The translations under genes were made by a program, and so were the position numbers. This document shows positions 1 to 34,638 of a stretch of DNA of 34,638 bases, in pieces. Source of the stretch: Malonomonas rubra. GTDB lineage: Bacteria > Desulfobacterota > Desulfuromonadia > Desulfuromonadales > Geopsychrobacteraceae. The notes beneath the pieces are model-generated. The model was not told the origin of the DNA. It searched no databases and was given only the letters and a program-made list of their open reading frames with translations. The stretch lies in assembly GCF_003247215.1 (NCBI RefSeq), contig NZ_QKAP01000123.1:1-34638 (forward strand). The letters are read 5' to 3'. Numbering within the stretch: position 1 is the stretch's first letter; the number at the start of each line of letters is the position of its first letter.

Positions 1-1
1 T

Positions 2-211
2 CTCATCATTTTTCTCTGGGATCCGATGCAGCCTCAGCCCCATGATGTTGATGTCAAAGCATTGCTGAGGATTGCAGTACTCTACAATGTGCCAACCGCC
101 TGTAATCGTTCTACTGCTGATTTTTTGATATCCTCGCCATTATTTGGACAAGAATACAGGTCGATACAGAAAGACTATTCCGAGCATATCGGACGTACGG
201 TCGAGCTATAA
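2..211 (+). CDS. mgsA: Methylglyoxal synthase, C-terminal fragment (cut by the window edge)
   Basis: This is the last 69 or so residues of methylglyoxal synthase, which converts dihydroxyacetone phosphate to methylglyoxal and phosphate in the cytoplasm as a bypass of lower glycolysis. The frame is open from the left edge to a TAA at 209-211. The visible sequence has the family's C-terminal pattern: a hydrophobic strand ending FLWDPM, then the conserved PHDVDVKALLRIA stretch (PHDPDVKALLR in E. coli MgsA), then NVPTACNRSTADFLISSP, matching NIPVATNVATADFIIQSP. The tail after this differs from the E. coli one. The catalytic N-terminal half is outside the window. The ATG at position 26 is internal, not a start. 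The next gene lies on the other strand, so this ends its transcription unit. Confidence 0.9.
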   Translation, partial: LIIFLWDPMQPQPHDVDVKALLRIAVLYNVPTACNRSTADFLISSPLFGQEYRSIQKDYSEHIGRTVEL

Positions 212-557
212 ACAATAAGGAGGAGAAAGCTTGGTACTCGTTCCCTCTTTGCGGTAGCTTCCAACGATACTAAAAATCATTTTTCGCCCCCCTTTTATTG
301 GTACGTGACCCATTGTACATATACTGTGGTTGTTCACATTCAATCTCATAATTCGTGAGTTTAGGCCCAAGTATAGATCCGGCCTCTTATAGGTGATTCT
401 GAAAATAATGGGAGTTGGTCTCTCCAAATACTCACGGCCCTAAAATATATTTATGTAGTATTACACTGATATGGCCCACGCTTATTGTTTGAAGCCATAA
501 AAATCCCTCCACGAAACACTGCGAGTGTCCCAAATGTGGATTTTGTGCAAGACGAGA
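212..557. other. Gene-poor stretch between mgsA and tRNA-Sec
   Basis: About 345 bases without a supportable gene. An AAGGAGGAG sequence at about 217-226 looks like a strong ribosome binding site, but the following TTG frame stops after eight codons. Short open frames on both strands show no recognisable protein. I see no convincing intrinsic terminator for mgsA here. The stretch could be untranslated trailer or gene remnant; nothing more can be supported. Confidence 0.5.
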
Positions 558-601
558 AAAAATCAAAGGGCCACAGCAAAAGCCATAACCCTTTGATTTT
601 T
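558..601 (-). terminator. Intrinsic terminator downstream of tRNA-Sec
   Basis: A perfect 13-bp inverted repeat pairs AAAAATCAAAGGG at 558-570 with CCCTTTGATTTTT at 589-601, around an 18-base loop. Read on the minus strand it begins seven bases after the CCA end of the tRNA-Sec gene and ends in a run of T. It fits a factor-independent terminator of the selC transcript. The A/T-rich base of the stem would also allow some function in the opposite direction. Confidence 0.75.
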
Positions 602-607
602 CAATAT

Positions 608-703
608 TGGCGGAGGCAGATGGGAATCGAACCCACCCGGGACGGGATACGCCCCACATCGGTTTTGAAGACCGTGAGCATCACCAGAACGCTAACTGCC
701 TCC
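608..703 (-). tRNA. selC: Selenocysteine tRNA, anticodon UCA, CCA encoded
   Basis: Read on the minus strand this is a 96-base tRNA beginning GGAGGCAG and ending CTGCCTCC plus GCCA. The acceptor arm is therefore the eight base pairs of bacterial tRNA-Sec, not seven. The anticodon loop is CTTCAAA, giving UCA, which reads UGA codons. There is a long variable arm, and GGTTCGATTCC forms the T arm. It delivers selenocysteine with SelB after charging by SerRS and conversion by SelA. No selA, selB or selD lies in the window and I found no convincing in-frame Sec UGA in the genes here, so the tRNA must serve genes elsewhere. Confidence 0.96.
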
Positions 704-1295
704 ATTGTTATTATGGAGACAATCCTAACGGCTCAACTTGTGTTTAGCAACTGGAAACTATAGAGACTATCCAGGTTGCTTACTGGATATTTGACGTTGT
801 AACATTTTTTTTGCAATTTTGTTTAGCTCCCATCCTTAAAATTGTTCTGGGCCGTTTTATGTCGTTAAACTCAAATTTTTTAGTTCGCATAAGGGAAAAT
901 TTTTGCTAACCAGCTACATTTATAACTTTTTTTGCTACAGTTAGGAGAACCCAATCCTCGATCAACTAATTAACTAAAAACAACAATCCTGGCAGGATTT
1001 GGATTGGAAGCTTTTAATTTTTCCCAAATAAATAAAAAGAATATCGTGCTTAATGGGAATTGATTACTCCCCCAAATACTTTCTGAAACCATAATTAGCT
1101 TATTCCATAAAGATATTAGCATGTTCCACAGCATGCGCAAAAAACCAATCCTCTATTTAGTTATTTATTCGAAATATTAGATTAAATGACTTGAAATACA
1201 TCTCTAAACAATGTTATTAAATTCAAGCTACGAGACCTCATAACTAATGAGTAGATACAAACCTGCTCACTTTAAGCCAAAAGGAGAATAAAAAA
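704..1295. other. AT-rich gene-free region between tRNA-Sec and the cytochrome gene
   Basis: Nearly 600 bases, clearly richer in A/T than the rest of the window, with no plausible coding frame. It should hold the tRNA-Sec promoter (reading left) and the cytochrome promoter (reading right). The heptamer CAATCCT occurs at 720-726, 952-958, 984-990 and 1146-1152, with reverse-strand relatives at 994-1007. AATCCT-GGC-AGGATT at 985-999 is a small palindrome. A second small inverted repeat involves GCATG around 1120-1136. No known RNA family was recognised. Confidence 0.5.
1191..1220 (+). promoter_or_regulatory. Candidate sigma70-type promoter for the cytochrome gene
   Basis: TTGAAA at 1191-1196 is followed after 18 bases by TATTAA at 1215-1220. 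The match is good for the -35 and moderate for the -10 box. It lies about 75 bases upstream of the cytochrome start, pointing the right way. The region is AT-rich, so a chance match is quite possible. Confidence 0.3.
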
Positions 1296-1616
1296 ATGGA
1301 CTTTCGCAAACTTCTGATTATTGGACTCGTGCTTGGCGCTTTCACCGTTACCAGCGCTCTTGCTGTTGAGGGAGGCAATCCGAAAAAGGGCAAGTACCTT
1401 TTCAAAAAGAACTGCAAAACTTGCCACACTGAAGGTGCTGAAGGCGGTCCTATCACCCCGCTATCCAAGACAATGGCCCAGTGGGACCGGGTTTTTAAGG
1501 ACAATAAGCACCCGAATGATGCTTGGAAAGACTTCTCCGAGAAAGATCTGCTTGACATCAATCAGTTCCTGTTTGATCATGCTGTCGACTCCGATCAGCC
1601 AGAAACCTGCGGTTAA
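1296..1616 (+). CDS. Small secreted monohaem cytochrome c
   Basis: A 106-residue protein with a clear Sec signal peptide (residues 1 to about 23, LLIIGLVLGAF core, ALA cleavage site), leaving a periplasmic protein of about 83 residues. A single CXXCH haem-attachment motif, CKTCH, sits at residues 40-44. The sixth haem ligand could be Met60 in LSKTMAQW, but this is a guess. The length and late ISQF/LFDHA-like helix fit small class I cytochromes c of Desulfuromonadia; the exact electron partner is unknown. The ATG is nine bases after an AGGAG. The porin gene follows after 87 bases on the same strand, separated by a long perfect hairpin, suggesting a shared transcript with different expression levels. 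An electron-carrier role between the inner membrane and terminal reductases is inference. Confidence 0.85.
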   Translation: MDFRKLLIIGLVLGAFTVTSALAVEGGNPKKGKYLFKKNCKTCHTEGAEGGPITPLSKTMAQWDRVFKDNKHPNDAWKDFSEKDLLDINQFLFDHAVDSDQPETCG

Positions 1617-1629
1617 CATTTAATTCTAA

Positions 1630-1675
1630 AGCAGTTAAGGCTCCAAACTCATAAGGGTTTGGAGCCTTAACTGCT
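1630..1675 (+). terminator. Perfect 19-bp hairpin between cytochrome and porin genes
   Basis: Positions 1630-1648 and 1657-1675 are exact inverse complements (arm AGCAGTTAAGGCTCCAAAC) around an 8-base loop. The arm is long and GC-mixed, but no immediate T run follows (CATTCATCATTTTTC). It may therefore act as a leaky terminator, or as a structure protecting the 3' end of the cytochrome message, with some read-through into the porin gene. Confidence 0.6.
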
Positions 1676-1703
1676 CATTCATCATTTTTCTTGGGAGGTA
1701 ACA

Positions 1704-3512
1704 ATGAGAAATCTTCTCCTGATGCTGCTAGCTGGCATGCTGCTCATGCCAAGAGTCGTTCTGGCAGCACCATCCATTGAAGAACTGCAAAAGCAGATTG
1801 CTGAAATCGCTCAGCAGCTCGAAGACCTGGAAGATCGTGTCGATAAGCCGGAACGCCACGCCGCCCTCGACCGCGAGTGGTATGGAGATTTCCGTACCGA
1901 CGTTCACAGCCTGCATTATCAAGATGTTGCTTGGAATCCAGGTGTTTATGTTAACTTGGACCAGTTTGGTGCCGATGTTTTTTCTGACCCGGCAACTTGG
2001 GGTTATGATGTCGGTGCTGACGGGATGCCCATGACTGCTGACGATGGTGGCCTCATTGCTGGCTCGCCATTGGAGGGTTTTGCTACAGCATTTCCCCTTC
2101 ATGCTGCTAAATTCTTTTCCGGCACCGCTCCATCTATTGGTGGGCTGTCGATGCTAGGTCAAGATCTTGGTTATGTACCGCCGAAAAGCGACATCAACAA
2201 TGATCTTTTCTACACCACCCGCCTACGCCTCGGCATGAGGGCGAAAATCGCCGACAACATGAGCTTTTCCGGTCGCCTGAACATGTACAAAAACTGGGGT
2301 GACTCGGTCGGCACCAATGTCTTTGATTCCTGGGATGCCTTTAGCATGGACGGTACCAACGGCGGCAGCCCGAGCGGTGACTGGTTGCGGGTCGAGCGGG
2401 CCTACTTTAACTGGAGCCATATCGCCGACACCCCCTTCTACCTGTCGATCGGCCGCCGTCCTTCGACCTACGGTTCTCCGACGAACTACCGTGAAAACGT
2501 CAAGCGGGGCGGTACCCCATCCGGCCATCTGGTCAACTTTGATTTTGACGGGATCACCATCGGCTACCATGCAGAAGAGCTGACCGGTCTTGAAGGTTCC
2601 GCGATCCGCTTCTGCTACGGTCAGGGCTTCGAGTCGGAGTGGGGTAACGGTACCCTGTTCAATGACAACAGCGAACTCGAAGATACCCATCTGGGCGGCT
2701 TCAACATCGATGTGCTGAACAACGATTCCTGGTTGATCCAGTTGACCGCGTTCCGGGCGATGGATGTCGTTGACGGCTTCAAGGGCACCTTTGCTTTCCC
2801 GACGCAGTTCGTCAACCTATTCACCAAGTACATTTCAGCTGATGTCCGCGCCTTCCCGAACATGAACTTCGTCACCCGCTACACCCCGACAACGGTTATC
2901 GGTGACATCAACCTGCTCGGCGTCAACGCCTCCTACGAAACCATGGACGGTGCGGTCTTCTTCGGTTCCTTCGGCATGACCCAGCTGGAATCGAACGGTA
3001 AAGCCGGCCTGTTCGGTGGTATGGGCAGCGACAACCTTTACGAAGCCCAAATTGTAAATGTCCCGGTTGATACCAACGGCAACGGGTATGTAGACACTGA
3101 AATGGACGTTGTCATGCCGGTTGCGACCAACCAGGTGATCGACGATTCGAAACAAGAAGGTTACGGCGTCTATGTCGGTATGCAAGTCCCGGCACCGATG
3201 GGCAAGTTCGGCCTGGAGTACAACTACGGCTCCAAGTACTGGACCCCGTTCACCCAAGCACAGGATGACGCACTCGGCAGCAAGCTGGCCACCCGTGGTC
3301 ACGTTGGTGAAGCCTACTACATCTTCGAAGTTAACCGGAACGCCTTCATCAAACTCGGTGGGATCTTTTACGACTATGAATACACCGGTAGCGGTTCTCC
3401 GGTCGGTACTCCGAGAAAAGTTGATGATGTCTTGAATGGCACGGCATTTTCTATGATGCCGGTAGTCGATACCGCTTGGGATGCTTACGCATCGATGACT
3501 CTCAAGTGGTAA
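1704..3512 (+). CDS. Outer-membrane beta-barrel porin, DUF3373-like
   Basis: A 602-residue protein with a signal peptide (residues 1 to about 22, cleavage after VLA) followed by a short coiled coil with EELQKQIAEIAQQLEDLEDRV, as in many porins of this group that anchor through an N-terminal helix. The remainder is rich in alternating aromatic and polar strands. It ends YASMTLKW, an aromatic last residue typical of the C-terminal signal recognised by the BAM machinery. The pattern recalls the DUF3373 family, common and often multicopy in Geobacter and relatives; assignment is by memory of that family. The substrate is unknown. A strong GGGAGG lies just before the ATG. Codon use is more GC-rich and even than in the flanking intergenic DNA, as in a highly expressed gene. 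A terminator follows at once. Confidence 0.8.
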   Translation: MRNLLLMLLAGMLLMPRVVLAAPSIEELQKQIAEIAQQLEDLEDRVDKPERHAALDREWYGDFRTDVHSLHYQDVAWNPGVYVNLDQFGADVFSDPATWGYDVGADGMPMTADDGGLIAGSPLEGFATAFPLHAAKFFSGTAPSIGGLSMLGQDLGYVPPKSDINNDLFYTTRLRLGMRAKIADNMSFSGRLNMYKNWGDSVGTNVFDSWDAFSMDGTNGGSPSGDWLRVERAYFNWSHIADTPFYLSIGRRPSTYGSPTNYRENVKRGGTPSGHLVNFDFDGITIGYHAEELTGLEGSAIRFCYGQGFESEWGNGTLFNDNSELEDTHLGGFNIDVLNNDSWLIQLTAFRAMDVVDGFKGTFAFPTQFVNLFTKYISADVRAFPNMNFVTRYTPTTVIGDINLLGVNASYETMDGAVFFGSFGMTQLESNGKAGLFGGMGSDNLYEAQIVNVPVDTNGNGYVDTEMDVVMPVATNQVIDDSKQEGYGVYVGMQVPAPMGKFGLEYNYGSKYWTPFTQAQDDALGSKLATRGHVGEAYYIFEVNRNAFIKLGGIFYDYEYTGSGSPVGTPRKVDDVLNGTAFSMMPVVDTAWDAYASMTLKW

Positions 3513-3536
3513 GCAACTGATTTCACAGCTACACCT

Positions 3537-3571
3537 AAAAGGGAGAGACCCAGGTCTCTCCCTTTTTTTTT
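3537..3571 (+). terminator. Intrinsic terminator after the porin gene
   Basis: GGGAGAGAC pairs with GTCTCTCCC (3541-3549 and 3554-3562) around a 4-base loop, followed by a run of nine T. Four A at the 5' side extend the stem. It is a classical factor-independent terminator closing the cytochrome-porin unit. Confidence 0.9.
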
Positions 3572-3644
3572 GCCCGCTTATCAAAAATTCATGTACATTT
3601 AAATCTCATCTTCATGAAATGACCATCTTCCTTGTTGAGGACAA

Positions 3645-5381
3645 ATGAACAGTGATTTCTTCCAGATAATCATGGCGCTGGCGACGCTGCTGCTCGGCGC
3701 CCTGATTGGCGGTCGATTGGCAATGCTGTTCCGGGTTCCTCGGGTGACCGGATACCTGATCGCCGGTCTGGTTGCCGGCCCATCACTTGCCGAATTACTC
3801 AATCTACCACACCTGGTTACCCACTTTGCCCTGGGCGAACTTCGGATCATCTCTGATGTCGCGCTGGCACTGATCCTGATGAATATCGGTGGCCAGCTGC
3901 GGACCGAAAACCTGCGCCGCTGGCGACACCGGATCTATCTCTTCTCCCTCGGTGAAGCTTTGATAACCGGGCTGCTTGTCGGCAGCTCGGTATTTATCGT
4001 CAACCAATTTATTCTACAGACCACTGTTGCTTCCTTGAACCTGTTGCAGACATCGACCCTGTTCGCTGTCTTTACCGGCATCATCGGCATCGCCACCGCT
4101 CCTGCGGCCACCCTGATGGTAATCCGCGAATACGAGGCGGACGGTCCGGTCACCAATGCCCTGTTAACCCTGGTCGGTTTAAACAACCTGCTCTCTGCAC
4201 TCGCCTTTGCCATTGCCACCCACCTGTTACTGACCGCTGATGGCAACCTGCAGGACCTAGCCTATCAACTGTCAATGCCTCTGGTACTTGGCGGTGTTTT
4301 CGGCTTCGGAGCCTCGGTCTGGGCCCAGCGCATGGAATTGGCTAGCGAGCATAAGATTTTGCTGCTCGGCTGTGTCACAACCGCAGTTGCTGTCAGCCGT
4401 GCGCTACAGTTAGAGCCCCTGCTAACCTGCATGGCGCTGGGAATGGTATTGGCCAACAGCTCACCACGCTGGCATCGGCTGGTGACGTCTCTGAACGAAA
4501 TCGATTATCCGCTGTATGTAGTCTTTTTTGTTCTTGCCGGTGCCAACCTGCACATTGAAACCTTGAGTCATATCGGCCTGCTCGGTGTTGCCTATGTGCT
4601 AGCCAGGACGGCTGGAAAGCTAGCTGGCAGCTGGCTAGGTGCCAGACTGGGCAAATATGGCCGCAGAGAACGAACATGGATCGGCATGACCCTGCTGGCG
4701 CAGGCGGGAATGGCGATCGGCCTAGCTGCAACGCTCGCCACCCTGTGGCCGGAGGGTGGGGCGATGATTCAGACCGTGATCCTCGGTTCGGTGGTAATCT
4801 TTGAACTGATCGGTCCCTTAGCGGTGCGCCATGGACTGGTCAAAGCAGGAGAGGTGCCCATTCTTTCGGTTTTGCGCAAGCGTGCACCACAGGGAGCGAT
4901 GGAGGGGCTGCACAGTGTCGCTCAACACTTCCGCATCAATCTTGGGCTACCTGCAGGGCACAAGGTTGAGAATCCGGGCGATATCCTGGTGCGCTATATC
5001 ATGCGCCACAATGTTGAAACCATTCATCATGGCACTGCATTTCAGGAACTGCTGCGGGTGATCGCCCACAGTCGGTACGACCGTTTCCCGGTCATCGATG
5101 ATGAACGCAACTTTGTCGGCATGATCAACTACACGGAAATCCGCAACCTGCTGTTCGACCCCTCTTTATCCAGCCTGCTGGTGGCAAAAGATCTGGTCTC
5201 CTCGGCAGTGCATTCCATCCCACCCGACACCCCGTTGCGAGATGCATTGAAAACCTTCCAGAAGAAACGCAACATCAGTTATTTTCCGGTGATCGATCCG
5301 GAAAACCCAAAAAAGCTGCTCGGCATCCTCAGCCAGAACGACGTACTTGCTGCGTTTCGCAAACTGAATCTGGACAGTTAA
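3645..5381 (+). CDS. CPA2-type cation/proton antiporter with C-terminal CBS domain pair
   Basis: A 578-residue inner-membrane protein. Residues 1 to about 390 form a dozen or so hydrophobic helices of the Na+/H+ exchanger fold; the start FRVPRVTGYLIAGLVAGPSL is typical of the KefB/NhaS-like CPA2 family. After a linker, two CBS motifs follow (about 448-510 and 515-575), with RYIMRHNVETI...FPVIDDERNFVGMI and SAVHSIPPDTPLRDAL...FPVIDPENPKKLLGIL. CBS pairs usually bind adenine nucleotides and gate transport. There is no TrkA-N/Rossmann domain, unlike KefB/KefC. The transported ion (Na+ or K+) cannot be told from sequence. The ATG follows GAGGA by five bases. It is convergent with the Tol-Pal cluster. 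Confidence 0.88.
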   Translation: MNSDFFQIIMALATLLLGALIGGRLAMLFRVPRVTGYLIAGLVAGPSLAELLNLPHLVTHFALGELRIISDVALALILMNIGGQLRTENLRRWRHRIYLFSLGEALITGLLVGSSVFIVNQFILQTTVASLNLLQTSTLFAVFTGIIGIATAPAATLMVIREYEADGPVTNALLTLVGLNNLLSALAFAIATHLLLTADGNLQDLAYQLSMPLVLGGVFGFGASVWAQRMELASEHKILLLGCVTTAVAVSRALQLEPLLTCMALGMVLANSSPRWHRLVTSLNEIDYPLYVVFFVLAGANLHIETLSHIGLLGVAYVLARTAGKLAGSWLGARLGKYGRRERTWIGMTLLAQAGMAIGLAATLATLWPEGGAMIQTVILGSVVIFELIGPLAVRHGLVKAGEVPILSVLRKRAPQGAMEGLHSVAQHFRINLGLPAGHKVENPGDILVRYIMRHNVETIHHGTAFQELLRVIAHSRYDRFPVIDDERNFVGMINYTEIRNLLFDPSLSSLLVAKDLVSSAVHSIPPDTPLRDALKTFQKKRNISYFPVIDPENPKKLLGILSQNDVLAAFRKLNLDS

Positions 5382-5383
5382 AA

Positions 5384-5412
5384 AGGGCCCCTGAAAGAGG
5401 AGCCCATTTTTC
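5384..5412. terminator. Terminator between convergent antiporter and cpoB genes
   Basis: GGGCCCCT and AGGAGCCC pair with one mismatch around GAAAG, with A residues on the left and TTTTT on the right. The symmetrical A/T flanks would let it stop transcription from either side, which suits the convergent arrangement. Confidence 0.7.
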
Positions 5413-5459
5413 GTCGGATAAGGGCAACCTGCAGGTCGCCCATGTCGATAACCATTTCT

Positions 5460-6287
5460 TTACTGAGCAAGAAATTTCTGTGCTGCCTCAACCTGTTCCG
5501 AGTTGGGATATTCATCAATCAATTTCTGCATGGTAGTCCGGGCGTTTTGCGGATCTCCCAGGGCCTCAAAAGCCAGAGCCTGCTTCAACATGGCCGCCGC
5601 CGCCTTGGGGTGCGTGGGGTACTTGCTGATGACATCCTGCAGCTGCAGAATGGCCATTTCGTATTTTTTTTCACCAAACAGGGCTTCACCGTTCCAGTAG
5701 AGGGCATTTACATACAGATCGTGCTCCGGATATTTCGCTACAAATTGCTCGAGCAGCTTGCGCCCCTCGGCAAACTGGTTCTCTTTGCGGATCAAGTCAA
5801 GAGCACGCTGGTACATCTGCTCTGGGGACTCCTGCACGGGTTCCGGTTTTACTTCGACCGGTTGAGGAGCTTCTGGCGCTGGTTTCGCTGCCAGCTCTTT
5901 GACCTCTCCAGCCAACTTCGCGCTGCCTTGTTCCAGTTCATCTAGCCGACTGTTCAGGGCTGTTAACTGAAGGCCGAAATCCTCTTTATTCAGCTGTAAA
6001 TCATCTACTAGTTGTTGGTTGCTCTGGCCAAGATCATCGATCCGACCATCGATCGACTGGAAGTCAACGCGCAGGGTATCCAAGCCGGCAACCACTTCTG
6101 CCAGTTGCCGTTGCAAAGTGTCGCTGCTGGAAACCTCGCTGCTTTGACTATCAACCTGTTGAACTTCGAGCTGCGCAAGCCTGCGTTTCATCTCGGCCAG
6201 ATCTTTTTCCATCCGTAATTGGTTTTCTGACGGCGGAACACAGCCGAACAGAACCAGCAAGCAGATCGATAATACCGTGAATCGCAT
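5460..6287 (-). CDS. cpoB: Cell division coordinator CpoB / YbgF, Tol-Pal associated TPR lipoprotein
   Basis: A 275-residue periplasmic protein. Residues 1-16 form a signal ending LVLFGC, a plausible though imperfect lipobox with lipidated Cys16, so it may be membrane-anchored, unlike E. coli CpoB. A coiled coil (about 25-125, heptad-like with DTLQRQLAEVVAGLDTLR) and a Pro/Glu-rich linker (PAPEAPQPVEVKPEPVQESP) lead to three C-terminal TPR units (about 150-275), including ALYWNGEALFGEKKYEMAI and the family ending. CpoB couples PBP1B activity with Tol-driven outer-membrane constriction. I place the start at the ATG at 6287, seven bases after GGGAGG; a TTG two codons earlier is too close to that site. 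It is last in the tol operon, separated from pal by a hairpin. Confidence 0.9.
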   Translation of the reverse strand: MRFTVLSICLLVLFGCVPPSENQLRMEKDLAEMKRRLAQLEVQQVDSQSSEVSSSDTLQRQLAEVVAGLDTLRVDFQSIDGRIDDLGQSNQQLVDDLQLNKEDFGLQLTALNSRLDELEQGSAKLAGEVKELAAKPAPEAPQPVEVKPEPVQESPEQMYQRALDLIRKENQFAEGRKLLEQFVAKYPEHDLYVNALYWNGEALFGEKKYEMAILQLQDVISKYPTHPKAAAAMLKQALAFEALGDPQNARTTMQKLIDEYPNSEQVEAAQKFLAQ

Positions 6288-6305
6288 AGGCAATCCTCCC
6301 GAAAT

Positions 6306-6337
6306 AAAAAGGGCCGCACATCAACAATGCGCGGCCC
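6306..6337 (-). terminator. Hairpin between pal and cpoB
   Basis: GGGCCGC at 6311-6317 and GCGGCCC at 6331-6337 are inverse complements. On the minus strand the stem is followed by TTTTTATTT. This looks like an intrinsic terminator directly after pal, only about 20 bases before cpoB. It probably lets most transcripts stop after pal and only some continue into cpoB. Confidence 0.65.
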
Positions 6338-6357
6338 GGTTAAGCATGAATGTCAGA

Positions 6358-6921
6358 TTAGAGCACTACGCGGAATTCGGCGCGACGATTCTTCGCCCAG
6401 GCTTCTTCGGTCTTGGCCGGATCGAGCGGCATCTCTTCACCATAGGAGATGATGCTCAAGCGATCGGCAGAAACACCGAGGGATACTAGGTAGTTCATGG
6501 TTGCCAGGGCGCGCTTTTCTCCAAGTGCCAGGTTATATTCATCGGAACCCCGCTCGTCACAGTGACCTTCTATTTTCACCTTAACAACAGGAGCGGCTTT
6601 CAGCAGCTTGGCGTTGTTCTCCAGGATATTTTTTGCTGTATCGGTCAGCAGATACTGATCGAAATCGAAATGAATTCTGGCCAGTCCCGCTCTAGCGGCT
6701 GCCTCTGCTGCACGAGCGGCCTCCTCGGCAGCTGCACGAGCTGCGGCGGCTTCGTCAACCTGTTCCTCGACAATAGCTGCAGTAGGTTGCTCTTCAACAA
6801 CAGCAACTTCGGCTTTCTCTTCAACAACAGCTTCTTCAGCAACTGGCTTTTTGGCACACCCTGCAACCAGCAGAGTTAATACAAAAAGCATCAGCAGCAG
6901 GCGGGTGCTCCAATTTTGCAT
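6358..6921 (-). CDS. pal: Peptidoglycan-associated lipoprotein Pal
   Basis: A 187-residue outer-membrane lipoprotein that binds peptidoglycan and is mobilised by TolQRA and TolB during division. The signal ends LVAGC with lipidated Cys22. An unusually long low-complexity linker of Ala, Glu and Val follows (to about residue 78: VEEKAEVAVVEE, ARAAAEEAARAAEAAARA). Then comes the OmpA-like domain with FDFDQYLLTDTAKNILENNA, the peptidoglycan-binding IEGHCDERGSDEYNLALGEKRA and the terminal NRRAEFRVV. I choose the ATG at 6921, eight bases after AGGAG, over a GTG three codons upstream that overlaps this site. It has its own likely promoter in the 133-base gap after tolB. Confidence 0.96.
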   Translation of the reverse strand: MQNWSTRLLLMLFVLTLLVAGCAKKPVAEEAVVEEKAEVAVVEEQPTAAIVEEQVDEAAAARAAAEEAARAAEAAARAGLARIHFDFDQYLLTDTAKNILENNAKLLKAAPVVKVKIEGHCDERGSDEYNLALGEKRALATMNYLVSLGVSADRLSIISYGEEMPLDPAKTEEAWAKNRRAEFRVVL

Positions 6922-6990
6922 AACAGCCACTCCTTTCGCATATGCGATAACATTGATAGTGATTTTGATATTTATGCCACGAACTTGCCC

Positions 6991-7018
6991 ATTATACAGA
7001 AGCAGGGCGCAAAAACAA
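6991..7018 (-). promoter_or_regulatory. Likely internal promoter for pal
   Basis: On the minus strand TTGTTT (7013-7018) is followed after 16 bases by a perfect TATAAT (6991-6996), about 70 bases upstream of the pal start, inside the only sizeable gap of the tol operon. It would allow Pal, an abundant lipoprotein, to be made at higher levels than the upstream Tol proteins. Confidence 0.5.
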
Positions 7019-7054
7019 CATCCGTTTCAAGGATTTCGCGCAGTTTGCGCTATT

Positions 7055-8353
7055 TTACCAACGCCCCGACCATGCCGGGTGCGTATCGTCGCCACCTGGA
7101 GCCGAGATCCGCCGTGCCCCGGTGCCATCGGCACGCATGATCCAGATCGCCTTGTTGCCATCGCGGTCGAGGGAATAGATCAGGAACCGACCGTCAGGGC
7201 TCCAGCGTGGATGTTCTTTACTTCCTGGCCCGAAGGTCAATTGCCGCTCATCGCTGCCATCCGGGTTAATGGTGAAAATGTTGAATTCCCTGCCTTCTAA
7301 ACGCGAAAAGGCAATCCGATCACCTTTCGGACTCCAGGCCGGGGTTGCGTTGTACTTCCCTTCGTAAGTCAGGCGAGTCACCTCCAAGGTATGCACATCG
7401 ATGATGAAAACATGCGGATTCCCGCGCCGATCGGAAACAAAGGCGATCCGGTTGCCGTCGGGATCCCAGCTCGGATCGACGTCGATGCCAAAATGCTTGG
7501 TCAGACGCTTGTGCAAGGAACCGTCGGTACCGATCAGGTACAGCTCCGAGTTCTTATCCTTCGACAGGGTCAAAGCGACCTCTCGGCCGTCTGGGCTATA
7601 GCGCCCACCTATATTCAAGCCCTCTTGCAACGAAAGTCGTGATTCTCGACCGGTGTAGATCTCTTTACGATAAAGATCGGGATTGCCTTCTTTGTAGGAG
7701 GTAAAGATCAGCTCTTTGCGCTTCGGCGCAAAATCGGGATTGAGGACAATACTGCGATGCGCTGTCAGCCGAAGCGGTTTGTTCCCGTCAACATCCATCA
7801 GGTAGAGTTCTTTTTGCCCACTGCGGTTGGAAATATAGGCAATCCGGCTGGAGAAGGGTCCCAACTCACCGGTCAGACTTAACAGCACCTGGTCAGCAAA
7901 TGCATGGGCAATCCGCCGCACATCTTCCTTTTTGGCGATATAGCGCCGGCCAGTCAACAGCCGGCGGCTGATGACATCGTAGAGCCGCAGCTCGAAGATC
8001 ATCTTTTCCCCTTCGAACCGGTAGCCTCCCTTGAGTACTGCCTCTGCGCCGAGCAGTCGCCATTGGGTAAAATCGACCTCGGTGCTGCTCAGGGTCAGCT
8101 TTTTGGCATCGCTGAGAAAAGAAGCAGGGTCGACCAGATCGAAGAGGCCTGACAGATCGAGATCGTTTTCCAGTACCTGCTGAAACTCTTCGGCGATCCC
8201 CTGTTTTACTCCATCAATCGGCAACAACGGAGTGATCGCCAAGGGGATTGTCTGTTCTCCGGGGGAGCTGATTTCGATTTCGACGGAACCTACTGTCGCC
8301 GCAGAAAAAAAAGCAAGAAAAAGGACAAAAGCCAACGTCCGTAAAAAATTCAT
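7055..8353 (-). CDS. tolB: Tol-Pal system beta-propeller protein TolB
   Basis: A 432-residue periplasmic protein. The signal peptide spans about residues 1-23. The N-terminal alpha/beta domain (about 24-150) includes the stretch VLKGGYRFEGEKMIFELRLYD and ends near FADQVLLSLTGE. A C-terminal six-bladed propeller follows, seen as repeated TolB/WD40-like motifs: YSPDGREVALT, WDPDGNRIAFVSDR, WSPKGDRIAFSR and WSPDGRFLIYSLD. TolB binds Pal and competes with Lpp/OmpA-type contacts, passing force from TolA to the outer membrane. Its ATG overlaps the tolA stop by four bases (ATGA), so translation is coupled. The length is normal for the family. Confidence 0.97.
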   Translation of the reverse strand: MNFLRTLAFVLFLAFFSAATVGSVEIEISSPGEQTIPLAITPLLPIDGVKQGIAEEFQQVLENDLDLSGLFDLVDPASFLSDAKKLTLSSTEVDFTQWRLLGAEAVLKGGYRFEGEKMIFELRLYDVISRRLLTGRRYIAKKEDVRRIAHAFADQVLLSLTGELGPFSSRIAYISNRSGQKELYLMDVDGNKPLRLTAHRSIVLNPDFAPKRKELIFTSYKEGNPDLYRKEIYTGRESRLSLQEGLNIGGRYSPDGREVALTLSKDKNSELYLIGTDGSLHKRLTKHFGIDVDPSWDPDGNRIAFVSDRRGNPHVFIIDVHTLEVTRLTYEGKYNATPAWSPKGDRIAFSRLEGREFNIFTINPDGSDERQLTFGPGSKEHPRWSPDGRFLIYSLDRDGNKAIWIMRADGTGARRISAPGGDDTHPAWSGRW

Positions 8354-9195
8354 CTCAGGTCCAACATTTCCTTGAGGTTAAAAATAACTATTATCGGTTC
8401 ATTATCGGGCAAAGGCTGTCCCAAACTTTTTGATTGGAGGATCGCTCGCGTCAACGAGTCATCGAACGCCTGAACCCCTGATTTTTCAATAAATTCATAA
8501 TGCTGCAACTCACCATCTGTACTGTAAAACATCCTGACCTTTGCTTCCGGATTGCTCACCGCAGATAGATAAGGAGAATATTTCCAATTCGCCTGAATCA
8601 GTTCGCGAATAAACGCGATGGCACTAACACCAGCCTCATCCCCTTTACCCTCCGGCATTCCGACAGGGGCGTCCGCGATCGGTGATGCAACCTGGGTCGC
8701 TTCTTTTTCTGCTGCAGCTTTCAACTGAGCGATTCGGTCTTTCCGGTCCTGTTCCTCTTTTTGCTTTTTCAGTTTGGCTTTTATCGCCGCCAGGGCATCC
8801 AGCCTAGTGTCTTCCTGCACCTGACTGACGATCGGCGCAGGTTCCGGTGTTGGCTCTGGCTTTACCACATGTTTCGCGGTCGGTTTGGGTGGAATCGGTT
8901 TCGGCTTGACCTGTGGTTTCGGGCTTGGTTTCGGCTTGACCTGTGGTTTCGGGCTTGGCTTCGGCTTCGTTGCCACCGCTTCTGGGCGTCCTGCCTGCGG
9001 ATTCTTGACGATCTTGTTGACCAAATTGACCCGGTAAACCGGAGGCTTAACCGGCCCCTTCTTGGGGAACCAGTCAGCCTGATAGAGGATCGGCAGCAGC
9101 AGGTGCAACAGCAGAGACACCACCAGCATACGCCGAAAGCCCGGCTCGAACGTGGACTGCAGCTGTTTCCACCGCTGCTTGCGAGAGGATTCCAT
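8350..9195 (-). CDS. tolA: TolA-like protein with TonB-type C-terminal domain
   Basis: A 281-residue inner-membrane protein spanning the periplasm. There is one N-terminal transmembrane helix (about 22-38, MLVVSLLLHLLLPILY). A Pro/Lys-rich rod follows (about 70-120), containing a duplicated ten-residue unit KPKPSPKPQV encoded by two 30-bp tandem repeats. A charged helical segment comes next (about 130-170, IKAKLKKQKEEQDRKDRI). The C-terminal TonB/TolA-type domain ends LPDNEPIIVIFNLKEMLDL. Operon position between tolR and tolB supports TolA, although the Pro-rich rod is more like TonB than E. coli's Ala-rich TolA. It links the TolQR motor to TolB-Pal. The gap after tolR is nine bases. Confidence 0.9.
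   Translation of the reverse strand: MESSRKQRWKQLQSTFEPGFRRMLVVSLLLHLLLPILYQADWFPKKGPVKPPVYRVNLVNKIVKNPQAGRPEAVATKPKPSPKPQVKPKPSPKPQVKPKPIPPKPTAKHVVKPEPTPEPAPIVSQVQEDTRLDALAAIKAKLKKQKEEQDRKDRIAQLKAAAEKEATQVASPIADAPVGMPEGKGDEAGVSAIAFIRELIQANWKYSPYLSAVSNPEAKVRMFYSTDGELQHYEFIEKSGVQAFDDSLTRAILQSKSLGQPLPDNEPIIVIFNLKEMLDLR
8901..8960 (-). repeat. Two 30-bp tandem repeats inside tolA
   Basis: Positions 8901-8930 and 8931-8960 are identical except for one base. Each encodes ten residues of the Pro/Lys rod (KPKPSPKPQV-like). Such in-frame repeats can change the length of the periplasm-spanning rod by slippage without breaking the frame. Confidence 0.9.
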
Positions 9196-9204
9196 GGGTG
9201 CCGG

Positions 9205-9627
9205 TTATTCCTCGGGGAGGCGGGTCACCATCCCCAGCTTTTCTACCCCGGCGCGCTTGACTGCCGCCATCACCTCCACCACCCGGCCATAGGGAACCTT
9301 CTGGTCTGCCTCGAGAAACACCTCTCGATCCGGCTTCCCCTTCAACGCCTGCTGCAACACCGGACTTAGCTTGCTGATGGTTTTGATTTCAGTCTTACCG
9401 ATGGAAATTTTGCCGTTGCGCTCCATGGTCACCACCAGCGGTTCCTGCTGCGCCGGCAAGCCTGGGGATTCCGCCACTTCCGGCAAGTCGACCTGCACCC
9501 CCTGTTCGAGCATCGGCGCGGTGACCATGAAGATGATCAACAACACCAGCATAACATCGACAAAGGGAGTCACGTTGATTTGTGACAGGTTGCTGCGCTG
9601 TCTGCGGGCTTGGTTGCCGACTTCCAT
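9205..9627 (-). CDS. tolR: TolR / ExbD-family proton-channel subunit
   Basis: A 140-residue inner-membrane protein. A short cytoplasmic N-terminus leads to SQINVTPFVDVMLVLLIIFM, where the membrane-embedded Asp of the VDVMLVL motif is the proton-carrying residue of ExbD/TolR proteins. One transmembrane helix (about 22-41) is followed by a periplasmic domain ending in a VKRAGVEKLGMVT strand. With TolQ it forms the proton-driven motor. Its ATG directly follows the tolQ stop (TAGATG), indicating coupled translation. Confidence 0.96.
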   Translation of the reverse strand: MEVGNQARRQRSNLSQINVTPFVDVMLVLLIIFMVTAPMLEQGVQVDLPEVAESPGLPAQQEPLVVTMERNGKISIGKTEIKTISKLSPVLQQALKGKPDREVFLEADQKVPYGRVVEVMAAVKRAGVEKLGMVTRLPEE

Positions 9628-10296
9628 CTAGTTGCGCTCCATCCGCTCAAGGATGTTGAGAAACTCCTGGCTAAAGTTGTCCATCTCGCCGATCAGCACG
9701 TTGACCTTGTTGAGGAAGTGGTTGTACCCCATGACTGCCGGAATTGCCGCTGCCAGACCAATCGCCGTAGCGATCAGCGCTTCGGAGATACCGGGAGCGA
9801 CCACGGCCAGCGAGGCGCTACCTGTCTGACCGATGCCGTGGAAAGCGTCCATGATCCCCCAGACGGTACCGAACAGACCGATAAAAGGAGCTGTGGAGCC
9901 GGTGGTGGCGAGGAAGGTTAGGTATTTTTCCAGCCGATGAGTCTCTTGGGTGGTAGCCCGACGCAGAGCACGACCCACCAGGTCGGTAGTGCCCATTTTG
10001 CTGGAGAAATCATCCCCCACTTCGGTCGGCTTTTTCTTCAGCTGCAACATCTCATGATAGCCCTCGCGGAACAGGGTTGCCAGCGGCGAGTTGGCGAATT
10101 CCTTGACCCCTTGGCCGATGGTGTCGAAGCGTTTCTTGCTCCAGAAAAAATCAAGGAACCGATCCGACTCCTTGATCGCCTTCTGGACAACGGTGAATTT
10201 GTAAAAGATGATCGCCCAGGAAACGAGCGAGAAATAAACCAGGATTAACAGGACCAGTTTAACAACCGGGCCCGCCTGTAGTACTAAATCGAACAA
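9628..10296 (-). CDS. tolQ: TolQ / ExbB-family proton-channel subunit
   Basis: A 222-residue inner-membrane protein with three hydrophobic segments (about 10-31, 126-150 and 160-185). The second carries the conserved LATTGSTAPFIGLFGTVWGI and the third ISEALIATAIGLAAAIPAV, both diagnostic of MotA/TolQ/ExbB proteins. Five TolQ subunits surround a TolR dimer and turn proton flow into movement of TolA. Translation appears to begin at TTG, seven bases after a good AGGAG; no ATG fits better. It is first in tolQRAB-pal-cpoB. ybgC, often upstream of tolQ elsewhere, is absent. Confidence 0.96.
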   Translation of the reverse strand: MFDLVLQAGPVVKLVLLILVYFSLVSWAIIFYKFTVVQKAIKESDRFLDFFWSKKRFDTIGQGVKEFANSPLATLFREGYHEMLQLKKKPTEVGDDFSSKMGTTDLVGRALRRATTQETHRLEKYLTFLATTGSTAPFIGLFGTVWGIMDAFHGIGQTGSASLAVVAPGISEALIATAIGLAAAIPAVMGYNHFLNKVNVLIGEMDNFSQEFLNILERMERN

Positions 10297-10357
10297 GAGC
10301 GTTCTCCTTTGTCCGGAAAGAAAAAGTCTTCTGCATGTTTCATTTAATATCCGGCAG

Positions 10358-10386
10358 ATTATCTTGCAGCGCTGCTAGCAAGTCAA
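10358..10386 (-). promoter_or_regulatory. Promoter of the tol-pal operon
   Basis: On the minus strand TTGACT (10381-10386) and GATAAT (10358-10363) are separated by exactly 17 bases, each one base from the sigma70 consensus. The spacer contains the perfect 10-bp palindrome GCAGCGCTGC at 10366-10375, a possible operator. The predicted start is about 55 bases upstream of tolQ. Confidence 0.7.
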
Positions 10387-10408
10387 GTCGGGTTCCTTTT
10401 TCATTCTC

Positions 10409-11104
10409 TTACGAAAAGTGTTGAGTCAGGTTGTGGCGTAGATATTCAGCAGTCCTACATTGCGGGGAGCGGCGCAAAAAAAGTTGCAGGCTCGGCAGAT
10501 CGTCGAAATCCTCCCAGCCATCAAGTAGAAGAGCAGGGATCTCGTATTGCTCAATTTTTTCCAGGGTTTCCGCTAAAACCTTGGGGCTACTCCAGGAAAT
10601 ATCTTCGAACAGCTGTGAATGATGTCGTGCTTCCCCGATCAGCACATATCCGCCATCGTCGGCCGGAACCAACACCACCTCCGTCTTTTGTAAACCGGCA
10701 ATCGCCTGTTCGACGAGAGATAACGGCAAATCGGGGGCATCGCTGCCGATCAGCAACGCCTGCCGGTATCCCTGCCGCAGAAAACCTTGCAGGGCGTTCG
10801 CCATCCGTTCCCCCAAATCAACTCCTGACTGCTCGATTAGGCGAACGCCGGGAAAGCTCTGCTCAAACCATCTCCGTTCGCCGAGGTAACAGATCGCCAA
10901 ATCAAAGCAGCCAGCAGCTTGCATGCGCGCCACCGTTTCCTCTAACGATACACGATACAAATCGGCAGCTTCGACAAAGGAGAGGGGAGGGCAGAGGCGG
11001 GTTTTGCACTTTCCAGCGAGCGGTTGCTTGGCAAATATCCCTAGAATAGGCTTTTTAAAGGGGGTTTTTCTTTTGTTATCCACAGTATCCACAGACGTAT
11101 CCAC
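10409..11104 (-). CDS. DUF2064 (TIGR04282-like) GT-A-fold glycosyltransferase-like protein
   Basis: A 231-residue cytoplasmic protein. Residues 20-40 (PILGIFAKQPLAGKCKTRL) have the nucleotide-sugar transferase N-terminal pattern with the basic KCKTRL motif. LLIGSDAPDLP near the middle is the metal/nucleotide-binding loop, followed by VLVPADDGGYVLIG. These mark the DUF2064 family, annotated in places as arsenosugar-biosynthesis glycosyltransferase; the true substrate here is unknown. Translation must begin at one of three GTG codons (11104, 11092 or 11083), because no ATG precedes the conserved domain. All three lie within a cluster of DnaA-box-like sequences. The first GTG is two bases after the folE2 stop, so translation is probably coupled to folE2. 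No strong ribosome binding site is visible. Confidence 0.8.
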   Translation of the reverse strand: MDTSVDTVDNKRKTPFKKPILGIFAKQPLAGKCKTRLCPPLSFVEAADLYRVSLEETVARMQAAGCFDLAICYLGERRWFEQSFPGVRLIEQSGVDLGERMANALQGFLRQGYRQALLIGSDAPDLPLSLVEQAIAGLQKTEVVLVPADDGGYVLIGEARHHSQLFEDISWSSPKVLAETLEKIEQYEIPALLLDGWEDFDDLPSLQLFLRRSPQCRTAEYLRHNLTQHFS

Positions 11105-11105
11105 A
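11076..11105 (+). promoter_or_regulatory. Cluster of three DnaA boxes over the DUF2064 start
   Basis: On the plus strand TTATCCACA (11076-11084, exact E. coli-type consensus), GTATCCACA (11085-11093) and GTATCCACA (11097-11105) lie in the same orientation within 30 bases, and a T-rich stretch precedes them. They overlap the GTG start region of the DUF2064 gene. They may bind DnaA for titration or transcriptional control. They also encode a repeated Val-Asp-Thr peptide, so a purely coding origin is possible. Confidence 0.55.
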
Positions 11106-11106
11106 A

Positions 11107-11889
11107 CTAGCGTGGATTACGCAATTCCACCATAGCGTAAGCGGAGTGATTATGAATCGACTCAAAATTTTCACATTGCACCTTAAACCACTCGATCTCC
11201 GGTACGCCACGTAGTTTCTCTGTCACCGCCCGTACCATATCTTCGACGAACATCGGGTTGTCGTAGGCCTGTTCGGTAACCGCTTTTTCGTCTTCGCGCT
11301 TGAGCAACGAGTAGACCTGACTGCTGGCGCAATCCTCGACCCAAGCGATCAGATCCTCGAGCCAAATATGTTCGCTGTAGCGGATCTGCACCTTCACGTT
11401 ACTTCGCTGATTGTGAGCGCCACGTTCGCTGATCTCTTTTGAGCAGGGGCAGAGCGATGTCACCGGAATACTCGCCTCGAGTATAAAATCGAATCGTTCC
11501 TCTAGGGTGCCGATCATCCGGCATTGATATTCGAGCAGGCTGCGTGCCCCGGAAACCGGCGCGCTCTTTTCGATAAAATAGGGAAAATCGAGCTCAAGAT
11601 GGGCACGGGTCGCCTCCAGCCGTTGTTTCATCTCAGCCAGAATAGTCTCCATGTTATCGACACTGATCTCTCCATGATAAAGGTTGAGTACCTCGATGAA
11701 GCGGCTCATGTGGGTTCCCTTGAACTGCTCAGGTAAATCGACGTACATGTTGACCCGGGCCACCGTATGCTGCTTCTCTCGGTGCTTGTCCTGCACCACG
11801 ATCGGGTAACGGATATCCTTCACGCCGACCTTGTCGATGGCTATATTGCGGGTATCGTGACTCTTCTGCAGATCAGGCATTTTCGGCAT
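11107..11889 (-). CDS. folE2: GTP cyclohydrolase FolE2 (type IB)
   Basis: A 260-residue cytoplasmic metalloenzyme turning GTP into 7,8-dihydroneopterin triphosphate, the first step of both folate and queuosine synthesis. The conserved SLCPCSKEISERGAHNQRS (about 145-163) contains the catalytic/metal Cys of the FolE2 family. The N-terminal DIRYPIVVQDK, EVLNLYHG and C-terminal NFESIHNHSAYAMVE also match. FolE2 enzymes use metals other than zinc and often substitute for FolE under zinc limitation. The ATG at 11889 shares one base with the queC stop (TGATG) and follows GAGG by ten bases, so it is coupled with queC. This pairing suggests that its main product feeds preQ0. queD and queE are not in the window. 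Confidence 0.96.
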   Translation of the reverse strand: MPKMPDLQKSHDTRNIAIDKVGVKDIRYPIVVQDKHREKQHTVARVNMYVDLPEQFKGTHMSRFIEVLNLYHGEISVDNMETILAEMKQRLEATRAHLELDFPYFIEKSAPVSGARSLLEYQCRMIGTLEERFDFILEASIPVTSLCPCSKEISERGAHNQRSNVKVQIRYSEHIWLEDLIAWVEDCASSQVYSLLKREDEKAVTEQAYDNPMFVEDMVRAVTEKLRGVPEIEWFKVQCENFESIHNHSAYAMVELRNPR

Positions 11890-12578
11890 CAGCACTTACC
11901 CTCGTGCTCAACATAAACAACCGGGTCTTCCGTACCGACGTCGGCAAACCCTTTGAGCCGCAACAAGCAGGAATCGCAATGCCCGCAGGCCTGCCCTGTC
12001 GGGGTCGGATCATAGCAGGAATGAGTTAACCGGTAATCGACGCCGAGCGCCAGTCCTTTTTTGATAATCTGCGCCTTGGTCAAATCAATCAGGGGCGCAT
12101 GGATTTTGTAGGGCTGTCCTTCGACACCGGCCTTGGTCGCCAGGTTGGCCATCTGCTCAAAAGCAGCGACAAACTCGGGACGGCAATCAGGATAGCCGGA
12201 ATAGTCGAGGGCGTTGACGCCGATGTAGATATCCGCAGCGCCAAGAACCTCGGCCCAACCGAGAGCGAAGGAGAGGAAGATCGTGTTGCGTGCCGGCACA
12301 TAGGTCACCGGGATCGCATCGGGGCTGGAGCCGTCTTTCGGCACCTCGATATCCGCAGTCAGGGCGCTGCCGCCCAGCTGCCGCATGTCGACATCGATCA
12401 CCATATGTTCTTTGGCGCCGATCAGGGGCGCATATTCACGTGCCTTGTCAAGCTCGACCGAGTGTCGCTGGCCATAGGAGAAGCTGAGCGCATACGGTTC
12501 AAAACCTTCATCGCGGGCGATCGCCATACAGGTGGTCGAATCGAGCCCGCCGCTGTACAGAACCACAGCTTTTTTCAT
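11889..12578 (-). CDS. queC: 7-cyano-7-deazaguanine (preQ0) synthase QueC
   Basis: A 229-residue ATP-dependent enzyme converting 7-carboxy-7-deazaguanine and ammonia to preQ0, the precursor of queuosine in tRNA. The N-terminus [17 protein letters not shown] is the PP-loop. [10 protein letters not shown] and [17 protein letters not shown] are family motifs. The C-terminal zinc site is a Cys after THS plus ACGHCDSC (four cysteines in all, about residues 192-210). A GGAAATGGG sequence lies before the ATG. It is translationally coupled to folE2 downstream. The upstream leader (12579-12672) does not show a recognisable preQ1 riboswitch. Confidence 0.97.
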
Positions 12579-12672
12579 ATCCCATTTCCTTCACTAGCGA
12601 TAAAGATATCTGGGCGCTCCACAGCTCACCCGAATGCAGCATAAAACCGAATCAGGCACCCGGTCAAGCGCA

Positions 12673-14100
12673 CTAACCATTCAGGCAATGCACTTTGAGC
12701 AGGTTGGTAGTCCCGGGCGCGGAAAGTGGACTGCCCATGGTAATCACCACGATGTCGCCACGGTTGAGCAGCCCCGACTCGATCACTGCTTTTTCAACCG
12801 AGTTGATCTGCTGTTCGGTGGCCCCCTCAATCGGCACCTTCAGCGAACGCACACCACCGTACAGAGCCAACTGCCGTCGAACCCGACTGGCCGGCGTGAC
12901 CGCCAGAATCGGCAGGTTGGGCCGGTATTTTGCTACCAGCGTCGCCGTGCTGCCGGTCTGGGTGAAGGCGAGGATCGCCGCCGCCCCGACCGATTCGGCA
13001 ACCCGGCAGGCCGCCCGGCCGATCACCTCGGTCAAACCTTTATCTTCGGCAATCTTGTCATGCAGATCCTGCCGACGAGCCAGCCACTGTGAATCGACTT
13101 CAACATCACAGGCAACCCGGTCCATCACCTTGACCGCCGCCTGAGGGTAACTACCAGCCGCCGTCTCACCGCTGAGCATGACGGCATCGGTGCCATCAAG
13201 AATTGCATTGGCAACATCCGAAGTTTCGGCACGGGTTGGACGCGGATTACTGATCATGCTCTCAAGCATCTGGGTCGCAGTGATCACCGGTTTGCCGGCA
13301 GCGTTACACTTACGAATAATCCTCTTCTGCACTAGCGGCACCTTCTCCGAAGGGATCTCTACCCCCAGATCACCACGGGCCACCATAACCCCGTCAGTCG
13401 CGGCGAGGATCTCATCAAAATTGTCGACCGCTTCTGGTTTCTCGATCTTGGCGATCACCTTCAGCGAAGAATCGTGCCGGGTGATCAGCGCTTTAAGCCG
13501 TTTGACCTCTTCGGCGGTGCGCACGAAGGAGAGGGCGACCCAGTCGACATCGTTTTCAATACAGAACTGCAGGTCCTCAAGATCCTTTTCGGTCAATGCC
13601 GGGGCAGAGACCTTGACACCCGGCAGGTTAATCCCCTTGCGATCCTTCAGCAGACCGCCGACGATCACCCGGCAATGCACGATGCAGCCATCAACCCGCA
13701 ACACAGTCAACTCCAACTGGCCATCGTCGAGCAAGATCTGATCGCCAGGGATGACATCTTGCGGCAACGATCGGTAGACGGTCGGGATCAAACCGTCGGC
13801 TCCTTCAACATCAGCCGTAGTGATCTGCACCTCCTGACCGGCGGTCAGCTTTTGGCCGCCGCCGCGCATAAGCCCAGTACGGATCTTCGGCCCCTGCAAG
13901 TCGCCGAGAATCGCCACTGGCCTTTTCTGCTGCTTCGAAAGTTCGCGGATCTGGCTTATCCATATCGCTTTTTGCGCCGCTTCGCCGTGGGAAAAGTTAA
14001 GTCGGAATACATTCACCCCAGCCAGCAGCAGCGTTTCCAATGCCTCCCTGCTTTCGCAGGCCGGGCCGATAGTGGCAACTATTTTGGTACGTCTGTGCAT
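12673..14100 (-). CDS. pyk: Pyruvate kinase
   Basis: A 475-residue cytoplasmic enzyme transferring phosphate from phosphoenolpyruvate to ADP. Motifs in order are RRTKIVATIGPA (start), FRLNFSHG, AILGDLQGPKIRTG, then VIAKIEKPEAVDNFDEI with the catalytic Lys, DGVMVARGDLGVE (Mg-binding Glu/Asp), and ITATQMLESMI with NPRPTRAETSDVANAI. The C-terminal regulatory domain has FTQTGSTATLVAKYRP and ends GTTNLLKVHCLN. I start it at the ATG at 14100, ten bases after AGGAG. A longer frame to 14349 adds residues unlike any pyruvate kinase and runs over the divergent promoter region. There is no extra PEP-utiliser domain. It is divergent from the PBP1A gene. Confidence 0.96.
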   Translation of the reverse strand: MHRRTKIVATIGPACESREALETLLLAGVNVFRLNFSHGEAAQKAIWISQIRELSKQQKRPVAILGDLQGPKIRTGLMRGGGQKLTAGQEVQITTADVEGADGLIPTVYRSLPQDVIPGDQILLDDGQLELTVLRVDGCIVHCRVIVGGLLKDRKGINLPGVKVSAPALTEKDLEDLQFCIENDVDWVALSFVRTAEEVKRLKALITRHDSSLKVIAKIEKPEAVDNFDEILAATDGVMVARGDLGVEIPSEKVPLVQKRIIRKCNAAGKPVITATQMLESMISNPRPTRAETSDVANAILDGTDAVMLSGETAAGSYPQAAVKVMDRVACDVEVDSQWLARRQDLHDKIAEDKGLTEVIGRAACRVAESVGAAAILAFTQTGSTATLVAKYRPNLPILAVTPASRVRRQLALYGGVRSLKVPIEGATEQQINSVEKAVIESGLLNRGDIVVITMGSPLSAPGTTNLLKVHCLNG

Positions 14101-14189
14101 AACTAATATTCTCCTGTAACATGGCTTTCTTTGCCAAGTGCGCGAGAGTAGCGGAAAGTAGAACGATTTTCCACCAAAATTCAATTTCC

Positions 14190-14230
14190 TAGCATAGCAG
14201 GCGGTTGCTCCCTTGGCGACTGCCATGCTA
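14190..14230. promoter_or_regulatory. Inverted repeat in the pyk / PBP1A divergent promoter region
   Basis: Arms 14190-14203 and 14217-14230 pair at 12 of 14 positions (TAGCAT and ATGCTA outermost), around 13 bases. A plausible minus-strand promoter for pyk, TCGCCA with TATGCT at 17-base spacing, lies within the repeat. It may be an operator shared by both genes or simply part of the pyk promoter. Confidence 0.4.
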
Positions 14231-14332
14231 TATAAGCTTATTTTTGCCAGATTAATATTAATAAACTGGTCGTAACCCTTGGCAATCGATACCCCGCCTA
14301 AGGGAGGACTGAAAAAGGAACTTTGCCTTTTT

Positions 14333-16732
14333 ATGAAACGTTTTTTCAAATACCTGCTGTTATGCTTGATCGGTCTGCTGCTGCTTGGTGCAGCATGTCT
14401 AGTCGGCGCCTATTTCTTCGTCTCGGAGACCCTGCCGAAAGTTGAAACCCTCTCCGACTATCAACCACCGCTGATCACCCGGATTTACGCCGATGACGGC
14501 ACCATCATCGCTGAATATTCGAAGGAACGGCGGATATTGGTGCCGTACGAAAAAATCCCGAAACAGCTGGTGCAGGCTTTCGTTGCCGCTGAGGATTCCA
14601 ACTTCTTCAAGCACCAGGGGATCGATTTCCAGTCGATCCTGCGTGCCGCGCTGAAAAACGTCAAAGCAGGCGGCATCGCACAAGGGGGCAGCACCATCAC
14701 CCAGCAAGTGGCCAAAAAGTTGCTGCTCACCTCGGAACGAACCTTTACGCGCAAATTCAAGGAGGCGATCCTCGCCTGGCGGATGGAAAAAGCGCTCAGC
14801 AAAGAGGAGATCCTCTACCTCTACCTTAACCAGATATACCTCGGCCACCGTGCCTACGGAGTCGAAGCGGCGGCGGAAAACTACTTCGACAAGAATGTCG
14901 AAGAGTTGACCCTGGCAGAATGCGCTATCCTTGCCGGTCTGCCGCAGGCACCAAGCAGTTACTCACCCTACCGCCACTACGGACAGGCAATGAAGCGACA
15001 AAAGTACGTCCTCGAGCGGATGGTCAAGGACGGTTTCGTCTCCCAGCAGGAAGCGGATGCCGCAGCGACCGAGAAGGTGAAGATCAAACCGCGGCTGAAC
15101 AACCTACTCGATGTCACTGCCTACTTCAACGAACAGGTGCGTCGCTATTTGGAGGAGCGCTTCGGCAGTGACATACTCTATTCCGGTGGTCTAGAGGTAG
15201 AAACCAGTATTAACCTGGCGATGCAGCAGGCCGCCCGCGAAGCGATAAAAAACAACCTGCGCGATCACAGCAAACGGCAGGGATTCCGCCCGGTAGAGAG
15301 AATTTTGGACGAAACCGAGCAGCAGGAATTTATCGAAGAACAGCTCAATATGCAGACGGAAGAGCCGCTGCAGCAAGGCGACTACACTGAAGCGCTGGTA
15401 ATCGGTCAGCAGGGCGACCTGATTCTTTGCAAGATCGGCGAACAGACCGGCGTCATTTCGATTAAAGAGAGCGCGTGGGCCGCGCCGCTCAGAGTGGTCA
15501 GCTCCGATACTCCAGCCACCGGCAACAAGGGGAATAAAAAAGAAACCCGCTTGCCGGTCGGCTCGGTAATCGAAGTCCGGCTGCTAGACATCAGCAGCGA
15601 GACCTGGCAACTCAGCTTGGAACAAAAACCGGACGCACAGGGGGCGCTGATCGCCATTGATCCGTTCAGCGGCGAGATCAAGGCGATTGTTGGCGGTTAC
15701 GACTTTAAAGAAAGCCAGTTCAACAGAGCGATTCAGGCCAAACGCCTGCCCGGCTCGGCAATCAAGCCGATCATCTACGCGGCCGCCCTCGACAAAGGCT
15801 ACACCCCGGCCAGCGTGATTCTCGACACCCCCTTGATTTACGAAGAGAAAATAGAAAGTGGGGAAATGGAGGAATGGAAACCACGCAATTACGAAGAAAA
15901 ATTCTACGGCCCGACCAGTTTCCGCCAAGCCCTAGCCCATTCGCGCAACGTGGTGACGATCAAGATTCTGGAGGATATCGGCATCAACTATGCTGCCAAT
16001 TACGCTGCCAAGCTCGGCATTGAAACCCCGATGCAACGCGACTTGACCATGGGCCTCGGTTCCACCGCCGTCACTCCACTGGAAATGTTGACCGCTTACA
16101 CCGTCTTCGCAAACGGCGGCATTCTGGTCCCACCGACCTACATCACTCGGATCAAGGACCGCAACGGCCGCATCCTCGAATCGATCGACCCGGCGGATTT
16201 TTCCACTGGCATGGCAGAGGATCAGCGCCTGATTCGCAAACCTCCCCGGCGGGTCATCTCACCGGAGACCGCCTACCTAATCACCAACATTATGGAAAGC
16301 GTGGTCCAGGAAGGGACCGGTTGGCGGGCCAAGGCGCTTAACCGCCCGTCGGCAGGGAAAACCGGCACCACCAACGACCTGAAGGACGCCTGGTATATAG
16401 GCTACATCCCGCAACTTGCCTGTGTTTCCTGGGTCGGCTACGATCAGGAACGACCCCTAGGCAAAAGCGAAACCGGCTCACAGGCAGCTGCACCAGCCTG
16501 GGTTGCATTTATGCAAGAAGCAGTCAAACAGTATCCTCGGGCCAACTTCAAGGTGCCGGACAGCATCGAATTTCACCCCATTGATCCGAAAAAAGGGTTG
16601 CTTCTGGCCGAAGATGACGACAAAGCTATTTATGAGGCCTTCGCGCCCGGTACGGCGCCGACCAAACAGAGCAAGGAAGACAAACTCAAAGCGCGTGACT
16701 TTTTCCGCCTTGATTTGGAAGACACCCTGTAA
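14333..16732 (+). CDS. mrcA: Penicillin-binding protein 1A, bifunctional peptidoglycan synthase
   Basis: A 799-residue inner-membrane enzyme. One N-terminal transmembrane helix (about 5-30) is followed by the glycosyltransferase domain with AAEDSNFFKHQGID (catalytic Glu87), GGSTITQQVAKKLL, and RMEKALSKEEILYLYLNQIYLG. An OB-like insertion follows (about 360-440). The transpeptidase domain has GSAIKP (nucleophile Ser475, SxxK), SRN (from Ser537) and KTGTT (from Lys676). It polymerises and crosslinks lipid II in the periplasm. The length and OB domain fit PBP1A. I start at the ATG at 14333, which begins the typical MKRFFKYLLL. Its GGA is 13 bases upstream, rather distant; a TTG at 14279 in the same frame adds an atypical extension. 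Confidence 0.95.
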   Translation: MKRFFKYLLLCLIGLLLLGAACLVGAYFFVSETLPKVETLSDYQPPLITRIYADDGTIIAEYSKERRILVPYEKIPKQLVQAFVAAEDSNFFKHQGIDFQSILRAALKNVKAGGIAQGGSTITQQVAKKLLLTSERTFTRKFKEAILAWRMEKALSKEEILYLYLNQIYLGHRAYGVEAAAENYFDKNVEELTLAECAILAGLPQAPSSYSPYRHYGQAMKRQKYVLERMVKDGFVSQQEADAAATEKVKIKPRLNNLLDVTAYFNEQVRRYLEERFGSDILYSGGLEVETSINLAMQQAAREAIKNNLRDHSKRQGFRPVERILDETEQQEFIEEQLNMQTEEPLQQGDYTEALVIGQQGDLILCKIGEQTGVISIKESAWAAPLRVVSSDTPATGNKGNKKETRLPVGSVIEVRLLDISSETWQLSLEQKPDAQGALIAIDPFSGEIKAIVGGYDFKESQFNRAIQAKRLPGSAIKPIIYAAALDKGYTPASVILDTPLIYEEKIESGEMEEWKPRNYEEKFYGPTSFRQALAHSRNVVTIKILEDIGINYAANYAAKLGIETPMQRDLTMGLGSTAVTPLEMLTAYTVFANGGILVPPTYITRIKDRNGRILESIDPADFSTGMAEDQRLIRKPPRRVISPETAYLITNIMESVVQEGTGWRAKALNRPSAGKTGTTNDLKDAWYIGYIPQLACVSWVGYDQERPLGKSETGSQAAAPAWVAFMQEAVKQYPRANFKVPDSIEFHPIDPKKGLLLAEDDDKAIYEAFAPGTAPTKQSKEDKLKARDFFRLDLEDTL

Positions 16733-16737
16733 ACAAC

Positions 16738-16766
16738 AAAAGGAGCAGCGGTAGGCTGCTCCTTTT
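16738..16766. terminator. Intrinsic terminator after the PBP1A gene
   Basis: AAAAGGAGCAGC (16738-16749) and GCTGCTCCTTTT (16755-16766) pair perfectly around five bases. The A and T ends make it work in both directions, fitting the convergent gene that ends at 16794. Confidence 0.85.
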
Positions 16767-16793
16767 GCATCTCTTTATTCTCGCACTCCGGCT

Positions 16794-17072
16794 CTAGACA
16801 GCCGTTTGCCTCTCTTCTGAAACTTGCCGGTTACGTTTAACCCGGACCATGAACATCTGGTTTAGTACAATGTCGATCTGCTCCGGAGTCATCCAACCGT
16901 GCGCAAAACAGATCGCGCCGATTACTCGATGCGGGCGATTGTTCAAATCATCGTCGACCTGTTCTTTAAGGCCCTGCTTCAACTGTTCGGTGTCAAGATA
17001 GCCAAGCTCCACAGCGATGCTGCCAAACCGAGAACAATAGGGGCCACTATGTTTTCTTTTATGGCTCATCAT
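16794..17072 (-). CDS. Small conserved protein resembling an MshEN/GspE-N domain
   Basis: A 92-residue soluble protein with no signal or membrane segment. The central FGSIAVELGYLDTEQLKQGLKEQ followed by VIGAICFAHGWMTPEQIDIVL resembles the two-helix repeats of the GspE N-terminal/MshEN domain, a cyclic-di-GMP-binding module seen in type II secretion and pilus ATPases. The resemblance is by pattern only. Here it would stand alone without an ATPase. The ATG at 17072 is eight bases after a strong GGGAGGAG; the longer frame to 17129 has no support. It lies 83 bases downstream of the glycerophosphodiesterase gene on the same strand. Function unknown. Confidence 0.65.
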   Translation of the reverse strand: MMSHKRKHSGPYCSRFGSIAVELGYLDTEQLKQGLKEQVDDDLNNRPHRVIGAICFAHGWMTPEQIDIVLNQMFMVRVKRNRQVSEERQTAV

Positions 17073-17155
17073 TCTATTTACTCCTCCCGATTGGAGCTGC
17101 TGAGCTTTTACTCCAAAATATCGGCGCAATCACCAAGGGAACTTGAAAAAGCTGG

Positions 17156-17848
17156 CTATTTAGCCACAAAACGCTCCGGGAAATCGGTAAATGCTCCGTC
17201 GACTCCCCATCTTTGCAATTGCTGTAGCTGCCGATCGTCGTTCACAGTAAAGGCTAGCAGCCTTTTTCCGTGCTGTGTTGCCACAGCCCTCAATGCCTCA
17301 TCTATACAGCATTTGTCCAGATTGACAGACCAAGCACCCAAATCGTCGGCCAGCCGCCATAGCTGTTCATCAGCCCTCTCTGCCACCACAGCCAATGGCA
17401 GGTAGGGTAGGATAGTCGACAGATTTATTAATTCATCCCCATTCAATGATGATGCCAAAAGTTTATCGACACACTGCTGACCGGCAAACCGCTGCTGCAA
17501 AAAAAGGCCGAGCGCCGCTCCGGTACCGGCCCCTTTCAACTCAATGTTAACCGTCGCGCGGCCCGCTGCCAAATCAAGTACCTCGGCCAGCAACGGGATT
17601 TTCTCGCCCATTCCGGCATCAAACAAGCGCAGTTCGGCAAGAGGATAATCCGAAACCTGACCACAGCCGTCGGTCGTCCGCTCCAGAGTGAAGTCGTGGA
17701 TCACCACCAGTTCCCCATCAGCAGACAGGTGAATATCCAGTTCCAGCCACTCAACCCCGTATTCAAGCGCCTTGGAAAAGGCAAGCAAGGTATTTTCTGG
17801 CCACCGGCCGCTGGCGCCGCGATGAGCGATAATTAAAAATTCGGACAT
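17156..17848 (-). CDS. ugpQ: Glycerophosphodiester phosphodiesterase, UgpQ-like
   Basis: A 230-residue cytoplasmic TIM-barrel enzyme hydrolysing glycerophosphodiesters to glycerol 3-phosphate and an alcohol. The active-site sequence begins IAHRGASGRWPENTLLAF (catalytic His and Arg), continues with WLELDIHLSADGELVVIHD (metal-binding Glu and Asp, second His) and ERTTDGCG. VNIELKG and the late LLAFTVNDDRQLQQLQRWGVDGAFTDFP complete the pattern. There is no signal peptide, so it is UgpQ-like rather than periplasmic GlpQ. The ATG at 17848 is seven bases after AGGAG. gpsA elsewhere in the window also handles glycerol 3-phosphate, but the two are not linked. Confidence 0.93.
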   Translation of the reverse strand: MSEFLIIAHRGASGRWPENTLLAFSKALEYGVEWLELDIHLSADGELVVIHDFTLERTTDGCGQVSDYPLAELRLFDAGMGEKIPLLAEVLDLAAGRATVNIELKGAGTGAALGLFLQQRFAGQQCVDKLLASSLNGDELINLSTILPYLPLAVVAERADEQLWRLADDLGAWSVNLDKCCIDEALRAVATQHGKRLLAFTVNDDRQLQQLQRWGVDGAFTDFPERFVAK

Positions 17849-17914
17849 GGTATTTCTCCTTTGTAGCATCTCAATTCGGACAAAACAGGTCTAGAATACC
17901 AGATAGGATGGTCA

Positions 17915-17931
17915 ATCGTTTGATAAACGAT
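17915..17931. promoter_or_regulatory. 17-base perfect palindrome upstream of ugpQ
   Basis: ATCGTTT-GAT-AAACGAT is a perfect 7-bp inverted repeat with a 3-base centre. It lies 67 bases upstream of the ugpQ start, in the roughly 290-base gap between divergent ugpQ and the EamA gene. Its size fits a dimeric repressor site. The rest of the gap shows no gene or clear promoter. Confidence 0.35.
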
Positions 17932-18136
17932 CAGCGACTTGCAGCTGCAGTTCTTGGGCCGCTTGCGAACGATTATCCCCCCGGTATGATAAGCTCTTCC
18001 ACAGAGAGGTCGCCGTATCGACCAAAGATGCGCCAACTCCGAAAGCACACAGCATCCCTGAACAATTTTTTGCTGGCATCGAAACCGCTAGCGGCATATC
18101 TTAATCCGCCATCCAATCAATCTCTGGGAGAACTTG

Positions 18137-19042
18137 GTGACCGAAAACACAAGTCGGCTGCTGCCGATCCTCAGCCTGATTCTGGCCATGTTGTTGTGGG
18201 CCAGCTCATTTGTTGCTCTGAAACTGGCCTTTCGCGGCTATCACCCGATGCAAGTGATCTTCGGCCGCATGCTGATCGCCAGTCTCTGTTTTCTGCCTTT
18301 TGTACCCAGTTTTTTCAAATTGATCTGGCGTAAACAAGACCTGAAGTACCTGCTAACCATGGCGATCTGCGAACCCTGCCTTTACTTTCTCTTCGAAGCC
18401 AAGGCCCTGCAATTGACTAGTGCCTCACAGGCCGGGATGATTACTGCCATTCTGCCGCTGCTGGTGGCAATCCTCGCCTGGGGTTGGCTCAAGGAGCAGA
18501 TAGGCCGCCAGACCCTGGTCGGTTTTTTCCTGGCGATTGTCGGTGCCTGCTGGCTAAGTCTGGCCAGCGAAAGCAGCAGCGAAGCACCGAATCCGTTACT
18601 CGGCAATCTCTGTGAATTTCTTGCCATGGCCTGTGCAGCAGGCTACACTGTCTCACTCAAGCGCCTGAGCAAAAACTACCCACCACTGTTTCTGACAGCG
18701 GTACAAGCCTTTATCGGCAGCCTGTTTTTCTTCCCCTTCCTGCTGCTGCCCGATATCGGCTTTCCCGAACGCTGGCAGACCAGCTCAGCAATGGCGGTGA
18801 TTTATCTCGGTACCCTGATCACCTTCGGCGCCTATGGCTGCTATAATTACGGTATCAGTCGGCTTCCGGCCAGTCAGGTCGCCAGCTATGTCAACCTGAT
18901 CCCGGTCTTCGGCGTCATTCTCAGCATGCTGATCCTCGGCGAAAAACTGAACCAGGCCCAGTGGCTGGCCTGCGGGCTGGTCTTCTGCGGAGTCTGGATT
19001 AGCAACCGCAGCGAAAAACAGCTGGTGCAGCCGATAACATAA
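18137..19042 (+). CDS. EamA/DMT-superfamily transporter
   Basis: A 301-residue inner-membrane protein with ten predicted hydrophobic helices in two EamA halves (about 8-135 and 150-292). The first half has AMLLWASSFVALKLAF and the second ACAAGYTVSLKRLS, ending with the typical SYVNLIPVFGVILSMLILGEKL. Members export amino acids, metabolites or drugs; the substrate cannot be read from sequence. I choose the GTG at 18137, six bases after GGAG, rather than the TTG one codon upstream. trmO follows after 11 bases, so the two are probably cotranscribed. Confidence 0.88.
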   Translation: MTENTSRLLPILSLILAMLLWASSFVALKLAFRGYHPMQVIFGRMLIASLCFLPFVPSFFKLIWRKQDLKYLLTMAICEPCLYFLFEAKALQLTSASQAGMITAILPLLVAILAWGWLKEQIGRQTLVGFFLAIVGACWLSLASESSSEAPNPLLGNLCEFLAMACAAGYTVSLKRLSKNYPPLFLTAVQAFIGSLFFFPFLLLPDIGFPERWQTSSAMAVIYLGTLITFGAYGCYNYGISRLPASQVASYVNLIPVFGVILSMLILGEKLNQAQWLACGLVFCGVWISNRSEKQLVQPIT

Positions 19043-19053
19043 AACGGGCTCCC

Positions 19054-19764
19054 ATGGAATACTCTTGCAAGCCGATTGCCCTGATTCGTTCACCCTACCG
19101 GGAAAAATTTTCCGCGCCCCGTCAACCGCGACTTGCGCCATCGGTCAGGGCCAGAATCGAACTACTGCCAGAATTTTCCAGTCCGGAAGTGGTCCGCGGG
19201 CTGGAAAATTTCAGTCATATCTGGTTGATCTTCCTGTTTCACCAGACCGCCGGGCAGGGTTGGAAGCCGATGGTCCGACCGCCGCGGCTGGGAGGCAACC
19301 GTCGGGTTGGCGTATTCGCCTGCCGCTCGCCATTTCGTCCCAACCCGATCGGACTTTCGGCGGTCAAACTACTGTCGATCGATTGTTCTGGGGGCAAGGT
19401 GGTGCTGGAAGTGCAGGGGGCCGATCTAATCGACAATACGCCGATCCTCGACATCAAACCCTACCTGCCATACACCGACGGCATCGCCGAAGCACAAGGA
19501 GGCTTTGCCGACCGGGCACCAGTTCCCCAGCTGCAAGTTGAGTTTTCCAGTGTAGCTCAACAACAGCTTGAATCTTTTTCCAGCCAAAAGCCACATTTGC
19601 AAAACTTGATCGTGGAAACGCTGGCTCTCGATCCACGCCCGGCTTATAAACGGAATGCGGATGATGGGCGGAAATATGGTGTGCTGCTCGATTGCTTCAA
19701 TGTTCGTTGGCAGGTAGACGGGGAAAAGGTGATTGTGTTGGCTATTGAGGAGAAAGATTTCTAA
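19054..19764 (+). CDS. trmO: tRNA (m6t6A37) methyltransferase TrmO
   Basis: A 236-residue SAM-dependent methyltransferase of the TsaA/YaeB type, methylating the t6A37 base of threonine tRNA. The N-terminal beta-barrel domain shows IALIRSPYREKFSAPRQP, LENFSHIWLIFLFH, RRVGVFACRSPFRPNPIGLS and GADLIDNTPILDIKPYLPYTD, all strongly conserved in TrmO. The C-terminal part ends with LDPRPAYKRNADDGRKYGV, as in the E. coli protein. The length is normal. It overlaps no neighbour and follows the EamA transporter gene by 11 bases. Confidence 0.95.
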   Translation: MEYSCKPIALIRSPYREKFSAPRQPRLAPSVRARIELLPEFSSPEVVRGLENFSHIWLIFLFHQTAGQGWKPMVRPPRLGGNRRVGVFACRSPFRPNPIGLSAVKLLSIDCSGGKVVLEVQGADLIDNTPILDIKPYLPYTDGIAEAQGGFADRAPVPQLQVEFSSVAQQQLESFSSQKPHLQNLIVETLALDPRPAYKRNADDGRKYGVLLDCFNVRWQVDGEKVIVLAIEEKDF

Positions 19765-19812
19765 AGTCCAAACCCACGGTGGTACAATCCCGCCAGGTTT
19801 GTCTTCTCAACA

Positions 19813-19846
19813 TAACGGGCCACCTCGCAAAAGAAGTGGCCCGTTA
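19813..19846. terminator. Hairpin between convergent trmO and the SAP-like gene
   Basis: TAACGGGCCAC (19813-19823) and GTGGCCCGTTA (19836-19846) pair exactly around a 12-base loop, between two convergent genes. There is no T run on the proper side for either direction, so it may act as a weak or Rho-assisted terminator or as a 3' stabiliser. Confidence 0.55.
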
Positions 19847-19870
19847 AAAAAACTGACAGCAAATTATCAA

Positions 19871-20050
19871 CTAATCGCAATCACCCCGCCATAGACACGT
19901 CCCCTGCCCGCATTCTTGCGAGAAATTGGTGTTGAAGCAGGCAGGATTCCCCTCCTGCTGTTGAATCGTCCGAATCAGATCATCCTTTTTCATCCGCCCT
20001 GGCTTTACACCGCGATCTTTAGCAACGGCCTTAACTTCATTCATGTTCAT
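19871..20050 (-). CDS. Small SAP-like protein with a Cys-rich tail
   Basis: A 59-residue protein. The first half, MNEVKAVAKDRGVKPGRMKKDDLIRTIQ, has the helix-turn-helix spacing of SAP or Rho-N-like nucleic-acid-binding motifs. The second half has four cysteines in ACFNTNFSQECGQGTCLWRGDCD, which could bind a metal. I recall similar small proteins in Deltaproteobacteria, without a known function. The ATG at 20050 is seven bases after AGGAG; the longer frame to 20077 is not supported. It begins 28 bases after the aconitase stop on the same strand and is probably cotranscribed with it. Confidence 0.75.
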   Translation of the reverse strand: MNMNEVKAVAKDRGVKPGRMKKDDLIRTIQQQEGNPACFNTNFSQECGQGTCLWRGDCD

Positions 20051-20078
20051 CTGTCCACTCCTTATCTGCCTTCGCAAT

Positions 20079-22733
20079 CTACTTGCCCATCAAGTTGAGT
20101 AAAACATGGTTGAGTATACCGCCACTTTGGAAGTACGCAACCTCCTGATCTGTATCTAATCGACTGTTAACCACTACTGTCTCGCAGCTACCGTCACTCC
20201 GGTTGACTTGAAGCAGCAACTCCTGCTTCGCTTGCAATTCGCCAAGTGCCGCCAGGCTAAAGGTTTCGCTACCATCAAGCTGCAACGTTTCGACTGTAAT
20301 GTCGGCCTTGAACTGCAATGGCAGAACTCCCATTCCGACTAGGTTGGAGCGGTGAATCCGCTCATAACTTTCGGCCAGCACCGCTTTTACGCCGAGCAGC
20401 AGCGTTCCTTTGGCAGCCCAATCGCGGCTGGAACCGGTACCGTACTCTTTGCCGGCGACAATCATCAACGGAGTCTCGGTCTGGGCATAGTGAACCGCAG
20501 CATCGAAAATGCTCATCTGTTCGCCATCCGGCATAAATTTGGTATACCCACCTTCCGTTCCGGGCACCATCTTGTTGCGCAAACGGATGTTGGCGAAGGT
20601 GCCACGCATCATGACCTCGTGGTTACCGCGGCGTGACCCGTAGGAATTGAAATCACGCTCTGCGACCCCCTTGTCATGTAGATAAACACCTGCCGGACTG
20701 CTCGCCTTGATCGCGCCAGCAGGCGAGATATGGTCGGTGGTGATGCTGTCACCGAGCAGTGCCAACAGTCGTGCCTGATGGAACCCACCGAACCCACTCT
20801 GCCGCTGCAACCGGGCGAAGAACGAGGGGTGACGGATATAGGTCGAATCTGGCTGCCACGCATAGGTCAATCCTTCCGGAACTGGCAGATTACGCCACTG
20901 CTCGTCCCCATCAAATACCGCTGCATATTCTTTATGGAACATCTGCTCGTTGACTAGGGAAACCATTTCGGCCACCTCAACGTTGCTCGGCCAGATATCC
21001 TTCAGGTAAACCGGGTTCCCGTCGCTACCAGTGCCAAGCTGTTCGCGGCTCAGGTCGATGCGAGTGGTCCCAGCCAGTGCATAGGCAACCACAAGCGGAG
21101 GGGAAGCAAGCCAATTGGCCTTAGTCTGCGCATGGATACGCCCCTCGAAGTTCCGGTTGCCGGAGAGGACCGAACAGACGGTCAAATCACCTTCATCGAT
21201 CGCTTCGGCGATTGGACCAGTCAGTGGCCCCGAGTTGCCGATACAGGTGGTGCAGCCGTAGCCGACCACGTTGAATCCGAGTTGATCGAGGTAGCTTTGC
21301 AGGCCGGCTTTGGCCAGATAATCAGTAACCACCTTGGAGCCGGGGGCCAGCGAGGTCTTGACCCAGGATTTCTGCTGCAGCCCTTTTTCCACCGCTTTCT
21401 TGGCCACCAGCCCGGCGGCCATCATCACTGCTGGGTTGGAGGTATTGGTGCAGGAGGTGATCGCGGCGATCACCACGTCACCATGCTTTAAATTCTCTCT
21501 GCTGCCTGCGATCGAGACCGATGCCGGAGACTCTTCCGGTAATACCTGTTCGGTGGCCGTGCGCAAATCTTCGAGCAAAACCCTATCCTGCGGTCGCTTC
21601 GGTCCTGCAAGACTCGGCTTGACACTGGTCAGGTCGAGTTCCAGCACGGCGCTGAACTGCGGATCAGGCAAATCGTCGCTACGCCAGAGTCCTTGCTCCT
21701 TGCAGTAGTCCTCTACCAAAGCGAGTGTTCGAGGCTCGCGGCCAGTCAGCTCCAGATAATCGAGAGTGATCTGATCGATCGGGAAGAACCCGCAGGTGGC
21801 ACCATACTCCGGAGCCATATTAGCGATGGTCGCCCGATCGGCAAGCGGCAACTGCGACAAACCGGTGCCGAAGAACTCGACAAACTTGCCGACAACCCCA
21901 TGTTCCCGGAGCATCTGGGTTACAGTCAGCACCAGATCGGTCGCGGTGACACCTTCACTCAAGCAGCCGGACAATCGAAAACCGACCACCTCCGGCACCA
22001 GCATCGAAATCGGCTGACCGAGCATTGCCGCTTCCGCTTCGATGCCGCCGACCCCCCAACCGAGGACGCCGAGCCCGTTGATCATGGTGGTGTGGCTGTC
22101 GGTACCGACCAAGGTATCGGGATAGGCCCAGACTTCCCCGTCGATTTCGTTTGTCCAGACAGACTTTGCCAGATACTCCAGGTTAACCTGATGACAGATC
22201 CCGGTTCCCGGCGGCACCACCCGAAAGTTGTCGAAAGCGGTCTGCCCCCAGCGCAAAAAGGTATAACGCTCACGGTTACGCTCCATCTCTTTTTCAACAT
22301 TGACCGAAAAAGCGGAAGGGTTGCCGTACTGATCGACCATCACCGAGTGATCGATAACCAAGTCGACCGGAATCTGCGGATTGATCTGCCCCGGATCCCC
22401 TCCATATTCGGCAACCGCGTCGCGCATCGCCGCCAGATCGACTATCGCCGGCACCCCTGTAAAATCCTGCATCAACACCCGGGCCGGGCTGAAAGAAATC
22501 TCGCTCTCTGATGCCTGCTGTGGCTGCCAGGCTGCAACCGCTTCAATGTCGGCACGGGTAACGGTTCTTCCGTCTTCTTTGCGCAGCAGGTTTTCCAGCA
22601 AAACCCTTATGGTAAAGGGAAGATGCTTCAGAGTCCCTAAGCCGTTGGCGGATGCTGCGGCTAGAGAATTGTAAAAATAACTACGATCGGATACCTGCAG
22701 GGTGCGGATCGATTGAAAGGTATCTTTTTTCAT
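20079..22733 (-). CDS. acnA: Aconitate hydratase A
   Basis: An 884-residue cytoplasmic [4Fe-4S] enzyme interconverting citrate and isocitrate in the TCA cycle, of the AcnA/IRP1 type. Family motifs include RVLMQDFTGVPAIVDLAAMRDA, VDLVIDHSVMVDQYG, WAYPDTLVGTDSHTTMINGLGVLGWGVGGIEAEAAM (given here in parts of the conserved run), and FFPIDQ. The cluster cysteines are in AAITSCTNTSNP and GYGCTTCIGNSGPL. The swivel domain contains GDSITTDHISPAG and GKEYGTGSSRDWAAKG. AGGAG precedes the ATG by six bases. It is full length with no lesion. The small SAP-like gene follows it. Confidence 0.97.
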   Translation of the reverse strand: MKKDTFQSIRTLQVSDRSYFYNSLAAASANGLGTLKHLPFTIRVLLENLLRKEDGRTVTRADIEAVAAWQPQQASESEISFSPARVLMQDFTGVPAIVDLAAMRDAVAEYGGDPGQINPQIPVDLVIDHSVMVDQYGNPSAFSVNVEKEMERNRERYTFLRWGQTAFDNFRVVPPGTGICHQVNLEYLAKSVWTNEIDGEVWAYPDTLVGTDSHTTMINGLGVLGWGVGGIEAEAAMLGQPISMLVPEVVGFRLSGCLSEGVTATDLVLTVTQMLREHGVVGKFVEFFGTGLSQLPLADRATIANMAPEYGATCGFFPIDQITLDYLELTGREPRTLALVEDYCKEQGLWRSDDLPDPQFSAVLELDLTSVKPSLAGPKRPQDRVLLEDLRTATEQVLPEESPASVSIAGSRENLKHGDVVIAAITSCTNTSNPAVMMAAGLVAKKAVEKGLQQKSWVKTSLAPGSKVVTDYLAKAGLQSYLDQLGFNVVGYGCTTCIGNSGPLTGPIAEAIDEGDLTVCSVLSGNRNFEGRIHAQTKANWLASPPLVVAYALAGTTRIDLSREQLGTGSDGNPVYLKDIWPSNVEVAEMVSLVNEQMFHKEYAAVFDGDEQWRNLPVPEGLTYAWQPDSTYIRHPSFFARLQRQSGFGGFHQARLLALLGDSITTDHISPAGAIKASSPAGVYLHDKGVAERDFNSYGSRRGNHEVMMRGTFANIRLRNKMVPGTEGGYTKFMPDGEQMSIFDAAVHYAQTETPLMIVAGKEYGTGSSRDWAAKGTLLLGVKAVLAESYERIHRSNLVGMGVLPLQFKADITVETLQLDGSETFSLAALGELQAKQELLLQVNRSDGSCETVVVNSRLDTDQEVAYFQSGGILNHVLLNLMGK

Positions 22734-23047
22734 TCTTGGCTCCTTGGTTTCAGAATCAAAAACAGGTCATAGGTCCGTTTTAATTGTAACCCGCCTTTCT
22801 TTATCAGTGAAAGTGAAGGCAATACACTTTGCCATGAGCGGTAAGGGTTCTGTAAAAATGTTATCTCCCGGTCTTCTTATTGCAACACAAACAGCCGTAT
22901 TAATTGAAAGTTTTGCTTGTTTAATCGAGCTTTTTTCGAATACAAACTGCTTTATATTTAAAACAATTACGTTGTTTTTAGCTCGACCTTATGATAGAAG
23001 CGAAATTGTCCTAATTTGGTTGCCCTCGTAAAACAAGGAGAGGAAGC
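22734..23047. other. Intergenic region between acnA and the cold-shock gene
   Basis: About 314 bases carrying the acnA promoter (leftward) and the cold-shock gene's promoter and long 5' leader (rightward). The last 130 bases are AT-rich and include the 7-bp inverted repeat AAAACAA-TTACG-TTGTTTT at 22960-22978, about 70 bases before the csp start. A structured leader is common for cold-shock genes. No -35/-10 pair stands out clearly. Confidence 0.45.
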
Positions 23048-23248
23048 ATGGCAGAAGGTACTGTTAAGTGGTTTAACGATGCAAAAGGTTTCGGTTTTAT
23101 TGAGCAGGAAAATGGCCCTGACGTGTTTGTCCATTTCTCTGCAATTCAATCTGAAGGGTTCAAATCTCTTTCCGAAGGCGATCGGGTGACTTTTGATGTG
23201 ATTCAGGGGGATAAAGGTCCACAATCCTCCAATGTGGTTAAAGTTTAA
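23048..23248 (+). CDS. Cold-shock protein, CspA family
   Basis: A 66-residue single-stranded RNA/DNA-binding protein made of one cold-shock domain. It has the RNP1 motif KGFGFIEQ and RNP2-type VFVHFSAI, with the opening [15 protein letters not shown] typical of the family. It melts RNA structure and may act as a transcription antiterminator. The ATG follows AGGAGAGGAAGC. A strong terminator closes the gene, which stands alone. Confidence 0.96.
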
Positions 23249-23312
23249 AGCAAACAATTCTACCGATCCGGCTAACATTCGATCGGTTTGATTTCTTAGA
23301 GGGCGCATCCAC

Positions 23313-23348
23313 AAAAAAGCTCCACGGCTTAAACCGTGGAGCTTTTTT
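23313..23348 (+). terminator. Intrinsic terminator of the cold-shock gene
   Basis: A 15-bp perfect stem (AAAAAAGCTCCACGG with CCGTGGAGCTTTTTT) around a 6-base loop, ending in T. It could also stop minus-strand transcription, but the decayed gene ends just upstream of it on that strand. Confidence 0.9.
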
Positions 23349-23361
23349 GTTTTTATCCCTA

Positions 23362-25041
23362 CTAACCACTGACTATGTCAATGCTTGTAGATAACATCCC
23401 GAGCGAGTGCTCCATCAAAATCCGCCACTCGCCATCTTCTTTGATCAAGTTGATCGACTTGAGGATCTGATCCTGATAGAAATCTGGACTATACCTCTGC
23501 TTCAGTTTCACCTGTATCCGATTTTCGCAAACTTGGCGCACCTGAATGTCGTCGAACTTCAGCTAGATTCCCTTCGGCCGAGTCACCCGGGTGCGGCGTA
23601 TTTCCCGCCAATCTTCTTGGCTGCGTCCGAGTTCTGGACGATATTGTTCACTGTACGCGGAAAAATACCCGCTTAAATCCTGCTGCGCAAAGCCAAGTAC
23701 AGCTTTGACCTTTTCCATCGGAATCGCTTCCGCGGCTGAAAATTAACTCCTGGCAGGCCACCATTCCTTCGCTTCCTCAGAGATCGGCTTAAACGCAACA
23801 TTTGTTGCTTTTTGAGTATCTTCTCTGGGGAATGGTTCTGTTGCCGCCGGTTGCGCCTACCCACCTTCTATCTGCTGCCTCGGCGGCTGCCCCGAGTGTC
23901 AAGAGGCAGATTTGATCAGTTCTTCATCTGCCTTCAACTTGGCCAGCAATTCATTGCTTGTTTGCTCGCTGTAGTAATAACCGTAACTGCCCGGCGACCA
24001 ATTCCCAGGCGACGTTGGCTTCCTCTTTTGCTTCTTCTACTTCCTGCTTTGTCAACGCCAACTGGCTGACCCACGCTGATCTTTTCATCCGCCTGATTGA
24101 GGTCGAAAAGGGCGTTGTCGAGCACCTGCTGCAAACTGTTTTTTTCCGCAACCGAGTGGCTGATATCGGCAATCATCCGTTCTGACAATTCATTGGCCGA
24201 TGAAGAGAAAACCTCTTCTTCATCTGAAAAAGCAGCCCTCTATTTTCCTTGTTCGGTCGTTAATCTGGGTAGACCTTCAATTTCATCAAAACCCTGCAGA
24301 TCTTCCAACAGTTCGTTAAACGATATGAAACGCTGCTCGACTGGCAGCAATAAGCGACCGAGCAGCCGATGGATATGGGGATCGCTGATCTTGTCACACT
24401 GTATCTCAAACGGTTTCTGCCGATCGTATTCAGGGCCAAGCAGCATCTGCAGCATCAGTTCACCCAAATTCCGCAACAAATTGGCATCCGTCGCTTGTTG
24501 GCTATTGCAATCCTCACCTGACCCATCAGTAAGAATCTGCTCGAGCGCACTATCAATACAAAAGCCTGTTAAAGCCGCCCGACCTTCAACATCAAAAAAA
24601 GATGGTCTCGCTATTTAACTGCTGCGGACTGAACCCCTTTTTAATAGGTATAATTAAAAGCATCAGCCAGCTCAAAGGTAATCTTCAGAGACTCCTCAGC
24701 CGGGAGGGGATAAGCATCTGCTTGACCAGATTATCACCGTTGTAGCTAGCGGAGGTGTAATAGAAACTGTTCTCTTCCAGACCAGAATCATAAATCGGTG
24801 CAATGGAAGGATGGTCAAGTTCTGCCAGCCTCTCGAAGAGTGCTTCGTGCTGTTCTTGCCTGTTTTTTTCCACCAAACGGTCGGCAGAAAAAATCTTCGG
24901 GGTAGCTTCTCAATTAAAAAAAGGATCTTCCGCGCAACAAACAAAAGCCGTGAGACTCGTTCGTCTCGAAAACGTCTTTTACGACATACAAGCCAACCTG
25001 TTGTCCTGATTCAATAATTGCAAATCTTGCTCATGGACCAT
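23362..25041 (-). pseudogene. Decayed multidomain gene: protein-kinase-like, coiled-coil and NTF2-like parts
   Basis: Pieces of one protein can be followed on the minus strand through several frames. The N-lobe-like part (MVHEQDLQLLNQDNR, VGLYVVKDVFETNESHGF, LAELDHPSIAPIYDSGLEEN) runs from 25041 to about 24700. The C-lobe-like part (LPAEESLKITFELADAFNYTY, EGRAALTGFCIDSALE, HIHRLLGRLLLPVEQRFISF) runs to 24243. A coiled coil follows (VAEKNSLQQVLDNALFDLNQADEKI, TKQEVEEAKEEANVAWELV). An NTF2-like tail (FAQQDLSGYFSAYSEQYRP, then QRYSPDFYQDQILKS and EDGEWRILMEHS) ends at the TAG at 23362-23364. Lesions include frameshifts near 24997, 24705, 24597 and 24070. Stops lie at 24910-24912, 24641-24643, 24611-24613, 24240-24242 and 23563-23565. 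The HRD and DFG motifs are already absent (GFC in place of DFG), so the ancestor may have been a pseudokinase. The function is lost or unknown. Confidence 0.8.
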
Positions 25042-25097
25042 CTGAGAAACGGTGATCTTTTCATTCTAACAACCCTGATTCCAAGTCACACCATGCA

Positions 25098-25120
25098 TAA
25101 AAAGGGCAAACGCCCATTTT
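25098..25120 (-). terminator. Intrinsic terminator after nth
   Basis: On the minus strand GGGC-GTTT-GCCC (25104-25115) is followed by TTTTTA. The stem is short but extended by A/T pairs. It lies about 80 bases after the nth stop, in an otherwise gene-free stretch of roughly 150 AT-rich bases before the decayed gene. Confidence 0.6.
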
Positions 25121-25193
25121 ATAACATTACAGTTTCACAATAAAAGAAATAAGGATTCTACCTGTTTTATAATTTTTATTAACTTTTAGCCAA

Positions 25194-25835
25194 TTACCTA
25201 GATTTATCAACTCCGATTCGCGGGCACAGATCCACGATCGGGCACTGGCTACAGACCGGTATTGGAGCTTTACAGCATGCACGTCCGTGAGCTATCAGCG
25301 TGTGCCCCACCTGGGTCCAGATTTCAGGTGGAAGGAGTTTGGTCAACTCTTTTTCGATCACCACCGGATTGTCCGCTTTGGTCCAACCGATCCGATTCGC
25401 CAGTCGTTTTACATGGGTATCCACTACCATCCCTGGGATCTGGTAGGCATTGCCGAGTACAACATTGGCGGTCTTACGCCCAACTCCCGCTAGAGCAACA
25501 AGCTCGTCCAAGGTTTCCGGTACCAGACCTTGATGACGCGTTAACACCTGTTCGGCGCAAAGAACCAGATTTTTGGCTTTATTGCGAAAAAATCCGGTAG
25601 AGCGGATCAACTCTTCGACCTGCTCCTGACTGGCGACAGCCATCTCCGCTGGCCCAGGCAGCTGCTCAAATAGGTCGACGGTGACCTGATTGACTCGCTT
25701 GTCGGTACACTGGGCGGAAAGGATCGTTGCTACCAAAAGCTGCCAGGCATTTTGGTACTCGAGGCCACATTTAGCGTTGGGGTACGCTGCCTCGAGCTGA
25801 CGATAAAGATTCAATGCCAAATCTTTTTTCTTCAT
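25194..25835 (-). CDS. nth: Endonuclease III, base-excision DNA glycosylase/AP lyase
   Basis: A 213-residue DNA repair enzyme removing oxidised pyrimidines. The N-terminal YQNAWQLLVATILSAQCTDKRVN is highly conserved. The helix-hairpin-helix LVALAGVGRKTANVVLGNA holds the catalytic Lys. The catalytic Asp is in VVDTHVKRLANRIG. The C-terminal [4Fe-4S] site has the C-x6-C-x2-C-x5-C spacing (from ACCKAPIPVCSQCPI to DLC). The ATG at 25835 has no clear ribosome binding site. The 53-base gap to the upstream gene holds two DnaA-box-like sites. Confidence 0.97.
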   Translation of the reverse strand: MKKKDLALNLYRQLEAAYPNAKCGLEYQNAWQLLVATILSAQCTDKRVNQVTVDLFEQLPGPAEMAVASQEQVEELIRSTGFFRNKAKNLVLCAEQVLTRHQGLVPETLDELVALAGVGRKTANVVLGNAYQIPGMVVDTHVKRLANRIGWTKADNPVVIEKELTKLLPPEIWTQVGHTLIAHGRACCKAPIPVCSQCPIVDLCPRIGVDKSR

Positions 25836-25867
25836 TATTTAAGTAGTTATGGTGTTTGCGGAGAAGG

Positions 25868-25897
25868 TTATTCACAGTTTCAACAGGTTTATCCACA
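25868..25897 (+). promoter_or_regulatory. Pair of DnaA boxes before nth
   Basis: On the plus strand TTATTCACA (25868-25876, one mismatch) and TTATCCACA (25889-25897, exact) have the same orientation, 12 bases apart. The second supplies the stop codon of the upstream EEP-like gene (TGTGGATAA on the minus strand). The position suits DnaA control of nth or local DnaA titration. Confidence 0.5.
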
Positions 25898-26626
25898 GAT
25901 GGGGCTCGGTTTCCGGATTCGCAACCGCTCTTTTACTTGGAGAAAACGTCTCGTATCACAGGTTTCTACCGTCAACACCAACGGCAGGTGCGGGGAGGCT
26001 TTCCTTGCTTCGGCGGTCGCCAACACGGTTCCGGCCAGCGCTCTGATTGGGCCACGGAAATAAATCCGGTCGCGCCCCCAAAGAGGGAAGTTTCCTGGGT
26101 AGTTGGCCCGCCACATCGGAAATCGCGCCCGACGCAAATGCTCGCTTATGCGAATTTGGCCGTAGCCCCACAGCGGAAGGGTAAAATCCCCACAAACCAC
26201 CGTTGCACAGGGTAAAGTCTGATTATTCAACAACTGATCACTTAGCAGTGTGCGGATCTGGTCACGTCGCTGCCAAGGATCGAAAGAGAGGCAGAGGTTA
26301 TACAGGTGAACCCGTTCATTCTCCAAATCGAGATCGGCCCGCACACAACGACCGCCATGGCCGAGGGAAAAGTTTTGAATGTTATGTAGCGGAAAACGGG
26401 ACAGAAAAGCGCAGGCCCCTTCTTCGTCAGGACCATAGGCGGCCAGCGCAACCTGATCAGAGAAATCGCTCAAGGTTCCGGCTGCAATCGGCGACCCGAG
26501 TTGCTGCAGCATCACTAGATCAGGCTGTTGTGAACAGATCACTCGAGCACTCAGCCGCTGATCAGTTTCTCCGTTTGCCGTCCGGAACCCATTGACGTGA
26601 TAACTCATGATCCGAAAAGTCGTCAT
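25889..26626 (-). CDS. Endonuclease/exonuclease/phosphatase-fold protein with degenerate active site
   Basis: A 245-residue cytoplasmic protein of the EEP (DNase I-like) superfamily. Recognisable segments are FRIMSYHVNGFR near the start, PDLVMLQQLGSP, FLSRFPLHNIQ, LYNLCLSFDPWQRRDQI, TVVCGDFTLPLWG, RDRIYFRGPI and SPHLPLVLTVE. Compared with active members (YNIHG, LQEL, NTHL, GDFN, SDHLP), the usual Asn, Glu, His, Asn and final Asp positions appear as His, Gln, Cys, Thr and Pro. Catalysis is therefore doubtful, although the frame is intact. The ATG at 26626 follows GGGAG by four bases, and a TATAAT promoter lies just upstream. It precedes nth and may share its transcript. Confidence 0.7.
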   Translation of the reverse strand: MTTFRIMSYHVNGFRTANGETDQRLSARVICSQQPDLVMLQQLGSPIAAGTLSDFSDQVALAAYGPDEEGACAFLSRFPLHNIQNFSLGHGGRCVRADLDLENERVHLYNLCLSFDPWQRRDQIRTLLSDQLLNNQTLPCATVVCGDFTLPLWGYGQIRISEHLRRARFPMWRANYPGNFPLWGRDRIYFRGPIRALAGTVLATAEARKASPHLPLVLTVETCDTRRFLQVKERLRIRKPSPICG

Positions 26627-26654
26627 CCCTCTCCCTTTCAGTCCCAAGTTACCG

Positions 26655-26682
26655 ATTATAAACCGGGAAGAAAAAACGTCCA
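26655..26682 (-). promoter_or_regulatory. Candidate promoter for the EEP-like gene and nth
   Basis: On the minus strand TGGACG (26677-26682) and a perfect TATAAT (26655-26660) are 16 bases apart, about 30 bases upstream of the EEP-like start, in the 120-base gap after the cyclophilin gene. Confidence 0.5.
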
Positions 26683-26746
26683 GTCCTTGCAACGGCAAAC
26701 GGAGATTTTATTTACCGATCAGTTGTTCCTGCAACGCTGCTGCCAA

Positions 26747-27313
26747 TCAGGGTTCCAGACGCCGCACTGATTCAATAATTACCTGCGGCTCTGGATAGTC
26801 ATGAAACAATTGACTCTTGGCTATGGTTTTGGCTTTGCCAATCATTTCCACTACATCCATCCCTTCGATCACTTTGCCAAAGACCGCATAGCCATAGGTA
26901 TTTCCTGTTTTTCCGCGATGGTTGAGGAAATTGTTATCGACCAAATTGATAAAAAACTGACTGGTTGCGCTGTCGATCACGCCTGTCCGTGCCATGGCGA
27001 TGGTGCCTTTATTGTTCAGCAACCCGTTGTCGGCTTCGTTCTTGATCTGCGCTTTGGTCTCTTTGCGCTTCGCTGTTTGGTCGAATCCGCCCCCTTGGAT
27101 CATAAACTTGTCGATCACCCGGTGAAAAATGGTTCCGTCATAAAACTTTTCATCCACATAGTTGAGAAAGTTATTGACCGTTATAGGTGCTTTTTCGTCT
27201 TCCAATTCCAGCTTGATTGTCCCCATGCTGGTTTTCATCTCGACCAGCGTGCCAGCTTGGGCAAAGCTAAAACTGAACAACAGAAAAGCAACAAAAAATA
27301 TCATTTTTTTCAT
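26747..27313 (-). CDS. ppiA: Periplasmic cyclophilin-type peptidyl-prolyl isomerase
   Basis: A 188-residue protein with a signal peptide (residues 1 to about 20, cleavage after AQA) and one cyclophilin domain. FYDGTIFHRVIDKFMIQGGG carries the catalytic Arg, followed by NKGTIAMARTG, SATSQFFINLVDNNFLNH and YAVFGKVIEGMDVVE. It speeds folding of secreted proteins by cis-trans proline isomerisation. AGGAG lies five bases before the ATG, which is 11 bases after the gpsA stop, so it belongs to the gyrA-TPR-gpsA run. Confidence 0.95.
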   Translation of the reverse strand: MKKMIFFVAFLLFSFSFAQAGTLVEMKTSMGTIKLELEDEKAPITVNNFLNYVDEKFYDGTIFHRVIDKFMIQGGGFDQTAKRKETKAQIKNEADNGLLNNKGTIAMARTGVIDSATSQFFINLVDNNFLNHRGKTGNTYGYAVFGKVIEGMDVVEMIGKAKTIAKSQLFHDYPEPQVIIESVRRLEP

Positions 27314-27324
27314 GACAACTCCTT

Positions 27325-28362
27325 TTAAAGAATTAACTCGGCTAAAACAGTTTCCGCTTTCAAATCGCGCAGCATAAGGTCGCTGACCGCCTGGCGTGGG
27401 TCCTTGCCCTGATAAAGAATTTGATACATCTGCTCAATAATCGGTACCTCAACCATCAACTTCTCGGCCAGTTGATAGGCCGAAAGAGTAGTTTTCACCC
27501 CTTCGGCTACCATCTGCATTCCGGAGAGGATTTCATCCAACTTACGCCCTTTGCCGAGTTCGATACCGACAGTACGGTTGCGGGAAAGATCCCCGGTACA
27601 GGTCAGCACCAGATCCCCCATACCGGCCAAACCGGCAAAAGTTTCCGCCCGACCGCCAAGTTTAAGTCCCAATCGGGTCATCTCGGCCAAGCCACGGGTT
27701 ATCAGTGCCGCCCGGGTATTGTGGCCGAAACCGAGTCCATCAGCAACCCCAGCTGCCAGAGCAATAACATTCTTCATCGAACCGCCCAACTCAACACCGA
27801 TAATATCGTCGTGGGTGTAAACCCGAAACTTTTCAGTGCTGAAAACCTCCTGAATTTGCTCCGCACAGCTCAGATCGCGACTGGCAGCAACCACTGCGGT
27901 CGGCATCCCCTGTACCACCTCTTTGGCAAAAGATGGCCCAGAGAGAAAACCTAGCCGGTGAAACGACTCGGTCGGTAAAAGTTCTTCAAAGACCTGCGAC
28001 ATCAGCATCAAGCTGTCATTTTCAATCCCCTTCGATGCACAAACGACCAGCGCATGTGGGTCGATATCGGGCAAAGCCTGTTGTAACACCTGCCGGGTCA
28101 CTTGGGATGGCGAGACAAACAGCAGCAGTTGCATACCACGAACTGCGGTTTGCAGATCAGAGGTATAAGTTAAGTTTTGCGACAGGGTGAAACCGGGCAG
28201 ATATATATCGTTGATGCCGTTCTGCTGCATCCGTGCGGCCAAATCGGTTTCATAAACCCAGAGCGTCACCGGGAAGCCTTTTTCCGCCAGCAGGTTGGCC
28301 AGCGTGGTTCCCCAACTCCCGGCACCGATCACAGCGTAGTTACTCTGTTCTGATAGCTGCAT
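27325..28362 (-). CDS. gpsA: NAD(P)-dependent glycerol-3-phosphate dehydrogenase
   Basis: A 345-residue cytoplasmic enzyme reducing dihydroxyacetone phosphate to sn-glycerol 3-phosphate for phospholipid synthesis. The N-terminal Rossmann motif is AVIGAGSWGTTLANLLAEKG. VCASKGIEND, GFLSGPSFAKEVV, ELGGSMKNVIALAAGVADGL (with the catalytic Lys) and GHNTRAALITRGLAEM follow, then FAGLAGMGDLVLTC. The length is normal. Its ATG shares a base with the TPR gene's stop (TAATG), so translation is coupled. Confidence 0.97.
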   Translation of the reverse strand: MQLSEQSNYAVIGAGSWGTTLANLLAEKGFPVTLWVYETDLAARMQQNGINDIYLPGFTLSQNLTYTSDLQTAVRGMQLLLFVSPSQVTRQVLQQALPDIDPHALVVCASKGIENDSLMLMSQVFEELLPTESFHRLGFLSGPSFAKEVVQGMPTAVVAASRDLSCAEQIQEVFSTEKFRVYTHDDIIGVELGGSMKNVIALAAGVADGLGFGHNTRAALITRGLAEMTRLGLKLGGRAETFAGLAGMGDLVLTCTGDLSRNRTVGIELGKGRKLDEILSGMQMVAEGVKTTLSAYQLAEKLMVEVPIIEQMYQILYQGKDPRQAVSDLMLRDLKAETVLAELIL

Positions 28363-29234
28363 TAAATGGCTTTCCTTTTCTTTATTATCCGCTGTTTGAG
28401 GTGTTCGATCTTTTCTTCCAACAAAGCAGGACGTGGATAATTCTCCAATTGCTGGTAGGCTTTCAACGCTTCTTGCAAATGATCTTCTTCTTCCAGCATT
28501 TTTGCCAGATTAAACCCAGCCTGGAGGCTATAGCTGCTGCCGGGAAACTGATCAATCAAGCGTTGCCAGTCGGCGCGCGCCTCTTTAATACGGTTTTCCA
28601 GCAGCAATAACCCTCCCTTACGGTATAACACATCCGGCAAAAGTTCGCTTTGCGGCTGTTCCTCGAGAAGCGACTCCAACTCGATCCGGGCCTGGCTGTA
28701 ATTATCGAGGCGAAAATAGCAATCAGCGATTTCGTACAGATATTTATCTCGCTCGCCGGTGGGTTGTTCCAGCAGACGCTGATAATAACTTATCGCGCGA
28801 GAATAATCGCGCAGAGAATATTTAACAATATGAGCCGCAGCTTCCTGGGCAACCAACACCAGCGGGTGAGCGGGGTAATCATGTTCCAACTGCAGATAGC
28901 TGAGCAGGGCTTGCTGATCCTGCTGGCGATCATACTGCCAGATTTTCGCACTCCGCAACAACGCTTGTGGCGCCATTTCCGAATCGGGATAATCCCGGTA
29001 GAGACGCTGATACACCCTCTGGGCGCCAACTATCTCGCCGAGGCTTTCCTGCGCGACCGCAGCGTCAAATAAACGCTGCGGCGCGGTCAATTCTCGATGT
29101 TGATAAACAGGTACGGCTACCGTCGCGAGCAGAAGCAAAAATAGTAGCAGCGGAATCCAGCGCCGCGATTTATTCTTCTTCGCTGTCTGTCGTTGCTCCT
29201 GCTTCAATTGCTTCTTCAAGCGGTGCAGCTTCAT
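28362..29234 (-). CDS. Membrane-anchored TPR protein overlapping gyrA
   Basis: A 290-residue protein. A very basic N-terminus ([20 protein letters not shown]) leads to one transmembrane helix (about 28-44, [16 protein letters not shown]). TPR-like repeats follow from about 55 to the end, of the kind [40 protein letters not shown] and [21 protein letters not shown], resembling BamD/YbgF-type repeats. The body should face the periplasm. The only reasonable start, ATG at 29234 after AGAGG, lies inside gyrA, giving a 65-base overlap in another frame. I recall an uncharacterised TPR gene at this place, between gyrA and gpsA, in Geobacter. Partner unknown. Confidence 0.82.
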
Positions 29235-31671
29235 CAACCTCTTCTCTCTCGGCTAGTTTGGCGACCGAGACGATCAATTCGCCCTCTTCCAGCACCATCA
29301 TCCGCACTCCTTGTGTGTTGCGGCCGATGGAACGGATGTTGTTGACTCGAGTCCGCAACAACTTACCGCGATCGGTAATGAACATTAGATCCGACTCTTC
29401 ATCGACCATCTTGATCGCCACCACTTTACCGTTACGCTCGCTGGTCTTGATGGTGATGATTCCCTTGCCGCCGCGGCTCTGGACCCGGTATTCGCCGATA
29501 TCAGTGCGTTTACCGTAACCGTTTTCGGTTACGGTGACTAAGGCTAGGGCAGTGTTTTCGGTGACCGACTGCAGACCGATCACCTCGTCATCCCCTTCCA
29601 GGGTCATGCCGCGGACACCACGGGCCGGCCGGCCCATCGGACGGACGTTTCCCTCGGGGAAACGGATCGACTTGCCGTTACGGGTCGCCAAGATCAGATC
29701 ACGTTTACCGTCGGTCAGGCGAGCTTCGATCAGGCTGTCTCCCTCATCGATGGTCAGGGCAATTATCCCCCCGGAACGCGGGTTGGAGTAAGCCATCAGT
29801 TCGGTCTTCTTGATGGTCCCTTTGGCGGTGGCGGTAACGATGTACTTGTCTTCCTCGAATGCTTTGACCGGCAGGATGGTTGTCACCTTTTCATCCGGCG
29901 CCAAGCTGAGCAGATTGACGATTGCTTTACCGCGTGAGGCGCGTCCACCCTGTGGAATTTCATGCACTTTGAGCCAGTATACCTTGCCCAAGGTAGTAAA
30001 AATCAACACGTAGGAATGGGTCGAGGCGATGAACAGGCTTTCAACAAAATCCTCTTCTTTCGGCTTGATACCGCTCTTCCCCTTGCCGCCGCGGCGCTGC
30101 GCCCGGTAAAGGGAAACCGCATTTCGCTTGATGTAGCCACCGTGGGTGACTGTGACCACCATATCTTCTTCGACGATCATGTCTTCAAGGGTCAGGTCGG
30201 CGGTCTTGTCGAGGATCTCTGTACGGCGCGGGTTGGCGAACTTCTCCTGAACCTCGAGCAATTCGCTCTTGATGATCTTTAGTATCTCCACCTCGCTGGC
30301 AAGGATATCCTTGAGACGCTTAATCAGCGCCAGGATCTGCTCAAGTTCCTCGAGTATCTTGTCCCTCTCCATTCCGGTCAGGCGATGCAGGCGTAAATCG
30401 AGAATAGCCTGGGCCTGAATTTCGGAGAAGGAGAAACGCTCTATCAACCGCTCTTTTGCCTCGGCCGGGTTGGCACTGCTCTTGATGATCTGGATCACTT
30501 CGTCGAGGTTCTCCAGCGCCAGCTTGAAACCCTGCAAGATGTGGGCGCGGGCTTCGGCTTTTTTCAGCTCGAATATGCAGCGTCGGGTGACGATCTCGCG
30601 ACGGTGATCGATAAAAGAATCGAGCACTTCACGCAGGTTTAGAATTTTCGGCTGGCCACCGACGATCGCCAACATGATGATGCCGAAGGAGGACTGCATG
30701 GCTGTCATCTTGTAGAGCTGGTTGAGGATGACACCCGGAACCATATCCCTCTTCAATTCGATGACGATACGCATGCCGTCACGGTCTGACTCGTCGCGCA
30801 GGTCGCTGATCCCTTCGATCTTTTTAGTCTTGACCAACTCAGCGATCTTCTCTATCAGCTTCGCTTTGTTGACCTGGTAGGGTATTTCGGTAACGATGAT
30901 CGCTTCGCGACCGCTGCGGCGGTCGACTTCGACCAAGGCTCGGGCACGCATCTGCACGATGCCGCGGCCGGTGGCGTAAGCCTCGCGAATTCCCTCCTTA
31001 CCGTTGATGAAGCCAGCAGTCGGGAAATCGGGGCCGGGAATCTTCTCGATCAGCTCCTCGATTGTTAGGCGCGGATCGTCTATCAATGCCACCAATCCAT
31101 CGATCACTTCGCCGAGGTTGTGTGGCGGAATCTTGGTCGCCATGCCGACTGCTATACCCTCAGAGCCGTTGACCAGTAGGTTGGGGAACTTACAGGGCAG
31201 AACCAGAGGTTCTTCCAACGAGTCGTCATAGTTGGGGCCGAAGTCGACGGTTTCCTTCTCGATATCGGCGAGCAGCTCGTGGGACAACTTGTCCATGCGG
31301 ATTTCGGTATAACGCATTGCTGCCGCTGAGTCGCCGTCGATTGAACCAAAGTTGCCCTGACCATCGACCAGCGGGTGACGCATCGAAAAATCCTGTGCCA
31401 TGCGAACGATGGTATCGTAAACCGCTGTGTCGCCGTGCGGGTGATACTTACCGATAACATCACCAACCACGCGGGCCGATTTTTTGTACGGCTTGTTGAA
31501 GTCGTTGCCGAGATCGTGCATGGCGAACAGAATCCGCCGGTGAACTGGTTTGAGACCATCGCGAACGTCCGGCAGGGCACGACCGACAATGACGCTCATC
31601 GCGTAGTCCATATAGGACTTGCGCATTTCGTCTTCTATGTTGACGGTGACTTTGTTCTCTTCTGTCAGCAT
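29170..31671 (-). CDS. gyrA: DNA gyrase subunit A
   Basis: An 833-residue type II topoisomerase subunit that breaks and rejoins DNA. The catalytic Tyr121 is in [10 protein letters not shown]. The quinolone-resistance region reads [17 protein letters not shown], with Thr82 where E. coli has Ser83 and Asp86 at the Asp87 position. Thr is a natural residue there in many bacteria and is not in itself evidence of resistance. The C-terminal beta-pinwheel starts with the GyrA box QRRGGKG, which identifies gyrase rather than ParC. The tail is acidic (DSEEE). The ATG follows GGAGG, directly below a small hairpin in the gap to gyrB. Confidence 0.98.
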
Positions 31672-31682
31672 CTATTCCTCCG

Positions 31683-31701
31683 AAACTCCTGCAAGGAGTT
31701 T
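31683..31701 (-). terminator. Small hairpin between gyrB and gyrA
   Basis: AAACTCC (31683-31689) and GGAGTTT (31695-31701) pair around five bases, just before the gyrA ribosome binding site. On the minus strand it has no T run after it, so it is more likely to tune translation or processing of the gyrB-gyrA message than to stop transcription. Confidence 0.4.
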
Positions 31702-31713
31702 TTCAATACAAAC

Positions 31714-34119
<2,406 letters not shown>

Positions 34120-34638
34120 TTAATCAGCTTCGCTGATCACGCCATTATTGACAGTGAAAACCTTGCTTTTTTCAAAAAAATTGGTCTGTTTGAAATCTGT
34201 CGAGGTTATAAATACCTGGCCAGAATTTTCCAGTAGATTTTCCAAAAGGGTATTTTTTCTTTTTGCATCGAGTTCACTAGTCATATCATCCAAAATCAAC
34301 ACCGGATAATGACCCTGAACTGATTTATAGTCAAGAATCTGAGCGGTTTTATAAGAAATAACCATTGATCGTTTTTGTCCCTGCGAAGCATAAACACTGG
34401 CTGGTTTACCATTTAAACTAAAAATAATGTCCTCCTTGTGAGGACCTACCAGCGTATATCCAAGCTGTCTCTCTCGCACTTGCTTGCGTGAAAAATCTTC
34501 CTTTAGTGAATCTTCAATAGAATCTTCTGGATACTTTTTTGAATAATTTAGAAAATATTCTTCTGAATTAATTCTTCTAAAATCATCGCTAACAAAAAAA
34601 CTGTTTATTTTATTTATATATGAAATTCTCTTTTTAAT
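34120..34638 (-). CDS. recF: DNA replication and repair protein RecF, C-terminal part (cut by window edge)
   Basis: The last 172 residues of RecF, open in frame to the right edge. RecF is an SMC-like ATPase that helps load RecA at gaps. LGYTLVGPHKEDI, ASQGQKRSMVISYKTAQ (ABC signature region) and YPVLILDDMTSELD (Walker B with following Glu) are typical; VFITSTD follows. The Walker A end is outside the window. A GTG at 34479 is internal. The part beyond about 34480 is very AT-rich and encodes a poorly conserved Lys/Ser/Asn-rich stretch. The order recF-gyrB-gyrA implies dnaA-dnaN further right. Confidence 0.95.
   Translation of the reverse strand: MKKRISYINKINSFFVSDDFRRINSEEYFLNYSKKYPEDSIEDSLKEDFSRKQVRERQLGYTLVGPHKEDIIFSLNGKPASVYASQGQKRSMVISYKTAQILDYKSVQGHYPVLILDDMTSELDAKRKNTLLENLLENSGQVFITSTDFKQTNFFEKSKVFTVNNGVISEAD

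Follow-up and report, generated by a model that had tools for sequence, protein, structure and literature searches.

The minus-strand stretch at 23362..25018 of the window, the 34,638 nucleotides of DNA analysed here, is almost certainly a pseudogene, the decayed orthologue of a family of probable membrane proteins that combine a pseudokinase with an NTF2 domain of the Csd6 type. It is identified as such by intact orthologues elsewhere, several inactivating lesions and intact neighbouring genes. The gene was probably the orphan partner of a wall-editing system that the window lineage has lost, a partnership that we infer from genomic patterns: the loss of a gene cluster, co-occurrence across genomes and a shared NTF2 domain.

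Between about 25018 and 23365, the minus strand carries fragments of the gene in three frames, which together make up one protein. With the stitched fragments as the homology query (X at most joins), the best relative (G007) matches at E 5.7e-81, and the matches other than the window itself are long relatives from the same genus and family. Frame-tolerant protein-to-DNA alignments of the window against each of three intact relatives (L035, L036 and L037) span the whole stretch as a continuous protein, with 276–308 identical positions. Six frameshifts interrupt it, near 24945, 24711, 24643, 24600–24615, 24065–24101 and 23986, all recovered with all three references. Six in-frame stops are also present: those at 24912, 23745 and 23565 stand opposite a residue in all three alignments; those at 24242, 23901 and 23859 do so in one alignment and lie within insertions in the remaining two. 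No start codon is left. One deletion of about 24 residues (~70 bases), out of frame, took the transmembrane helix, and another of about 28 residues (~84 bases) included helix 1 of the NTF2 domain. Reading the fragments as separate genes is ruled out, as the relatives encode the whole protein in one frame.

The remnants of each part can be placed on the minus strand. The pseudokinase remnant (24275..25018, inner border approximate) retains the beta-3 Lys, lacks HRD like the whole family and has lost DFG. The coiled-coil remnant (23987..24239), which corresponds to a long helix at residues 254–331 in the model of an intact orthologue, carries the frameshift near 24065–24101. The junction left by deletion of the transmembrane helix lies at 23986..23987, where all three alignments show a 23-residue gap and the frameshift at 23986. 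The Csd6-type NTF2 remnant (23365..23691) has helix 1 deleted at its start and one stop inside; its match to PF24125 (Cds6_C) at 23410–23688 scores 37.7 bits, above the cut-off of 27.

The original prediction had read these fragments as one decayed protein of roughly 550 residues that joined a pseudokinase-like domain, a coiled coil and an NTF2-like domain. Its unity and composition hold, the NTF2 part through the Pfam match and the other two through the intact family; the ancestor was longer, at 599–637 residues within the genus. The residues up to 25041 that had been counted in (MVHEQDL) are non-homologous and drop out, homology beginning near 25018, and the membrane helix went unseen because it is deleted from the window copy. 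Two seven-base A runs had been linked to frameshifts: the run at 24594–24600 lies at or near one, while that at 24916–24922 encodes a conserved FFN read in frame in all three alignments, with a stop just behind it. The lesions, together with the intact neighbours, bear out the argument for real decay.

Intact single-frame orthologues of 562–659 residues are found in eight of the nine genus mates and in 11 further genomes of the family; none was found in the ninth genus mate (G004), whose genome is 81% complete. Among the matches listed for an 18-member profile, full-length copies occur in 19 of 136 genomes of the order and head the list, and all 19 belong to one family. The named records of 15 full-length loci read Desulfuromonadales, Desulfuromonadaceae, Desulfuromonas, Desulfuromusa, Deltaproteobacteria and Malonomonas rubra DSM 5091; at nine of the 24 named loci the match covers the kinase part alone (to about query residue 201). 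A search for intact homologues next to nth or csp, as originally proposed, succeeds for both genes: nth adjoins the intact gene at 10 of the 19 loci and csp lies beside it at 12, including all eight of the genus. Within the genus nth is the neighbour at six of eight loci, the exceptions being L035, where the contig ends, and L041, where nth is absent. The acn gene follows within two genes at nine of 19 loci, several contigs ending before that point. In genus g5, the neighbours of two loci were identified as a sulfate permease with a DEAD helicase and an S1 protein with a TonB receptor; synteny is therefore not universal.

The window copy lies at the ancestral site, because it is flanked by nth and csp/acn as in its relatives. 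Upstream is intact nth (endonuclease III; 25194..25835, minus strand; Pfam HhH-GPD), the convergent neighbour is intact csp (cold-shock protein; 23048..23248, plus strand; Pfam CSD), and downstream is intact acn (aconitase; 20079..22733, minus strand), stop-free and with orthologues 74–85% identical in the five relatives used for comparison. A terminator-like hairpin (23311..23350, plus strand) separates csp from the decayed gene; it has a 17-pair stem and a T tail and is one of nine terminator-like sites found against 3.6 expected. A promoter scan gave two promoter-like sites, fewer than the 4.5 in shuffles.

Along the intact proteins of the family, the pseudokinase is followed by the coiled coil, a single hydrophobic helix, a linker that varies and, last, the Csd6-type NTF2 domain. 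Profile and fold both assign the first part to the Ser/Thr protein kinases. PF00069 matches 16 of 18 members at E 0.1 or better (best 9.1e-9), with scores below the curated cut-off in the two members for which a score is given (L036 and the genus mate M. rubra), and the fold of the intact M. rubra orthologue matches Staphylococcus aureus PknB (4eqm) with Z 22.4 and rmsd 2.7 over 230 residues, in a comparison list that covers mainly residues 5–246 of the model. HRD is present in none of the 19 intact orthologues; its Asp occurs in one, there without the catalytic-loop Asn. Sixteen of the 19 retain the beta-3 Lys, and the same number retain DFG. The set that marks an active kinase (HRD Asp, catalytic-loop Asn, beta-3 Lys and DFG together) is not found. 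Retention of Lys and DFG in most members makes nucleotide binding possible, and the absence of HRD means that canonical catalysis is not expected; as judged from sequence and model, the usual phosphate transfer would be impossible and the fold that of a pseudokinase. The ancestor had indeed been proposed as a regulatory pseudokinase with HRD and DFG already replaced. The pseudokinase assignment and the replacement of HRD stand; ancestral loss of DFG is rejected, since most intact orthologues keep the motif that the window copy has lost.

The hydrophobic helix aligns in all 19 intact relatives and is the top hydrophobic window in 17; in the other two, another segment is slightly more hydrophobic. 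Within the genus it is only moderately hydrophobic (best 19-residue Kyte-Doolittle mean 1.2–1.5). The intact protein is predicted with good confidence to span the inner membrane once, with the NTF2 domain outside. Taken together, sequence and model suggest that the ancestor probably had its pseudokinase and coiled coil in the cytosol, crossed the membrane once and carried an NTF2 domain of the Csd6/Pgp2/Bd1075 type in the periplasm. The full-length model of the M. rubra orthologue (pLDDT 71.8, pTM 0.43) contains the kinase fold, the long helix and an NTF2-like end; with this pTM, the relative placement of its domains is tentative.

The NTF2 domain would provide the link to the cell wall. PF24125 matches all 18 members at E 0.1 or better and scores above cut-off in all eight genus mates that have the gene. 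A run of the domain profile against all PDB sequences, with E values up to 1 allowed, matched only Bd1075 (4e-11), Pgp2 (6.8e-5) and Csd6 (1.4e-4). According to the available part of the source, the NTF2 domain of Pgp2 binds peptidoglycan and is required for helical shape (PMC8038945). That of Bd1075 is described, in the accessible text, as required for placement on the convex face and for curvature; in the same text, its authors know of no mechanism for this one-sided targeting (PMC8938487). By analogy with these distant relatives, the window-type NTF2 domain may bind peptidoglycan as well.

The same domain recurs in a gene cluster that the window genome no longer has. The window genome holds one Cds6_C match, the decayed gene, versus three to six per genome in the nine genus mates, where the other Cds6_C genes are mainly three clustered ones (on one contig in eight of nine, on two contig ends in G008). 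The four clusters read encode a membrane pseudokinase-TPR-NTF2 protein, a TPR-YkuD-NTF2 peptidase and an Lcl_C-NTF2 protein (705, 450 and 259 residues in the genus mate M. rubra). The argC gene adjoins the three clusters that reach that far (G003, G009 and G001); that of G007 breaks off within the pseudokinase. In the YkuD-like motif of the peptidase, His and Cys are retained, and Val stands where transpeptidases usually have Arg, a position that bears on the type of activity; the Val fits a carboxypeptidase. Near the place of HRD, as judged by eye, two of the three cluster pseudokinases read have GLW and one has GFW; one of the three, that of M. rubra, also has LLLL near the place of the beta-3 Lys and a hydrophobic span after the kinase domain. 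A 1235-residue frame in another family of the order (G063:C184) has both kinase-like and Cds6_C matches and is possibly a fused or duplicated form.

In the window genome, the site between queA and argC retains only a stump of the cluster pseudokinase (residues 1–140 of 705, in two frames). The other cluster genes are absent from this site, and the YkuD peptidase was not found anywhere in the window genome with a query that matches all nine genus mates. HD-GYP and GGDEF genes flank the cluster in M. rubra, G007 and G001, and HD-GYP alone does so in G009. Both are gone from the window genome's site (L083:11388–11578), and a search at E 1e-50 found no HD-GYP in that genome; a possible c-di-GMP module may thus have been lost along with the cluster.

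Co-occurrence points the same way. Of the 38 genomes of the order that have the peptidase, 19 carry an intact window-type gene among the matches listed; of the 98 that lack the peptidase, none does. Within the family the counts are 19 of 36 with the peptidase versus 0 of 8 without (P 0.006; 0.046 when the genus is left out), P values that carry no correction for descent and include many incomplete genomes. Since 19 of the 38 peptidase-bearing genomes lack the window-type gene, the cluster does not require it. The joint loss of both loci is one single case, in the window lineage. Cluster loss, a shared NTF2 domain and the decayed gene in the same genome suggest that both worked together, and a functional link between the window-type gene and the NTF2 cluster is slightly favoured.

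Under such a link, all partners would recognise or grip one common site on the wall through their NTF2 domains, and on the inner side the coiled coils and pseudokinase heads would form non-catalytic platforms that recruit cytosolic parts. Trimming of the wall by the peptidase would thereby be positioned in coordination with machinery of the cytosol. In the window lineage, the cluster would have been deleted to a stump first; the unlinked partner, then idle, would have decayed, with loss of the membrane helix and of the fold that binds the wall. A tentative proposal for the role of the gene is that it places or controls wall trimming. Doubtful, and offered as a speculation, is the fullest version, a cytosol-to-wall system of two membrane pseudokinases, a YkuD LD-peptidase and an Lcl_C protein, in which the shared NTF2 domain would find the site and the dead kinases would steer trimming without phosphorylation. 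If true, a GLW-type pseudokinase would gain a function, non-catalytic kinase folds would be tied to the placement of wall trimming, and the window genome would be a natural knock-out of the entire set.

Ordinary streamlining would explain the two losses differently: as selection relaxes, many accessory genes disappear, and each of the two NTF2 loci would have been lost on its own, with no functional link. It is the main rival because a second gene near the lost cluster is also broken, the CbiQ-type cobalt/energy-coupling transport gene by truA (L083:14990–15550, contig C122), which lies in two or more frames here and is intact in M. rubra (L078:16705–17466). The disappearance of the HD-GYP and GGDEF genes from beside the cluster and the size of the window genome (3.1 Mb versus 4.0 Mb in M. 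rubra) also fit it. The state of the surrounding genes can be judged from those M. rubra ORFs that match, at 45% identity or more, a counterpart in the 34.6-kb window contig and the 64.8-kb contig C122 (nine ORFs matching below 45% were left out). Here 58 of 72 are intact, or about 56 once one clear and one probable antisense frame are subtracted. Of the other 14, three are genuinely broken genes (the window gene, the stump and the CbiQ-type gene); the remaining 11 comprise an integrase remnant, a longer reference N-terminus, a contig end and eight antisense-like ORFs, seven with a longer frame on the other strand and the eighth opposite what we take to be a ribosomal protein gene. Some 56 sampled counterparts are therefore intact, yet each Cds6_C gene is lost or broken; it also speaks against streamlining that, among the matches listed, no peptidase-lacking genome of the order keeps the window-type gene. 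Independent loss is thus the less likely account, and the loss of a partner system is preferred. The integrase remnant (466–684, minus strand), short and like a phage-type integrase of M. rubra (L095:5739–6914), lies over tRNA-Sec (608–703) and suggests past integration at the selenocysteine tRNA.

A different function for the NTF2 domain is also conceivable. As a CaMKII-like assembly hub instead of a wall reader, it would make the pseudokinase multimeric and join the cluster proteins by NTF2 hetero-assembly. The CaMKII holoenzyme has the same order of kinase, linker and NTF2 hub and is the top Foldseek row for the whole model, CaMKII hubs are among the fold matches of the NTF2 domain, and four proteins with a common domain could co-assemble. 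That top row, however, comes with an rmsd of 32, at which the parts fail to overlay as a single body, and a hydrophobic helix separates kinase and NTF2 domain in the window-type family. Folded alone, the NTF2 domain reaches pLDDT 89 and has Bd1075 as its closest fold (rmsd 1.7), while Pgp2 and Csd6 come tenth and eleventh, after some unrelated NTF2 folds; its sole sequence relatives in the PDB are these three wall enzymes. Bd1075 is monomeric, although Csd6 and Pgp2 are called dimeric, in the available part of the paper (PMC8938487). The hub is accordingly an unlikely alternative to a wall-binding domain.

That an intact gene was misread or misassembled is scarcely credible. The A run at 24594–24600 could account for one frameshift, but 1.7 kb hold six frameshifts and as many stops, the start has gone, and two deletions removed about 70 and 84 bases; the neighbouring genes are intact, and the cluster stump represents independent decay elsewhere in the genome.

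The intact family is under purifying selection, with dN 0.04 against dS 0.17 and dN 0.055 against dS 0.26 in two close intact pairs (NG86). For the window copy against its relatives, dS is saturated (pS 0.75–0.80) and dN (0.29–0.35) is not above that of intact relatives at similar distance (0.30–0.36). The dN/dS check that had been proposed for the fragments is therefore uninformative, and neither dates nor proves relaxed selection. In a leave-one-out count of invariant columns, the window copy has 7 of 33 changed or missing versus 0–6 of 34–40 in intact relatives, a thin margin over the most divergent relative because three of the seven are deletion gaps and the window row has a misjoined N-terminus.

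Several known systems share parts of this architecture. A literature search that covered few subscription papers returned no paper combining pseudokinase, NTF2 and periplasmic. An NTF2 domain of like fold occurs in the S1C-NTF2 structure of RsgI9 (7sjy); RsgI is a membrane anti-sigma factor and, to our knowledge, RsgI9 has no kinase fold. The PASTA kinases PknB, StkP and Stk1 offer the nearest Ser/Thr kinase fold to the window-type family. In these proteins, a kinase in the cytosol is joined through a single membrane span to a domain that reads the wall outside; in contrast, the window-type family lacks HRD, carries NTF2 in place of PASTA and scores 40 against the NCBIfam PASTA-kinase model, whose cut-off is 450.

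Among bacterial pseudokinases, MviN and EssB/YukC are transmembrane proteins with non-catalytic roles, MviN acting in wall synthesis, according to the available part of one source (PMC12599244). The window-type family differs from them in its NTF2 domain, a term that appears nowhere in that paper. The same source gives GLW as the mark of a bacterial pseudokinase family and describes the functions of such families as unknown (PMC12599244). Members have GLW in place of HRD, LLLL/W at the beta-3 Lys and a membrane span after the kinase domain. The cluster gene is a candidate member, with GLW in two of three proteins and, in M. rubra, LLLL and a hydrophobic span after the kinase domain. The window-type gene was rejected as a member: GLW occurs in 0 of 19 orthologues, while 16 retain the beta-3 Lys and 16 retain DFG. 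For these pseudokinases, the shared wall domain, the wall-peptidase cluster and the joint loss point to a concrete, testable function.

A further likeness is to the LD-carboxypeptidases Csd6 of Helicobacter pylori, Pgp2 of Campylobacter jejuni and Bd1075 of Bdellovibrio bacteriovorus, which have a C-terminal NTF2 domain of the same family by both profile and fold. Their combination of YkuD and NTF2 is found again in the peptidase of the cluster. The window gene, in contrast to all of these, has no peptidase domain and carries a pseudokinase, a coiled coil and a hydrophobic helix instead.
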